From positions 1 to 64,000 of the forward strand of contig NZ_QYYD01000028.1 of assembly GCF_003591005.1 (NCBI RefSeq): a stretch of 64,000 nucleotides of DNA, given 5' to 3'. The translations under genes were made by a program, and so were the position numbers. Every line of letters starts with the position of its first letter. Position 1 is the stretch's first letter. Below the pieces are notes generated by a model that was given only the letters and a program-made list of their open reading frames with translations, did not search any database and had not been told where the DNA came from. This stretch comes from Rhodopseudomonas palustris. GTDB lineage: Bacteria; Pseudomonadota; Alphaproteobacteria; Rhizobiales; Xanthobacteraceae. Below are positions 1 to 64,000 of this stretch, one piece after another.

Positions 1-100
<100 letters not shown>

Positions 101-119
101 GGGCATTGCGGATGAACTC

Positions 120-275
120 TTCGCCACCCCACCCCGCTCGCTGCGCGAGCGACCCTCCCCCTCCAGGGGAGGGTGAAGAAAACCGCTTCGGCATGACCAT
201 CTAACTCACAGCCCGCGTCGCCCTCACCCCGGCCCTCTCCCGCAAGAGGGAGAAGGGGCGCGCTGCGGGTGGGGC
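120..275. repeat. Family C intergenic repeat (degenerate copy)
   Basis: The stretch holds the gene-free family C pattern: a palindrome with CCTCCCC...GGGGAGGG arms, then CCCTCACC, then a second palindrome with CCCTCTCCCGCAAG and GGGAGAAGG. Better copies lie at 33283-33427, 47541-47676 and 47720-47868. It sits just downstream of the minus-strand hypothetical gene ending at 288 and could form strong mRNA hairpins there. No open reading frame of interest is present. Confidence 0.75.
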
Positions 276-287
276 AGCGTCGTGCGA

Positions 288-938
288 CTACTTCTTGCGG
301 CGGCTTTTCGGTTCGGGCTTCAGCGCCTGCGGGTCGAAGCCGATGTAGAACACGTAGGCGTCGTTGACGTCGGCGGAGGGTGCCGGATAGACGACGTCTT
401 CGGTGACCAGGCTGAACGGGACGCTGCCGTCGCTGCCCATGTTGACAGCGGTGCGGTAGGCCTTGGTGAACACGGTCTTGGGCGAGACGCCGTCCTGCAC
501 CACGGCGACGCGGATCGGGACTTCGACCGTGCCGGGCGCGCCGGCCGGGCCGGCGATGACGCGGCCCTGAATGCCGATATGCGCCGTGATCATTCCGCTG
601 TTGAGATTGCATTCGCGCGCGGTGCGACCGATCACCACCTGATAGCGCAGGTCGTTGCCGGCGGCCTCTTTGCCCGGCAGCCCGATCGCATACGTCGCCG
701 CACCGGCCCGGATGGTGACCGGCGGACAGGTCAGGTCGCTTTCGGCGATCGGACCGTTGGAGATGGTGGGCGCCGGCTCGGACGCACCGCCGCCGAACAG
801 GCTCTTGAAGCGGTCGGTGAAGGATTGCGACCACGCCGGCGTCGCCAGCATGGCGCCGCAGACCGCGGCGCCGGCCGCCAGCCACACGGCGCGCCGCGTC
901 CCGCGGCCCGCCGACGCTCGTTTCACATCATGTCTCAT
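288..938 (-). CDS. Exported conserved hypothetical protein
   Basis: I do not recognise a named family. The protein (216 aa from the ATG at 938; a GTG at 965 would add nine residues) has a basic N-terminus and a hydrophobic, Ala-rich segment ending in a TPAWSQ-like signal peptidase site, so it is probably periplasmic. The mature part starts with a short amphipathic stretch (FTDRFKSLFGGG), then a single-domain, beta-rich-looking region with two cysteines (in the LTCPP and ARECN segments), and ends in a basic KSRRKK tail. It is the last gene of the minus-strand series that starts at the oxidase operon, about 150 bp beyond the GNAT gene, so it may be transcribed separately. Function unknown; the export prediction is the part I trust. 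Confidence 0.7.
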   Translation of the reverse strand: MRHDVKRASAGRGTRRAVWLAAGAAVCGAMLATPAWSQSFTDRFKSLFGGGASEPAPTISNGPIAESDLTCPPVTIRAGAATYAIGLPGKEAAGNDLRYQVVIGRTARECNLNSGMITAHIGIQGRVIAGPAGAPGTVEVPIRVAVVQDGVSPKTVFTKAYRTAVNMGSDGSVPFSLVTEDVVYPAPSADVNDAYVFYIGFDPQALKPEPKSRRKK

Positions 939-1088
939 CACTCTACCCGGGCTGTGAAGGTCCACACTGCCGCTGTACGGCGCCGCGACGCGCGCCGATC
1001 CGAAAGGCAGCCGCGCGCGGCGTTATAGCAAAGCAATGCCGGCGATCCAAAGGCGGCAATGTCGCGAACCGCACCGTTGCGGCGCAGC

Positions 1089-1676
1089 TCAGCCGCGAAA
1101 GTCCTCGTGCAGCAGGCCGTACAGCAGGTGGTCCTGCCAGACCCCGTTGATGCACAGATAGCGCCGCGCCAGGCCCTCGCGGGTAAAGCCGCATTTTTCC
1201 AGCACGCGGATCGACGGCGCATTGGTCGGGATGCAGGCGGCCTCGACGCGGTGCAGATTGAGTTCGCCGAACAGCGTCGGCAGCAGCACCCGCAGCGCCG
1301 CCGTCATGATGCCGCGGCCCGCATAGGGCTCGCCCATCCAATAGCCGATGGTACCGGCCTGGACGATGCCGCGGCGGACATTGGCCAGCGTGATGCCGCC
1401 GAGCATTTCGCCGCTGCTCTCGATGAACACCAGAAACGGATAGGACCGGTCGGCCGCGATGTCCTCGGCATAGCGCCGCAGCCGGCGGCGGAAGCCGGAG
1501 CGGGTCAAATCGTCGGACGGCCAGATCGGCTCCCATGGCGTGAGATAGGTCCGGCTGCGCTCGCGCAGCTCGGCCCATTGCACGTAGTCGGCCATCTGCG
1601 GCGAGCGGAGCAGCAGCCCGTTGCCACGCGGCGCGAGCGCGGCGGGGCCGGCGGACGGAATTCGAAACAGCGCCAT
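1089..1676 (-). CDS. GNAT acetyltransferase, RimJ/RimL-like
   Basis: This 195-aa protein has the GNAT layout of the ribosomal-protein N-acetyltransferase branch: an N-terminal LLLRSPQMADY strand, a central beta-hairpin (FLVFIESSGEMLGGITL), the acetyl-CoA loop in GEPYAGRGIM (R/Q-x-x-G-x-G/A), and the C-terminal NAPSIRVLEKCGF helix with EGLARRYL typical of RimJ/RimL. It would transfer an acetyl group from acetyl-CoA to an N-terminal amine; the true substrate cannot be read from sequence. It lies 57 bp downstream of the M16 peptidase on the same strand and is probably co-transcribed with it. Confidence 0.88.
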   Translation of the reverse strand: MALFRIPSAGPAALAPRGNGLLLRSPQMADYVQWAELRERSRTYLTPWEPIWPSDDLTRSGFRRRLRRYAEDIAADRSYPFLVFIESSGEMLGGITLANVRRGIVQAGTIGYWMGEPYAGRGIMTAALRVLLPTLFGELNLHRVEAACIPTNAPSIRVLEKCGFTREGLARRYLCINGVWQDHLLYGLLHEDFRG

Positions 1677-1733
1677 GTCGACACTCCGATCCGCGCTGGC
1701 GGGGCGCTCAGCCGCCGCGCAGCGTGCGCGGCG

Positions 1734-3023
1734 TCAATGATACGACGTCTTGGCCTTGGATTGTGTCAATCCTTCCGCAAAACCGACCGCGCTGTCCAGA
1801 CCTCTGCCGCCGCCGAGCGCCACCACGGCGGGCTGGCCGCGCGACATCAACTGCCGGGCGGCCGCACGGGTGCTGTCGATGCTGACCGCGTCGATCCGGG
1901 CCACCAGCTCGTCGACCGGCAGTGGCCTTCCGTACGCCAGAATATGCCGGGCAAGCTGTTCGGCGCGCGAGCTGCAGCTTTCCAGCGCCATCAACAGGCC
2001 GGCCTTCATCTGCGCCTTGGCGCGGGCGATCTCGGCGTCGGTCAGGGTCTCCACCGCGTCGTTGATGACGTCGACGATGACTTCCATCATCTCCGGCGCA
2101 TCGTCCGGATCTGTGCCGGTGTAGAGGCCGAAGAAGCCGGTGTCCGCATAGGGGGCGTGGAAGGTGTAGATCGAGTAGCACAGGCCGCGCTTCTCGCGGA
2201 CCTCCTGGAACAGCCGCGACGACATTCCGCCGCCGAGGATGTTGGTGAACACCTGCAGGCTGAACAGCGATTCGTCGCGCTGCGGCAGGCCTTCCAGCGC
2301 CAGCGTCAGATGCGCCTGCTCGAGATCGCGCCGCACCACGCGCGAGCCGCCGGCACCGAACATCGCCGGCTGCGGCTTCGGCGCCGGCGTGGCGTCGAAG
2401 CTGGCGAAGCGCTGCTGCACTTCCTCGACGACGCGCTGGTGATCGACCGCGCCAGCCGCCGACACCACCATGTCGGGGCCGCGATAATGCGTCGACAAAT
2501 AATTCTGCAGCTTGTCGCGGTTGAAGCCCTTCAGCGTCTTGGCGGTGCCGAGCAGCGAGCGGCCGATTGGCTGCTCCGGGTAGCAGAGCTCGTTGAGATA
2601 TTCGAACACGACGTCGTCTGGCGTGTCCTGTGCGGCGCCGATCTCCTGCACGATCACGCTCTTCTCGCGCTCGAGCTCCTCGGCCTCGAACGACGGATGG
2701 GCCAGGATATCGCTCAGCACGTCGAGCGCCAGCGGCACGTCGGCCTTCATCACCCGCGCATAGTAGGCGGTGGTTTCGGTCGAGGTCGCGGCGTTGAGAT
2801 CGCCGCCGACCGCCTCGATCTCCTCGGCGATCTCGCGCGACGTCCGCCGCGTGGTGCCCTTGAAGGCCATATGCTCGAGGAGGTGCGAAATACCATGTTC
2901 GTCCGGCTTCTCGTCGCGGCCGCCGACGCCGGTCCAGACGCCGAGCGCGGCGGTTTCGAGATGCGGCATAGTGTCGGTGACGACGGTCAGGCCAGAGGGA
3001 AGCTTGCTGACTTCGACCGTCAT
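1734..3023 (-). CDS. M16 family zinc peptidase (processing-peptidase-like)
   Basis: 429 aa. The inverted zinc motif HxxEH is intact (H47, E50, H51 in SHLLEHMAFKGT), with the distal glutamate in the VIVQEI segment (about E127). The second half carries the inactive M16 C-terminal domain with the glycine-rich loop (NILGGGMSSRLFQEVREKRGLCYSI), as in bacterial relatives of mitochondrial processing peptidase beta (PqqL/YmxG type). It is a soluble metallopeptidase for short or unfolded peptides. Its ATG overlaps the threonine synthase stop codon in an ATGA quartet (3020-3023), so the two are translationally coupled, a pairing common in Rhizobiales. Confidence 0.95.
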   Translation of the reverse strand: MTVEVSKLPSGLTVVTDTMPHLETAALGVWTGVGGRDEKPDEHGISHLLEHMAFKGTTRRTSREIAEEIEAVGGDLNAATSTETTAYYARVMKADVPLALDVLSDILAHPSFEAEELEREKSVIVQEIGAAQDTPDDVVFEYLNELCYPEQPIGRSLLGTAKTLKGFNRDKLQNYLSTHYRGPDMVVSAAGAVDHQRVVEEVQQRFASFDATPAPKPQPAMFGAGGSRVVRRDLEQAHLTLALEGLPQRDESLFSLQVFTNILGGGMSSRLFQEVREKRGLCYSIYTFHAPYADTGFFGLYTGTDPDDAPEMMEVIVDVINDAVETLTDAEIARAKAQMKAGLLMALESCSSRAEQLARHILAYGRPLPVDELVARIDAVSIDSTRAAARQLMSRGQPAVVALGGGRGLDSAVGFAEGLTQSKAKTSYH

Positions 3024-4438
3024 CCGAGAACTCCTTGCTGGGCCGCGCGACTGACTGACAGCACGTGGCGTTCGATCGCCGCCTGATCGCGCGGCATGAT
3101 TTTAAAGGTTTCAGTCCGGCTCATCAGTCCGTCGAGCCAGGCCGGAAGCTCGGGCCGCATTCCGCAGGCGGCTTCCACCGCATCCGGGAATTTGGCCGCG
3201 TGCGCCGTGGACAGAACGATGTTGGGCACGGATGGGTCCGTGGTGTCGCGATCGGCGACCGCGAGCGCCACCGCGGTATGCGGATCGACCAGATCGCCGG
3301 CTTCGCGCCAGGCGGCGCGGATCGCCGATTCGGTCTCGGCTTCGTCGGCGCGGCCGGCGTCGAACTCGTCGCGCACCGCGGCCAGCAGCGCATCGGGCAG
3401 CACGAACCGGCCGGACTGGCCGAGCGAGCCCATCAGCGACCGGATCAGCGCCGTGTCGCGACCGGAGGCTTCGAACAGCAGCCGCTCGAAATTCGACGAC
3501 ACCTGGATGTCCATCGACGGCGAGGTGGTGGCGTGCACCTCGCGCACCTCGTAGATGCCGGTCTTCAGCGTGCGCGCCAGGATGTCGTTGATGTTGGCGG
3601 CGATTTTCAGCCGGCGCACCGGCAGGCCCATCTTCTTGGCGACGTAGCCGGCGAAGATATCGCCGAAATTGCCGGTCGGCACCGTGAAGTCGACCAGCCG
3701 GTTGGGGGCCCCGAGCGCGACCGCGCTGGTGAAGTAGTACACCACCTGCGCGACGATGCGGGCCCAGTTGATCGAATTGACGCCGGACAGCGCCACCTGA
3801 TCGCGGAACTTGTGGTGGTTGAACAGGCCCTTCACGATCGCCTGGCAATCGTCGAAATGGCCCTCGATCGCCAGCGCATGGACGTTAGGCGCACCCGAGG
3901 TCGTCATCATCATGCGCTGCACGTCCGACACGCGGCCGTGCGGGAACAGCACGACGAGATCGACCGCTTCACGATTGGCAAAGGCATCGACCGCGGCGCC
4001 ACCGGTGTCGCCCGAGGTCGCGACCACGATGGTGGTGCGCTGGCCGCGCTTCTGCAGCGCATGATCCATCAGCCGCGAGATCAGCTGCATCGCGACGTCC
4101 TTGAACGCCAGCGTCGGGCCATGGAACAGCTCGAGCACGAACTGGCTTGGCCCGCTCTGGCGCAGCGGCACCACCGCCGGATGGCGGAAGGTGGCGTAGG
4201 CTTCGTTGGCCATGCGGCCGAGCTCGGCGTCGGAAATCTCGCCGGCCACGAACGGCCGGATCACCTCGACGGCGACCTCCCAATACGGCCGGCCGAACAG
4301 GCTGGTGATCGTGTCCGGCGCTAGCTGCGGCCAGACTTCGGGCACATACAGGCCGCCGTCGCGGGCCAGCCCGGTCAGCATCACATCGCAGAAACCGAGG
4401 CGCGGGGCCTCGCCCCGGGTCGAAACATAGGTGGTCAA
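3020..4438 (-). CDS. thrC: Threonine synthase
   Basis: Catalyses O-phospho-L-homoserine + H2O to L-threonine + phosphate with PLP. The N-terminal YVSTRGEAPRLGFCDVMLTGLARDGGLY segment and the PLP-lysine motif GPTLAFKDVAMQ (K113 by this start) identify the long-type enzyme, as does SGDTGGAAVDAF for phosphate binding. I chose the TTG at 4438 because GGAGG lies five bases upstream and the product (472 aa) then begins TTYVSTRG as in relatives; an upstream TTG at 4468 is possible but has no better ribosome site. The stop overlaps the M16 peptidase start. It follows SURF1 after a 155-bp gap, so it may have its own promoter. Confidence 0.96.
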   Translation of the reverse strand: MTTYVSTRGEAPRLGFCDVMLTGLARDGGLYVPEVWPQLAPDTITSLFGRPYWEVAVEVIRPFVAGEISDAELGRMANEAYATFRHPAVVPLRQSGPSQFVLELFHGPTLAFKDVAMQLISRLMDHALQKRGQRTTIVVATSGDTGGAAVDAFANREAVDLVVLFPHGRVSDVQRMMMTTSGAPNVHALAIEGHFDDCQAIVKGLFNHHKFRDQVALSGVNSINWARIVAQVVYYFTSAVALGAPNRLVDFTVPTGNFGDIFAGYVAKKMGLPVRRLKIAANINDILARTLKTGIYEVREVHATTSPSMDIQVSSNFERLLFEASGRDTALIRSLMGSLGQSGRFVLPDALLAAVRDEFDAGRADEAETESAIRAAWREAGDLVDPHTAVALAVADRDTTDPSVPNIVLSTAHAAKFPDAVEAACGMRPELPAWLDGLMSRTETFKIMPRDQAAIERHVLSVSRAAQQGVLG

Positions 4439-4593
4439 GGTGTCCTCCAAAGGCCTGGGTGCGACCAAGCCTTTGATATCGATTGGAATTACTCACGCGC
4501 GGGTGAAATCACCGGCACCATAAGGGTTTTGCCGCGCAGGGGAAACCGCTGTCGACGAAAAGACGTCGCCGCGGATCGGCCGATCGACGGGGG

Positions 4594-5391
4594 TTAGGCG
4601 ATGCGCCGCGACGCGCGAGGTTGCGACGCCGCGGCGCCCCAGCGCTGGCCCAGCAGCCAGACCAGAAAGGCGATGCCGACGGCGGCCGCCAGCCCGAACC
4701 AGGTGATGGCGTATTGCAGATGCTGATCGCGCAGATGCACGCCGAGCGGCCCGGGCTTGGGCAGCCCGTTGGCCGGCACGGGGGATTCGAGATCGATGTA
4801 GAACGGCGCGACGTTGCCGCCCCAGCCGAGCAGCGCCGCCATCGCCGGAACGTCGCGGCTGAACCACAGCCGCTTGGCCGGATCGGGGCTGGGCGTAAAC
4901 AGCCCGCCCCCCTCCGGAAAGCGCAGATAGCCGGTCATCGTCACCGTCTGGCCGCCGTGCAGCGGCTTGACGATGCGGTCCTGATAGGCTCGGTCCTGCA
5001 TGGTGTTGGGCACGAAGCCGGCATTGATCGGAACCGTCGCGCCGTCCGGCAGCCGCGCCGGCAGGAACGCCCAGGTGCCGGGTCCGGCGACATCGTCACG
5101 GATCGCCGAGCCCGACGAGTACACCATGGCGTCCGGCAGCTCACCGTAAGTGGCCGTGAAGCTGACGCGGCGAAATTCGTCGGCGGCCGGCGTCAACGTC
5201 GTCCATTCGCCCGGCGGCGGCAGCGCGGCCGGCGCGGCGGCGAGGCGCTCGGTCAGAGCGGCGATCAGCGCGTGCTTGGCGGCGCGGCGCTGCAGCTGCC
5301 AGAACCCGAGCGACAGCAGCACCGCGACGATCAACAGCGCGATCAGGCTCATCCCGGCGATGCCGCGCCGGCGCGACGAGGTGCTGGTCAT
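4594..5391 (-). CDS. SURF1 family cytochrome oxidase assembly protein
   Basis: 265 aa with the SURF1/Shy1 layout: an N-terminal membrane helix (about residues 12-32, ending in LGFWQLQRRAAK), a large periplasmic domain with the PVPANG and TPSPDP/RLWFSRD segments, and a second helix near the C-terminus (about 227-250, ITWFGLAAAVGIAFLVW). SURF1 proteins help insert heme a into subunit I of aa3-type oxidases, which fits its place as the last assembly gene of the ctaC-D-B-G-E cluster. Its ATG overlaps the DUF983 stop codon (ATGA at 5388-5391), so translation is coupled. Confidence 0.95.
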   Translation of the reverse strand: MTSTSSRRRGIAGMSLIALLIVAVLLSLGFWQLQRRAAKHALIAALTERLAAAPAALPPPGEWTTLTPAADEFRRVSFTATYGELPDAMVYSSGSAIRDDVAGPGTWAFLPARLPDGATVPINAGFVPNTMQDRAYQDRIVKPLHGGQTVTMTGYLRFPEGGGLFTPSPDPAKRLWFSRDVPAMAALLGWGGNVAPFYIDLESPVPANGLPKPGPLGVHLRDQHLQYAITWFGLAAAVGIAFLVWLLGQRWGAAASQPRASRRIA

Positions 5392-5783
5392 TTTGGTTCG
5401 CGCCCGACCAGGCGGCCTTCCTGCGCCTTATGGTGGAATTGCAGCGCGATCAGCAACGCTTTCATCGAGCGCAGCGGCAGCAGCGTGGTGGCGAGCACCA
5501 GCGGAATCCATAGCGCCGCATGCAGCCAGAACGGCGGCTGATACTTCACCTCGACGATCAGCGCGCAGCCGACCACGATAGCACCACCGAGCAAAATCAT
5601 GAATACCGCCGCGCCGTCACCGACATCGATGAATGCGTAGTCGAGGCCGCAGGACTCGCAGCGCGGCGCAAGCGTGAGAAAGCCCGCATAGAGTTTGCCT
5701 TCACCGCACCGCGGGCAGCGGCAGGCGACGCCGCGCAGCGCGGATTGCGGGACGGTGGGAGACGGCTTCTCCGCGGGCGTCAT
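5388..5783 (-). CDS. DUF983 membrane protein of the oxidase cluster
   Basis: 131 aa from the ATG at 5783. It carries two CxxC pairs (CRCPRCGEGKLY and CESCGLDY) forming a zinc-ribbon-like start, then two hydrophobic segments (AVFMILLGGAIVVGCALIV and LWIPLVLATTLLPL). This is the DUF983 family found beside ctaE and SURF1 in alphaproteobacteria; its biochemical role is not established. The frame stays open far upstream, but that part is the translation of a family A palindromic repeat, so the true start is the ATG that lies at the very edge of the repeat. The stop overlaps the SURF1 start. Confidence 0.88.
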   Translation of the reverse strand: MTPAEKPSPTVPQSALRGVACRCPRCGEGKLYAGFLTLAPRCESCGLDYAFIDVGDGAAVFMILLGGAIVVGCALIVEVKYQPPFWLHAALWIPLVLATTLLPLRSMKALLIALQFHHKAQEGRLVGREPK

Positions 5784-5863
5784 TGCGAGCCGAAAGCGAA
5801 GCAATCCAGAACCCAGTGCACGGGGCTCTTGGATTGCTTCGTCGCTTCGCTCCTGGCAATGAC
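5779..5863. repeat. Family A palindromic repeat
   Basis: Imperfect inverted repeat of about 85 bp with arms GTCATTGCGAG...GAAGCAATCCAG and GGATTGCTTCGTCG...GGCAATGAC. Three relatives in this window (13551-13633, 30006-30085, 44311-44392) share both arms. Here it separates ctaE from the DUF983 gene and its left edge supplies the DUF983 ATG. Confidence 0.9.
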
Positions 5864-5902
5864 GGACTTTTCCTGGCGCATCGTTAGTCAGCCTCGAAAG
5901 CA

Positions 5903-5927
5903 AAGGGCGGCCGCATGGGCCGCCCTT
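5903..5927 (-). terminator. Terminator-like hairpin after ctaE
   Basis: Perfect 10-bp stem AAGGGCGGCC / GGCCGCCCTT with a 5-base loop, starting 26 bp after the ctaE stop; on the minus strand it is followed by TGCTTTC. The weak T-run suggests partial termination or 3'-end protection, leaving reduced read-through into DUF983 and SURF1. Confidence 0.7.
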
Positions 5928-5953
5928 CTTTAACACAAACCGGAAGCCGATCC

Positions 5954-6808
5954 TCAGCCGCCGTGCGCCATGGTCGAGGCGCCGTGGCCCCAGACGTAGA
6001 TGCAGACGAACAGGAACAGCCAGACCACGTCGACGAAGTGCCAATACCAGGCGGCGAATTCGAAGCCGAGGTGATGGGTCGGCGTGAAGTGGCCCTTGTA
6101 GACGCGGATCAGGCAGACCAGCAGGAAGATGGTGCCGACCAGCACGTGGAAGCCGTGGAAGCCGGTCGCCATGAAGAAGGTCGCGCCGTAGATGTTGCCG
6201 GCGAACGAGAACGCGGCGTGGCTGTACTCGTAGGCCTGCACGAAGCTGAAGGCGGCGCCGAGCAGCACGGTCAGGATCAGCGCCTTCTTCACGGCGGCGC
6301 GATCGTTGTGCAGCAGCGCGTGGTGCGCCCAGGTCACCGTGGTGCCCGAGGTCAGCAGGATCAGCGTGTTGAGCAGCGGCAGGTGCCAGGGATCGAATGT
6401 CTCGATGCCCTTGGGCGGCCAGACGCCGCCGAACAGCGCATCGCGGGTGGCGTGCACCGGATCGCCCGGAAACAGCGCCGAATTGAAATAGGCCCAGAAC
6501 CAGGCGACGAAGAACATCACCTCCGAGGCAATGAATAGGATCATGCCGTAGCGGTGGCTGATCTGCACCACGCGGGTGTGGTCACCCTTGAACTCGGCCT
6601 CGCGGATCACGTCGCTCCACCAGCTCGCCATGGTGTAGAGCACGCCGATGACGCCGACGCCGAACACGATCGGAGCGCCCTGGAACATGTGATGCATCCA
6701 GGCGACCGCGCCGAGCGCCATGATGAAGGCGGCGACGGAGCCGACAAACGGCCACGGGCTGGGATCGACGAGGTGGTAGTCGTGATGTTTGGTGTGCGCC
6801 GTGGCCAT
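5954..6808 (-). CDS. ctaE: Cytochrome c oxidase subunit III
   Basis: 284 aa, seven predicted helices, with the COX3 hallmarks: N-terminal [55 protein letters not shown] and the C-terminal [17 protein letters not shown]. It is the non-redox core subunit of the aa3-type oxidase in the inner membrane and stabilises subunit I and proton uptake. A GGAGAG ribosome site precedes the ATG. It lies 69 bp downstream of ctaG in the oxidase operon and is followed by a terminator-like hairpin. Confidence 0.97.
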
Positions 6809-6877
6809 GTTCGTGCTCTCCGTTGCAGTGCCGGGGCGGTCGCCCTGCCCGCCCGGCGTCGTCAGCGTTTCCGTTTG

Positions 6878-7501
6878 TTATAGATTGCCTTTGCGCGCCC
6901 CGGCCTCGCTCGAAGCCACCGGTTTCGGCGCCGGATCGCGCATCGGATAGAAGGTGTAGGACAGCGTGATGTTGTTGACGGTGTCGTTCTCGCTGTCGGC
7001 CGCGAAGGCCGGATCGACGTAGAACACCACCGGCATCTCGCGGGTCTCGCCGGCCGCCAGCGTCTGCTCGGTGAAGCAGAAGCAGTTGATCTTGGTGAAG
7101 TAGGAGCCCACCGTCAGCGGCGTGACGTTGTAGGCCGCCTGCCCGGTGGTCTCGTGCTTCGCGGTGCTGGTAACGGTGTAGTACACGGTGACCACCTTGC
7201 CGATCGGCACCTCGACCTCGCGCTGCTCGGGCTCGAACTTCCACGGCAGCCCGTTGATGTTGGAATCGAAACGCACCGTCACGGTGCGGGCCAGCGGATC
7301 GGAGGTCGGCGCGGCGCCGACCTGGGTGGTGCCGTTGAAGCCGGTCGTCCGACAGAACCAGTTGTAGAACGGCACGGCCGCGAACGAGGCGCCGACCATC
7401 AGCGCCACCACCAGCCCGCAGATCGACGCGACCATCGCGTCACGGCCGAAACCGCGGCGGGGAGCCGGCTGCGGCGCGGGACTGGGCGGGACCTGGGGCA
7501 T
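6878..7501 (-). CDS. ctaG: Cytochrome c oxidase assembly protein CtaG (COX11)
   Basis: 207 aa: one N-terminal membrane anchor (about residues 24-46), then a periplasmic Ig-like copper domain with the CFCF motif (C140, C142 in [10 protein letters not shown]) that binds Cu(I), and the [13 protein letters not shown] segment. COX11-type proteins deliver copper to the CuB site of subunit I. The TAG of the preceding small gene coxF sits in TAGGAGAG, so the upstream stop codon is also part of the ctaG ribosome site, implying tight coupling. Confidence 0.97.
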
Positions 7502-7510
7502 CGCTCTCTC

Positions 7511-7672
7511 CTACATCGGCCGGTGCAGCACGATCGGACCCTTGACCATGGTCACGGCGAAGAACAACGCCACCAGGACGACGAGCGCGAGGGCGATCGC
7601 GATCGAGCGCTCACGCTGGCGCTTCTTCTGCGCTTCGGTGAGCACCACGCCCGGCCTCCTCTGCGGCTCCAT
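7511..7672 (-). CDS. coxF: Small single-helix oxidase-cluster protein (CoxF-like)
   Basis: A 53-aa gene between ctaB and ctaG: ATG at 7672, TAG at 7511-7513. The protein has a basic, charged start (TEAQKKRQRERS), one membrane helix (IAIALALVVLVALFFAVTMV) and a short tail ending GPIVLHRPM. GGAGG lies 7 bases before the ATG, directly after the ctaB stop. Small one-helix proteins at this position between ctaB and ctaG are usual in alphaproteobacteria (named CoxF in some annotations). Function is not established, but position and spacing argue for oxidase assembly or stability. Confidence 0.85.
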   Translation of the reverse strand: MEPQRRPGVVLTEAQKKRQRERSIAIALALVVLVALFFAVTMVKGPIVLHRPM

Positions 7673-7684
7673 CCGGCGGCCTCC

Positions 7685-8626
7685 TCAGGCGAACAGCGAC
7701 CAAATGGCCTTCGCGGCGACCTCGACCAGCAGGATCGAGAACAGTGCGAACAGATACAGGATCGAGAACTTGAACAGATTGCGCGAGGCGCGCAGCGCCG
7801 CGCTGCCGGTGCGGTGGCGATACACCCGCACCGCCAGGACCAGCATCCAGCCGCCGAGCGCGAGCGACGCCAGGCCGTAGACGGCGTCGAAATAGCCGAG
7901 CGGCCACGGCGCGGCCGCAACCGCGACCAGCACGATGGTGTAGAGCAGGATCTGCAGCCGCGTGTGATCAGGTCCAGCGACGACCGGCAGCATCGGCACT
8001 CCGGCGCGCGCGTAGTCGTCGTTGCGGAACAGCGCCAGCGCCCAGAAATGCGGCGGCGTCCAGAAGAAGATGATGGCGAACAGCAGCAGCGGCTCGACCG
8101 CCAGCGACCCGGTCACCGCGGCCCACGCCACCACCGGCGGCAGCGCGCCGGCGGCGCCGCCGATCACGATGTTCTGCGCGGTCGAGCGCTTCAGCCACAT
8201 CGTGTAGATCACGACGTAAAAGAAAATGGTGAAGGCGAGCAGCCCGGCCGACACCCAGTTCACCAGGATGCCGAGCGTCAGCACCGAGAAGAACGCCAGG
8301 ATCAGGCCGAACGCCAGCGCTTCAGGCTTCGTCACGCGGCCGCGCGGAATCGGGCGGTTGGCGGTGCGCGTCATCTTGCTGTCGATGTCGTCCTCGTACC
8401 ACATGTTCAGCGCGCCGGAGGCGCCGCCGCCGACCGCGATGCACAGGATGGCGGTGATCGCCAGCACCGGATGAAAGCTGCCCGGCGCCATCAGCAGGCC
8501 GACCAGCGCCGTGAACACGACCAGCGACATGACGCGCGGCTTGAGCAGCGCGAGATAATCGCGGACGCCCGCCTCGGAGATGCGGGGAGCAGCGAGTTCG
8601 ACCTGATTGGTGTCGATGACCGACAA
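7685..8626 (-). CDS. ctaB: Protoheme IX farnesyltransferase (heme O synthase)
   Basis: 313 aa UbiA-superfamily prenyltransferase with about nine membrane helices. The Asp-rich motif [19 protein letters not shown] and the second one near [14 protein letters not shown] are those of CtaB/COX10, which transfers a farnesyl group from FPP to heme b to give heme O, the precursor of heme a. The start is a TTG at 8626 with AAGAGGT upstream. It follows ctaD after 73 bp containing a hairpin, and overlaps nothing downstream because the coxF ribosome site begins right after its TGA. Confidence 0.97.
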
Positions 8627-8651
8627 TTCGTGACCTCTTGGGCTTTAGACC

Positions 8652-8682
8652 GCATCCGCCAAGGTCAAGCCGTGGCGGATGC
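8652..8682 (-). other. Intercistronic hairpin between ctaD and ctaB
   Basis: Perfect 10-bp inverted repeat GCATCCGCCA / TGGCGGATGC with an 11-base loop, lying in the 73-bp ctaD-ctaB gap. No T-run follows it on the minus strand, so it is unlikely to be a full terminator; it may stabilise the ctaC-ctaD message or attenuate transcription into the assembly genes. Confidence 0.65.
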
Positions 8683-8699
8683 TCGTTGATATCGGTGCC

Positions 8700-11256
<2,557 letters not shown>

Positions 11257-11654
11257 GCCGCCGTCGCTCCCCTACGTATTTTGCGGGCTAACCAACTTGC
11301 GCCGAATGCCCCTTATGGCATCCACGGGGACGATTGTTCGTCTCCCTAAGAATGCTTCTTATTCTGTCTTTCAAATCACAATTCGCCAGTACCCGCAATG
11401 CAGTATTGTACGTTCGGTGGGGCCTCTCGGATGTTTGTCCGGCGCCGATAAATCCATGATACCTCTCGGCATATTGCCGGTGCTCTAGTATTGTGAACCA
11501 CGCTTGACAGCGCCACATGTCGATGTAGGCACAAACACGCGCAGGCACGGGAGCCTGATTCGCCCGCGGAACGGCACCGCCTTGATGGTGCCGTCATTCC
11601 CGGTCAGTCGGAGCCCGCTCCACGCCATGTTTCTCTGACCTGAAAGCGACCCCG
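11257..11654. promoter_or_regulatory. AT-rich divergent intergenic region, ctaC / ialB
   Basis: About 400 bp without a credible gene between the divergent ctaC and ialB. The part at about 11288-11500 is visibly richer in A/T than the rest of the window and includes a short inverted repeat TAAGAA/TTCTTA around 11350-11365. Two short minus-strand frames here lack family resemblance and ribosome sites. The region must carry the promoters of both genes. Confidence 0.6.
11504..11531 (+). promoter_or_regulatory. Putative sigma-70-type promoter upstream of ialB
   Basis: TTGACA at 11504-11509 and TAGGCA at 11526-11531 with a 16-base spacer, about 120 bp before the ialB ATG. The -35 is a perfect consensus match and the -10 is moderate. 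Prediction from sequence only. Confidence 0.45.
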
Positions 11655-12215
11655 ATGGGCCTTGCCGAACGTTTGCCGATGCTCGCTCTCCGCCGTCGCC
11701 TCGCGCGCGGGAGCGCGGCCCGGCTGGCCCTCACCGCCGCGCTGATCGGCGCGGCTCTGCTCGGGACTGCGGGTCATTCATACGCGCAGGGCGCCGTGCG
11801 CTCGGTGCATGGCGACTGGCAGATCCGCTGCGATACGCCGCCCGGCGCCAAGGCGGAGCAGTGCGCGCTGATCCAGAGCGTGGTGGCGGAAGACCGTTCC
11901 AATGCCGGCCTCACGGTCATCATCCTCAAGACCGCCGATCAGAAGAGCAAATTGATGCGCGTCGTGGCGCCGCTCGGCGTGCTGCTGCCGTCGGGCCTCG
12001 GGCTCAAGCTCGACAACGTCGACGTCGGCCGCGCCGGCTTCGTGCGCTGCCTGCCCAACGGCTGCGTTGCCGAGGTGGTGATGGACGACAAGCTGCTCGG
12101 ACAGCTGCGCACCGCCAAGACCGCGACCTTCATCATCTTCGAGACCCCCGAAGAGGGCATCGGCTTCCCGCTCAGCCTCAACGGCCTCGGCGAAGGCTAC
12201 GACAAGCTGCCGTAG
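11655..12215 (+). CDS. Invasion-associated locus B (IalB) family protein
   Basis: 186 aa exported protein: basic N-terminus, hydrophobic core (about residues 22-38) and a GHSYAQG cleavage region. The mature part opens with HGDWQIRCDTPPGAKAEQCAL, the usual IalB start (W..C...C), followed by a second cysteine pair (VRCLPNGC) and an FIIFETPEEGIGFPLSL end. IalB-family proteins are periplasmic or envelope proteins named from Bartonella; in free-living Rhizobiales their role is unknown. Divergent from ctaC. A family E repeat follows the gene. Confidence 0.88.
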   Translation: MGLAERLPMLALRRRLARGSAARLALTAALIGAALLGTAGHSYAQGAVRSVHGDWQIRCDTPPGAKAEQCALIQSVVAEDRSNAGLTVIILKTADQKSKLMRVVAPLGVLLPSGLGLKLDNVDVGRAGFVRCLPNGCVAEVVMDDKLLGQLRTAKTATFIIFETPEEGIGFPLSLNGLGEGYDKLP

Positions 12216-12288
12216 GCTGCGGCGATCGACACATGTCAGTATGTGTTCGCCGCGCTCTCTATGAGGCGCAGCGCCTCCCCATGACGGC

Positions 12289-12417
12289 CGTCATGGCCAG
12301 GCTTGACCCGGCCATCCACGGCCACAAGCACAGCCTCGCATGAAATTGTGGATGCCCGGGCCTACGCCGCGCAGAGGCGGCTACGGCCGCGCAGGCGGGT
12401 CAAGCCCGGGCATGACG
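12289..12417. repeat. Family E palindromic repeat
   Basis: Inverted repeat of about 130 bp with outer arms GTCATGGCCAGGCTTGACCC and the degenerate mate GGGTCAAGCCCGGGCATGAC, and inner arms GGCCATCCACG / GTGGATGCCC. Only one copy is seen here. It lies in the convergent gap between ialB and ohr and may act as a bidirectional terminator. Confidence 0.75.
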
Positions 12418-12473
12418 ATCTTTGTGCGGAGACTGCCGAGACATCCAACCACCGCCTCAGGCGGCAGCGAACC

Positions 12474-12899
12474 TCACACCAGCGTCAGCGTCACGTCGAT
12501 GTTGCCGCGCGTCGCGTTGGAATACGGGCAGACGATGTGGGCGCGGTCGACAAGGGTCTGCGCCTGGTCGAGGTCCATGCCGGGCAGGCTGATCTTGAGT
12601 TCGACCTCGATGCCGAAGCCGGTCGGGATCGGGCCGATGCCGACCGTGCCGGTGACGCTGACGTCCTTCGGGATCGGCAGCTTGTCGCGCCCGGCGACGA
12701 ACTTCATCGCGCCGAGGAAGCAAGCCGAATAGCCGACCGCGAACAGCTGCTCCGGATTGGTGCCGGCACCGCCACCACCGCCGAGTTCCTTCGGCGTGGT
12801 CAGCGCGACGTCGAGGTTGCCGTCGCTCGATACGCCGCGGCCGTCGCGGCCTCCGGTGGCGGTGGCAGTGGCCCGGTAGAGAACCTTTTCGACTGACAT
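12474..12899 (-). CDS. ohr: Organic hydroperoxide resistance protein (Ohr/OsmC family)
   Basis: 141 aa. Thiol peroxidase that reduces organic and fatty-acid hydroperoxides, using lipoylated proteins as reductant. Both catalytic cysteines are present: C60 ([10 protein letters not shown]) and C124 ([13 protein letters not shown]), and the N-terminal [17 protein letters not shown] is typical of Ohr rather than OsmC. AGGAAGG precedes the ATG. It lies 113 bp downstream of a MarR-type gene with the OhrR cysteine on the same strand, and operator-like palindromes occur in front of both genes, so peroxide-induced derepression is likely. Confidence 0.95.
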
Positions 12900-12940
12900 G
12901 GCGGTCTTCCTTCCTAGGGGGTTAAGTCAAAGTTGGCGAT

Positions 12941-12970
12941 AAGATCGCGCCGATGAAGATCGCGCGCGAT
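12941..12970. promoter_or_regulatory. Candidate OhrR operator upstream of ohr
   Basis: The perfect 12-bp palindrome ATCGCGCGCGAT (12959-12970), preceded by a 15-bp-spaced direct repeat AAGATCGCGC (12941 and 12956). Nearly the same 12-mer, ATCGTGCGCGAT, stands in front of ohrR, as expected for one regulator acting at both promoters. Confidence 0.55.
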
Positions 12971-13012
12971 ATCTTACACCGGCGTGTGCCGGGCATCCGG
13001 TTGGGCTCCTGC

Positions 13013-13480
13013 TTACGCGGCCTCGAACAGACGGCCCCGCACCTTGGTGAGTTTGTTGCGCAGGTCGACGATGTCTTCCAGCGAGCCGCCCATCGCGGCG
13101 CCGAGGCAATCGGGCACGTGCCTAAGTTGCTGGCGCAACGCGCGGCCCTCCTCGGTGAGGCTGACGATGACTTGCCGCTCGTCCTCGACCGACCGCTTCC
13201 GGCTAATCAGCCCCCGCGCCTCCAGCCGCTTCAGCAACGGCGTCAGCGTGGTGGTCTCGAGATAGAGCTGATCGCAGATCTCCGAGACGTTGACCCGATC
13301 CTTCTCCCACAGCACCAGCATCACCAGATACTGCGGATACGTCAGATCGAACTCGCGCAGCAGCGAGCGATACACCTTGTTGACGCCGAGCAGCGTCGAA
13401 TACAGCGCGAAGCACAGCTGGTTCTCCAGCCTCTGCTTGTCTGAGCTGCGCGGCGGCCGGCTCGGCGATGTCGATTTCAT
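13013..13480 (-). CDS. ohrR: MarR-family peroxide sensor, OhrR-like
   Basis: 155 aa winged-helix repressor. C23 in the [10 protein letters not shown] segment matches the peroxide-reactive cysteine of OhrR, and the [31 protein letters not shown] and [13 protein letters not shown] segments form the MarR wHTH and wing. In OhrR proteins oxidation of this Cys releases DNA and induces ohr. The neighbouring ohr gene on the same strand fits the pair. The start ATG has no strong ribosome site; translation may be low, as for many autoregulated repressors. Confidence 0.92.
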
Positions 13481-13493
13481 GGATGAGGTTTAG

Positions 13494-13505
13494 ATCGTGC
13501 GCGAT
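13494..13505. promoter_or_regulatory. Candidate OhrR operator upstream of ohrR
   Basis: ATCGTGCGCGAT, 14-25 bp before the ohrR ATG, differs by one base from the palindrome in front of ohr and is flanked by a TATATT stretch. Suggests autoregulation. Confidence 0.5.
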
Positions 13506-13550
13506 ATATTGGCAAGCGATCGATTAGGCCGGAAGCCTGACAATCGATCA

Positions 13551-13633
13551 CGTCATTGCGAGGAGCGCAGCGACGAAGCAATCCAGGGACGCAGTGCCCG
13601 GAGCTGGATTGCTTCGCTCCGCTCGCAATGACG
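13551..13633. repeat. Family A palindromic repeat
   Basis: About 83 bp, arms CGTCATTGCGAGGAGCGCAG and CTTCGCTCCGCTCGCAATGA around a short centre. It lies between the divergent ohrR and tldD, about 140 bp before the tldD start. The tldD frame is open through it, but the family start lies downstream. Confidence 0.9.
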
Positions 13634-13771
13634 AAAAGCGCAAGCTACATGGACAAACCCTCATTTTGCTTCGAGCGGATCTGGGGTGATGATGCGTCGT
13701 CCCGCCAGCCTCTCGCACAAAGCCGGCGGAGCGCCTATCTTCCTCCCCGAACAACATCGGGAACACGCCTC

Positions 13772-15199
13772 ATGACCAACCCAGCCCAGACCTCCCTGCT
13801 CGACCGCGCCAAGCTCGATCGCGACGCGGTGCGGCGTGAATTGACGCGAGGGCTCGCGGGAGCGGACGATGGCGAGCTGTTTCTCGAATACAGCCAGACC
13901 GAAGCACTCGCCTTCGACAACGGCCGGCTCAAGCAGGCGACCTACGACACCGCGCAGGGATTTGGCCTGCGCGCCGTGAAGGACGATGCGGTCGGCTATG
14001 CGCACTCCTCGGATGTGTCGCTGCCGGCGCTGATCCGCGCCGCCGATGCGGTGGCTGCGGTGCGCGGCGATTACAGCGGCACGCTGGCGGTGGCGCCGGC
14101 GCACACCAATGTGCGGCTGTATGGCGACGACAACCCGCTCGACGCGCCCGGCTTCGAAGCCAAGGTCAAGCTGCTCGCCGAGATCGACGCCTATATCCGC
14201 GACAAGGACCCGCGCGTCCGCCAGGTCTCGGTGTCGGTCGGCGCCACCTGGCAGGTGGTCGAGATCCTGCGGCCCGACGGCGAGAGCTATCGCGACATCC
14301 GCCCGCTGGTGCGGGTCAACGTTTCGGTCGTCGCCGGCCAGGGCGATCGGCAGGAGAGCGGCTCCAAGGGTTATGGCGGCCGCGAGCCCTATGCGCGCTT
14401 TATCGAGACCAAGGCCTGGCGCGACGCCGCCGACGGCGCGCTGCGCGAGGCGCTGGTCAATCTGGAATCCGTGCCGGCGCCAGCCGGTGAAATGGACGTC
14501 GTGCTCGGCCCAGGCTGGCCCGGCGTGATGCTGCACGAAGCCGTCGGTCATGGCCTCGAGGGCGACTTCAACCGCAAGAAGACGTCTGCGTTTGCAGGCC
14601 TGATGGGCCAGCAGGTCGCCGCCAAGGGCGTCACTGTGGTCGACGACGGCACCATCTCGGCGCGGCGCGGCTCGCTGTCGATCGACGACGAAGGTACGCC
14701 GACCAGCCGCACCGTACTGATCGAGGACGGCATCCTCACCGGCTACATGCAGGATCGCCAGAACGCCCGGCTGATGGGCATGAAGCCGACCGGCAACGGC
14801 CGCCGGCAGTCCTACGCCCATGTGCCGATGCCGCGCATGACCAACACCTACATGCTGGCCGGCCAGCACGATCCGGCCGAGATCCTCGCTTCGGTGAAGA
14901 ACGGCATCTACGCGGTGAACTTCGGCGGCGGTCAGGTCGACATCACATCAGGCAAATACGTGTTCCAGTGCACCGAGGCCTACCGGATCGAAAACGGCAA
15001 GATCGGCGCGCCGCTGAAGGGCGCGATGCTGATCGGCAACGGTCCGACCGATTTGCACCGCATTTCCATGATCGGAAACGACATGCAGCTCGACGACGGC
15101 ATCGGCACCTGCGGCAAGAACGGCCAGGGCGTGCCGGTGGGCGTCGGCCAACCGACGCTGCGGATGGATCGGATCACGGTCGGAGGCACCGGCGGATGA
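13772..15199 (+). CDS. tldD: Metalloprotease TldD
   Basis: 475 aa from the ATG at 13772; the open frame upstream is repeat-derived. TldD of the TldD/TldE (PmbA) pair degrades unfolded or modified peptides and matures some RiPPs. The HExxxH zinc motif (H255, E256, H260 in LHEAVGHGLEGD) is intact, and the C-terminal GGGQVDITSGKYVFQCTEAYRIENGKIG segment is characteristic. No pmbA/tldE partner is nearby. Its TGA overlaps the lepB ATG (ATGA at 15196-15199). Confidence 0.96.
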   Translation: MTNPAQTSLLDRAKLDRDAVRRELTRGLAGADDGELFLEYSQTEALAFDNGRLKQATYDTAQGFGLRAVKDDAVGYAHSSDVSLPALIRAADAVAAVRGDYSGTLAVAPAHTNVRLYGDDNPLDAPGFEAKVKLLAEIDAYIRDKDPRVRQVSVSVGATWQVVEILRPDGESYRDIRPLVRVNVSVVAGQGDRQESGSKGYGGREPYARFIETKAWRDAADGALREALVNLESVPAPAGEMDVVLGPGWPGVMLHEAVGHGLEGDFNRKKTSAFAGLMGQQVAAKGVTVVDDGTISARRGSLSIDDEGTPTSRTVLIEDGILTGYMQDRQNARLMGMKPTGNGRRQSYAHVPMPRMTNTYMLAGQHDPAEILASVKNGIYAVNFGGGQVDITSGKYVFQCTEAYRIENGKIGAPLKGAMLIGNGPTDLHRISMIGNDMQLDDGIGTCGKNGQGVPVGVGQPTLRMDRITVGGTGG

Positions 15200-15966
15200 A
15201 CGACAAGACGGGCGTGATCAGCGGGGCGGCGCGGCGCTGGGGCGCCCAGATCGGGCAATTGGCGGCGGTGGTCGCGATCGTGCTGATCGGCAAGGGCGCG
15301 CTGGCCGAGCCGTTTTACGTGCCGTCCGGCTCGATGGAGCCGACGCTGCTGATCGGCGACGCACTGCTCGCCTCGAAATATCCCTATGGTTACTCCACCG
15401 CGTCGCTGCCGATCCATGTCGCGTTTCCCGAAACAGGCCGCGTGTTCAGCGCCACGCCGCATCGCGGCGATGTCGTGGTGTTTCGCTGGCCGGGCGACCG
15501 CTCGCAGGTCTGGGTCAAGCGCGTCATCGGCCTGCCCGGCGACAAGATCGAACTGACGGGCGGCGTCGTGCGCATCAACGGCGTCGCCGCCACGGTGAAG
15601 CCCGACGGTGTCGGCAAGGCCGAGGACGAAGACGGCGCATTCGAGACTGCCGCCAAGTACGTCGAGACGCTGCCGGACGGCGTGTCGCATCCGATCTTCA
15701 AGTTGTACGACAATGGCCGGCTCGACAACACGCCGGAAGTCACCGTACCGCCCGGACATTTGTTCGTGATGGGCGACAACCGCGACAACTCATCGGACAG
15801 CCGTGTCCCGGTGCGTCAGGGCGGCGTCGGCATGCTGCCGATGGACAATCTGGTCGGCCGCGTCGACGCCATCGTCGGCTCGTGGAATCCCGGCGTCCGC
15901 AAGGAGCCGTTGACCAACTGGATCTCCGGCTTCCGCGTCGCCCGGTTCTTCACCTCGGTGCATTGA
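15196..15966 (+). CDS. lepB: Signal peptidase I
   Basis: 256 aa inner-membrane serine protease that cleaves Sec and Tat signal peptides. One N-terminal helix (about residues 16-34), catalytic Ser46 in PSGSMEPTLLIGD and Lys108 in VWVKRVIGLPGDKIE, plus the box E motif GDNRDNSSDSR. The start overlaps the tldD stop with GGAGG a short way upstream inside tldD. A second lepB copy is likely elsewhere in such genomes, as several alphaproteobacteria carry more than one, but that cannot be seen here. Confidence 0.95.
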   Translation: MNDKTGVISGAARRWGAQIGQLAAVVAIVLIGKGALAEPFYVPSGSMEPTLLIGDALLASKYPYGYSTASLPIHVAFPETGRVFSATPHRGDVVVFRWPGDRSQVWVKRVIGLPGDKIELTGGVVRINGVAATVKPDGVGKAEDEDGAFETAAKYVETLPDGVSHPIFKLYDNGRLDNTPEVTVPPGHLFVMGDNRDNSSDSRVPVRQGGVGMLPMDNLVGRVDAIVGSWNPGVRKEPLTNWISGFRVARFFTSVH

Positions 15967-15967
15967 G

Positions 15968-16050
15968 CGTAGGATGGGTTGAGCGCAGCGAAACCCATCA
16001 ACCACGTCGCCCGGGATGATGGGTTTCGCAAGAGCTCAACCCATCCTACG
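15968..16050. repeat. Family D palindromic repeat, copy 1
   Basis: Arms CGTAGGATGGGTTGAGCGCA / GAGCTCAACCCATCCTACG plus inner arms AAACCCATCA / TGATGGGTTTCGC. It starts two bases after the lepB stop and probably forms the 3' hairpin of that message. Confidence 0.9.
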
Positions 16051-16101
16051 CGCTACGCGCTCGGCGTCCTTACCGCGTGGGCTTCACGTCTTAGCATCGA
16101 T

Positions 16102-16182
16102 CGTAGGATGGGTTGAGCGCAGCGAACCCCATCAATCACATCGCCCGAACTGATGGGTTTCGCTGCGCTCAACCCATCCTAC
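16102..16182. repeat. Family D palindromic repeat, copy 2
   Basis: Second copy in the same gap, with the same four arms; 51 bp of unrelated sequence separates it from copy 1. Together they occupy most of the convergent gap between lepB and the PAN-domain gene. Confidence 0.9.
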
Positions 16183-16205
16183 CGGCAGCTAAGTATCAAC
16201 GTCAC

Positions 16206-16760
16206 TTACCGCACCACGCCAGACACATAACCCGGCCGGCGCCGCGGCGGTTTGATCTGGCTTTTCAGAAAGCAGCGCGCGTTGCGGCCGACCAGGCCGG
16301 CGCGGGCGTAGCTCCAGGCGCGGCATTTGTTGTCTTCTTCGCAGGCCGCCTTGCAGGCATCGTCGGCCTCGCCCGACTTCATCTCGAAATTGCGATAGTC
16401 GCCGCCGATGCGATCGATCGACGCTTCGATCGATCCGTTGCGCGGCTCGATCACGCCGGCGCCGCGCACGCCGGACACACAGCAATTGCTCGGGCTGCGC
16501 TGCGGCACGCCGCTCTTCAGCCAGCAGTAAGCGCCGTCTTCCGGCGCCTGCGGATAGGAGAACGTCCACGATCGGCAGCGCCGATCGCGTTCGCACATCA
16601 GCGCACAGTCCGCCGGATCGTTGCTCGATACCGGCGCGCGCAGATAGTCCGCGCCGGGGCGATCGAAGTTTGTCTGCGCCCGCACGCAATGCGGCAGCAG
16701 CGCCGCCGCAGCCACGACGAGCACGAGTAACCATGCCCTGCCTAGGCCGCCTCGTCGCAT
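16206..16760 (-). CDS. Exported protein with two PAN/Apple-like domains
   Basis: 184 aa from the ATG at 16760. A signal peptide (RRGGLGRAWLLVLVVAAAAL, cleavage near VRAQ) precedes two cysteine-rich modules: the first holds DCALMCERDRRCRSWTFS...CWLK, the second ACKAACEEDNKCRAWSYA...CFLK. That C-x3-C-x5-C-x-(S/A)-(W/F) pattern is the PAN/Apple module used for protein or carbohydrate binding. No catalytic domain is attached, so it is probably a periplasmic or surface binding protein. The gene is isolated, with repeats downstream and nothing co-directional close upstream. Confidence 0.8.
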   Translation of the reverse strand: MRRGGLGRAWLLVLVVAAAALLPHCVRAQTNFDRPGADYLRAPVSSNDPADCALMCERDRRCRSWTFSYPQAPEDGAYCWLKSGVPQRSPSNCCVSGVRGAGVIEPRNGSIEASIDRIGGDYRNFEMKSGEADDACKAACEEDNKCRAWSYARAGLVGRNARCFLKSQIKPPRRRPGYVSGVVR

Positions 16761-17055
16761 CAACGCTCGCTCTCGATCAGGCCCGCCTTCACGATGCAAA
16801 ATATGCAGTGGGCCGCAGTTCCAAAATGCCATCTGACGGCGACCGACCTGTATGCGGGATGAACGGCTGTTTATCGTTCGGTCATGCTGTCTAAAGTGCT
16901 GCAGGAGCCAAGCACAGATGCTCGCCGCAGTCATGCCGTTCTTTCAGATGCCTTGACCGGCGCAACGTCGTCGACAGCCGCAACACGCGGCCACGTCACA
17001 CAAAGTCGCGAGCTATCCGACGGCGCGGCGGATTGCCGCGCGCGAGCCAGCCCGG

Positions 17056-18426
17056 TCAGAACGCGTATTCGTCGTAAGCCGGCTCGACCGAGCCGCGCCA
17101 GACGCCGTGGTACTTCTCCAGCATTTCCTCGGCCGGCGAGCGGCCGGCGGCGAGGATCTGGTCGAGCGGCGCAAGATGCCGGGATTCGTCGGCGCCGAAT
17201 TGATCGATCCGGCCGCGACGGCGTAGCCCGGCATGCGCCAGCACCAGGCATTCCTTGGCGACTTCGAACAGAAAGCGGTTACCGATCTTCGCCTTGAAGC
17301 CGAGCCGGGGGACGTCGTCGCGCAGCGCCTGACGCTCTTCGGCGGTCCAGCTCTTGACGATCTCCCAGGCCGCATCGAGGCTGGTGTCGTCGTACAGCAG
17401 GCCGACCCAGAACGCCGGCAGCGCCGGCAGCCGGCCCCACGGCACGCCATCGGCGCCGCGCATCTCGAGGTAGCGCTTCAACCGCACTTCCGGAAAGATC
17501 GTCGACAGATGATTGGCCCAGTCCGACAGCGTCGGGCGCTCGCCCGGCATCTTTTCATTGTTGCCGTCGAAGAAATCGCGGAACGACGAACCCGAGACGT
17601 CGATGTACTGATCGCCGCGCTTGACGAAGTACATCGGCACGTCGAGCGCGTAGTCGACCCAGCGCTCGAATCCCATGCCGTCCTCGAACGCCCACGGGAT
17701 CATGCCCGAGCGCGCATTGTCGGTGTCGCGCCAGATCTCCGAGCGGAACGACAGAAAGCCGTTCGGCTTGCCTTCGGTGAACGGCGAGTTGGCGAACAAC
17801 GCGGTCGCGATCGGCTGCAGCGCCACCGAGACGCGCAGCTTCTTGACCATGTCGGCTTCCGACGAGAAGTCGAGATTGGTCTGCACCGTGCAGGTCCGGT
17901 ACATCATGTCGAGGCCGTAGCGGCCGACCTTCGGCATGTAGTTGGTCATGATCTTGTAGCGGCCCTTCGGCATCACCGGGATGTCGCCGCGCGACCAGGA
18001 CGGCGTCATGCCGAGGCCGAGAAAGCCGATGCCGAGCGGCGTTGCGATCTCGCGCACCTGCGCCAGATGCGCCATCAGTTCGGCGTGGGTCTGATGCACG
18101 TTGTCGACCGGCGCGCCCGACAGTTCGAACTGACCGCCCGGCTCCAGCGAGATCGCGCCGCCGCCGGTGACGTCGTGCAGCCCGATGATGTGCGGGCCTT
18201 CCATGATCGGCTCCCAGCCGAGCAGGATCTGCATGCCCTCCAGCAATGCGCCGATGCCGCGCGCGCCCTCATAGGGCACCGGCCGATGACCTATGAGGGT
18301 GAACGGCGTCTTCTCGTGCTCGGTGCCGATGCGGAAGTCGCGCGGCGGTTTAACGCCCGCCTCGATCCAGCCGACGAGTTCGTCGCGCGAGTTCAGCGGC
18401 GTCATATCGATCTGGTCACGCGCCAT
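17056..18426 (-). CDS. gshA: Glutamate-cysteine ligase, plant/proteobacterial type
   Basis: 456 aa. First step of glutathione synthesis: ATP-dependent joining of L-glutamate gamma-carboxyl to L-cysteine. The FRIGTEHEKTPF start, GGGAISLEPGGQFELSGAP, YMPKVGRYGLDMMYRTCTVQTNLDFSSE and the substrate-site segment AGMIPWAFEDGMGFERWVDYALDVPMYF-like region place it in the plant-type GCS2 group found in Rhizobiales and Xanthomonads rather than the E. coli GshA group. It stands alone on the minus strand, about 90 bp downstream of a MarR gene that is divergent from a glutathione S-transferase, giving a local glutathione theme. Confidence 0.95.
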   Translation of the reverse strand: MARDQIDMTPLNSRDELVGWIEAGVKPPRDFRIGTEHEKTPFTLIGHRPVPYEGARGIGALLEGMQILLGWEPIMEGPHIIGLHDVTGGGAISLEPGGQFELSGAPVDNVHQTHAELMAHLAQVREIATPLGIGFLGLGMTPSWSRGDIPVMPKGRYKIMTNYMPKVGRYGLDMMYRTCTVQTNLDFSSEADMVKKLRVSVALQPIATALFANSPFTEGKPNGFLSFRSEIWRDTDNARSGMIPWAFEDGMGFERWVDYALDVPMYFVKRGDQYIDVSGSSFRDFFDGNNEKMPGERPTLSDWANHLSTIFPEVRLKRYLEMRGADGVPWGRLPALPAFWVGLLYDDTSLDAAWEIVKSWTAEERQALRDDVPRLGFKAKIGNRFLFEVAKECLVLAHAGLRRRGRIDQFGADESRHLAPLDQILAAGRSPAEEMLEKYHGVWRGSVEPAYDEYAF

Positions 18427-18516
18427 GGGAATTCCGAAATCAGCGCGCAGCAGTGGTCGGCGCAGGGTGGGAGCCGCGGTTGCAATCAGCCGCGAGCCGG
18501 AAAGGTGAGCTGTGTA

Positions 18517-19020
18517 TCATCGCGCCGCCGCGGTGTCTTGTTGGTCCGGCGCGGCGGGCGTGCCGCTGCAGGCGCAGCCGAGCCGGTCGAGCAGCCCGCA
18601 CAGCCGCGACGCGTCGGCATCGGACAATTTCGAGCCGACGTGCTTTTCGATCGCGGCCGAATACGCGGCCCACATCTTCTTCTGCAACTCGCGCCCGGCG
18701 TCGGTGATTTCCACGAACTGGCCGCGCTTGTCCATCTTGCACTCGCGGCGGGCCGCCAGCCCTTCGTCGACCAGCCGGTCGATCAGCCGCGACGTGGAGT
18801 ATTGCGGAATCAGCATCTGCTTTTCGAGTTCGACCGGGCGCATTTCTCCACCCGGCGCGCGCGTCAGTTCGAGCAGCGCGTCGTACCAGGCGAGCGGCGG
18901 AAAGCCGGCCTTCTTCAATTCCTGCTCGACCGCATCGAGCACGCGGCTGCGCACCCGCATCAGGCGGACCCAGGCAGCGGTCGCTTCGGTCGAGGGTTTG
19001 CGTTTCATCGCCTCATCCAT
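18517..19020 (-). CDS. MarR-family transcriptional regulator
   Basis: 167 aa. Winged-helix MarR features: WVRLMRVRSRVLDAVEQELKKAG, YDALLELTRAPGGEMRPVEL (HTH start), YSTSRLIDRLVDEGLAARREC (recognition helix) and the wing MDKRGQFVEITDAG. The C-terminus has a Cys-rich end (LCGLLDRLGCACSG) that could sense thiol or metal stress; that is speculation. It is divergent from a glutathione S-transferase with a shared 112-bp promoter region containing palindromes, and upstream of gshA on its own strand. Confidence 0.9.
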   Translation of the reverse strand: MDEAMKRKPSTEATAAWVRLMRVRSRVLDAVEQELKKAGFPPLAWYDALLELTRAPGGEMRPVELEKQMLIPQYSTSRLIDRLVDEGLAARRECKMDKRGQFVEITDAGRELQKKMWAAYSAAIEKHVGSKLSDADASRLCGLLDRLGCACSGTPAAPDQQDTAAAR

Positions 19021-19044
19021 CGTGCCGGGGAGTCTACTCCAGCG

Positions 19045-19090
19045 GATGCAGATGCATCAATCTTGACTCCTCCATGCAGGCGCATTTAAT
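19045..19090 (+). promoter_or_regulatory. Divergent MarR/GST promoter with palindromic operator
   Basis: GATGCAGATGCATC (19045-19058) contains the perfect palindrome GATGCATC. Directly after it come TTGACT (19063-19068) and TTTAAT (19085-19090) with a 16-base spacer, reading toward the GST gene. The motif ATGCAG recurs inside the spacer, so a MarR dimer could cover the promoter. Confidence 0.55.
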
Positions 19091-19132
19091 CGCCGCACGG
19101 CCTTTTTTCCATCATCCCCCGGGAGATTCTCG

Positions 19133-19747
19133 ATGAAGCTGTATTACGCGCCGGGCGCGTGCTCGCTGTCGCCCCATATCGCACTCAGCGAATCCGGTCT
19201 GCCGTTCGAGCTGGTGAAAGTCGACATCCGCGCCAAGAAGACGGAAAACGGCGACGACTATTTGCAGATCAATCCCAAGGGCTCGGTGCCGGCGCTCGGC
19301 CTCGACGATGGCAGCGTGCTGACGGAGGGCCCGGCGATCGTGCAGATGATCGCCGACAAGGTCGGCGGCGGCAAGCTCGCCCCCGAAAACGGCACGCCCG
19401 AGCGCTATCGCCTGCAGGAGTGGCTGAACTTCATCTCGACCGATCTGCACAAGAGCTTCGGCCCGCTGTTCGCCCCGACGCTCGGCGACGACGCCAAGGC
19501 GTTCTTCAAGGACCGGATCGCCAAATATCTGGCTTATGCGGACAAGCAGCTTGCCGGCAAAGACTATCTGATGGGTTCGGCCTTCACCGTCGCGGACGGT
19601 TATCTGTTCGTGATCCTGAACTGGTGCGACCGGATGAAGATCGATCTCGCGCCCTACCCCAACCTGTCGGCCTATCGGGCCCGCGTCGCCGCCCGGCCGC
19701 AGGTGCAGAAGGCCCTGCAGAGCGAAGGGCTGCTGCAAAAGGCATGA
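19133..19747 (+). CDS. Glutathione S-transferase, beta-class-like
   Basis: 204 aa. The N-terminal thioredoxin-fold half (MKLYYAPGACSLSPHIAL, with C10/S11 at the active site as in beta-class enzymes, NPKGSVPAL cis-Pro loop, LTEGPAIVQMIAD glutathione-binding Glu-Gly/Ser) is followed by the all-helical C-terminal half (ADGYLFVILNWCDRM). It conjugates or reduces electrophiles with glutathione in the cytoplasm. GGGAG precedes the ATG. Divergent MarR gene and nearby gshA suggest response to an electrophile or thiol stress. A strong terminator follows. Confidence 0.95.
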   Translation: MKLYYAPGACSLSPHIALSESGLPFELVKVDIRAKKTENGDDYLQINPKGSVPALGLDDGSVLTEGPAIVQMIADKVGGGKLAPENGTPERYRLQEWLNFISTDLHKSFGPLFAPTLGDDAKAFFKDRIAKYLAYADKQLAGKDYLMGSAFTVADGYLFVILNWCDRMKIDLAPYPNLSAYRARVAARPQVQKALQSEGLLQKA

Positions 19748-19772
19748 ACCCACTCATCACCTGATCGGCCAG

Positions 19773-19804
19773 CGGCGGCGCAGCATGATCTGCGCCGCCG
19801 TTTT
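19773..19804 (+). terminator. Rho-independent terminator after the GST gene
   Basis: Perfect 11-bp stem CGGCGGCGCAG / CTGCGCCGCCG, loop of six, then TTTT, starting 26 bp after the GST stop. Confidence 0.9.
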
Positions 19805-19846
19805 CGCGTGCGCGGCAAGTGCATCATCGGCGTGTCTTAAAATCAG

Positions 19847-19887
19847 TGTCATGACAATTGCCGGCGTGCCGCTAACCGGCCGTTAGC
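19847..19887 (+). promoter_or_regulatory. Palindromic sites upstream of the secretion operon
   Basis: TGTCATGACA (19847-19856) is a perfect 10-bp palindrome and GCTAAC-CGGCC-GTTAGC (19871-19887) an inverted repeat with 6-bp arms, both within 132 bp of the cargo gene start. They are candidate regulator sites; which protein binds them is unknown. Confidence 0.4.
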
Positions 19888-19978
19888 CAGGAACTCCGCG
19901 CGCATTCGCCGGCAGCGCAACCGGAAGAGGTGTTCCGCCCTTGAATTTCCACGCACAAACCGACGTGGAGAACAAGCA

Positions 19979-21736
19979 ATGAGCACGACAGACACCGGCA
20001 CTTCTCCGGACCGTATGAATGCGATGATGGGTTCGGCCGCGATGTTCGCCGAGCCGCAGGCTGCGTCCGAGCCCCAGGGCGGCAGCTTCGGGCAGTCCAG
20101 CGCGGACGACTCGCAGTCGACCGGCCAGCAGGCCAACGCCGATAACATGCAGAATATTCCCGGCGGCACCCTCGACCCCCGCCCGACCCAGCCGGCGAAT
20201 TCCGGCGCTGGACAGGCCGCCGCCCAGCCCGGCTCGGGCGCGTCGCCGGCCGCCGATGGCGGACAGGCCAGCCCCCCGCCGGAAGCGGCCGGCCCGTCGA
20301 CCGACACCCCCGCGCCCGGCGCTTCGGCTGATGGCGGATCGACCGCGGGCGGCGCCACCGACACGCCACCGGCCGACGCCTCGGCTTCGGCGGGTGCCGG
20401 CGGTCAGGGCTCGACCACCGCCAATGTCGATGGCAGCGCCTCCGCGGGCAACAGCGGCTCCTCGGCTGACGGCGGCGCCAGCAGCAGCATCACCGATCCG
20501 GTTGGCGTGAGCGGTCTGGTCGACAATTTGCTATCGCCGCTTGGCGGCGCCGTACCGCTGCATCTCGCCGGTCAGGGCGCCGTCACCCAGCCGGTGCTCG
20601 ATGTCGCCAACAGTGTGGTCCTGAACGTCCACAACGTGCTGGAATCGCTGTCCGACCAGACCGGCACCGCGCACATCGTGCACGGCATCACCGATCTGGG
20701 CGAAACCATCGGGCTCGGTCAGCTCGGCGCTGAGCCCGGGGCCGGTGGTAACAGCAACCTGCTGACCGATGTGCTCAACCTGCCGGGCGACGCGCTCAAC
20801 GGCGATCTCGGCAGTTCGATCGATCACATCGGCGCCGACCTGTCCAATGTGATCGATGCCACCGCCGGTCTCGGTGACGCCGTGCTCAATGGCTCCGATC
20901 CGCTCAATCCGATCCCCGAACTGATCCACAGCGTGGGGAGCGATCTGCAGTCCAACCCGCTGCTGACGCTTGGCGGGACCGATGGCGACGGCAGTAGCGG
21001 CCTGCTCAGCGGTGTGGTCGGCGACCTGTCGCATTCGTCGAGCGGCCATCTGGTCGATGTCGGCGTCGACGGCGTCGGCACGCCGCTCGGCAATGGTCTC
21101 GCGCTCGACCTGCTGTCGACGCCGGACGGCGCATCCTCGCCGATCGACGTCAGCGCTATCGATGTCGGCCCCACCGGTCCGCAATTGATCGACCTGACGC
21201 TCAACGGTGACTCGATCGGCGGATCGCAGGGCGGCGTGACCGACGGGCTCGGCAACGTCCTCAATCTGGACGGTGTCGGCCAGGATCTGACCAATGGCGC
21301 GCTGTTGTCGCTGAACGGCGGCAATAACGGCTCCGGGCTGCTCGGCGGTGACGCTCTGAACCTCAACGGCTCGTCGACCGGTCACCTCGCCGACGCCAAT
21401 GTCGACGGCACCGGCACGTCGCCGCTGGTGGTCGACGCGCTGGCGGAGCACGGCAGCGGCCCGCAATCGCCGGTCGACGTCAACGCTGTCGATGTCGGCC
21501 CGAACGGCCCGCAGGTCGCCGACGTCGGCGTCAACACCGACGCGCCTGCTCTGTCGCTGGCGCCGCTCGCGGGCGGCAGCGATGGACTGGTCGGTAGCAT
21601 CACCCAGGTGACCGGCATCGCCTCGACCGACGGCGCGCCGCTGTCCGACCTCGGCTCGGTCGAAGACGTCGCGTCGATCGCGCCGATCGGCGGCGATCAC
21701 GGCCTGCTGCATCTCAACGGCGCGCAGATCATCTGA
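19979..21736 (+). CDS. Large acidic low-complexity protein, probable type I secretion cargo
   Basis: 585 aa, no recognised family. The first 180 residues are Ala/Gly/Ser/Pro/Asp-rich with little order predicted; there is no Sec signal. From about 185 onward the sequence is rich in Leu/Asn/Gly/Asp with segments such as LLSPLGG, LNLPGDALNG and VLNGSDPLNPIPELIHSVGSDL. Two diverged copies of a roughly 60-residue module start near residues 353 (SSGHLVDVGVDG) and 464 (STGHLADANVDG), each with V/I-D-V-x-A-V/I-D-V-G-P. Cysteine is absent, as is usual for T1SS cargo. RTX nonapeptides are not seen. It lies directly upstream of a PrtD-type exporter and an HlyD adaptor, separated by a hairpin; cargo status is inferred from context. 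A GGAGAA ribosome site precedes the ATG. Confidence 0.7.
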   Translation: MSTTDTGTSPDRMNAMMGSAAMFAEPQAASEPQGGSFGQSSADDSQSTGQQANADNMQNIPGGTLDPRPTQPANSGAGQAAAQPGSGASPAADGGQASPPPEAAGPSTDTPAPGASADGGSTAGGATDTPPADASASAGAGGQGSTTANVDGSASAGNSGSSADGGASSSITDPVGVSGLVDNLLSPLGGAVPLHLAGQGAVTQPVLDVANSVVLNVHNVLESLSDQTGTAHIVHGITDLGETIGLGQLGAEPGAGGNSNLLTDVLNLPGDALNGDLGSSIDHIGADLSNVIDATAGLGDAVLNGSDPLNPIPELIHSVGSDLQSNPLLTLGGTDGDGSSGLLSGVVGDLSHSSSGHLVDVGVDGVGTPLGNGLALDLLSTPDGASSPIDVSAIDVGPTGPQLIDLTLNGDSIGGSQGGVTDGLGNVLNLDGVGQDLTNGALLSLNGGNNGSGLLGGDALNLNGSSTGHLADANVDGTGTSPLVVDALAEHGSGPQSPVDVNAVDVGPNGPQVADVGVNTDAPALSLAPLAGGSDGLVGSITQVTGIASTDGAPLSDLGSVEDVASIAPIGGDHGLLHLNGAQII

Positions 21737-21757
21737 GCCCGTCCGGCTGCGATCAAC

Positions 21758-21779
21758 GGCGCGGGATACGTCCCGCGCC
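21758..21779 (+). terminator. Attenuator-like hairpin between cargo and exporter genes
   Basis: 9-bp perfect stem GGCGCGGGA / TCCCGCGCC with a TACG tetraloop, followed by TTCTGCCT. It lies 22 bp after the cargo stop; the weak T-run suggests partial termination, giving more cargo than exporter mRNA. Confidence 0.65.
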
Positions 21780-21832
21780 TTCTGCCTCACCGTCTCTCAT
21801 AACCCGACAACAAGAAACACGAGACACCCCCG

Positions 21833-23635
21833 ATGATCGGCTCCCGGCTGCGGCTTTCGACGCTTCCTCCTGCGATTCGCGCCGCGCTGGCGTCGATCCG
21901 GCTCCCGCTCGTGGCGATCGTGGTCGCCAGCGCGCTGATCAACCTGCTGATGCTGGCCGGCCCGATCTTCATGCTGCAGGTCTATGATCGCGTGCTGCCG
22001 AGCCGCAGCCTGTCGACGCTGAGCGGCTTATTGCTGATCGTCGCGGTGCTGCTGATCATCCAGGGCGTGGTGGATTCGCTGCGCAGCCGGCTGCTGCACC
22101 GGATCAGCGAGGCGATCGACAGCGGGATCCGCGACGCCGCCTTCGACAGCACCCAGCATGCCGCCCTCACCCGCCGCGACGGCGATCCGCTGCAGACGCT
22201 GCGCGATCTCGACAGCGTCCGCGGCTTCATCGCCGGCAGCGGACTGATCGCGGTCTGCGACCTGCCGTGGACGCCGGTCTACATCCTGGTCTGCACGCTG
22301 TTTCATCCGCTGATGGGATTGGCGGTCGCCATCGGCGCGCTGGCGCTGTGCGCCATCACGGTCGCGACCGAGCTGTCGACCCGCAACCCGACCCGTGCAT
22401 TGGTCGGCCTCGCCGCATCGCGCCGCGCCGCCGGCGAGACCGCCGTGCATCATGCCGAAACGGTACGGGCGCTCGGCATCGGCGCGCGGATGCGGCAGAT
22501 CTGGACCGAGCGCAGCGACGCCTTCCTCGATGGCCAGCGCCGCGTCGCCGATCTCAATGGCGGCTTCGGCAGCGCCTCGCGCTTCCTGCGCACCGCGCTG
22601 CAATCCGGCATCTTGGCGCTCGGCGCCTATCTGGTGGTGCGGCAGGAGGCAACGCCGGGCGTGATGCTGGCGGCGACCATCCTGTCGGTGCGAGCGCTGG
22701 CGCCGATTGAACTGGCGATCGCTAATTGGCGTGGCTTCATCGCCAGCCGCGAAGCCTTTCAGCGGTTGTGCGCACAGCTCAACGCGATGCCGCAGTCCGC
22801 GGCGCTCACCGAACTGCCGCGGCCGCAGCGCTCGCTGCAGGTCAACAGCGTCAGCGTCACGGCGCTGCGCACCGAACGCCTGGTGGTCAACAATATCAGC
22901 TTCCAGCTCGCCGCCGGCAGCGCGGTGGCGATCATCGGGCCGAGCGGCTCGGGCAAATCCACTTTCGCGCGCGCGCTGGTCGGCATCGTGCCGGCGTTGC
23001 GCGGCGTGATCCGGATCGACGGCGCCGCCTTGGCCCAATGGGATCCGGCGCGTCTTGGCGAGGCGATCGGCTATCTGCCGCAGGACGTCGCGCTATTTGC
23101 CGGCACCGTGGCGCAGAACATCGCGCGGTTCGCGGCGACGCCGGATCACGCCCGGATCATCGCGGCGGCGCGCGAAGCAGGCGTGCACGACATGATCCTG
23201 CGGCTGCCGAACGGCTATGAGACCGAAGTCGGCGACGGCGGATCGATGCTGTCGGGCGGCCAGCGGCAGCGCGTCGCGCTGGCGCGCGCGCTGTATGGCG
23301 ATCCGTTTCTGGTGGTGCTCGACGAGCCCAACTCCAACCTCGACACCGAAGGCGAACAGGCTCTGCTGCAGGCGATCCGCCGGGTGCGTGCGCGCGGCGG
23401 CATCCTGGTGATCGTCGCACACCGGCCGACGCTGCTCACCGCGGTCGATCATCTCCTGGTGCTGAACGCCGGCCAGATGCAGGCATTCGGCCGCACCGAG
23501 GCGGTGCTGCCGTTGCTGGCGCCGAAGCAGCCGGCCGCTTCTGTGGCGAAGCCCGCTCCCGAAAAGCCTGCTGCGGCCAAACCCGCGGCGCCCAAACGCA
23601 GGCGTACGCCTGCTGCCGCGGGAGCGAGCACATGA
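21833..23635 (+). CDS. Type I secretion ABC permease/ATPase, PrtD family
   Basis: 600 aa: an N-terminal transmembrane domain with about six helices (first near residues 25-50) without a C39 peptidase domain, then a nucleotide-binding domain with Walker A GPSGSGKS (369-376), signature LSGGQRQRVALARAL (from 473) and Walker B LVVLDEP (from 493). The P-N-S-N-L-D D-loop and EAVLPLLAP end are typical of PrtD/AprD exporters. A Pro/Ala/Lys-rich tail of about 40 residues follows the ATPase. It would export the preceding cargo together with the HlyD adaptor whose ATG overlaps its stop (ATGA). No TolC-like outer-membrane gene is in the window. Confidence 0.93.
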   Translation: MIGSRLRLSTLPPAIRAALASIRLPLVAIVVASALINLLMLAGPIFMLQVYDRVLPSRSLSTLSGLLLIVAVLLIIQGVVDSLRSRLLHRISEAIDSGIRDAAFDSTQHAALTRRDGDPLQTLRDLDSVRGFIAGSGLIAVCDLPWTPVYILVCTLFHPLMGLAVAIGALALCAITVATELSTRNPTRALVGLAASRRAAGETAVHHAETVRALGIGARMRQIWTERSDAFLDGQRRVADLNGGFGSASRFLRTALQSGILALGAYLVVRQEATPGVMLAATILSVRALAPIELAIANWRGFIASREAFQRLCAQLNAMPQSAALTELPRPQRSLQVNSVSVTALRTERLVVNNISFQLAAGSAVAIIGPSGSGKSTFARALVGIVPALRGVIRIDGAALAQWDPARLGEAIGYLPQDVALFAGTVAQNIARFAATPDHARIIAAAREAGVHDMILRLPNGYETEVGDGGSMLSGGQRQRVALARALYGDPFLVVLDEPNSNLDTEGEQALLQAIRRVRARGGILVIVAHRPTLLTAVDHLLVLNAGQMQAFGRTEAVLPLLAPKQPAASVAKPAPEKPAAAKPAAPKRRRTPAAAGAST

Positions 23636-24924
23636 CCACCCCGTCGCATTCGATCCGCCAGCATATCATCGCGGTCGCCATCGCGGCCGGATTTATGGTG
23701 GTGAGCATCGGCGTGATGAGCGCCGCCACCGAAATGGCGGGCGCGGTGATCGCGTCGGGCCAGCTGGTGGTGCAGTCGGAAGTGAAGAAGGTGCAGCATC
23801 CAACCGGTGGCGTGGTGAAGGACTTGCTGATCGGCAACGGCAGCCGGGTCAAAGGCGGCGACGTCGTGCTGCGGATGGACGAGACCGTCGCGCGCGCCAA
23901 TCTGGCCGCCGTCGACAAGGCCCGCTGGGAGCTTGAAGCCCGGCAGGCGCGGCTGCAGGCCGAGCGCGACAGCAGCGACGACGTGCAGTTTCCCGAACTC
24001 CTCACCGAACAGACCGACCCGACCGCGGCTGCGATCGTCGCCGGCGAGCGCAGGTTCTTCCATCTGCGCCGCGACGCTGCCGAGGGCCAGAAGCGGCAGC
24101 TGCGCGAACAGATCGTGCAGCTCACCGAACAGATTGCCGGCCTCGGCGATCAGCTCACCGCCAAGAAGCAGGAAACCGATTTTCTCGACAAGGAGCTCGG
24201 CGGCGTACAGCAGCTGTGGGATCAGCGGCTGGTGTCGATCAACCGGCTGACCTCGCTGCAGCGCGATTCGGCGCGGCTGCTCGGCGAACGCGGCCAGCTC
24301 ACCGCCTCGATCGCGCAGGCCAAGGGCAAGATTTCGGAGACCGAGCTGAAGATCCTTCAGATCGATCAGGATTTCCGCAGCGACGTCGCCAGGGAGCTCG
24401 CCGAAGTCCGCGCCAAACTATCAGAGACGGTCGAAAAGCAGGTCGCGGCGCGCGACGCCGCCGACAAGCTCGAACTGCGCTCGCCGCAGGACGGGCTGGT
24501 GCACGATCTGACGGTGCATACCAAAGGCGGCGTGATCGGCGCCGGCGAAACCATCATGACGATCGTGCCGGATCAGGATCAGCTGCTGGTCGAGACCCAC
24601 ATCGCGCCGCAGGACATCGATCAGATCCGCATCGGCCAGACCGCGATGCTGCGCTTCACCAATTTCAACCAGCGCACCACGCCGGAGATCGACGGCGAAG
24701 TCATGCGGATCGGCGCCGACGTCTCACGCGACGACAAGGCCGGCGCGAGCTATTTCGTCGTCCGCATCGCGATCCCGCAGGATCAGATCGCCCAGCTCGG
24801 CAAGACCCACCTGATGCCCGGTATGCCGGTCGAAGTCTTCGTCCGCACCGCCGAGCGCACCATGCTGTCGTATCTGATGAAGCCGCTCGCCGACCAGATG
24901 CAGCGGGCATTCAGGGAGAAGTAA
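23632..24924 (+). CDS. HlyD-family periplasmic adaptor of type I secretion
   Basis: 430 aa. N-terminal membrane helix (about 13-35), lipoyl half-motif (GQLVVQSEVKKVQHPTGGVVKDLLIGNGSRVKGGDVVLRMD), a long coiled-coil hairpin (about 85-275, many Gln/Glu/Lys), the second lipoyl half (LRSPQDGLVHDLTVHTKGGVIGAGETIMTIVP) and the C-terminal beta-barrel and GMPVEVFVRTAERTMLSYLMKPL end. It links the ABC exporter to an outer-membrane TolC-type channel. Start codon overlaps the exporter stop, so the two are translated together. Confidence 0.94.
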   Translation: MTTPSHSIRQHIIAVAIAAGFMVVSIGVMSAATEMAGAVIASGQLVVQSEVKKVQHPTGGVVKDLLIGNGSRVKGGDVVLRMDETVARANLAAVDKARWELEARQARLQAERDSSDDVQFPELLTEQTDPTAAAIVAGERRFFHLRRDAAEGQKRQLREQIVQLTEQIAGLGDQLTAKKQETDFLDKELGGVQQLWDQRLVSINRLTSLQRDSARLLGERGQLTASIAQAKGKISETELKILQIDQDFRSDVARELAEVRAKLSETVEKQVAARDAADKLELRSPQDGLVHDLTVHTKGGVIGAGETIMTIVPDQDQLLVETHIAPQDIDQIRIGQTAMLRFTNFNQRTTPEIDGEVMRIGADVSRDDKAGASYFVVRIAIPQDQIAQLGKTHLMPGMPVEVFVRTAERTMLSYLMKPLADQMQRAFREK

Positions 24925-24940
24925 TTACTCGAGGGGAAAG

Positions 24941-25485
24941 GAAGGCGAGCCGAGCACGGCGCACCTTCCCCGCTTGCGGGGGAGGTCGACGCGCGAAGCG
25001 CGGCGGGTGAGGGCTCTCCTCTCCGCGAGTCGCTGAGTCAGCGGCTGGGGCGCCCTCACCCCAACCCTCTCCCGCAAGCGGGAGAGGGAGCGCGCTGCGC
25101 CGCGGGGCGGGCGGTCGTTATGGAAGGGGAAGGCGAGCCGAGCACAGCGCACCTCCCCCGCTTGCGGGGGAGGTCGGATCGCGGAGCGATCCGGGTGAGG
25201 GCTCTCCGCTCCGCGAATCGCTGAGTCAGCGGCTGGGGCGCCCTCACCCCAACCCTCTCCCGCAGGCGGGAGAGGGAGCTCGCTGCGGCGTGGGGCGGGC
25301 GGTCGTTATGGAAGGGGAAGGCGAGCCGAGCACAGCGCACCTCCCCCGCTTGCGGGGGAGGTCGGATCGCGGAGCGATCCGGGTGAGGGCTCTCCGCTCC
25401 GCGAATCGCTGAGTCAGCGGCTGGGGCGCCCTCACCCCAACCCTCTCCCGCAGGCGGGAGAGGGAGCGCGCTGCGGCGTGGGGCG
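24941..25485. repeat. Tandem array of three family C repeats, about 188-bp period
   Basis: Three near-identical copies lie head to tail. Each copy reads: GCGAGCCGAGCACGGCGCAC, CCTCCCCCGCTTGCGGGGGA palindrome, GATCGCGGAGCGATCC palindrome, CTCCGCGAATCGCTGAGTCA, CCCTCACCCCAACCCTCTCC, then a CCCGCAGGCGGG hairpin. Copies 2 and 3 are almost identical, copy 1 slightly diverged. Together with flanks this fills the 600-bp gap between the HlyD gene and fadB. Open frames inside are repeat translations, not genes. Confidence 0.9.
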
Positions 25486-25520
25486 ACGACCTCATTTCAG
25501 CAAGGAAGGACGGAGCGCCC

Positions 25521-27737
25521 TTACGCCGCCGCCTGCTTCTTCGGGGCGAAGCGGTGGTAGAAGGTGTCGCCGATCTTGGCCATGTCTTCGAGCAGCTTGG
25601 GCGGGGTGAAGCGGGAGCCGTATTTGCCCTCGAGCTTGTGACAGAGCGCGACGAACTCCTTGGTGCCCATGAAGTCGATGTAGCTCAGCGTGCCGCCGGT
25701 GAACGGCGCGAAGCCGAAGCCGAGGATCGAGCCGACATCGGCCTCGCGCGGATCGACGATGACGTTGTCCTCGACCGTGCGGGCGGCTTCGACGGCCTGC
25801 ACCGCCAGGAAGCGCTGCTTGAGCTCCTCGACATCGATCGTGTCCGGGTCAAGGTGCTTCGGCTGCAGCGCCGCGATGCCGTCCCACAGGCTCTTCTGGC
25901 CCTTGCCCTTCTCCGGATAGACGTAGAAGCCCTTGCCGTTCTTGCGGCCGAACCGGCCCTGCTTTTCGACCAGCTCGACCATCAGCTTCTTCTGCTGCTG
26001 ATCGACCGCCTGTTCGCCGAGATCGGCTTCGGTCGCCTTCATGATCTTGAGAATCAGATCGAGCGCCACTTCGTCGGCCAGCGACAGCGGGCCGACCGGC
26101 ATGCCGGCCATCTTGGCGGCGGTTTCGATCATCGGCGCCGGGACGCCTTCCATCAGCATCTCGAGGCCTTCGGCGGTGAAGCGCAGCACGCAGCGGTTGG
26201 CGAAGAAGCCGCGCGAGTCGTTGACCACAATCGGGGTCTTGCCGATCTGGCGGGTGTAGTCGAGCGCAGCCGCCAGCGTCGCGTCGGCGGTGTTGTTACC
26301 GAGGATCACTTCGACCAGCATCATCTTCTCGACCGGCGAGAAGAAGTGGATGCCGATGAACTTCGACTGATCCTTGAATTCTTCGGCCAGCGAGTTGATC
26401 GGCAGCGTCGAGGTGTTGGAGGCGAAGATCGCGCCTTCCTTCAGCAGCGGCTGTGCCTTGGCGTAGGTTTCGGCCTTGACCTTGCGATCCTCGAACACCG
26501 CTTCGATGACCAGATCGGCATCCGAGATCGCGTTGAAGTCGGCCGTCGCGGTGATGCGCGACATCAGTGCCTCGGCGTCGGCCGGCTTGGCGCGGCCCTT
26601 CTTGATCAGCCCGTCGATCACCGACTGGCAGTGTGCCTTGCCCTTGTCGGCGCTTTCCTGGTCGCGGTCGATCAGCACCACCTCGATGCCGGCTTTCGCC
26701 GAGACGTAGCCGACGCTGGCGCCCATGAAGCCGGCGCCGATGATGGCGAGCTTCTTGACCTTGGTGGGCGGCACGCCCTGCGGACGGCGCGCGCCCTTGT
26801 TGAGCTCCTGCATCGACAGGAACAGGCTGCGGATCATCGCCGCGGCTTCCTTGGTCTGCAGCACATGAGCGAAGTAGCGCGACTCGATCCGCAGCGCGAC
26901 GTCCATCGGCACCAGCAGGCCCTCATAGACGCAGCTCATGATGGCGCGAGCGGCCGGATAGTTGTCGTAGGTCTCGCGGCGATAGATGGCGTTGCCGGCC
27001 GGGAACATCATCATGCCCTGCTTGGAGAACACCGGGCCGCCGGGCAGCTTGAAGCCCTTCTCGTCCCACGGCGCCACCGCCTTGCCGCCGTTCTTGATCC
27101 ACGCCTTGGCGGTGTCGATCAATTGATCTGCCGGCACCACGGCGTCGACCAGCTTCAGCGCCTTGGCCTTGTCGAGCTTGAGCTGATCGCCCTTGAGCAG
27201 GATGGTCATCGCTTCCTGCGGATTGACGATGCGCGGAATCCGCTGGGTGCCGCCGCCGCCCGGGAACAGGCCGACCTTGATCTCGGGCAGGCCGAGACGC
27301 GTCTTCGGATTGTCGGCCGCGACGCGGTAGTGACAGGCCAGCGTGACTTCGAAGCCGCCGCCGAGCGCCATGCCGTTGATCGCCGCGACCCACGGCTTGC
27401 CGCCGGTCTCGATGCCGCGCAGGATCTGCGACAGCTTGCGGCTCTCGTCGAACAGCATCTGCTGCGCGGCTTCCTCGCCCTTGTCCTTCTTGAGCTGGGC
27501 GAACTGCTTGGTCATCGCCTCCAGCATCGACAGGTCGGCGCCGGCGCAGAACGCGTCCTTGGCCGAAGTAATCACCACGCCCTTGACGGCCGCGTCCTTG
27601 GCGGTCGCGTCCGCGATCGCGGCGAGTTCCTCGATGGTCTTGGTATCGAGCACGTTCATCGACTTGCCGGGCAGGTCCCAGGTAACCAGCGCGATGCCGT
27701 CGGCGTCGGTCTCGATCTTGAAGTTGCTGTAGCTCAT
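25521..27737 (-). CDS. fadB: Fatty-acid oxidation complex alpha subunit (enoyl-CoA hydratase / 3-hydroxyacyl-CoA dehydrogenase)
   Basis: 738 aa bifunctional enzyme. Residues about 1-200 form the crotonase domain (oxyanion segments SAKDAFCAGADLSML and NGMALGGGFEVTLACHYRVA, catalytic Glu in LGLPEIKVGLFPGGGGTQR). From about 330 comes the Rossmann domain (IIGAGFMGASVGYVSAKAG) and the 3HCDH C-terminal domain with the catalytic His in FIGIHFFSPVEKM and FFANRC. It hydrates trans-2-enoyl-CoA and oxidises the L-3-hydroxyacyl-CoA with NAD+. GGAG precedes the ATG. The thiolase and acyl-CoA dehydrogenase genes lie 1-4 kb upstream on the same strand. Confidence 0.96.
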   Translation of the reverse strand: MSYSNFKIETDADGIALVTWDLPGKSMNVLDTKTIEELAAIADATAKDAAVKGVVITSAKDAFCAGADLSMLEAMTKQFAQLKKDKGEEAAQQMLFDESRKLSQILRGIETGGKPWVAAINGMALGGGFEVTLACHYRVAADNPKTRLGLPEIKVGLFPGGGGTQRIPRIVNPQEAMTILLKGDQLKLDKAKALKLVDAVVPADQLIDTAKAWIKNGGKAVAPWDEKGFKLPGGPVFSKQGMMMFPAGNAIYRRETYDNYPAARAIMSCVYEGLLVPMDVALRIESRYFAHVLQTKEAAAMIRSLFLSMQELNKGARRPQGVPPTKVKKLAIIGAGFMGASVGYVSAKAGIEVVLIDRDQESADKGKAHCQSVIDGLIKKGRAKPADAEALMSRITATADFNAISDADLVIEAVFEDRKVKAETYAKAQPLLKEGAIFASNTSTLPINSLAEEFKDQSKFIGIHFFSPVEKMMLVEVILGNNTADATLAAALDYTRQIGKTPIVVNDSRGFFANRCVLRFTAEGLEMLMEGVPAPMIETAAKMAGMPVGPLSLADEVALDLILKIMKATEADLGEQAVDQQQKKLMVELVEKQGRFGRKNGKGFYVYPEKGKGQKSLWDGIAALQPKHLDPDTIDVEELKQRFLAVQAVEAARTVEDNVIVDPREADVGSILGFGFAPFTGGTLSYIDFMGTKEFVALCHKLEGKYGSRFTPPKLLEDMAKIGDTFYHRFAPKKQAAA

Positions 27738-27842
27738 CGCTGTGTGCTCCGGTTCGAACTAATTAGCTAAACGTTGCTTAAGGGTCTGATTGTAGGGTCC
27801 GGTTTTTCGTGCGTTGCGCGCGACAGCAAAACTGGAGGCCTT

Positions 27843-28616
27843 ATGAGTTCCGCTTGCGCCGGATGCCACGACGGCATCGCGGTTCCGTTCGAGATGAAGA
27901 TGGCTTTTCAGCCGATCGTCGACCTGTCGGCGCAGCGGGTGTGGGGTTACGAAGCGCTGGTGCGCGGGCCGAACGGTGAGCCCGCCGGCATGATCCTGTC
28001 GCAGGTCACCGACGAGATGCGCTACCGTTTCGATCAGGCTGCGCGCGTGCTGGCGATCGAAACCGCCGGCAAGCTGTTCACCGATTCCTCCACGCGGCTG
28101 TCGATCAACTTCATGCCGAACGCCGTGTACGAGCCGAACGCCTGCATTCAGAAGTCGCTCGCCGCCGCCAAGCGCGCCCAGTTCCCGCACCGGAACCTGA
28201 TGTTCGAGTTCACCGAGAACGAGCGCATGCTCGACGTGGCGCACGTCAACCGCATCATTGAGGCCTATCGCGCGCTCGGCTTCATGACCGCGCTCGACGA
28301 TTTCGGCGCCGGCTACGCGGGGCTCGGCCTGCTGGCCAAGCTGCAGCCCGACTTGATCAAGATCGACATGGACGTGCTGCGCGACATTCACCTCAGCCGC
28401 GCCAAACAGGCGATCATCGCCGGCATCGTCGGCATCGCCCGCGAACTCGACATCCGCGTGCTGGCGGAAGGCGTCGAGAACGAACAGGAATGCACCGTGC
28501 TGCGCGCCGCCGGGATCTCGCTGTTCCAGGGTTACCATTTCGCCAAACCCGCCTTGATGGCTCTGCCCGAGGTGCCGATGCTGACGTCCAAAATCGACGT
28601 CAGAGCGGCTGTGTAG
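27843..28616 (+). CDS. EAL-domain cyclic-di-GMP phosphodiesterase
   Basis: 257 aa from the ATG at 27843, chosen for the GGAGG upstream. A single EAL domain after a short N-terminus with a Cys pair (CAGCHDG). Catalytic landmarks are all visible: YEALVRG (EAL), INFMPNA (Asn), FEFTENE (Glu), ALDDFGAGYAGL (two Asp), LIKIDMD (Lys), LAEGVENEQE (Glu) and LFQGYHFAKP (Gln), so hydrolysis of c-di-GMP to pGpG is likely. No sensor domain is attached; input may come from a partner or the N-terminal Cys pair. It is divergent from fadB and lies inside a beta-oxidation cluster. Confidence 0.93.
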   Translation: MSSACAGCHDGIAVPFEMKMAFQPIVDLSAQRVWGYEALVRGPNGEPAGMILSQVTDEMRYRFDQAARVLAIETAGKLFTDSSTRLSINFMPNAVYEPNACIQKSLAAAKRAQFPHRNLMFEFTENERMLDVAHVNRIIEAYRALGFMTALDDFGAGYAGLGLLAKLQPDLIKIDMDVLRDIHLSRAKQAIIAGIVGIARELDIRVLAEGVENEQECTVLRAAGISLFQGYHFAKPALMALPEVPMLTSKIDVRAAV

Positions 28617-28627
28617 TTCGCGTAGCC

Positions 28628-28722
28628 CGTAGGGTGGGTTAGGCGCTCTTGCGCCGTAACCCACCGATCGCGCACGGGGATGGAATGGTGGGTTACGCGC
28701 CTTCGGCGCTAACCCACCCTAC
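28628..28722. repeat. Variant family D palindromic repeat
   Basis: Arms GTAGGGTGGGTTA / TAACCCACCCTAC with inner arms GGCGCTCTTGCGCC and GCGCCTTCGGCGC. Same plan as family D but with GGTGGGTTA in place of GGATGGGTTG. It lies in the convergent gap between the EAL and thiolase genes, and probably serves as a terminator for both. Confidence 0.85.
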
Positions 28723-28732
28723 AAGGACAGGC

Positions 28733-29941
<1,209 letters not shown>

Positions 29942-30005
29942 GGGGTCTCTCCCGTTTCGGTCCGCGCTCAGAGTGCCGGACGAATTACACAATCGAATGC
30001 TGATC

Positions 30006-30085
30006 CGTCATTGCGAGGAGCGAAGCGACGAAGCAATCCAGACTTCGTGTGCGGCATGGATTGCTTCGCTGCGCTCGCAATGACG
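30006..30085. repeat. Family A palindromic repeat
   Basis: Arms CGTCATTGCGAGGAGCGAAG...GAAGCAATCCAG and ATTGCTTCGCTGCGCTCGCAATGACG. It lies in the gap between the acyl-CoA dehydrogenase and thiolase genes on the same strand, so the thiolase may need its own promoter. Confidence 0.9.
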
Positions 30086-30108
30086 ATGATTGTTGACGCA
30101 AGCTTTGT

Positions 30109-31899
30109 TCAGAACGCTTCCGCCGGCAGCTCCATGGTGGTCGTGCTGCCGGTCTGCAGTCGTGCCAGATGCAGCGCGGTGGCGGGCAGCGTCCGTTCCA
30201 TGAAGAAGCGACCGGTGACCAGCTTGGTGGTGAGATAGGGCGTGGCGCCGTCGGCAGCAATCTTGTCCTGCGCCACCTTGGCCATCTTGGCCCACATGTA
30301 GCCGCAGGCGACCAGGCCGAACAGATGCATGTAATCGGTGGCGCCGGCGCCGGCATTGTCGGGCGCCGCCATCGCGTTCAGCATCAGCCAGGTGGTGGCC
30401 TGCTGCAGATGGCCGAGCGAGGTCGACAGCGGGCTGACGAACGGCTTCATCGCCTCGTCGCCGCCGTGCTCTTTGGCGAAGGCGCCGACCTCGGCGAAGA
30501 ATGCCATCACGGCGCGGCCGCCGTCGCGCGGCAGCTTGCGGCCGACAAGGTCCAGCGCCTGGATGCCGTTGGCGCCCTCGTAGATCATCGCGATGCGGGC
30601 GTCGCGGACGAACTGTTCGACGCCGTTGGCATGGATGTAGCCGTGGCCGCCATAGATCTGCTGCGCCATCACGGTGTTGGCGAAGCCGGTGTCGGTGAGC
30701 ACGCCCTTCAGCACCGGCGTCATCAGGCCGAGGTGATCGTCGGCGGCCTGCCGCTCCTTGGCGTCTTCCGAACGATGCGCGACGTCGCTCTTCAGCGCGG
30801 TCCACAGCACCAGCGCACGCGCCGCCTCGTTGAACGAGCGCATCGTCAGCAGCGCGCGGCGGATATCGGGATGCACGATGATCGGGTCGGCCGGCTTGTC
30901 GGTCGCCTTCGGGCCCGACAGCGCGCGGCCCTGCAGCCGCTCGCGCGCGTATTCGACGGCGTTCTGATACGCGATTTCGGACTGCGCCAGACCCTGCACG
31001 GCGACGCCGAGCCGGGCCTCGTTCATCATCACGAACATGCCCTGCATGCCCTTGTTCTCTTCGCCGACCAGCCAGCCGGTGGCGTCGTCGTAGTTCATGG
31101 TGCAGGTGGCGTTGCCGTGAATGCCCATCTTGTGCTCGATCGAGCCGCACACCACGCCGTTGCGCGCGCCGACGCTGCCGTCGGCATTGACCAGAAACTT
31201 CGGCACCACGAACAGCGAGATGCCCTTGATGCCGGCCGGCGCGCCTTCGATCCGCGCCAGCACCAGATGGATGATGTTGTCGGCCATGTCGTGCTCGCCG
31301 GCCGAGATGAAAATCTTGGTGCCGGTGATCTTGTAGCTGCCGTCCGCCTGCTTCACCGCCTTGGTGCGCAGCAGGCCGAGGTCAGTGCCGCATTGCGGTT
31401 CGGTGAGGTTCATGGTGCCGGTCCATTCGCCGCTCACCATCTTGGGCAGATAGATCTGCTTCTGCTCCGGCGTGCCATGCACCGTCAGCGCCGCCGCCGC
31501 GCCCATGGTCAGGCCCGGATACATCGCAAACGCCATGTTGGCCGAGTTGAGGAATTCCTGCACCGTCTGGGTCAGCGTGATCGGCAGCCCCTGCCCGCCA
31601 TATTCGGGCGGCGACGACAGGCCCATCCAGCCGCCTTCGGCGATCTGCTTGTAGGCTTCCTTGAAGCCCTTCGGCGGCGTGACGCTGCCGTCGTCGTGGC
31701 GGGTGCAGCCTTGCTCGTCGCCGATGGCGTTGAGCGGATGCAGCACTTCCTCGCTGAGCCGCGCCGCCTCGTTGATGATCGCCTCGCGCACGTCCGGCGC
31801 CGCGTCGGCGAAGCCGGGCAGATTGTTGTAGCGGTCGAACTGAAACACGTCGTTCAGCAGGAAGCCGACATCTTCAACGGGAGCCTTGTAGATCGTCAT
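30109..31899 (-). CDS. Acyl-CoA dehydrogenase, long form
   Basis: 596 aa flavoenzyme of the FadE-like group with N-terminal extension (YKAPVEDVGFLLNDVFQFDRYNN) and a C-terminal helical extension. FAD-binding segments include MNLTEPQCGTDLGLLRTKA, GTKIFISAGEHDM and GIHGNATCTMNYD; the catalytic glutamate is probably E441 in MIYEGANGIQALDLVGRKL. It forms the trans-2,3 double bond in acyl-CoA and passes electrons to ETF. GAGAG precedes the ATG. It is part of the minus-strand run NTF2-like gene, this gene, thiolase, fadB. Confidence 0.93.
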   Translation of the reverse strand: MTIYKAPVEDVGFLLNDVFQFDRYNNLPGFADAAPDVREAIINEAARLSEEVLHPLNAIGDEQGCTRHDDGSVTPPKGFKEAYKQIAEGGWMGLSSPPEYGGQGLPITLTQTVQEFLNSANMAFAMYPGLTMGAAAALTVHGTPEQKQIYLPKMVSGEWTGTMNLTEPQCGTDLGLLRTKAVKQADGSYKITGTKIFISAGEHDMADNIIHLVLARIEGAPAGIKGISLFVVPKFLVNADGSVGARNGVVCGSIEHKMGIHGNATCTMNYDDATGWLVGEENKGMQGMFVMMNEARLGVAVQGLAQSEIAYQNAVEYARERLQGRALSGPKATDKPADPIIVHPDIRRALLTMRSFNEAARALVLWTALKSDVAHRSEDAKERQAADDHLGLMTPVLKGVLTDTGFANTVMAQQIYGGHGYIHANGVEQFVRDARIAMIYEGANGIQALDLVGRKLPRDGGRAVMAFFAEVGAFAKEHGGDEAMKPFVSPLSTSLGHLQQATTWLMLNAMAAPDNAGAGATDYMHLFGLVACGYMWAKMAKVAQDKIAADGATPYLTTKLVTGRFFMERTLPATALHLARLQTGSTTTMELPAEAF

Positions 31900-31982
31900 G
31901 CGCGTCTCTCGATCGGGATCAGGTGTGAAGTGTACGCCATGGGGAAGACATCAGACGGCGGCCACGAGGATTTGACTGCGCG

Positions 31983-32369
31983 CTACTGCCGCGCCAGCTG
32001 CTCGCCCATCAGCCGGTGCAGCAGATTGATCGCCTTCAGTGGCCGGACCATGACCTTGAAGTTCGTGATCCGTCCATCGTCCGCAAAGGTGATGATGTCG
32101 ACGCCGTTGAGCTTGATGCCGTCGATCACGTTCTCGAATTCGAGCACAGCGCCGTTTGAGCTGCGCCACTCACCGACATAGGAGAAGCCGGGGCCGCCCA
32201 ATACCTTTTCGGCGCTCGCCAGGTATTTAAATACGATGTCGCGGCCGACCTGCGGCGTGTGCACCACCGGGCTCTCGAACACCGCGTCGGGATGCAGCAG
32301 CTCCCACAGCGCGGCGTGGTCGTGGCTCTTCATGAAGGAGTACCAGGCATCGAGGCCGTTCAGTGCCAT
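31983..32369 (-). CDS. NTF2-like / SnoaL-type small protein
   Basis: 128 aa from the ATG at 32369, giving the usual MALNGLDAWYSFM start; an upstream open extension is low-quality sequence. The pattern HDHAALWELLHPDAVFESPVVHTPQVGRD, FSYVGEWRSSNGAVLEFENVIDGIKLNGVDIITFADDGRITNFKVMVRPLKA is that of the SnoaL/NTF2 fold, a cone-shaped binding pocket used by isomerases, hydrolases and many proteins of unknown role. It is the first gene of the beta-oxidation run and divergent from a TetR gene whose operator lies between them. Confidence 0.85.
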   Translation of the reverse strand: MALNGLDAWYSFMKSHDHAALWELLHPDAVFESPVVHTPQVGRDIVFKYLASAEKVLGGPGFSYVGEWRSSNGAVLEFENVIDGIKLNGVDIITFADDGRITNFKVMVRPLKAINLLHRLMGEQLARQ

Positions 32370-32722
32370 CGGTTGCGCTCCAAATTCGTGAAAGTTGATT
32401 GCAGAAGGCGATCCACTGCCGCTTCCGGCCCGAGGCGGCGGGCGGTCACGCGGCACGTCCGATGCTGACAGCCAAACGAGGTTTCGCTGCGCGTTCGCGA
32501 GGCTGAACGGGCTGACGGCGACGACGCGTCACGCCGAGATTGCGGGCGGCGGATTCGAAGGGCCGGCCCGGAGACCGGACCGCATTGCCACGCAGGATCG
32601 CTGTCATCGCCACCCATCGCGCGGCGTGATCGCCGCACCCTTTCGGACCGTTTCCATACATCCCTGAATGGTATCTAGCCAGACGGCTTGGCCGTGTCAA
32701 TACACTAGTGTATGGTCGACTG
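32370..32722. promoter_or_regulatory. Divergent NTF2-like / tetR regulatory region
   Basis: 353 bp without a credible gene. The right end holds the perfect 14-bp palindrome ATACACTAGTGTAT (32700-32713), only nine bases before the tetR ATG. A looser pair of ATAC/GTAT half-sites lies at about 32656-32674. The rest is GC-rich sequence in which I see no further feature. Confidence 0.6.
32700..32713. promoter_or_regulatory. TetR operator candidate
   Basis: Perfect palindrome ATACACTAGTGTAT in an otherwise high-GC setting, immediately upstream of the TetR-family start codon. Such a site is the typical autoregulatory operator of this family. Confidence 0.65.
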
Positions 32723-33271
32723 ATGGAAACGGATACCAAGGACCGGCTGACCCGCGCCGACTGGCTGGCGCACGGCCTGCGGATGCTGGCCCGCGAGGGC
32801 GCGGGCGCCCTGAAAGTTGGCGATCTGGCAGCGGGGCTGGACGTCTCGCGCGGTAGTTTCTATTGGCATTTCAAGGACGCGACCGATTTCCGCGTGCAGC
32901 TGCTGCAGCTGTGGCAGGAACGCGTGACCGATCAGGTGTTTCGCGAAATCGACGCCGCGATCGTCGGCCCGGCGCGGCTGACGCATTTGATGAAGCTCGC
33001 CTTCAACGAGGACCGCAGCCTTGACCGGGCGATCCGGGCGCTGGCCGAGACCGACCCGACCGCCGCCGAGATGGTGTCATCGGTCGACACCAGGCGGGTC
33101 GACTACCTCGCCAAGATCCTGATCGAATCCGGCGTCGAGAGCCGCCGCGCCAAGTCGCGCGCCGAATTCCTGTACTGGGCCTATATCGGCCAGACCGCGA
33201 TGCTCAACCCCGCCCACACCGTCATCACCGAACGCGACATCGACGATTTGAGCGCCCTGTTCACCCGCTGA
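32723..33271 (+). CDS. TetR-family transcriptional regulator
   Basis: 182 aa from the ATG at 32723; a GTG 15 bases earlier lies inside the operator palindrome and is less likely. The N-terminal HTH (MLAREGAGALKVGDLAAGLDVSRGSFYWHFKDATDFRVQLLQLW) is clear; the C-terminal ligand domain is unspecific. Divergent from the NTF2-like gene and the acyl-CoA dehydrogenase, so it probably controls this beta-oxidation cluster in response to an acyl-CoA or similar ligand; that is inference from position. Confidence 0.92.
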   Translation: METDTKDRLTRADWLAHGLRMLAREGAGALKVGDLAAGLDVSRGSFYWHFKDATDFRVQLLQLWQERVTDQVFREIDAAIVGPARLTHLMKLAFNEDRSLDRAIRALAETDPTAAEMVSSVDTRRVDYLAKILIESGVESRRAKSRAEFLYWAYIGQTAMLNPAHTVITERDIDDLSALFTR

Positions 33272-33282
33272 CTCTCCCCAAG

Positions 33283-33427
33283 CACAGCGCAACCTCTCCC
33301 GCTTGCGGGAGAGGTCGGATCGCGCAGCGATCCGGGTGAGGGGTACGGCCTCTCCACGCTTCACGGACTCACTGCTCGGGGCTCCCTCACCCCAGCCCTC
33401 TCCCGCAAGCGGGAGAGGGAGCGCGCT
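33283..33427. repeat. Family C repeat
   Basis: Single complete copy: CCTCTCCCGCTTGCGGGAGA palindrome, GATCGCGCAGCGATCC palindrome, CCCTCACCCCAGCC, CTCTCCCGCAAGCGGGAGAG palindrome, GAGCGCGC. It follows the tetR stop by 12 bp and fills the first half of the gap to the PodJ-like gene. Confidence 0.9.
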
Positions 33428-33613
33428 TTACCTCGGAGCTACACGGGCCAAGTTTCCCGCCGCTCCGCCGCCATCCTTAACTCGGTATTTACCCTAACGC
33501 GAAAAAGTCGGTGCGAGAGGCAGCCCTCCTGCATTGAATTCAGGTGTCGTTCGCGTGGGACACGACGGGGAGGTTGCGAGCGCCGCAGTTGGCAGTTCGG
33601 AAGCGACCAGAAC

Positions 33614-36600
33614 ATGAATCGCGTATCGTGGAGCGTCGAAGGCATCGAACCGTCAGTGCGTGAGCGCGCGGAAGCCGCCGCCAAGCGCGCCGGCATGTCG
33701 CTCGCGGACTGGATCAACGGTCAGCTCGGCGACTCCGCGCCGCAAGCCTCGGATCCGCCGGAAACTCCGCAGGCTCGGCCCCCGCTGCATGCCGAGCCAC
33801 GCGCCGCTGCGCCGGAGCTCGAGCCGCCTCGCGGCGTGATGTCCGACAAGGCGCCCGACGTCGCCGAGATTCATCAACGGCTGGATTCGATTGCCCGCCA
33901 GATCGACCAGATCTCGCGGCCGCCGACGCGCGGCGAGCCGGTGGCGCGGCAGCTCAACGACGCGATTTCGCGGCTCGATGCCCGGCTGGCGCGGATCACC
34001 GAGCCGAAGCCCGCGCCGCAACCCGCCGCACAGCCGGAGCCGGTGCCGCAGTCGCCGACCGAGCGGGTCGAGCGCGCCGCCACCCAGGTCTATCGCGCCT
34101 CGCCGCCGCTCGATCCCAACGCGCTGGACCTGGCGATCGCCGAAATTGCCGCCCGGCAGAGCGAACTCGACACCCCGATCAACCGCGTGCCGCCGCGGCA
34201 GGCGCCGTCGATCGCGCCGGAAATGACGCCGCCGTCTGGCCCGAACTTCTCCAGCCTCGAGCAGCAGCTGCTCAAGATCACCAGCCAGATCGACGCGCTG
34301 CAGCGGCCCGACCAGATCGAGCAGTCGATCGCCGCGTTCCGCACCGAGCTTGCCGAGATCCGCCAGACCATCATCGAGGCGATGCCGCGCCGGGCGATCG
34401 AATCGCTCGAAGGCGAGATCAAATCGCTCGCGCAGCGGCTCGACGACAGCCGCGCCGGCGGCACCGACGCCGACGTCATCGCCGGCATCGAGCGCGCGCT
34501 CGGCGAGATCCACGCCGCGCTGCGGTCGCTGACCCCGGCCGAACAGCTCGCCGGCTTCGACGAGGCGATCCGCAATCTCGGCGGCAAGATCGACATGATC
34601 GTGCGCAACAGCGACGATCCCGGCACCATGCAGCAGCTCGAAAACGCCATCGTGGCGCTGCGCGGTATCGTCTCCAACGTCGCTTCCAACGACGCGCTGG
34701 AGCAGCTCGGCCGCAACGTCCACACCCTCGCCGAGAAGATCGACCAGCTGTCCCGGGTCGACAGCAGCAGCGATTCCTTCGCGGCGCTGGAGAACCGCAT
34801 CAGTGCGCTGACGGCCGCGCTCGAGAGCCGCGGGCCTGTGGCCGCCGCCTCGACCGAGCAGCTCGAGGGCGCGATGCGAGCGCTGTCGGAACGTCTCGAC
34901 CATCTGCCGGTCGGCAACGACAATTCGTCGGCGTTTGCGCATCTCGAACAGCGCGTCACCTATCTGCTCGAGCGGATGGAGCAGGCTGCCGGCCAGCGCG
35001 GCAGCGGCAATCTCGAGCGCGTCGAGGAAGGCCTGCAGGACATTCTGCGGATGCTCGGGCGCCAGCAGGACAGCTTTGGCCGCATCGCCGAGCTCAGCCG
35101 CGCCGAGCCGGCGTTCGATACCGGCGTGGTCGAAACCATCAAGCGCGAGATCTCCGATATCCGCTTCAGCCAGTCGGAAACCCACCGGCACACCCAGGAC
35201 TCGCTCGAAGCGGTGCACAACACGCTCGGCCATGTGGTCGACCGGCTGGCGATGATCGAGACCGATCTGCGCAGCGCGCGCTCCGCGCCGCCGGCCCCCG
35301 AACCGGCCAAGCCGGCCCCGCAGGCCCCCGCGCCGGCCGCGGCTCCCGAACCGCAGGTCGCGCCGCCGCCGCGCCCCGAATTGCCGAACCCGGCCGCCAT
35401 GCCGGCTTTCGAAGCGGCGCCGCGCGAATTTGCGCAGAGCCGGCCGGCCGAGCCGGTCGTTGCTGCGGCGCCTGCGCCAAGCTCGCGGGCGATCTTCGAC
35501 ATTCTCGATCCGCAGGCGAACCGCAGCCGCGCGCCCGAGCCGCAGATCACCACGCAATGGAGCCCGCCGGAGGCGCTGCCGCCGGATCACCCGCTGGAAC
35601 CCGGCACTCGCCCGCCGGCGCGGGTCGCCTCGCCGTCGGAGCGGATCGCCGCGTCGGAAAGCGCGATCAGCGAATTCGCCGGCGCGGCCAAGACTGAACC
35701 CGCCAGCAGCTCGAGCTTCATCGCGGCCGCGCGCCGTGCCGCCCAGGCGGCGGCTTCGGCCACCGCTCAGCCGGCCGACAAGGGCAAGGCCAAAGCGAAA
35801 GCCAAGAACCCGGCCGGCCCTGCGGCCCCAGCTGACGGCAAACCCGGCACCACGCTCGGCTCCAAGATACGCTCGCTGCTGGTCGGCGCCAGCGTCGTGG
35901 TGATCGTGCTCGGCACCTTCAAGCTCGCCATGAACCTGCTCGACAACGACCACCCGGTGCCGGCCGCGAGCCTGCAGCAACCCGACCTGCAGGACGGCGG
36001 CGACGCTGCCGACGAGGATGACGAGATGCCGGCCGCGGCACCGTCGGCTCCCACTCCGTCCGTTCCGTCGATGACCTCGCCAACCCCGCTCAACCGGCAG
36101 TCGCTGTTCGGCCCGGCACAGACACCGGCGGAGCCAGCGCCGATCGCGGCGCCGGCGCCGGTCGCCACGACTGCGTCGGCCGACGTCACCGGCGCGATCC
36201 CCGTGCCTCAGGCCACCGCACCTGCCTCCATTACCACGATCGCAATCCCGGCCGGCGAGACGCTGCCCGACGCAATCGGCGGCCCGGCGCTGCGCAAGGC
36301 GGCGCTGAAGGGCGACGCTGCTGCGGCCTACGAGGTCGGCACCCGCTTCGCCGAAGGCAAAGGCGTGCCGGCGAATGCCGAGGAAGCAGCCAAATGGTAC
36401 GGCCGCGCCTCGCAGGCCGGAATCGTCCCGGCTATGTTCAGGATGGGGACCCTGAACGAAAAGGGCCTCGGCGTGCCGAAGGATATCGATACGGCGCGGC
36501 GCTACTACGTCCGCGCGGCGGACCGCGGCAACGCCAAGGCGATGCACAATCTCGCGGTGCTCGAGGCCGATGGCGGCGGCAAGGGCGCCAACTACAAGAG

Positions 36601-36946
36601 CGCGGCGGAGTGGTTCCGCAAGGCCGCCGAGCGCGGCGTCCCCGACAGCCAGTTCAATCTCGGCATCCTGTACGCCCGCGGCATCGGCGTCGAACAGAAC
36701 CTCCCCGAGTCGTTCAAATGGTTCAGCCTCGCGGCTGCGCAGGGCGACAACGACGCCGCCAAGAAGCGCGACGACGTCGCCAAGCGGCTCGATGCCCAGT
36801 CGCTGGCGGCCGCCAAGCTCGCGGTGCAGACCTTCACGGTCGAGCCGCAGCCTGACGACGCCATCAAGGTCGCGGCCCCGGCCGGTGGCTGGGACGCCCA
36901 GCCCGCCGCAGCGGCGAAGTCGCCCGGCAAGCGCGCTGCGCGCTAG
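33614..36946 (+). CDS. PodJ-like polarity protein with Sel1 repeats
   Basis: 1110 aa. The N-terminus (WSVEGIEPSVRERAEAAAKRAGMSLADWINGQL) is the conserved start of PodJ-like localisation factors. Residues about 75-560 are Pro/Ala-rich stretches and long coiled coils, followed by a Pro/Ala-rich linker, a lone membrane helix (about 750-775, SLLVGASVVVIVLGTFKLAM), another Pro-rich linker and four Sel1/TPR-like repeats (about 890-1060, e.g. AYEVGTRFAEGKGVPANAEEAAKWYGRAS). So the coiled coil is cytoplasmic and the Sel1 part periplasmic. In Caulobacter PodJ this layout places the protein at a cell pole and recruits factors for asymmetric division. A peptidoglycan-binding domain at the C-terminus, present in Caulobacter PodJ, is not seen. 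Confidence 0.9.
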   Translation: MNRVSWSVEGIEPSVRERAEAAAKRAGMSLADWINGQLGDSAPQASDPPETPQARPPLHAEPRAAAPELEPPRGVMSDKAPDVAEIHQRLDSIARQIDQISRPPTRGEPVARQLNDAISRLDARLARITEPKPAPQPAAQPEPVPQSPTERVERAATQVYRASPPLDPNALDLAIAEIAARQSELDTPINRVPPRQAPSIAPEMTPPSGPNFSSLEQQLLKITSQIDALQRPDQIEQSIAAFRTELAEIRQTIIEAMPRRAIESLEGEIKSLAQRLDDSRAGGTDADVIAGIERALGEIHAALRSLTPAEQLAGFDEAIRNLGGKIDMIVRNSDDPGTMQQLENAIVALRGIVSNVASNDALEQLGRNVHTLAEKIDQLSRVDSSSDSFAALENRISALTAALESRGPVAAASTEQLEGAMRALSERLDHLPVGNDNSSAFAHLEQRVTYLLERMEQAAGQRGSGNLERVEEGLQDILRMLGRQQDSFGRIAELSRAEPAFDTGVVETIKREISDIRFSQSETHRHTQDSLEAVHNTLGHVVDRLAMIETDLRSARSAPPAPEPAKPAPQAPAPAAAPEPQVAPPPRPELPNPAAMPAFEAAPREFAQSRPAEPVVAAAPAPSSRAIFDILDPQANRSRAPEPQITTQWSPPEALPPDHPLEPGTRPPARVASPSERIAASESAISEFAGAAKTEPASSSSFIAAARRAAQAAASATAQPADKGKAKAKAKNPAGPAAPADGKPGTTLGSKIRSLLVGASVVVIVLGTFKLAMNLLDNDHPVPAASLQQPDLQDGGDAADEDDEMPAAAPSAPTPSVPSMTSPTPLNRQSLFGPAQTPAEPAPIAAPAPVATTASADVTGAIPVPQATAPASITTIAIPAGETLPDAIGGPALRKAALKGDAAAAYEVGTRFAEGKGVPANAEEAAKWYGRASQAGIVPAMFRMGTLNEKGLGVPKDIDTARRYYVRAADRGNAKAMHNLAVLEADGGGKGANYKSAAEWFRKAAERGVPDSQFNLGILYARGIGVEQNLPESFKWFSLAAAQGDNDAAKKRDDVAKRLDAQSLAAAKLAVQTFTVEPQPDDAIKVAAPAGGWDAQPAAAAKSPGKRAAR

Positions 36947-37108
36947 AATCGTTCACCACCGCACCAGGCTCGGGGCGGCGGGAGGCGAAAAACCTCGGCC
37001 GTCGCCGATTCTTTAATCCAAGGGCAGGTGGTTATCGGTTATGCAGGGCTGCGGGGCCCTCGCGGCCCGCGCTTTCAGCCACAGCGACGAACTCCGAAGC
37101 GACCGCGC

Positions 37109-38032
37109 GTGCAGCTCTATCTCCCGATTGCAGACCTTCCGGTCAATGTTCTGCTCATCCTCGCGATGGGCGCTGCGGTCGGGTTTGTGTCCGGCATGTT
37201 CGGAGTCGGCGGCGGCTTCCTGATGACGCCGCTGCTGATCTTCATCGGTATCGCTCCGGCCGTTGCGGTCGCCTCCGTCACCAGCCACATGGCCGCGTCG
37301 TCGTTTTCTGGCGCGCTGTCCTATTGGCGGCGCCGGGCGATCGACCCGATGCTGGCGTTTGTCCTGCTCTGCGGCGGCATTGCCGGTACCGCGCTCGGCG
37401 TGTGGTTCTTCGTGCTGATGCGCTCGGTCGGCCAGCTCGATCTGATGATCGCGCTGTCCTATGTGGTGCTGCTGACCGCGGTCGGCGGGCTGATGGTCTA
37501 TGAGGGCATCCGCGCCATCCTGCGCAGCCGCCGCGGCCAGGTGCCGCTTGCCGGCCGCACCGGCAACCGCAACTGGATCCACGCGCTGCCGCTGAAGATC
37601 CGGTTCAAACGCTCCAAGATGTATCTGTCGGTGATCCCGGTGGTGACAATCGGCCTGCTGATCGGCTTCATCGGCGCCGTGATGGGCGTCGGCGGCGGCT
37701 TCATCCTGGTGCCGATGCTGATCTATCTGCTGCGGGTGCCGACCAGCATGGTGGTGGGCACCTCGATGGTGCTGACGCTCGTTACGATGCTGATCGCCAC
37801 CGTGCTGCATGCCGCCACCAATCACCTCGTCGACGCCGTGCTGGCGCTGATCCTGATGATCGGCGGCGTCACCGGCGCGCAATTCGGCGCCCGCGCCGGC
37901 CAGCGCATTCGCGGCGAACAGCTGCGGCTGCTGCTCGGCCTCCTGGTGCTGGCGGTCGGCATCCGCTTCGCCATCGATCTCGGCATCAAGCCGGACGAAC
38001 TGTTCACCTTGCGCGAAACCGGACCGAATTGA
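37109..38032 (+). CDS. TSUP-family membrane transporter (sulfite exporter TauE/SafE-like)
   Basis: 307 aa with about eight helices. Two homologous halves each carry the TSUP motif: GMFGVGGGFLMTPLL and GAVMGVGGGFILVPML, near the first helix of each half. The GTG at 37109 gives the family-like start QLYLPIADLPVNVLLIL; the frame is open upstream to a GTG at 37028 but that part is not family-like. TSUP proteins move sulfite, organosulfonates or other small anions. The stop overlaps the next start (TGATG), and the partner family (Alph_Pro_TM) makes this a conserved two-gene unit of unknown substrate. Confidence 0.9.
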   Translation: MQLYLPIADLPVNVLLILAMGAAVGFVSGMFGVGGGFLMTPLLIFIGIAPAVAVASVTSHMAASSFSGALSYWRRRAIDPMLAFVLLCGGIAGTALGVWFFVLMRSVGQLDLMIALSYVVLLTAVGGLMVYEGIRAILRSRRGQVPLAGRTGNRNWIHALPLKIRFKRSKMYLSVIPVVTIGLLIGFIGAVMGVGGGFILVPMLIYLLRVPTSMVVGTSMVLTLVTMLIATVLHAATNHLVDAVLALILMIGGVTGAQFGARAGQRIRGEQLRLLLGLLVLAVGIRFAIDLGIKPDELFTLRETGPN

Positions 38033-38817
38033 TGGGGGCCCGGGGCGGACAGCTTGTGGCGATCGTGGCGCTGGCACTGCTCGGGCTGGCCGGGCCGGTG
38101 CGCGCCGAAAAGCTGATCGTCTCGGTCTCCAACGCCCGGGTGACGGTGACGCCGAACTATTCCGGTGGCGAACTCGTGCTGTTCGGCTCGGTCGAGCGCG
38201 ACAGCCCGGCGCCGGTCGAGTCAATGGCCTATGGTCTCGTCGTCACCGTGATCGGCCCGCGCTCCGACATGGTGACGCGGCGCAAGGAGCGCCGCTTCGG
38301 CATCTGGATCAACACGGATTCGCGACAGTTTCTGATGGTGCCGAGCTATCTGGCGGTGTTTTCCAACCAGCCGCTGCAGGCGATCGCCGCGCCCGAGGTG
38401 CGGCGGCGGCAGCAGCTCGGCATCCGCTACACGTTGCTCACCCAGCGCATCGGCACCGACTATGCGGACGTCGTCTCCGACGATCAGTTTCGCACCGCCT
38501 TCGTGCGACTGCGCGAGGAGCGCAAGCTGTACGAGGAAGACCCGGCAGCGGTGAAATTCCTCACCCCGACGCTGTTCCGCACCGGCATTCCGCTGCCTGC
38601 CGAAGTGCCGATCGGCAGCTACGAGGTGCATATCAAGCTATTCCAGAACGGCGAATTGCTGACCCAGACCGAGACCTCGTTCGAGATCGCCAAGGTCGGC
38701 TTCGAACAATTCGTCGCCACCGCGGCCAAACAGCACGGCATCCTCTACGGCCTGTTCACCGCCCTGATGGCGCTCGCCACGGGATGGATGGCGTCAGTCG
38801 TGTTCAGGCGGGACTAA
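38032..38817 (+). CDS. Alph_Pro_TM (TIGR02186) family membrane protein
   Basis: 261 aa: signal peptide (VAIVALALLGLAGPVRAEKL), an extracytoplasmic beta-rich domain with LIVSVSNARVTVTPNYSGGELVLFGSVE, RRKERRFGIWINTDSRQFLMVPSYLAVFS and FLTPTLFRTGIPLPAEVPIGSYEVHIKLF, and one C-terminal membrane helix (about 231-255). The family is known only as a putative transmembrane protein of alphaproteobacteria. Start is coupled to the TSUP stop (TGATG), so it probably serves as the periplasmic partner of that transporter. Confidence 0.88.
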   Translation: MGARGGQLVAIVALALLGLAGPVRAEKLIVSVSNARVTVTPNYSGGELVLFGSVERDSPAPVESMAYGLVVTVIGPRSDMVTRRKERRFGIWINTDSRQFLMVPSYLAVFSNQPLQAIAAPEVRRRQQLGIRYTLLTQRIGTDYADVVSDDQFRTAFVRLREERKLYEEDPAAVKFLTPTLFRTGIPLPAEVPIGSYEVHIKLFQNGELLTQTETSFEIAKVGFEQFVATAAKQHGILYGLFTALMALATGWMASVVFRRD

Positions 38818-38900
38818 TCGCACCCGCGCACGCCCCAAGCACGCTCCAAACCACGCGCCCCAAGCGGCGTCCCCAACCACGCCCCGCGCCTACCCGAGCA

Positions 38901-39045
38901 CGTCATTCCGGGGCGCGCGTGTAACGCGCGAACCCGGAATCCCGGAGTTCAGGGCACCCCGGCAGCGCCACGCGTGTGGACCTCTCGACTCAACAATTTC
39001 GGGATTCCGGGTTCACGCAGCTTCGCTGCGTGCCCCGGAATGACG
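38901..39045. repeat. Family B palindromic repeat
   Basis: Arms CGTCATTCCGGGGCGCGCGT...GCGCGAACCCGGAATCCCGG and GGGATTCCGGGTTCACGCAG...TGCCCCGGAATGACG. Relatives at 40611-40735 and 54293-54429. The left flank (38829-38890) also contains broken CCCCAAGCAC units that belong to the outer ends of this family. Confidence 0.9.
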
Positions 39046-39149
39046 TGCCTGGGGCTGGCTCGTCGAAAGACGTGCGTGGGGCTTGCTCGTCGAAAGACGT
39101 GCCTGTGGCGGGCTTACGGAATGACGTGCCTGTGGCCGGCTTACAGAAA
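39042..39149. repeat. Four 27-bp tandem repeats (minisatellite)
   Basis: Units start at 39042, 39069, 39096 and 39123, each beginning GACGTGC(C/G)TG(G/T)GG and ending in a GAAA- or GAAT-like tetramer; pairs 1-2 and 3-4 are closest. The first unit grows out of the end of the family B repeat, and the last covers the final codons and stop of the Nramp-like gene. Confidence 0.85.
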
Positions 39150-40490
39150 GTATCCGATCGCCATCGCCGCCACGCTCAGCGCCATCGCGGCGGTGGACAG
39201 CCAGCCGAGCCAATACAGCCAGCCGCGGACGATGAACTGCTTCATGATGGCGCGGCGGCGCGCGATCAGCATCAGCAGGACCATCACCGGCACGGCCAGC
39301 ACGCCGTTGATCACCGCGCTCCAATACAGCGCCGAGATCGGGTTGATCGGCGCGAAGTTCAGCGCGATGCCGAGCGTGCCGGCCAGCGCCAGCACGCCGT
39401 AGAACGCGGTCGCCTCCTTGGGTTTTCGCGCCAGCCCAACCGGCCAGCGCCGGCCTTCGCCGACCGCATAGGCGGCCGATCCGGCCAGCACCGGAATAGC
39501 CAGCAGGCCGGTGCCGACGATGCCGAGCGCAAAAATCCATTCAGCCAGCGGGCCGGCGATCGGCCGCAGCGCCTCGGCCGCCTGCGCCGAGGTCTCGATA
39601 TCGGTCTTGCCGGCGGCATGCAGCGTCGCCGCCGCCGTGGTGATGATCGCCAGCGCGATCAGATTGGAAAACGCCATGCCGATCACGGTGTCGGCCCGGA
39701 TCCGCTGGAATTCACTGCGGGCATCGCGCGGCGACTTCACCAGCGGCTTCTTGTCGGGATCGATGCGTTCTTCCTCGGCCTCCTGAGAGGCCTGCCAGAA
39801 GAACAGATAGGGCGAGATCGTGGTGCCCAAGATGGCGACGATCGTGGTGAGATAATCGACGCTCCAACTGATCCGCGGCAGCACCAGGCCGGTCAGCGCC
39901 TGCGGCCAGTCGACCTTGGCGACAGCCAGCGCCGCCACATAGGCGAACAGGCACAGCGTCAGCCATTTCAGCACCGCGACGTAGCGGCGATAATCGAAAA
40001 AGATCTGCGCGATCACCGAAATCGCTCCGAAGCCGACGACGTAGAGCAGCGGGTGCCCGCCGATCAGCAGCTTGGTCGCGTCGCCCATCGCGGCAAGGTC
40101 CGCCGCGATGTTGATGGTGTTGGCGGTGAACAGCAGCAGCACGATCACGCCGAGCAACTTGCCGGAGTAGTGGCGGCAGACATTGCCGGCGATGCCGTGT
40201 CCGGTGACGCGGCCGACCCGGCCGGAGATCTCCTGGATCGCCGTCATCAGCGGGAAGGTCAGCAGCATCGTCCAGCCGATGCCATAGCCGAGCTGCGCGC
40301 CGGCCTGGCTATAGGTGCCGATGCCGGACGGATCGTCATCGGAGGCGCCGGTGATCAGGCCCGGGCCGAGGGTCTTGAGGAAGTTGCGGAAACGGAAGGT
40401 CTCGAGGCGCTGAACCTTGGGGGCGGACGGATCCGGATCGATGAAATCCGCGTGGAGGGGCTTGTCGTCTGGCTCGGTTGTCACGCGCAT
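39141..40490 (-). CDS. Nramp-superfamily divalent metal transporter with altered metal-site motifs
   Basis: 449 aa, about eleven helices, from the ATG at 40490 (a TTG at 40517 is an alternative). It matches the Nramp/MntH fold (TLGPGLITGASDDDPSGIG in helix 1, GYGIGWTMLLTFPLMTAIQEISGRVGRVTGHG, VLAGSAAYAVGE). But the canonical helix-1 DPGN reads DPSG, and the helix-6 MPH reads SPY (GTTISPYLFFWQ), so the metal-coordinating Asn and Met are missing. This is a known divergent clade annotated as divalent metal cation transporter; the substrate may not be Mn/Fe. A long acidic N-terminal tail precedes helix 1. It stands alone between two family B repeats. Confidence 0.88.
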   Translation of the reverse strand: MRVTTEPDDKPLHADFIDPDPSAPKVQRLETFRFRNFLKTLGPGLITGASDDDPSGIGTYSQAGAQLGYGIGWTMLLTFPLMTAIQEISGRVGRVTGHGIAGNVCRHYSGKLLGVIVLLLFTANTINIAADLAAMGDATKLLIGGHPLLYVVGFGAISVIAQIFFDYRRYVAVLKWLTLCLFAYVAALAVAKVDWPQALTGLVLPRISWSVDYLTTIVAILGTTISPYLFFWQASQEAEEERIDPDKKPLVKSPRDARSEFQRIRADTVIGMAFSNLIALAIITTAAATLHAAGKTDIETSAQAAEALRPIAGPLAEWIFALGIVGTGLLAIPVLAGSAAYAVGEGRRWPVGLARKPKEATAFYGVLALAGTLGIALNFAPINPISALYWSAVINGVLAVPVMVLLMLIARRRAIMKQFIVRGWLYWLGWLSTAAMALSVAAMAIGYFL

Positions 40491-40610
40491 CCCCGGCCAT
40501 TGCGGCACCTGCGACAACCTAACTCAGGCAGGTTCGTTCCGGCAATGGAACGCGAGCTGTAGCCAGCGGAGCGGCCCGAGCGTTTCCGGCCGCCCCCCCC
40601 CAAGCAGTAA

Positions 40611-40735
40611 GTCATTCCGGGGCGCTCTACCGGGCCGCCTTGGGCCGGCCCGTCGGCGCGAACCCGGAATCTCAGCCCCAAGCACGACACGTCGAGATTC
40701 CGGGTTCGCTCGCTGCGCGAGCGCCCCGGAATGAC
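40611..40735. repeat. Family B palindromic repeat
   Basis: Arms GTCATTCCGGGGCGC and GCGCCCCGGAATGAC with inner GCGAACCCGGAATCTC / GAGATTCCGGGTTCGC. Lies in the tandem gap between pdeM and the Nramp-like gene. Confidence 0.9.
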
Positions 40736-40786
40736 TCGCGGAGAGGCGGTGCGCAACCGAGAACCGAGTGAAGTTCACGCCCGTCC

Positions 40787-41488
40787 TCAGCAACACCGCG
40801 AGGCGGCTATGGCGTGGAGGCGGTGGTCGCCGAGCACGTGGGCGATGAAGGCCGCGGAGCCGAACAGCCGGGCAAAGGCGGCGTCGCGGATGTTGAGGCC
40901 GCCGGTGTAGGCGCCGAACGCCGGCATCACCACGCGCTCCCCGTCGCCGGCAAAGCAGCGCCGCTCGACGCTGCGGCCGCGGCGGCTGACGCGCGCCTTC
41001 GGATGCAGATGCCCGGCGATCTCGCCGCGCGCGCCGGTCGGCTCGTGCCGGAACGCGATCGCCCCGACTGTCACTTCGGCCGCAACGCTGCCGCCGAGAT
41101 CGCTCGGCAGTTCCGGATCGTGATTGCCGGCGATCCAGATCCAGTCGCGGCGGGCCTGCAGCGCGGTGAGAATATCGCGATTAGCGGGGCTGAGCCGGCC
41201 ATGGGCGTGGCGATCGTGAAAGCTGTCGCCGAGCGCGATCACACAACGCGGATCGAACCGCGCGATCACCGCGCCTAAGCGCCCCAGCGTCGCCACGGTG
41301 TCGTAAGGCGGCAGCAGCACGCCGCGCATCGCGTAGCTCGAGCCTTTTTCCAGATGCAGATCGGACACGACCAGCAGCCGCTCGTCTTCCCAGTACAGCG
41401 CACCGGACAGATCAGCGACGAAACCGGCGCCGGCGATGCTGACGACCGGTGCGGGATCGGGTTCGTAGAAGATGCGGCCAGCCAGCAA
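40787..41488 (-). CDS. pdeM: Ligase-associated DNA damage response endonuclease PdeM
   Basis: 233 aa calcineurin-like metallophosphoesterase: DLHLEKG (D43, H45), GDSFHDRHA, IAGNHDPELP and HEPTGARGEIAGHLHPKARV form the dinuclear metal site. This is the phosphoesterase of the ligase-associated set (TIGR04123). TTG start at 41488 with GGGGAC upstream. It lies 77 bp downstream of the helicase gene on the same strand, with a family D repeat in between; exonuclease and ligase partners are 6.5 kb away on the other strand. Confidence 0.93.
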   Translation of the reverse strand: MLAGRIFYEPDPAPVVSIAGAGFVADLSGALYWEDERLLVVSDLHLEKGSSYAMRGVLLPPYDTVATLGRLGAVIARFDPRCVIALGDSFHDRHAHGRLSPANRDILTALQARRDWIWIAGNHDPELPSDLGGSVAAEVTVGAIAFRHEPTGARGEIAGHLHPKARVSRRGRSVERRCFAGDGERVVMPAFGAYTGGLNIRDAAFARLFGSAAFIAHVLGDHRLHAIAASRCC

Positions 41489-41498
41489 GCGAGTCCCC

Positions 41499-41565
41499 GT
41501 AGGATGGGTTGAGCGCAGCGAAACCCATCAGTTCAGTGCGAGCATGTGATGGGTTTCGCTTGCGC

Positions 41566-41580
<15 letters not shown>
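41499..41580. repeat. Family D palindromic repeat overlapping the helicase stop codon
   Basis: Arms CGTAGGATGGGTTGAGCGCA / GCTCAACCCATCCTACG with inner AAACCCATCA / TGATGGGTTTCGC. Its right end supplies the last four sense codons and the TGA of the Lhr-type helicase gene. Confidence 0.9.
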
Positions 41581-44244
<2,664 letters not shown>

Positions 44245-44310
44245 TCCGCCAAGCTAGGGATTCGAACCGCGCAGGTCGAGGTATGGCGCCGGAAATCTCG
44301 GCCGCCGCTG

Positions 44311-44392
44311 CGTCATTGCGAGGAGCGAAGCGACGAAGCAATCCAGCTCCGTACACTGAACTCTGGATTGCTTCGCTTCGCTCGCAATGACG
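44311..44392. repeat. Family A palindromic repeat
   Basis: Arms CGTCATTGCGAGGAGCGAAG...GAAGCAATCCAG and CTGGATTGCTTCGCTTCGCT...CGCAATGACG. It lies between the helicase and the substrate-binding-protein gene on the same strand. Confidence 0.9.
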
Positions 44393-44471
44393 TACTTTGG
44401 CCGGCTCGGCCCATTTCGCTGCCGTCGTACGGCTTCGTGGCGCGCATCGATCCGAGCGGTCGCCCAAACGA

Positions 44472-44497
44472 ACATGGCCGGACGAGCCCGGCCATGT
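44472..44497 (-). terminator. Terminator-like hairpin after the substrate-binding protein gene
   Basis: 10-bp stem ACATGGCCGG / CCGGCCATGT, six-base loop, followed on the minus strand by TCGTTTG; 41 bp past the stop codon. Confidence 0.7.
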
Positions 44498-44537
44498 CGC
44501 AGCGGATTGATGGGTCGGTTCCGATCGATGGCCGGAC

Positions 44538-45752
44538 TTACTCCGTGACCGGCTTGTCGGAGACGTCCCAGTCCTTGCCGTTGAACTGCATGGTGTAGAG
44601 CGTCTTGATCGAGGTGTAGTCGGTCGGCGTGTAGGAATAGCTGACGCCCGGCAGCATGTGCGGCGTGCTGAAGCCGCCCAGCATCGACGCCTGCTTGAGA
44701 ACGTTTTCGTGCGTGAGTTCGTCGCCGCAGCGGCGCAGGATCTCCGCCATCGCGGCGGCCTGGCCGTAGCCCGAGAACGCAATCGAATTGTCCGCCGTGA
44801 CGTTCGGCAGATACTTCTTGCGCAGCTCTTCGAACGCCATCACGCCCGGATCATTGGCCCATTTGGCCGATCCGATGTCCTTGGTGTAGGCGATCGCCAC
44901 GATGCCCTTGGCGTTTTCGAGCCCCGCGGCCTCGAGAATCGAACGCCCGGTCGAGCCGGCCGACAGCAGCTGCAGCGGCTTCCAGCCGAGCTCGGCGACC
45001 TTGCGGATCGACTGCGACGTCGCCTTGCCGGTGGTGATGTTGTAGAATACGTCGGCGCCGGACTTCGATAGATTGATCATCTGCGAATCGATGGTCGGCT
45101 CGGTCAGGTCATAGCTGGCTTCTGCTACCACCTTGGCCTTGCCGCCGGCCTCTTCGAGCACCTTCTTGAACGGCCCGAGGAAGTCGCGGCCGAAATCATC
45201 GTTCTGGTAAAGAATGGCCACCTTGGCGTCGGGCTTGTTGGCGACGACGTATTTGGCGAGGATGCGGGCTTCCGTCGGGTATAGCGGCAGGCCCGCCATG
45301 GTCCATTTGAAGTTCTTCGGATCGTTCCATTTCGAGGCGCCGGTGTTCAGCAGCAGTTGCGGCACCTTCTTGTTGTTGAGATATTTGTGGACCGCGGTCT
45401 GCGGCGCAGTGCCGAGCGAGCCGTACAGCGCCAGCACCTCCTCCTGCTCGACCAGCCGGCGGGTCGCCTCGACCGCCTTCGGCGCGCTGTAGGAGTCGTC
45501 CAGGGTGATGAACTTCACTTTGCGCCCGTTGATGCCGCCCTTCTCGTTCAGCATCTGGAAATAGGCTTCGCCGACGCGGCCGAGCACACCGTAGAGCGAG
45601 CCGGGACCGGAATGCGGCACGGTCTGCCCGATCTTGATCTCGGTATCGCTGGCGCCGGGATCGTATTTCTTGTCGGCAGCCATCGCCGGGGCGGCAAGCA
45701 GCACCGCGCCCACCATGGTGGACGCGAAGACGGATTTCGAGCGCTGATTCAT
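44538..45752 (-). CDS. ABC transporter substrate-binding protein, branched-chain amino-acid type
   Basis: 404 aa periplasmic binding protein of the LivJ/LivK group (type I fold). Signal peptide (VFASTMVGAVLLAAPAMAAD, cleavage near residue 25), then TEIKIGQTVPHSGPGSLYGVLGRVGEAYFQMLNEKGGINGRKVKFITLDD, YQNDDFGRDFLGPFKKVLEEAGGKA and FYNITTGKATSQSIRKVAELG typical of this family. Such proteins in Rhodopseudomonas bind aromatic acids or amino acids; this ligand cannot be read. No permease or ATPase gene is adjacent, so it is an orphan. GGAGGAA precedes the ATG. Confidence 0.93.
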   Translation of the reverse strand: MNQRSKSVFASTMVGAVLLAAPAMAADKKYDPGASDTEIKIGQTVPHSGPGSLYGVLGRVGEAYFQMLNEKGGINGRKVKFITLDDSYSAPKAVEATRRLVEQEEVLALYGSLGTAPQTAVHKYLNNKKVPQLLLNTGASKWNDPKNFKWTMAGLPLYPTEARILAKYVVANKPDAKVAILYQNDDFGRDFLGPFKKVLEEAGGKAKVVAEASYDLTEPTIDSQMINLSKSGADVFYNITTGKATSQSIRKVAELGWKPLQLLSAGSTGRSILEAAGLENAKGIVAIAYTKDIGSAKWANDPGVMAFEELRKKYLPNVTADNSIAFSGYGQAAAMAEILRRCGDELTHENVLKQASMLGGFSTPHMLPGVSYSYTPTDYTSIKTLYTMQFNGKDWDVSDKPVTE

Positions 45753-46092
45753 GCAGTTTCCTCCTGGGCCGGTTCGCTGGCGCGTCCGGTTCTCGTTCTG
45801 CCGTCGGCGGGTTCGCTCTTACGGCGGCGGCATCCTGTGCGGAACGCCTGCCGATCGCAACCCTGGATGTGCAGGAAACGTCAATGGATTTCCCGCCAAA
45901 TGGGAAGTCGCGAGGTTTGTCCAGCGACCTCTCGCCGCAGCCGGCCCGGCGCCCGGGGAGCCGGGAATTAGCGCCGTTAATCAGTCATTTACGCGTGCAT
46001 CAGCGCGCGAATTCCGACAGGTGTGGCAGTCCGGGTACAGCGGGAAGCGGCGAACAGAGTTAGTTTTCGCCGATCATCAGGAAGGTTACCCC
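45753..46092. promoter_or_regulatory. Divergent promoter region, binding protein / outer-membrane protein
   Basis: 340 bp between the divergent genes. I see no gene and no repeat of the five families. A short inverted repeat TTCCC/GGGAA occurs around 45888-45905. Promoters for both highly expressed envelope genes must be here, but no convincing -35/-10 pair stands out. Confidence 0.5.
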
Positions 46093-47448
46093 ATGAAAAA
46101 GATTCTCGCCGGTGTGGCGCTCGTTGGCACCGCGGTCAGCGCCCAGGCAGCCGATCTCGCCGTCAAAGCTCCCTACATGAAGGCCCCGGTGGCGATGGTC
46201 TATGATTGGACCGGCTTCTACATCGGCGCCAACGTCGGCGTCGGCGTTGGTCGTGACCTTGCGGCGCATGCCTTTCCGGCCGGCGGCACCTTCAACTCCA
46301 CCTACCTGCAGCCGGAAGGCGTGATCGGCGGCGGTCAGATCGGCTATAACTGGCAGAGCAACACCACCTTCCTGGGTCCGTTGCTGATCGGCGTCGAAGC
46401 CGACATCCAGGGCAGCGGCATGTCCGACGGCCGCACCACGCTGAACAGCCTGGTCGGCCCGGTGAACTACAATCAGAAGCTCGACTGGTTCAGCACCGTG
46501 CGCGGCCGTATCGGTCTGGTGCGTGGCCCGGCGGTCGGCTACTTCACCGGCGGTTTCGCGGCCGGCAACGTCAAGACCACGATCACGGAAACCGGCGTGG
46601 GTCAGTTCGGCATCAGCGAAACCCGCACCGGCTGGACCATCGGCTCCGGCGTCGAAGCGGCGCTCGGCGGCAACTGGACCGGCAAGATCGAGTATCTGTA
46701 TCTCGACCTCGGCAAGCGCGACGATGCGTTTTTCGGTACCCAGGCGCTGCGCACCGAATATCGCGAGAGCATCTTCCGCGTCGGCTTGAACTACCGCATC
46801 GGCGGCAACGGCATGTACATCACTCCGCCGCCCGCGAACTGGGCCGGCCTGTACATCGGCGCCAACTTCGGCGGCGCGCTGGGCCGCAACGCCACGACCG
46901 CCTCGCTCGCCGGCTTCAACGAGAATTTCAGCCTGTCGCCCGATGGATATGTCGGCGGCGGTCAGATCGGCTACAACTGGCAGGCTGCGAGCTGGGTGTT
47001 CGGCGTCGAAGCCGACTTCCAGGGCTCGACCCAGAAGGACGACCGCACCGCGGTGCTCGGCTCAAACATCGCCTATAACCAGAAGCTGCCGTGGTTCGGC
47101 ACCGCCCGCGCCCGTCTCGGCTACGCGATCGACACCTCGTTGTTCTACGTCACCGGCGGTTACGCTTACGGCAACGTCAAGACCAACATCGTGACGCCGT
47201 TCACCAACGACACCGTCACCAACAGCCGCAGCGGTTACGCGGTCGGCGCCGGCGTCGAGACCCCGTTCAGCCTGTTCGGCCTGCTCGGCCCGAATTGGAC
47301 GTCGAAGACCGAATATCTGTACGTCGACCTCGGCTCGAAGACCGACTCGTTCGCAGTGATCGGTCAGTCCACCAGCAAGGTGACCGAGCACATGCTCCGC
47401 ACCGGCATCAACTATCACTTCAATCAGCCGATCGTCGCCAAGTACTAA
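46093..47448 (+). CDS. Outer-membrane beta-barrel protein with two tandem barrels (Omp25/Omp31-like)
   Basis: 451 aa from the ATG at 46093 (AGGAAGG upstream), Sec signal ending VSAQAAD. The mature protein has two homologous halves, about 36-240 and 247-451. Each opens with DWTGFYIGANVG / NWAGLYIGANFG, contains GYVGGGQIGYNWQ-like, NQKLDWFSTVRGRIG / NQKLPWFGTARARLG and W-T-x-K-I/T-E-Y-L-Y-V/L-D-L-G blocks and ends FRVGLNYRI / LRTGINYHF. Each half is the size of one eight-stranded OMP_b-brl barrel as in rhizobial RopB/Omp25, so this is a duplicated form. A strong terminator follows. Confidence 0.9.
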   Translation: MKKILAGVALVGTAVSAQAADLAVKAPYMKAPVAMVYDWTGFYIGANVGVGVGRDLAAHAFPAGGTFNSTYLQPEGVIGGGQIGYNWQSNTTFLGPLLIGVEADIQGSGMSDGRTTLNSLVGPVNYNQKLDWFSTVRGRIGLVRGPAVGYFTGGFAAGNVKTTITETGVGQFGISETRTGWTIGSGVEAALGGNWTGKIEYLYLDLGKRDDAFFGTQALRTEYRESIFRVGLNYRIGGNGMYITPPPANWAGLYIGANFGGALGRNATTASLAGFNENFSLSPDGYVGGGQIGYNWQAASWVFGVEADFQGSTQKDDRTAVLGSNIAYNQKLPWFGTARARLGYAIDTSLFYVTGGYAYGNVKTNIVTPFTNDTVTNSRSGYAVGAGVETPFSLFGLLGPNWTSKTEYLYVDLGSKTDSFAVIGQSTSKVTEHMLRTGINYHFNQPIVAKY

Positions 47449-47479
47449 GCTTCGCTTCGGATCAGCACCCGAGACAGCA

Positions 47480-47506
47480 AACCCCGGCCGCAAGGCCGGG
47501 GTTTTT
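47480..47506 (+). terminator. Rho-independent terminator after the outer-membrane protein
   Basis: Perfect 10-bp stem AACCCCGGCC / GGCCGGGGTT, GCAA tetraloop, then a run of T, 32 bp after the stop codon. Confidence 0.92.
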
Positions 47507-47540
47507 GCTTTTGGTGCCGTCGCGTGCAGCACGCACGGCG

Positions 47541-47676
47541 CCCCTCTCCCGCTCGCGGGAGAGGTCGGATTGCGCAGCGATCCCGGGGGAGGGCACTCCC
47601 CTCCCGAGTCGCGGAGTCAGTGCTTGGGGCGCCCTCACCCCAACCCTCTCCCGCAAGCGGGAGAGGGAGCGCGCTG
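47541..47676. repeat. Family C repeat, first of two
   Basis: CCTCTCCCGCTCGCGGGAGA palindrome, GATTGCGCAGCGATCC, CCCTCACCCCAACC, CTCTCCCGCAAGCGGGAGAG palindrome and GCGCGC end. Gene-free. Confidence 0.9.
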
Positions 47677-47719
47677 GGGCTCGCGGCCGACGATTTTTGC
47701 TGAACACAGGAGACGCGCC

Positions 47720-47868
47720 GAGCACGGCGCACCTCCCCCGCTTGCGGGGGAGGTCGGATCGCGCAGCGATCCGGGTGAGGGCTCTCCGCTCCGCGAGTCG
47801 CTGAGTCCGTGCTCGGGGCGCCCTCACCCCAACCCTCTCCCGCAAGCGGGAGAGGGAGCGCGCTGCGG
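47720..47868. repeat. Family C repeat, second of two
   Basis: Same order of elements as the copy before it, with the CTCCCCCGCTTGCGGGGGAG variant arm also seen in the array at 24941-25485. It ends about 95 bp before the exonuclease gene. Confidence 0.9.
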
Positions 47869-47962
47869 TGCGGGGCGGGCGATGCCGAATCGCTTCAGGG
47901 GCGCGGCGGAACCAGTGCGGGTGCGGCTCGTTTGTCGCTCAGGCCCGCCTATATAGTGAAGC

Positions 47963-49009
47963 ATGCGTCCCCACGACATTCTGATGCCGATCGCCTCTGG
48001 TCTGTGCTGCAAGCCGGGGGGCTTCCATATCGATCCGGTGCGCCCGGTGGAGCGCGCCGTGATTACTCATGGCCATTCCGACCACGCCCGACCCGGCCAT
48101 GGCGCCGTGCTCGCCACGCAGCAAACCCTCGACATGATGCGGCTGCGCTACGGCGAGAATTTCGCCGGCAATACGCAGGCGATCCGTTATGGCGAGACTC
48201 TCCGGCTCGGCGACACCACCATCACGTTCCACCCCGCCGGCCACGTACTCGGCTCCGCCCAGGTCGCGGTCGAATGCGGCGGCATCCGCATCGTCGCCTC
48301 CGGCGACTACAAGGACGCGCCCGACCCGACCTGTACGCCGTTCGAGATCGTGCCGTGTGACGTGTTCATCACTGAGGCGACCTTCGGCATTCCGGTGTTT
48401 CGCCATCCCGACGCCGCGGGCGAAGTGCGAAAGCTGCTCGACTCCGTCGCGCTGTTTCCGGAGCGGGCGCATCTGGTCGGCGCCTACTCGCTCGGCAAGG
48501 CGCAGCGGGTGATGGCACTGATCCGCGAGGCCGGCTACGACGCGCCGATCTATCTGCACGGCGCGATGGAGAAGATCACGCATTACTATGCGGAGAACGG
48601 CGTGCCGCTCGGCGAGCTGCGCCCGGTGAAGGGCGTCAAGAAAGCGGAGCTCGCCGGCACCATCACGCTGGCGCCGCCGTCGGCGACCTCCGATCTGTGG
48701 ACGCGGCGCTTCCCCGATCCGCTCACCGCGTTCGCGTCGGGCTGGATGCGGGTGCGCGCCCGCGCCCGGCAGCGCGGCGTCGAGCTGCCGCTGGTGATCT
48801 CCGACCATGCCGACTGGGACGGCCTCACCGCGACGATCGCGGCGACCGGCGCCGGCGAAGTCTGGGTGACGCACGGCCAGGAGGACGCGCTGGTGCATTG
48901 GTGCCAGAGCAAGGGCTTGGCGGCGCGGCCGCTCGACCTGGTCGGCTATGGCGACGAGGACGAAGACGTCGGCATGCCGGCGGCCGAGAGCGAGGCCACG
49001 GAGGCATGA
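47963..49009 (+). CDS. Ligase-associated DNA exonuclease (MBL fold)
   Basis: 348 aa metallo-beta-lactamase/beta-CASP-like nuclease of the TIGR04122 type. The metal motif HGHSDHAR (H36, H38, D40, H41), GHVLGSAQV, ASGDYKD and SDHADWDGL are present. The predicted role is end processing in the repair pathway with the helicase, PdeM and ligase. Its TGA overlaps the ligase ATG (ATGA at 49006-49009), so the two are made together. The C-terminus is acidic (YGDEDEDVGMPAAESEATEA). Confidence 0.94.
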   Translation: MRPHDILMPIASGLCCKPGGFHIDPVRPVERAVITHGHSDHARPGHGAVLATQQTLDMMRLRYGENFAGNTQAIRYGETLRLGDTTITFHPAGHVLGSAQVAVECGGIRIVASGDYKDAPDPTCTPFEIVPCDVFITEATFGIPVFRHPDAAGEVRKLLDSVALFPERAHLVGAYSLGKAQRVMALIREAGYDAPIYLHGAMEKITHYYAENGVPLGELRPVKGVKKAELAGTITLAPPSATSDLWTRRFPDPLTAFASGWMRVRARARQRGVELPLVISDHADWDGLTATIAATGAGEVWVTHGQEDALVHWCQSKGLAARPLDLVGYGDEDEDVGMPAAESEATEA

Positions 49010-50841
49010 ACCGCTTCGCCGCGCTGCTCGACCGCCTCGCCTACGAACCCGGCCGCAACGCCAAGCTGCGGCTGCTGGTCGCTTACTTCCGCGAGGTCGA
49101 AGACCCCGATCGCGGCTACGCGCTCGCCGCGCTGACCGGCGCATTGTCGTTCCGCCATGCCAAGCCGGCCCTGATCCGCGCTTTGATCGCCGAGCGCACC
49201 GACCCGGTGCTGTTCGAGATGTCGTACGACTATGTCGGCGATTTGTCGGAGACGGTGGCGCTGATGTGGCCGTCGCCAACGCGGACTGATACGAGATCCC
49301 CTCCACGCGACGCGGCCTCCTCCCCTCCCCCTTGCGGGGAGGGGTCGGAGGTGGGGGTCCACAGCGGGAGCCCATCCTTGGGGCGCCCTCACCCCAGCCC
49401 TCTCCCGCAAGCGGGAGAGGGAGCGCGCAGTGCAGCGGGAAAGGGCCACAACAACCCGCCTCCGCCAACCCTCACCGAGATCGTCACCACACTGCACAGT
49501 CTCGGCAAGGCCGAGATGCCGGCGCAGCTGACGCGGTGGCTGGATGAGCTCGACGAGACCGGGCGTTGGGCGCTGCTCAAGCTGGTCACCGGCTCCTTGC
49601 GTATCGGCGTCTCCGCGCGGCTGGCCAAGACGGCCGCGGCGGCGTTCGGCGGCAAGGATGCGCACGATGTAGAGTTGATCTGGCCCGGTCTCGAGCCGCC
49701 GTATCTCGAGCTGTTCGCCTGGCTCGAAGACCGCGGGCCGCAGCCGGTCAATCGAGATCCGGCGCCATTCCGCCCCGTGATGCTGGCGCATGCGGTCGAG
49801 GACGGCGACTTCGCCGCGATGAACCCGGCCGATTACATCGCCGAATGGAAATGGGACGGCATCCGCGTCCAGGCCGTCAGCGGCCGCGGCGAGGACGGCG
49901 ACATCGTCGTGCGCCTCTATTCGCGCAGCGGCGAAGATATCACCATGAGCTTTCCGGACCTGCTGCCGTCGCTTCGCCTGCCCGGCGCACTCGACGGCGA
50001 GCTTCTGGTGCTACGCGAAGGCCGGGTGCAGACCTTCAACGTGTTGCAGCAGCGGCTCAACCGTAAATCGGTGACTCCAAAGCTCACCAAGGAATATCCG
50101 ATCCATCTGCGCGCCTATGATTTGCTCGGCGACGGCGACGAGGATCTGCGCACGCTGCCGTTCGCCGAGCGCCGCGCCCGGCTCGAAACCTTCATCGCCC
50201 GGCTGGACGATCCGCGGATCGACCTGTCGCCGACCGTCGCGTTCGACGATTGGGAGGGACTGGCCGCCGCGCGGCGCGATCCGGCCTCCGCCGGCGCCGG
50301 GCTCGATGCCGACGCGGTCGAGGGCGTGATGCTGAAGCGGCGCGACGCGCTGTATCTGCCGGGCCGGCCGAAAGGCCAGTGGTGGAAGTGGAAACACGAC
50401 CCGCACATCATCGACGCCGTGCTGATGTATGCGCAGCGCGGCCACGGCAAGCGCTCGTCCTATTACTCCGACTACACGTTTGGAGTGTGGACCGATGGCG
50501 ATAACGGCGATCAGCTGGTGCCGGTCGGCAAGGCGTATTTCGGCTTTACCGACGAAGAGCTGCTGCAGATCGACCGCTTCGTCCGCCGCAACACCGCCGA
50601 GAAGTTCGGCCCGGTCCGCCATGTCGTGCACCAGCCCGACCAGGGCCTGGTGCTGGAAGTCGCGTTCGAAGGCCTGCAGCGCTCGCCGCGGCACAAATCG
50701 GGCGTCGCGATGCGCTTTCCGCGAATCAACCGGCTGCGCTGGGACAAGCCGCCGCGCGACGCCGACCGGCTGGAAACCTTGGAGCGGATGCTCAAGGCCG
50801 AAACGCCGCGCCGTGAAAAAGCCGAAGCGGGCGGGCATTGA
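49006..50841 (+). CDS. ATP-dependent DNA ligase (ligase-associated repair set)
   Basis: 611 aa. N-terminal ligase DNA-binding domain (RFAALLDRLAYEPGRNAKLRLLVAYFREV, GRWALLKLVTGSLRIGVSARLAKTA), adenylation domain with K282 in the KWDG motif (EWKWDGIRVQA), motif III/IV segments GALDGELLVLREG and VEGVMLKRRDALYLPGRPKGQWWKWK (motif V, KxK), then the OB domain ending FPRINRLRWDKPPRDADRLETLERML. It seals nicks with ATP. Residues about 95-148 are the translation of a family C repeat inside the DNA-binding domain, lengthening the protein over its family norm. The insertion keeps the frame and all motifs, so the enzyme may still be active. Confidence 0.94.
   Translation: MNRFAALLDRLAYEPGRNAKLRLLVAYFREVEDPDRGYALAALTGALSFRHAKPALIRALIAERTDPVLFEMSYDYVGDLSETVALMWPSPTRTDTRSPPRDAASSPPPCGEGSEVGVHSGSPSLGRPHPSPLPQAGEGARSAAGKGHNNPPPPTLTEIVTTLHSLGKAEMPAQLTRWLDELDETGRWALLKLVTGSLRIGVSARLAKTAAAAFGGKDAHDVELIWPGLEPPYLELFAWLEDRGPQPVNRDPAPFRPVMLAHAVEDGDFAAMNPADYIAEWKWDGIRVQAVSGRGEDGDIVVRLYSRSGEDITMSFPDLLPSLRLPGALDGELLVLREGRVQTFNVLQQRLNRKSVTPKLTKEYPIHLRAYDLLGDGDEDLRTLPFAERRARLETFIARLDDPRIDLSPTVAFDDWEGLAAARRDPASAGAGLDADAVEGVMLKRRDALYLPGRPKGQWWKWKHDPHIIDAVLMYAQRGHGKRSSYYSDYTFGVWTDGDNGDQLVPVGKAYFGFTDEELLQIDRFVRRNTAEKFGPVRHVVHQPDQGLVLEVAFEGLQRSPRHKSGVAMRFPRINRLRWDKPPRDADRLETLERMLKAETPRREKAEAGGH
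49319..49432. repeat. Family C repeat inside the ligase gene
   Basis: CCCCTCCCCCTTGCGGGGAG palindrome, GGAGGTGGGGGTCC, CCCTCACCCCAGCCC, CTCTCCCGCAAGCGGGAGAG palindrome, GAGCGCGC. It is read through in the plus-strand ligase frame. Confidence 0.88.
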
Positions 50842-50911
50842 CGCCAAGGTGCCGGTTTCCCATTTCCGGAGCAGCGGTTATCATCCGGCCGCACCGCGAA
50901 GGACTGACTCG

Positions 50912-51214
50912 ATGCGCGACGACACCCGAAATCTGCCGGCCAGTGGCGACGGCCTGACCCGCTTCCTCGGCGGCTCACCGCTCGCGGTGCTGTTTCGCCT
51001 GGTGCTGATGTCGGTGCTAGTCGGCGTCGTGCTGGCCGCGGTCGGCCTCGACCCGTGGAATATCCTCGTCAGTATCCGAATACTGTTCGAGCGACTGTGG
51101 GATCTCGGCTTCGACACCATCGCCGGACTGTGGCGCTACTTCCTGCTCGGCGCCGTGATCGTGATCCCGATCTGGCTGCTGTCACGCGTCTTCAGCAGCC
51201 CGCGCGGACGCTGA
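50912..51214 (+). CDS. Small inner-membrane protein, DUF6460-like
   Basis: 100 aa from the ATG at 50912 (AAGGA upstream). Two hydrophobic helices (VLFRLVLMSVLVGVVLAAVG and YFLLGAVIVIPIWLLSRV) around a conserved-looking GLDPWNILVSIRILFERLWDLGFDTIAGLW segment, as in the DUF6460 family of Rhizobiales. Function unknown. It lies 70 bp after the ligase and 16 bp before the MATE transporter, and may be co-transcribed with both. Confidence 0.8.
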   Translation: MRDDTRNLPASGDGLTRFLGGSPLAVLFRLVLMSVLVGVVLAAVGLDPWNILVSIRILFERLWDLGFDTIAGLWRYFLLGAVIVIPIWLLSRVFSSPRGR

Positions 51215-51230
51215 TCCAGGCGCCTGAAGC

Positions 51231-52562
51231 TTGCCACAAGCCGCCAGCGTCAGTTCCCGGCAGGTGTTTGCCATCGCCGGACCGGCGATGGTGGCCAATC
51301 TGACAACGCCGCTGCTCGGCGTCGTCGCCACCGCGGCGATCGGCCGGCTTGGCGATGCCACGCTGCTCGGCGGCGTGGCGATGACCTCGGTGATCTTCGA
51401 CTGCCTGTTCTGGCTGTTCGGCTTCCTGCGGATGAGCACGCTGGCGTTCACCGCGCAATCGCTCGGCGCAGGCCATAGCCGCGAAGTCCCAGCGCATCTG
51501 CTGCGCGGACTGATCGTCGCCGGCGCGGTCGGCCTGCTGTTGGTCGCGCTCCAGGCGCCACTTGCGAGCGCCGTGATCGGCGCAATGGGTGGCAGCGACG
51601 CCGTCAGCGCGGCGGCGCGAAGTTACTTCATCATCCGGATCTGGTCGGCGCCGCTGGTGCTGGCGAATTTCGCCGTGCTCGGCTGGCTGGTCGGGCAGGC
51701 CCGCGCCACGCTGGCGCTCGGCGTGCAGGTCGCCATCAACCTCGTCAACATCGTCGCGACCGTGACGCTGGTGCTGTGGTTCGACTTCGGTATCACCGGC
51801 GCCGCGATCGCGGCTATTATCGCCGAAGGCTCCGGACTGATCATTGGGCTCGTGATCGCCGTCTGGCTATTCCGCGGCGTGCCGCGGTTGCCACGTGCGG
51901 CGTTGTTCGATCGCGACAAACTCAAACGGATGTTCGCGGTCAATCGCGACATCATGATCCGCACCGCGGCGCTGATCACCGTATTCCTGTTCTTCACCGC
52001 ACAGGGCGCCCGCTCCGGCGACGTCATTCTGGCGACCAATTCGGTGCTCAACAACTTCCTCATGGTCAGCGCGTTCTTTCTTGACGGCCTCGCCAACGCC
52101 GCCGAGCAGCTGTGCGGCCGCACGCTCGGCGCACGCGACCGCGCCGGCTTCGTGGCGGCAACGCGACTGGTCATTCTGTGGGGGTTCGCATTCGCGATCG
52201 TCGTCAGCGCGACCTACGCGCTCGCCGGACCGCTATTGATCGACGCGATCACCTCGAGCCCCCAACTGCGCAGCGCCGCGCGCGACTATTTGTGGCTGGT
52301 GACGCTGGCCCCATTGCTCGGCGTGTTTGCCTTCGCGTTCGACGGCATCTTCATCGGCGCCACCTGGGCGCGCGAGATGCGCAACCTGATGCTGCTGTCG
52401 CTGGTGCTGTTCTTCGCCGGCTGGCTGGCGCTGCGTCCGTTCGGTAACACCGGACTATGGCTGGCGCTGCTGCTGCACTACGTCTGGCGCGGCGGCCTAC
52501 AGGCGCTGCGCTATCCGGCGATGCTGCGATTATCATTTCCAACCCGCGCGGCAACGCGCTGA
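51231..52562 (+). CDS. MATE-family efflux transporter, DinF-like
   Basis: 443 aa with twelve predicted helices in two homologous halves: ROVFAIAGPAM-like start (RQVFAIAGPAMVANLTTPLLGVVATAAIGRLGDATLLGGVAM) and LDGLANAAEQLCGRTLGARDRAGFVAATRL in the second half, which is the DinF signature. It probably exports organic cations or drugs by Na+ or H+ antiport. The start is a TTG at 51231; the next ATG would lose the first helix. Downstream gene is an exported carbonic anhydrase 130 bp away. Confidence 0.92.
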   Translation: MPQAASVSSRQVFAIAGPAMVANLTTPLLGVVATAAIGRLGDATLLGGVAMTSVIFDCLFWLFGFLRMSTLAFTAQSLGAGHSREVPAHLLRGLIVAGAVGLLLVALQAPLASAVIGAMGGSDAVSAAARSYFIIRIWSAPLVLANFAVLGWLVGQARATLALGVQVAINLVNIVATVTLVLWFDFGITGAAIAAIIAEGSGLIIGLVIAVWLFRGVPRLPRAALFDRDKLKRMFAVNRDIMIRTAALITVFLFFTAQGARSGDVILATNSVLNNFLMVSAFFLDGLANAAEQLCGRTLGARDRAGFVAATRLVILWGFAFAIVVSATYALAGPLLIDAITSSPQLRSAARDYLWLVTLAPLLGVFAFAFDGIFIGATWAREMRNLMLLSLVLFFAGWLALRPFGNTGLWLALLLHYVWRGGLQALRYPAMLRLSFPTRAATR

Positions 52563-52694
52563 ATTTTTCTAAAGCTTGTTGCGGCGGCTTAAGCCGGTCT
52601 TCACAACGGATTAGTCGCGTCCAAAACAGCTCTTCGCGGAAGCCGCGGGCTGGAACTACCATCTCGGCGGGAACGCCCCGTGGAGGAGAGATGG

Positions 52695-53402
52695 ATGTGC
52701 AATGCCTGCGTTGATAACGGACTATCCCGACGCAAACTGTTTCAAGGCGGACTGGGACTACTCGCCGCCGCGGCGCTCCCAACGGCCGCCTCCGCGCAGG
52801 CCGCGCCCAACCCGACCGACACGCCGGACGCCGCCCTCGACAAGCTGATGCAAGGCAATGCCCGCTACATCCGCAACGAACTTCGCGAACGCGACTTCTC
52901 GGCCGGCCGGGTCGCCCGCTCGCAGGGGCAGTCGCCGTTCGCCGCGATCCTCGGCTGCGCCGACTCGCGGATCGCGCCGGAGCTGGCGTTCGATCAAGGC
53001 CCGGGCAATCTGTTCGTCGTCCGCGTCGCCGGAAATTTCGTCACGCCCGACGGCCTCGCCAGCCTTGAGTACGGCGCCGCCGTGCTCGGCACAAAGGTGA
53101 TCCTGGTGCTGGGTCACAGCAATTGCGGCGCCGTCAACGCCACGATCGGCGCGCTGCAGAAGGGTAATGACCTGCCCGGCCACATCGGCGATCTGGTGCG
53201 CGCCATGAAGCCCGGCGTCGAACCTGCGCTGAAAGAGACCGGCGACGACCTGCCGCAGCGGGCGGTGATCGCCAATGTACGCCACAACGTCCAGGCGCTG
53301 CAGGAGTCGCAGCCGATCCTCGCCAGCATGGTGGCAGGTGGGAAGCTCAAGGTGGTCGGCGGCGTTTACGATCTCGCCACTGGCAAGGTTGAGCTGATCT
53401 GA
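52695..53402 (+). CDS. Exported beta-class carbonic anhydrase
   Basis: 235 aa from the ATG at 52695, seven bases after GGAGGAGA. The N-terminus has a Tat motif (SRRKLFQGG) and hydrophobic core ending ASAQA, so the enzyme would be folded and zinc-loaded before export. Beta-CA zinc ligands: C88 (GCADSR, with D90 and R92), H141 and C144 (HSNCG). It interconverts CO2 and bicarbonate in the periplasm. An alpha-class exported carbonic anhydrase lies 3.5 kb downstream. Confidence 0.93.
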   Translation: MCNACVDNGLSRRKLFQGGLGLLAAAALPTAASAQAAPNPTDTPDAALDKLMQGNARYIRNELRERDFSAGRVARSQGQSPFAAILGCADSRIAPELAFDQGPGNLFVVRVAGNFVTPDGLASLEYGAAVLGTKVILVLGHSNCGAVNATIGALQKGNDLPGHIGDLVRAMKPGVEPALKETGDDLPQRAVIANVRHNVQALQESQPILASMVAGGKLKVVGGVYDLATGKVELI

Positions 53403-53493
53403 GACGCAATCCGGCGATGGTGGGGCTTTCGCTTCCGTTTCCCCGAGCGTAGAGGTGCCCCGGCACGGCAACCCGCCGGCCGGGGGATCAGCA

Positions 53494-54228
53494 ATGCAAC
53501 TGCGATTTGTCGGCTGCGGCGACGCGTTCGGCTCCGGCGGCCGGCTCAACACCTGCTTCCACATCTCCGGCGAAAGCGCCAATTTCCTGGTCGACTGCGG
53601 CGCCACGTCGCTGCCGGCGCTGAAGCGCTATGGAATCTCGCGGGACGCGCTCGACCTGGTGCTGATCACTCACTTCCACGGCGATCACTTCGGCGGCCTG
53701 CCGTTCCTGCTGCTGGAGGCGCAGTTCGCCAAGCGCAAGCGGCCGCTGGTGATCGCCGGTCCGGCCGGCATCGACATCCGGCTGACGCGGGTGATGGAAG
53801 CGTTGTTCGAGCATGCGTCGGCGACCAAGCCGAGCTTCGATCTGCAGGTGATCGCTCTGGAGCCGGCCATCGCGCGCAGCTTCGGGCCAGTGACGGTGAC
53901 GCCGTTTCCGGTGGTTCATGGCGATTCCGGCGGCCCGTTTTACGCCTACCGGATCGAGGCCGAGGGCCGGACGCTTGCTTACAGCGGCGACACGCAGTGG
54001 ACGCCGACGCTGGTCGATGCCGCGCACGACGCCGATCTGTTCGTCTGCGAGGCCTATACTTACGATCGCGCGGTGAAGAACCACATCAGTCTGAAGCTGC
54101 TCGAGAGCCACCTGCCGCAGATCAACCCGAAGCGGCTGATCCTGACCCATATGGGCGACGAGGTGCTGCACAGGCTCGACAGCATCACGCATCTGGCGGC
54201 GAGTGACGGGATGATCGTGGAGTTGTAG
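53494..54228 (+). CDS. MBL-fold hydrolase (RNase Z-like group)
   Basis: 244 aa from the ATG at 53494, giving the family start MQLRFVGCGDAFGSGGRLNTC. The metal site HFHGDHFGG (H60, H62, D64, H65) and YSGDTQWTPTLVDAAHDADLFVCEAYTY plus LTHMGDEVL fit the RNase Z/phosphonate-hydrolase-like subgroup of metallo-beta-lactamase proteins. The exosite needed for tRNA 3'-end cutting is not obvious, so a small-molecule ester substrate is as likely. No operon partner is evident. Confidence 0.88.
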   Translation: MQLRFVGCGDAFGSGGRLNTCFHISGESANFLVDCGATSLPALKRYGISRDALDLVLITHFHGDHFGGLPFLLLEAQFAKRKRPLVIAGPAGIDIRLTRVMEALFEHASATKPSFDLQVIALEPAIARSFGPVTVTPFPVVHGDSGGPFYAYRIEAEGRTLAYSGDTQWTPTLVDAAHDADLFVCEAYTYDRAVKNHISLKLLESHLPQINPKRLILTHMGDEVLHRLDSITHLAASDGMIVEL

Positions 54229-54292
54229 TCCGCATGTCCCTGTAAGCTGCGGCGCTTGATTGACTGATAGTTCTCGCCCTGCGCGGCCTAAA

Positions 54293-54429
54293 GCCCCAAG
54301 CACGTCGTTCCGGGGCACGAGCGCAAGCTCGTGAACCCGGAACCTCGATGTTGGCGTGTTCTTTTCCAGCCTGTCGGGATTCCGGGTTCGCGCGCTGAAG
54401 CGCGCGCCCCGGAATGACGTGCTTGGGGC
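54293..54429. repeat. Family B palindromic repeat with full outer arms
   Basis: Outer arms GCCCCAAGCACGTCGTTCCG / CCCCGGAATGACGTGCTTGG and inner GAACCCGGAA / TTCCGGGTTCGCG. The most complete family B copy; it lies in the convergent gap between the MBL and pyrD genes. Confidence 0.9.
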
Positions 54430-54444
54430 AAGGACAAAGCGAAA

Positions 54445-55539
54445 TTACACCGGCCACTCTTCCGCAGTGATCGTCGGGGCATCGGCGCCGACGATTTCGG
54501 ACAGCGAGTCGCGGCCGGTGCGGAGCAGGGTCGAGGCGAGGTCGGACTTGATACTCTCGACCAGGCCGAGGCCCTTGTAGATCAGCGAAGAATACAGCTG
54601 CACCAGGCTGGCACCGGCGCGGATCTTGGTTAGCGCGGCGCCGCCGGAATCGATGCCGCCGACGCCGATCAGCGGAAACGCGCCCTCGGCCCGCACATAG
54701 GTCTCCGCCACCATCCGGGTCGACAGCCGGAACAGCGGCCGGCCGCTGAGGCCGCCCTGCTCGTTCAGCTTGCTGCGCTCGCGCAGCAGCGGCGAGCGCA
54801 AGAGTGTGGTGTTGGCGACGATCATGCCGTCGACGCGGCGCGAACGGGCGATGTGCACGACATCGTCAAGCTCGCCGAGCGTCAGATCTGGCGATATCTT
54901 AAGGAGCACCGGCGTGTCGCCGGCGCTGGCCCGCACCCGCTCGCGCGCCTCGATCACCCGCGCCAGCAGATCGTCGAGCGCCGCGGCCTGCTGCAGATTG
55001 CGCAGGCCTGGTGTGTTCGGTGACGACACGTTGACGGTGAAATAGCTGGCGACCGGGGCGAACGTCTCGATCAGTGTCACGTAGTCTGCGACACGATTGG
55101 CGCTGTCCCTGTTGGCTCCGACATTGACGCCGAGGATGCCGCCCTGCTGAGCCCGCGCCGCGAGACGCCGCAGCACCACCTCGGCGCCGTCGTTGTTGAA
55201 GCCCATGCGGTTGATCACCGCCTCGTCGCGCTCCAGCCGGAACAGCCGCGGCCGCGGATTGCCGGCCTGCGGCTTCGGCGTCACGGAGCCGATTTCGACG
55301 AAGCCGAAGCCGAGCCGCATCAGCGCGTCGGGCGCCTCGGCATTCTTGTCGAAGCCGGCCGCGATGCCGACCGGATTGGGAAAGTTGAGGCCGAAGGCCC
55401 GGACGGCCAGCTTGGGATCATCCGGCCGTGTTTTGATCTGCGGCAGCAGTTTCAACCCCTGGATCGCCAGCCGGTGCGCATCTTCGGCGTCGATCAGACG
55501 CAGCAGCGGCAGTGAAAGGGCGTCGAAGGCGCGGATCAA
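54445..55539 (-). CDS. pyrD: Dihydroorotate dehydrogenase (quinone), class 2
   Basis: 364 aa. N-terminal membrane-associating helices (FDALSLPLLRLIDAEDAHRLAIQGLKLL), then the FMN barrel: NPVGIAAGFDKNAEAPDALMRLGFGFVEIGSVTPKPQ, FTVNVSSPNTPGLRNLQQ (catalytic Ser), LLKISPDLT, GLSGRPLFRLST, IGVGGIDSGGAALTKIRAGASLVQLYS. It oxidises dihydroorotate to orotate in pyrimidine synthesis and passes electrons to ubiquinone. Start is a TTG at 55539 with CGGAG upstream, overlapping the stop of the DUF952 gene. Confidence 0.96.
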   Translation of the reverse strand: MIRAFDALSLPLLRLIDAEDAHRLAIQGLKLLPQIKTRPDDPKLAVRAFGLNFPNPVGIAAGFDKNAEAPDALMRLGFGFVEIGSVTPKPQAGNPRPRLFRLERDEAVINRMGFNNDGAEVVLRRLAARAQQGGILGVNVGANRDSANRVADYVTLIETFAPVASYFTVNVSSPNTPGLRNLQQAAALDDLLARVIEARERVRASAGDTPVLLKISPDLTLGELDDVVHIARSRRVDGMIVANTTLLRSPLLRERSKLNEQGGLSGRPLFRLSTRMVAETYVRAEGAFPLIGVGGIDSGGAALTKIRAGASLVQLYSSLIYKGLGLVESIKSDLASTLLRTGRDSLSEIVGADAPTITAEEWPV

Positions 55540-55880
55540 GGCACAAGCTCCGGAACGTCGTGGCCGCCGTCAGGTCGACTGGCGATGTCTTGCACCAATG
55601 TGACCGCGCCCAACGGCATCTCGCCATACAGGTGCGGAAACAGCGCGCCGCCACGCGATGGCTCCCAGCGCAGCGCTGGCCCGAGCGCCTCGGCATCGAC
55701 GGCGATCAACTTGAGTCCGGTCTTGCCCGCATAATGCTTGGCGAGCGTGCCCGCCAGTTGCTCCGCGGTCGAGAAATGGATGAAGCCATCGCGGTTGTCG
55801 TCGGCACTGCCGCGATAGACCCCGGCCTGTTCGGCCATACGCCATGCGGGAGCATCACAAATCTTGTAAATCTTGCGCAA
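55536..55880 (-). CDS. DUF952 domain protein
   Basis: 114 aa. The pattern IYKICDAPAWRMAEQAGVYRGSADDNRDGFIHFSTAEQLAGTLAKHYAG, LRWEPSRGGALFPHLYGEMPL is the DUF952 family, small proteins of unknown function often placed before pyrD in Rhizobiales. Start is TTG at 55880 with AGGGA upstream. Its stop overlaps the pyrD start codon (TTGA), so they are coupled. A glutathione-S-transferase-like role has been proposed for some relatives but nothing here supports it. Confidence 0.88.
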   Translation of the reverse strand: MRKIYKICDAPAWRMAEQAGVYRGSADDNRDGFIHFSTAEQLAGTLAKHYAGKTGLKLIAVDAEALGPALRWEPSRGGALFPHLYGEMPLGAVTLVQDIASRPDGGHDVPELVP

Positions 55881-56196
55881 AGGCGCGGATTCCCTCGTGC
55901 GGAAGGTCGGGCGGATCGGTCATGCAACCCGCAACAATGCCGGGCAACCGAAATAACATCCGCGGAACCAAGACTTTGCGCACGTCCTGACAGCGCGGCC
56001 GGCCTCCCGAGGGTGACCCGGCGCGCATTCGGTTGCCTGGAAATCATCCGGGCCTGGGCTCGACCGTATCGGTGGCCTCGGTGCACTGCAAGGGCCGCGT
56101 TTTTGTCCCGCGAGGGGATTGCGGAACGCCGCGCGTTGAGGCAATAATTCCTACCTGTCAAGTCTTATTTCGTCGCCCCGGCCCAGCCGGGCTCGC
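55881..56196. promoter_or_regulatory. Divergent gap between DUF952/pyrD and the S24 regulator
   Basis: 316 bp without a gene or family repeat. It must hold promoters in both directions, but no clear motif stands out to me. Short frames here are GC-driven. Confidence 0.4.
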
Positions 56197-56844
56197 ATGG
56201 GGATGTCCGCGATGCAGATGCTGACGCACGACCAGATCTGGACAGCGCTGGACCGCTTGGCCGAGCGCTCCGGACTTTCGCCCTCCGGCCTCGCCAAAAA
56301 ATCGGGGCTTGATCCCACCACCTTCAACAAGTCCAAGCGGATCACCAATGACGGCCGCGAGCGCTGGCCCTCGACCGAATCGGTGGCGAAGGCGCTGGCG
56401 GCGACCAACACCGCAATCGACAGTTTTGTGCAACTGATCACTGACCGGCCGCGCGTGGTGCAGTCGGTGCCGCTGCTCGGCCTCGCCCAAGCCGGCGCAG
56501 GGGGCTTCTTCGACGACGGCGGCTTTCCGGCCGGCAAGGGCTGGGACGAGATCGGCCTGCCCTCGATCAACGACGAGCATGCCTATGCGCTGCAAATCTC
56601 CGGCGAATCGATGAAGCCGGCCTATCGCGACGGAGACATCATCGTGGTATCGCCCGGCACCGCGATCCGGCGCGGCGACCGCGTCGTGGTGAAGACGACC
56701 AGCGGCGAAGTGATGGTCAAAGAACTGAGGCGGCGGACCACGAAAATAGTCGAACTGTCCTCGCTCAACCCCAGCCACCCCGATCGAACTCTGGCGCCGG
56801 CGGAGGTTGAATGGATCGCCCGCATCGTCTGGGCCAGCCAGTAA
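56197..56844 (+). CDS. HTH / S24 peptidase (LexA-like) transcriptional regulator
   Basis: 215 aa: N-terminal HTH (IWTALDRLAERSGLSPSGLAKKSGLDPTTFNKSKRI), linker, then an S24 domain with catalytic Ser138 (QISGESMKPAYRDGD) and Lys166 (RVVVKTTSGEVMVKEL). A candidate self-cleavage dipeptide is the Ala-Gly in GLAQAGAGG before the domain. The HTH is of the phage-repressor type rather than LexA's winged helix. No phage genes are near, and the gene keeps company with pyrD and a carbonic anhydrase, so a chromosomal stress regulator is likely. Target genes unknown. Alternative start codons lie 2 and 5 codons in. Confidence 0.9.
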   Translation: MGMSAMQMLTHDQIWTALDRLAERSGLSPSGLAKKSGLDPTTFNKSKRITNDGRERWPSTESVAKALAATNTAIDSFVQLITDRPRVVQSVPLLGLAQAGAGGFFDDGGFPAGKGWDEIGLPSINDEHAYALQISGESMKPAYRDGDIIVVSPGTAIRRGDRVVVKTTSGEVMVKELRRRTTKIVELSSLNPSHPDRTLAPAEVEWIARIVWASQ

Positions 56845-56930
56845 TCACGACCGCTATAGCAATTCTCCTGACTTCACAAAACACGGACGGCCGCGATAGT
56901 TGAGTTCCCGATTGCTGGGAGCATCACATC

Positions 56931-57689
56931 ATGAATCGTCGCGCTATTCTGAAGGCCTTCGCCGGTCTCGCAATCTGTCCGCTCTGTGCCTCGGCGGGCG
57001 TCGCCGCCGAAGCCAGCCATCATTGGGGATACGAAGGAGATGTCGGGCCGACCAAATGGGGCGAGCTCGATTCCGCCAATCAGATCTGCAGCATCGGCGT
57101 GCAGCAGTCGCCGATCGACATCGGCACCACGGTCGGCGCGAACCTGTATCCGATCGAGATCGAGTGGACCGGCAAGGTTGATACCATCATCAACAACGGC
57201 CACACGATCCAGCTCAACGTCGCCGACGACAGCCGGCTGAAGCTCGGCAGTGTCAACTTCAAGCTGGTGCAATTCCACTTCCATCATCCGAGCGAGCATC
57301 TCGTCGACGGCAAGAACTTCCCGATGGAAATCCACTTCGTTCATCGCACCGATTCGGGGACGCTCGGCGTGCTGGGCGTCTTGATCCAGGCCGGCAAGCC
57401 CAACCCGACCTTTGCCAGGATCGTCGCGACCATGCCGCAGAGCGAAGGACCCGCCATCAAGGCGGACGCTGCGATCGACCCGACCACGCTGCTGCCCGAG
57501 AACCGCGCCTACTATCGCTACGAAGGTTCGCTGACCACGCCGCCCTGTTCGGAGGTGGTCGACTGGATGGTACTGGCCCATCCGATCACGGTTGCAGAGC
57601 AGGACATCGCAGCCTTCGCCAAGCTGTATCCGATGAATGCGCGACCGTCCCAGAAGGAAAACCGCCGCTTCGTGCTGCAATCGAACTGA
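56931..57689 (+). CDS. Exported alpha-class carbonic anhydrase
   Basis: 252 aa. N-terminus with twin Arg (NRRAILKAFAGLAIC) and a Sec/Tat-like core, cleavage near GVAAEA. The catalytic domain has HWGYEG, SPIDI, INNGHTIQLN, the zinc ligands in QFHFHHPSEH and MEIHFVH, and the SLTTPPCSEVVDWMVL end; two cysteines (NQIC and PPCSE) may form the usual disulfide. Reversible CO2 hydration in the periplasm. The gene is followed by a strong bidirectional terminator shared with the convergent caspase-like gene. Confidence 0.95.
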   Translation: MNRRAILKAFAGLAICPLCASAGVAAEASHHWGYEGDVGPTKWGELDSANQICSIGVQQSPIDIGTTVGANLYPIEIEWTGKVDTIINNGHTIQLNVADDSRLKLGSVNFKLVQFHFHHPSEHLVDGKNFPMEIHFVHRTDSGTLGVLGVLIQAGKPNPTFARIVATMPQSEGPAIKADAAIDPTTLLPENRAYYRYEGSLTTPPCSEVVDWMVLAHPITVAEQDIAAFAKLYPMNARPSQKENRRFVLQSN

Positions 57690-57706
57690 GCCGTACTTTC
57701 AAAGCA

Positions 57707-57738
57707 AGGGGCCCGGGGCGACACCGCCCCGGGCCCTT
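57707..57738. terminator. Bidirectional terminator
   Basis: 14-bp stem from AGGGGCCCGGGGCG / CGCCCCGGGCCCTT, ACAC loop, placed 18 bp past the alpha-carbonic anhydrase stop and 26 bp from the stop of the convergent gene. T-rich flanks are short on both sides. Confidence 0.8.
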
Positions 57739-57763
57739 ATCGTTGGTTCGGACGGTTGCTCTA

Positions 57764-58648
57764 CTAACCGCCGGTCGCTGCTGAAGCGTCGGCTGTGACC
57801 GGCGCCAGCTTGACGTCATCGACCAGCGACGACGACACCGACGGGACCTGCGCGCCATTGGTCGCGCGGGTCACCGCGAGACGCGCCTTGGCAAACGCAG
57901 CGTCGGCGCTGACCACGCGCGACGAGATTGAGCCGAGCAGCGCGCCGACCAGCACACTGTTGTCGCCGTCGCCGTCTTCGGCGACCTTGCCGGGCGTCGC
58001 CGACGACAGCACCAGTGCATTGGCGGGGGCATTGATCGGGGCAAGGCCGTGCGAATAGGCGCGGAAGCGGCGCTCATAGGGATTGCGCCGCGACGCATCG
58101 ATGATCGCCAGCTTGGCGTGAACACCGCGGTCCTTGATCTCCTCCAGCACCTGCTCGATGCTGACACCGGCACGGCGAACGTCGGCCTCATCCCAGATCT
58201 GGGCATCGACCGGTATCATGTAGCTCTCGCGGCCGGACTGAATGCCATAGCCGCCGAAGAACAGCATCACGGTGGAGTCCTTGGTGACCCGGCCCTTCAG
58301 ACGCTCGACCGCCTGCACGATGTCGTTGCGGCGGGCATCTTCGATCATGTCGACGTCGAAGCCCTCGCGGCGCAGTGCGGCGCTGAGCGCGCGCGCGTCA
58401 TTGACCGGCTGCAGCATGGGGCGCGACGCATCAGGATACCGTCCGTTGCCGATCACCAACGCGAACCGCGAGGTGGACGGCGCCGCAACGCTGACCTGAG
58501 ACGTATCCTTACCGCGCGGAGCGTCGATGTCGCGCTTGTTCAGCGCCGCGTTTGCGCCGATCGCCACCGAAACAGCGCCGACCATGGCGGCCAGAGCGGC
58601 CATCGCCGTCATCGAGCGGCGCGACAAGCGGGGTACGCGAAACATCAT
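57764..58648 (-). CDS. Caspase-fold (C14) protein lacking catalytic His and Cys
   Basis: 294 aa from the ATG at 58648 (AAGGA ten bases before); the open frame reaches 58810. An N-terminal membrane anchor (MTAMAALAAMVGAVSVAIGANA) precedes a p20-like domain: RFALVIGNGRYPDASRPMLQPVNDARALSAALRREGFDV, LKGRVTKDSTVMLFFGGYGIQSGRESYMIPVD, AKLAIIDASRRNPYERRFRAYSHGLAPI, ALVLSSATPGKVAEDGDGDNSVLVGALL. In active members these read GHG and DACR; here they are GYG (Y134) and DASR (S186), so both the His and Cys of the dyad are gone. It is probably a membrane-anchored pseudoprotease acting by binding. Confidence 0.88.
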   Translation of the reverse strand: MMFRVPRLSRRSMTAMAALAAMVGAVSVAIGANAALNKRDIDAPRGKDTSQVSVAAPSTSRFALVIGNGRYPDASRPMLQPVNDARALSAALRREGFDVDMIEDARRNDIVQAVERLKGRVTKDSTVMLFFGGYGIQSGRESYMIPVDAQIWDEADVRRAGVSIEQVLEEIKDRGVHAKLAIIDASRRNPYERRFRAYSHGLAPINAPANALVLSSATPGKVAEDGDGDNSVLVGALLGSISSRVVSADAAFAKARLAVTRATNGAQVPSVSSSLVDDVKLAPVTADASAATGG

Positions 58649-59077
58649 CAGCAATCGGTCCTTGTCCGCGCGACCGGACAGGCGCGGTGACATTCGTCGG
58701 TGAAGGATGAGCCAATCTCGTGCGGTCGAATTGCGCTCTATTTGCGGCGCTGCAGCATAAGAAAGGATTACTGTTCGGGCCTCTCCGGGCCAACCAGCAA
58801 TTTTCGGCACCGTATAGCCTGGGTTCCGGCTGCTGCCTAGACTGGGCTTCTACTTAGGCCGGAACACTGTTGTTCCTTCAGTATTAGGCCGCGTGACTTG
58901 GCGGGCTGGAACACATCTTCGAACCACCTGGTGGCAGCGGCCGACTGAAGGGCCGGGCGGTTCGATAGCACGTCTGCACGCCACGAACTGCGACCCCGCG
59001 GGGATTTGTCAATTCGTCTGGAGCATGCGACGTATCAATGACTTGATGCCTTTCTGGAACTGCCGCGGGAAGAATTC
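58649..59077. other. Divergent gap, caspase-like gene / DxDTTA gene
   Basis: About 430 bp (267 bp if the caspase-like gene starts upstream at 58810). I see no gene, family repeat or strong palindrome. It must contain promoters in both directions. Confidence 0.5.
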
Positions 59078-60814
59078 ATGGACAGGTTGACGATGGCCGG
59101 CGCGGCGTTTCGCGCGCTGACCGCCCGCAAGCAGGCCCCTTCGCTTTACGACCTCTGCGACCCGGTATTCCTTGGCCGCAAGCGCGGCGACCCGCACATC
59201 TCCAAATTCTACAAGACCGCTCTGGGAAATCCGGCCCTGCGGCCGCTGCTCCGCTGCGCCGGCCTGCCCGAGTTGCAGGACCCGGTCCGGTTCCGCGCCG
59301 TCCGCGACGCGCTCGTCTCCGCCCGCGATGCCTCGGAGCCGGACTGGGCCGCAATCGGCCGGCCCATCGCCGAATTGCTGACCAGCGTGCAACTGCGCCA
59401 CCCGCAACCGCGGCTGGTCGCGCCCCCTCGTCAGATGCCGCGGCTGGCGGATATCGACAGCGCGATCCGCGCCGCCGGCGATCACCTGCTGCGCTCCTGG
59501 CAACGAAACGGCTTCATTCCGGCCTATGCGGCCTTCAACCTGATCGGCGATCCGGATTTCGACAGCCGCGCGTTTCTGGCGGCACTGACCGGACTGAACG
59601 CCCGCAGCTACAAGAATTCAACGCTGCTGTTCAATCTGGCCCGCGTCTTCATCGCCCGCTCGCCGGCCGCCGCACTGATTAATCCGGCGTGGCGCGGCGT
59701 CGCCGAGCCGATGTGGTCGCCGGTGCAGATCCGGCATCGCTCGGCTTACTACGACGCGTTCTACATCGAGGCGCTGCTCGGCTTCATCGACAGCGGCCTC
59801 GGTACGCCCGAAGATGTGCGAACCGCGCGGCGCATCATCGCCGAGATGGCTGAGTTCTGCATCAAGACCAGCCGCGAGCGCGTGCGCGCCGATGGCGAGA
59901 CGTTCGACGTGATCACCGCGCTGGCGCCGCCGCCGCATCCGCGCTTCAGCCGGTTCTTCACCCATATCAAGCAGAACCTCGGCTTCGGCGTCTACGTACC
60001 CGATTGCGACACCACCGCCTGCTCGATCTCGGCGGCGACGCAGGCCAACTCGACCGATCCGATCCTCGATCAGCCGCTGATCGATTTTTACGCGTACTAT
60101 CAGGTCCGCGCCGGCGCCAACGCCCCGCTGGTGACCGTGCCGCTCAATGACAACATCGACTATGAGGGCGGCATCGTCACCTGGATCGACGGCCCTGCCG
60201 GCGAGCAGCCGTTCGGCAACGATCTCGATCCGACGCTGAATCTCGACGTCCTCGAAGTCAGCTTCCGCAATTGCGCGCGCTGGAGCATCGTCGAAACGCC
60301 GTCGCGGCTCGAGACCGTCCGACGCATCGTCGACTTCCACCACCGGCTGGTCGCGAGCGGCGCCTTTGCCGATCCGAAGTCGCACGTCTACTATCTGCCG
60401 GAGCTGTATTGCGCGTATTTCGGCCGCTGCTACGCGGCGTTTCGGGCGCTGGACGAGGCCGCGCGCCGCGCCATCGACCCTGACGGCGCGTTCGAGTTCA
60501 TGCGCGCGCACGTGCTGACCTATGTGCAGGACACGTTGATCGCCCGGGAAATGAACGTGTTCGACGCCGCGTTGGCGCTGATTGCGCTCGGCCATCTCGG
60601 CGGTGAGCTCGAATATTTGTCGCCACCGCTGCATTGCATCTTGAATCATCTCGGCGAAGGCAGCGGCGGCGCGCCGTTTCGGGCCTATGAGTGGAACAAG
60701 ATGAAGACGCCGACGCGCATTCTGGTCGGCGGGCCGGAGGTTACGTCCGCTTTCGTATTGATGGGCCTGACGCTGGCGCGTCACGCCATCCTTCGGGGCG
60801 AACGGCGGGGATGA
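59078..60814 (+). CDS. Uncharacterised protein with a DxDTTA motif, terpene-cyclase-like toroid candidate
   Basis: 578 aa, no signal peptide or membrane helix, ATG at 59078 with GGGAAGAA upstream. I do not recognise a named family. The sequence looks all-helical with repeated aromatic helices (e.g. YYDAFYIEALLGFIDSGLGT, LIDFYAYYQVRAG, YYLPELYCAYFGRCYAAFRAL, MNVFDAALALIALGHLGGELEY). At 309-314 it reads DCDTTA after GFGVYVP, the position and form of the DxDD(T)A acid motif of class II terpene and squalene-hopene cyclases; the DxDTT variant is known from the mycobacterial diterpene cyclase Rv3377c. A segment GNDLDPTLNLDVL resembles the N-x-x-D-P-x-x-N-x-N-V-L of related toroid proteins. QW repeats are not obvious. 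No terpene genes are adjacent. Function stays open; a cyclase or a non-catalytic toroid are both possible. Confidence 0.75.
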   Translation: MDRLTMAGAAFRALTARKQAPSLYDLCDPVFLGRKRGDPHISKFYKTALGNPALRPLLRCAGLPELQDPVRFRAVRDALVSARDASEPDWAAIGRPIAELLTSVQLRHPQPRLVAPPRQMPRLADIDSAIRAAGDHLLRSWQRNGFIPAYAAFNLIGDPDFDSRAFLAALTGLNARSYKNSTLLFNLARVFIARSPAAALINPAWRGVAEPMWSPVQIRHRSAYYDAFYIEALLGFIDSGLGTPEDVRTARRIIAEMAEFCIKTSRERVRADGETFDVITALAPPPHPRFSRFFTHIKQNLGFGVYVPDCDTTACSISAATQANSTDPILDQPLIDFYAYYQVRAGANAPLVTVPLNDNIDYEGGIVTWIDGPAGEQPFGNDLDPTLNLDVLEVSFRNCARWSIVETPSRLETVRRIVDFHHRLVASGAFADPKSHVYYLPELYCAYFGRCYAAFRALDEAARRAIDPDGAFEFMRAHVLTYVQDTLIAREMNVFDAALALIALGHLGGELEYLSPPLHCILNHLGEGSGGAPFRAYEWNKMKTPTRILVGGPEVTSAFVLMGLTLARHAILRGERRG

Positions 60815-60845
60815 ACAGGATGAACAAGATGAACAAGATGAACAG
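60810..60845. repeat. Four 9-bp tandem repeats at a gene end
   Basis: GATGAACA(G/A) repeated four times; the first unit carries the TGA stop of the DxDTTA gene. Slippage here could change the C-terminus or the downstream spacing. Confidence 0.9.
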
Positions 60846-60996
60846 GCGCAGGTGGGCGAGACTCTCACGAAGTTGAAGCGATCATCACCGCGTCCTGCTG
60901 GCCCGCCCGTCAAATAATCATCACAATCCCGCACCTTGGTGCTGCGGCATGAAGCAAGACCGCGATAAGCACGGCTTCGATCGGGATGGCGAACGC

Positions 60997-61722
60997 ATGG
61001 TGAAGAAATTCGTACTGCTGATGGCCAGCGTGCTGCTGCTCCCCGGCGCAGCACAGGCCGCCGATATCACCGGCGTTCCGAAGCTGCGCAATGGCGACCA
61101 GATCACCATCGGCGCCAATCGCATCCGACTCGCCGGCATCGATGCCCCGTCGCTCGATCAGCTCTGCCTCGGCCCGAAGGGCGATCGCTGGACCTGCGGC
61201 GTCGCCGCGCGCGACGCGCTCGCCGGTCATGTTGGCACCAAGAACTGGACCTGCAGCGTGGTCCGCGTCGAGAAGAAACCGTCCATCGCCAAATGTACGG
61301 TCGACGGCGAGGACATCCAGCAATGGATGGTCAAGAACGGTTGGGCGCTGTCGTACCCGCGCAACGCCCACACCTATGATGCCGACGAGAAGACCGCCCG
61401 CACTGCGCGGGTCGGCCTGTGGCAGGGCGCCTTCATCGCGCCGTGGGACTGGCGCGTACGTAACGGCAAGACGGTGATCCTCGGCGCCACCCGGCCGCCG
61501 AAGAATGCCCGCCGCATTCTGCTCGCTTCCGCCTCCGGCCCGGTCGCGCCATCGCCGGACTGTACCATCAAGGGCAACGTCAACACTGCGGGCGAATGCA
61601 TCTATCACAAGCCGACAAGCCGCTGGTATGCGAAGATCCGGATGGGGATCAGCAAGGGCACGCGCTGGTTCTGCTCGGTCGAAGACGCCGAAGCCGCCGG
61701 CTGCCGGGAGACCCGGCGCTAG
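60997..61722 (+). CDS. Secreted SNase-like protein with degenerate active site
   Basis: 241 aa from the ATG at 60997, chosen because a signal peptide (KKFVLLMASVLLLPGAAQAAD) follows directly; an ATG at 60949 would add 16 residues. The OB-fold SNase domain (NGDQITIGANRIRLAGIDAPSLDQLC, WMVKNGWALSYPRNAHTYDADEKTARTARVGLWQG) is followed by a C-terminal Cys-containing piece (CTIKGNVNTAGECIYHKPTSRWY, WFCSVEDAEAAGCRE) common in Rhizobiales thermonuclease-like proteins. Staphylococcal nuclease needs R35, E43 and R87; here R44 is kept, but the Glu is S52 (DAPS) and the second Arg region reads KKPSIAK, so nuclease activity is doubtful. Upstream gene ends 180 bp away. Confidence 0.85.
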   Translation: MVKKFVLLMASVLLLPGAAQAADITGVPKLRNGDQITIGANRIRLAGIDAPSLDQLCLGPKGDRWTCGVAARDALAGHVGTKNWTCSVVRVEKKPSIAKCTVDGEDIQQWMVKNGWALSYPRNAHTYDADEKTARTARVGLWQGAFIAPWDWRVRNGKTVILGATRPPKNARRILLASASGPVAPSPDCTIKGNVNTAGECIYHKPTSRWYAKIRMGISKGTRWFCSVEDAEAAGCRETRR

Positions 61723-61751
61723 CGCGAGCTGCGAGAAACGGGGCGCGAGAG

Positions 61752-62588
61752 GTGAGCGGGACAGCCGAGGCACGCAAACCACGACGGCATCCACGGCTGC
61801 GCCGCGCCGGCCTGGTCACCGCGCTGTTCGTTACCGTCTATGCGCTCGCCGCCTACTTGGCCTTGCCGCTGTTCTGGACGCATTACGATCATCAGCGCGG
61901 CCTCGCCGAACTGCCGATGGCGACCAGCACGGCGCAGGGCATTCCCGGCGACCCGATCAATGTCGGACTGATCGGCAACCAGACCGACGTGCTGCGAGCG
62001 ATGCTGGCGGCGGGTTGGGCGCCAGCCGATCCGATCACGTTGCGCTCCTCGATCGAGATCGCCGGCAGCGTGCTGCTCGACCGGCCGTATCGCAATGCGC
62101 CGGTGTCGAACCTGTACTATCTCGGCCGTCGGGAAGACCTTGCCTTCGAGAAGCCAGACGGCCGCAGCGCCGACCGGCGCCATCACGTCCGGCTGTGGAA
62201 AGTACTGGATTCAGGCGATGAAGGCCGCCCGGTCTGGCTCGGCGACGCCACCTTCGATCGCGGCGTCGGCCTCAGCCATTACACCGGCGCGGTGACCCAT
62301 CACATCGATCCGGACATCGACGCCGAGCGCGAGCGCTTCGCCGCCGATCTCGAAGCCGCCGGCATGGTCGAGGCGCGCTATCAGGTCACCGGCGTCGGTC
62401 CGACCATCGCCGGTCGTAACGGCGAGGGCGACCGCTACTACACCGACGGCGAAGTCTGGCTTCTGCGGCTGGTCGAGAATGGCCAGAAGCGCGAGACGCC
62501 GGCCGCGATGCTGCCGAGCCCGCTCGCCACCACCATCAAGGACCAGCTTTTCCGCACTATCGCCCAGGCGATCGCGCCGACGCCTTGA
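61752..62588 (+). CDS. LssY C-terminal-domain membrane-anchored protein
   Basis: 278 aa from the GTG at 61752. A basic start (RKPRRHPRLRRAG), one membrane helix (LVTALFVTVYALAAYLALPLFW) and then an LssY_C-type domain: DPINVGLIGNQTDVLRAMLAAGWAPADPITLRSSIEIAGSVLL, YYLGRREDLAFEKPDGRSADRRHHVRLW, DATFDRGVGLSHYTGAVTHHIDPDIDAERERFAADL. The domain occurs alone or fused to phosphatase-type membrane proteins (LssY of Legionella) and has no proven function. It starts 30 bp after the SNase-like gene and is likely co-transcribed with it. Confidence 0.88.
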   Translation: MSGTAEARKPRRHPRLRRAGLVTALFVTVYALAAYLALPLFWTHYDHQRGLAELPMATSTAQGIPGDPINVGLIGNQTDVLRAMLAAGWAPADPITLRSSIEIAGSVLLDRPYRNAPVSNLYYLGRREDLAFEKPDGRSADRRHHVRLWKVLDSGDEGRPVWLGDATFDRGVGLSHYTGAVTHHIDPDIDAERERFAADLEAAGMVEARYQVTGVGPTIAGRNGEGDRYYTDGEVWLLRLVENGQKRETPAAMLPSPLATTIKDQLFRTIAQAIAPTP

Positions 62589-62648
62589 ATTCAACCGGGC
62601 GCGGCGGCATGGTCGCGGCGCTCATCACCTCATAGGAACGACTGCATC

Positions 62649-63836
62649 ATGGCCGTCAGATCCGGACGGGAATTCCTCGCGATCCCCGGCCCCACCACCA
62701 TGCCGGATGAAGTGCTGCAGGCGATGCACCGCCCGGCGCTCGACATCTACTCGAACGAAATGATCGAGCTGAGCGACGGGCTGATGCGCGACCTCAGCCG
62801 GCTGTTCGCCACCAAGGGCAAATCCTACATCTACATCGCCAACGGTCACGGCGCCTGGGAAGCGGTGATCAGCAACGTGCTGTCGCGCGGCGACAAGGTG
62901 CTGGTGCTCGAAAGCGGACGCTTCGCGCTGGGTTGGGGCAACGCCGCACAGGCCATGGGCTGCGACGTCGAGGTGCTGCCGGGCGACTGGCGCCGCGCGG
63001 TGAACCCGGCCGAGGTCGAGGAGCGGCTGCGCCGCGACAACGACCACAGCATCAAGGCGATCGTGGTGGTGCAGGTCGACACCGCGTCGAGCGCTGTCAA
63101 CGACCTCGAAGCCATCGGGAGGTCCATCAAGGCGGCCGGGCATCCGGCGCTGTTCATGGTCGACACGGTCGCGTCGCTCGGCTGCATGCCGTTCGAGATG
63201 GATGCCTGGGGCATCGACGTGGCTATGGCCGGCTCGCAAAAGGGCCTGATGGCGCCGCCCGGCCTCGGCTTCGTCGCGGTCGGCGATCGCGCCCGGGCCG
63301 CACATCAGCATGCCGATCTGCGCACGCCGTACTGGGACTGGACCAACCGCGACGGGCCGGAGCACTACCAGAAATATGCCGGCACCGCGCCGGTGCACCT
63401 GCTGTTCGCGCTGCGCAAGGCACTCGACATCCTGTTCGCCGAGGGCCTCGAGGCGACCTTCATGCGTCACCGGCTGCTCGCCGAAGCGGTGCGCCGCGCG
63501 GTGACGACGTGGAGCGAGGGCGAGGTGTTCAGCTTCAACATCGAAAAGCCGGGCGAGCGTGCCGACACGGTCACCACCGTCCGCGCCGCGGACGGCCACG
63601 ACCTCGTGGCGCTGCACCGCTACTGCAAGGAAAAATGCGGCGTGGTGCTCGGCGTCGGCATCGGCGAACTGCAGAACCGCGCCTTCCGTATCGCCCACAT
63701 GGGCCACATCAACGCCCCGATGGTGCTGGGCACCCTCGGCGTGATCGAAATGGCCCTGACCGCACTGAGCATCCCTCACGGCAAAGGCGGCGTGGATGCG
63801 GCTATTGCGCATCTGGCGGAGAACGTGCCGGCGTAG
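62649..63836 (+). CDS. Serine-glyoxylate-type aminotransferase
   Basis: 395 aa, PLP fold type I, class V. The start FLAIPGPTTMPDEVLQAMHRPALDIYS, ANGHGAWEAVISNVLSRGDKVLVLESGRFALGW, MVDTVASLGCMPFEMDAWGIDVAMAGSQKGLMAPPGLGFVAV (PLP-Lys198 in GSQKG) and the HINAPMVLGTLGVIEMAL end are those of the alanine/serine-glyoxylate aminotransferase group (SgaA-like). It would make hydroxypyruvate and glycine from serine and glyoxylate, or use related amino donors; serine-cycle partners are not in the window. 60 bp separate it from the LssY-C gene. Confidence 0.93.
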   Translation: MAVRSGREFLAIPGPTTMPDEVLQAMHRPALDIYSNEMIELSDGLMRDLSRLFATKGKSYIYIANGHGAWEAVISNVLSRGDKVLVLESGRFALGWGNAAQAMGCDVEVLPGDWRRAVNPAEVEERLRRDNDHSIKAIVVVQVDTASSAVNDLEAIGRSIKAAGHPALFMVDTVASLGCMPFEMDAWGIDVAMAGSQKGLMAPPGLGFVAVGDRARAAHQHADLRTPYWDWTNRDGPEHYQKYAGTAPVHLLFALRKALDILFAEGLEATFMRHRLLAEAVRRAVTTWSEGEVFSFNIEKPGERADTVTTVRAADGHDLVALHRYCKEKCGVVLGVGIGELQNRAFRIAHMGHINAPMVLGTLGVIEMALTALSIPHGKGGVDAAIAHLAENVPA

Positions 63837-63899
63837 CGGGCTGGCTTCGCATCTTACAAGGTGAGTCGCTTGCGGCGTGTAGGCCGAGGCGCTTGAGGT

Positions 63900-63958
63900 C
63901 CCCCTCCCCCTTGCGGGGAGGGTGGCCGAGCGAAGCGGAGGCCGGGGTGGGGGTGCCG
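63900..63958. repeat. Family C repeat, partial copy
   Basis: CCCCCTCCCCCTTGCGGGGA palindrome followed by GGTGGCCGAGCGAAGCGGAG and CCGGGGTGGGGGT. It runs into the poly-G end of the window. Confidence 0.8.
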
Positions 63959-63971
63959 CGGGCACTGCGCC

Positions 63972-64000
63972 TGGGGGGGGGGGGGGGCCCCCCCCCCCCC
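63972..64000. other. Low-complexity poly-G/poly-C contig end
   Basis: The window closes in G and C homopolymer blocks. They mirror the first hundred bases and follow a CCGCGGGCACTGCG segment that also resembles the sequence next to the left end (GCCGCGGGCATTGCG). Artefact rather than biology. Confidence 0.85.

Follow-up and report, generated by a model that had tools for sequence, protein, structure and literature searches.

Which enzyme is encoded by a 578-amino acid open frame of Rhodopseudomonas palustris that carries a short motif resembling the acid motif of class II terpene cyclases, and which of its residues could be catalytic? The frame (positions 59078..60814, plus strand, open from an ATG) is located in a 64,000-nucleotide stretch of DNA analyzed here, hereafter the window (contig NZ_QYYD01000028.1). 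A first-pass annotation described the product as an uncharacterized protein without a named family, possibly a new cyclase-like group special to phototrophs and acting on GGPP or squalene. Loci from named genomes were fetched with two sequence patterns, AYEWNKM and YVPDCDTT, the latter of which contains the motif itself. Because 252 of the 256 stretches matched by these patterns encode a relative, 59078-60814 is a real gene; the best 80 of the 252 were retained. Rhodopseudomonas, Bradyrhizobium, Nitrobacter, Tardiphaga, and related bins are represented among these loci.

The identity of the gene was approached through its position in Bradyrhizobium diazoefficiens USDA 110, for which a 2024 paper (PMC11005386) describes blr0371 as ths, the gene for the enzyme that converts diploptene to tetrahymanol. 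The genome that we take to be this strain (G897) encodes a family member 68% identical to the window protein (match 397282-398997, plus strand, overrunning the TAA stop at its very end; open reading frame 397129-398994). The Br-REP1 element is described as lying between the convergent genes blr0385 and bll0386 (PMC5082802), and an exact Br-REP1 palindrome was found in the same genome at 419026-419045, between a plus-strand frame of 1198 amino acids and a minus-strand frame of 221 amino acids. Reading of the open frames gave 14 genes from the ths orthologue to the plus-strand frame beside Br-REP1, by which count the orthologue is blr0371. Blind tiling of the same stretch gave 13 genes, with an ABC permease and an ATPase replaced by a single opposite-strand frame; this count would place blr0371 on the side of a caspase-like gene, which is on the minus strand in the related loci and so could not be designated "blr." With a count of 15, blr0371 would be a nuclease-like gene. 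On gene order and sequence identity, the window gene is very probably ths, encoding tetrahymanol synthase. The orthologue thus already has a name in PMC11005386, so that neither the label of an uncharacterized protein nor that of a new cyclase-like group can be retained, and a new orphan cyclase was rejected as a candidate; the substrate that goes with this identity, as described there, is hopene instead of GGPP or squalene.

The ths gene was detected in 15 of the 16 Rhodopseudomonas genomes, in 88 of the 296 genomes of the taxonomic family to which the window belongs (12 of 47 genera), and in 259 of 265 genomes in the genus to which G856 belongs, taken as Bradyrhizobium because the coordinates of G892:C43 coincide with those of B. 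centrolobii locus L056. With members in Bradyrhizobium and also in Nitrobacter, the family is not special to phototrophs; a phototroph-specific gene was likewise rejected as a candidate, given that G897 carries ths without PF00124. Another genus, g10, for which Rhodoplanes would fit, combines ths at 59-60% identity with photosynthetic reaction-center genes. The sole ths-negative Rhodopseudomonas genome (G001) is listed as complete with 3% contamination. A sparse sample of the window's own class (289 genomes) yielded two matches, the window's genome and a spurious one in G159, and a sparse sample of the phylum (299 genomes) yielded eight, all in the same family and none beyond; such samples may well miss the carriers among methanotrophs and sulfate reducers, from which Ths has reportedly been described (Banta et al. 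are said to have reported this in 2015). The G159 match was discarded as short and antisense to a frame read as acyl-CoA dehydrogenase. The class of G434, sampled at about one genome per family (239 genomes) with the Ths of methanotrophs in view, gave three matches below an E threshold of 0.1; each scored at most 15 bits, and none was credible. A search for methanotrophs with PF02461 among 299 genomes gave two matches, one of them in the window's order; the other genome, with three longer copies, was judged to be an ammonia oxidizer. No match to the window protein was obtained among plasmids and phages. Viral contigs contributed a single locus, L021 (IMGVR_UViG_2820115951_000001), flanked by caspase-like, aminotransferase, and oligopeptidase genes, the same kinds of neighbors that Bradyrhizobium chromosomes have; the contig appears to be host chromosomal DNA binned as viral. 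In a single-contig genome of the Bradyrhizobium genus (G811:C1:4651035-4652742), the ths match falls into two pieces in different frames, which is a frameshift or a sequencing error.

The first-pass annotation noted no adjacent prenyltransferase, phytoene, or hopanoid gene, and indeed none was recognized among the six neighbors scanned in the window; neighborhood clustering over 81 related loci recognized no terpene partner. A squalene-hopene cyclase (PF13243) gene is present elsewhere in the window's own genome. Upstream of ths, in the opposite direction, lies a caspase-fold gene (PF00656; window 57764-58810, minus strand), and a member of the same cluster is found in 51 of the 81 related loci.

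The motif itself, DCDTTA, was found in the translated frame where it had been claimed, at residues 309-314 after GFGVYVP (60002..60019, plus strand). Among 200,000 shuffles of the protein's own sequence, D.DTTA appeared in 0.06%, D.DTT in 0.47%, and the looser D.D[DT][TDSG] in 5.3%; the occurrence of DCDTTA exceeds chance. Matches were obtained in 136 loci, 135 of them near full length, comprising 103 distinct sequences including the window protein. DCDTTA, and with it D309 and D311, whose retention in homologues was a point raised by the annotation, is identical in all 103, which span 59-100% identity to the window protein and belong to one bacterial family; to judge from these sequences, the invariance represents conservation among close relatives. 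Of the 536 columns covering residues 20-555, 148 are invariant, among them DCDTTA, N381, and Y439, and motif invariance alone is therefore weak evidence of catalysis. The longest invariant run of the pooled set, which was partly fetched with YVPDCDTT, is YVPDCDTTAC at 306-315. In the 40 distinct sequences fetched without the motif pattern, DCDTTA is likewise invariant, and the invariant runs rank by length as 536-548, 380-390, and then 306-315.

Searching Pfam, NCBIfam, and PDB with the sequence of the window protein returned noise only, and the profiles PF13243 and PF13249, which the annotation had proposed for a search, did not match it even with E allowed to reach 10; sequence methods miss the kinship to class II terpene cyclases. 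An AlphaFold2 model of the full protein, built from an alignment of the window protein with 44 of the 81 loci L021-L101, reached pLDDT 84.4 and pTM 0.88, with pLDDT under 50 at residues 285-292, 300-308 (directly preceding the motif), and 371-375. In a Foldseek search against PDB, the best 14 chains, which represent about seven enzymes with several mutants or copies, were all class II terpene cyclases, with E between 1.4e-5 and 4.8e-3 and query-normalized TM of 0.33-0.42; they comprise drimenol synthases, SsDMS, human OSC, squalene-hopene cyclases, and a fungal CPS domain. The next match was GH76 at 8.4e-3. When residues 118-578 were modeled separately (pLDDT 77.2, pTM 0.82), this second model gave scores about ten times weaker than the full model; the first eight PDB chains were again class II cyclases (E 1.9e-4 to 5.9e-3, best TM 0.51), followed by GH105 at 1.2e-2 and GH88 at 1.7e-2. 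The alpha/alpha toroid anticipated by the annotation thus agrees with a predicted toroid-like model whose best PDB matches are class II cyclases (TM 0.33-0.51), and squalene-hopene cyclase, with which a fold comparison had been proposed, is among these matches (2sqc). The description as all-helical is nearly right, with short strands also present in the model. A viral fold library gave 0 matches at E up to 1e-3.

Model confidence at residues 152-216 falls when residues 1-117 are left out, and we therefore read the protein as two lobes. The N-terminal helical lobe (residues 1-117; 59078..59428, plus strand) would pack with residues 150-216 (59525..59725, plus strand), so that the second lobe would comprise 1-117 and about 150-216. 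The putative toroid, with its helices present in both models, would consist of the main part at residues 218-578 (59729..60811, plus strand) plus helix 123-144 as the remaining helix, with twelve main helices when short ones are excluded. We assign a class II-like fold to this tetrahymanol synthase orthologue with good confidence on the strength of the two models and their fold matches. In two genomes of one genus (G660:C1:5068889-5069101 and G712:C12:21430-21645), a second frame, of 282 amino acids, weakly matches the part of the profile that covers the N-terminal lobe (positions 29-102, about 20 bits).

Candidate catalytic residues were mapped by helix counting, with the helices beginning at 223, 312, 385, 441, 494, and 553 taken as inner. 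In AsDMS, functional residues are described at 281, 331/333, 373-380, 425-427, and 509-518, with Y427 holding D333 (PMC12365925), and in AstC, N324 and Y361 are described as holding the acid D273, with D271 as the base (PMC13244436). By this counting, D311 would correspond to AsDMS D333, and Y439, in the invariant pair Y438-Y439 (60389..60394, plus strand), to AsDMS Y427, which suggests Y439 as the partner of the acid. The invariant N381 and D309 appear to be placed like AstC N324 and D271. N381 belongs to the invariant GNDLDPTL (residues 380-387; 60215..60238, plus strand), a possible source of either a D311 partner or a rival acid, D382 or D384; its acidic DLDPT stands where AsDMS has the diphosphate-binding Y373, R378, and R380, which fits a diphosphate-free substrate. 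Given the gene identity and the class II-like fold, D311 is likely the proton donor, with D309 as its putative helper, by analogy to AsDMS and AstC.

It is unlikely, in our estimate, that the protein is a toroid-fold tetrahymanol synthase whose acid is D382 or D384 of GNDLDPTL, with DCDTTA serving a structural or water-holding role. In the 40 sequences fetched independently of the motif, the invariant run 380-390 exceeds 306-315 in length, and an hhalign comparison with squalene-hopene cyclase pairs DLDPT (382-387) with DLDDT (E 0.017, probability 2.7%, not significant), whereas the comparison with a Bradyrhizobium CPS pairs DCDTTA with DADDTA (E 0.071, probability <3%, not significant). The proline after the middle aspartate of DLDPT, unlike DxDD or DxDTT, and helix counting against AsDMS, which favors 309-314, also speak for DCDTTA. 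The sequence used as CPS lies on the minus strand of locus L167 (genome G375); this frame encodes a class II cyclase containing DADDTA, probably the gibberellin-type CPS of its genus.

With D311 as the acid, the reaction could proceed as follows. Squalene-hopene cyclase would first make hopene (diploptene), the substrate of Ths; D311 of DCDTTA, held in place by Y439 and possibly also by N381, with D309 assisting, would then protonate the C22=C29 double bond of the finished hopene; rearrangement of the hopanyl cation would expand ring E from five members to six; and water would end the reaction, giving tetrahymanol. The role of D311 as acid, the residue mapping, and the order of the cation steps are what we infer here. 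It is fairly likely, considering the predicted fold and the analogy to the drimenol synthases, that Ths is a very divergent single-toroid relative of class II cyclases in which D311 protonates hopene. Purified Ths is not known to have been shown to carry out the reaction in vitro, which would accommodate a tetrahymanol synthase that is no acid-base cyclase and instead assists or redirects squalene-hopene cyclase or employs other chemistry; this is improbable in view of the predicted fold, the conserved motif, and the descriptions of the enzyme as acting on the cyclase product (PMC11005386, PMC8172173).

A supply of hopene is consistent with the gene content of the carriers. A gene of the squalene-hopene-cyclase type (PF13243) was identified in 86 of the 88 genomes that carry ths. 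In a 119-genome sample of the family, 71 genomes have such a gene, including 32 of 32 ths carriers versus 39 of 87 others (hypergeometric value 1.6e-9, which, with the genomes being related, is not a true probability). Among the remaining 56 carriers, 54 have it, and the two misses are genomes 86% and 85% complete. In at least four carriers (G010, G014, G791, and G864), the sole PF13243 gene detected was a divergent one. This squalene-cyclase-like gene, with the PF13243 match at 2-296, is also present in G632, G641, G661, and G691, of which G641 and G691 have a standard squalene-hopene cyclase gene elsewhere in the genome as well; both divergent genes that were read (L170 and L171) contain DTDDTA. 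In a study described as covering 54 alphaproteobacteria, the three with ths made tetrahymanol, and Afipia and Variibacter contained hopanoids but tetrahymanol was not seen (PMC12583986). The co-occurrence with PF13243 genes, together with gene order, strand, and the lack of a prenyltransferase beside the gene in the window, makes it very improbable that the blr0371 assignment is wrong and that the protein is a class II enzyme cyclizing a linear prenyl chain such as FPP, GGPP, or squalene, even with FPP cyclases as the best fold matches. A carbohydrate-acting alpha/alpha-barrel enzyme, suggested by the appearance of GH76, GH88, and GH105 after the cyclases in the fold searches, is hardly tenable, with the glycoside hydrolases behind every leading cyclase (E 8.4e-3 and 1.2e-2 versus 1.4e-5 and 1.9e-4) and the orthologue named as a lipid enzyme (PMC11005386).

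If the class II fold and D311 as the acid are correct, they would provide a directly testable mechanism for an enzyme so far characterized chiefly through its gene. Family members that lack a name in Rhodopseudomonas, Bradyrhizobium, Nitrobacter, and Tardiphaga can now be given one. Tetrahymanol is a sterol-like lipid whose fossil form, gammacerane, is used by geochemists to recognize stratification in ancient waters; bacterial Ths is among the sources of gammacerane. A literature search of limited reach, which drew on partial texts, found no description of a class II fold for bacterial Ths. The bacterial enzyme is described as expanding a ring of the squalene-hopene cyclase product and as forming its own group, separate from the eukaryotic cyclase and convergent with it (PMC8172173); a "THS" is named among class II enzymes in PMC11610947, which we take to mean the eukaryotic enzyme. 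We lean, somewhat beyond even chances, toward the reading that bacterial Ths, with its single toroid, descends remotely from class II terpene cyclases, having kept the DxD acid site but lost chain cyclization, and re-protonates a finished hopanoid to enlarge one ring. On this reading, a single ancestral scaffold would have led to tetrahymanol twice, along one route in bacteria and another in eukaryotes. The view of distinct, convergent enzymes stated in PMC8172173 would then need qualifying, to different routes and perhaps one scaffold.

Compared with known systems, the window protein shares a class II acid motif with the bacterial type II diterpene synthases Rv3377c, Tpn2, and PtmT2, none of which is among the fold matches listed; these enzymes are set apart by their described two-barrel beta-gamma form acting on GGPP and DxxxxE metal site (PMC9814783). 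With the single-domain class II enzymes MstE and myxobacterial 8paj/8pak, it would share a single toroid, and 8pak and 8paj are among the first eight matches of the 118-578 model, whereas MstE reaches only E 0.09-0.26 with this model, and the window protein has a putative extra N-terminal lobe. Squalene-hopene and oxidosqualene cyclases are similar in fold (matches 2sqc and 1w6k) and in the proton-started triterpene chemistry proposed here; in contrast to squalene-hopene cyclase, which is a separate gene in the same genome, the window protein has no PF13243 match. AsDMS and AstC, HAD-fused drimenol synthases with a TC-beta domain, are the best fold matches and share the DxDTT motif and, on the proposed mapping, an aspartate with a tyrosine partner, but act on a different substrate, and the window protein has no phosphatase domain, no sequence match to them, and no recognized diphosphate-binding arginine set. 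Bacterial Ths, to which MEALZ_1626 of Methylotuvimicrobium alcaliphilum belongs (PMC8590665), is the group in which the window protein very probably falls; genera that carry ths are described as producing tetrahymanol (PMC12583986). Its named counterpart is the Ths described as blr0371 of B. diazoefficiens (PMC11005386), with orthology resting on position and on 68% identity to the gene that has this number by count.
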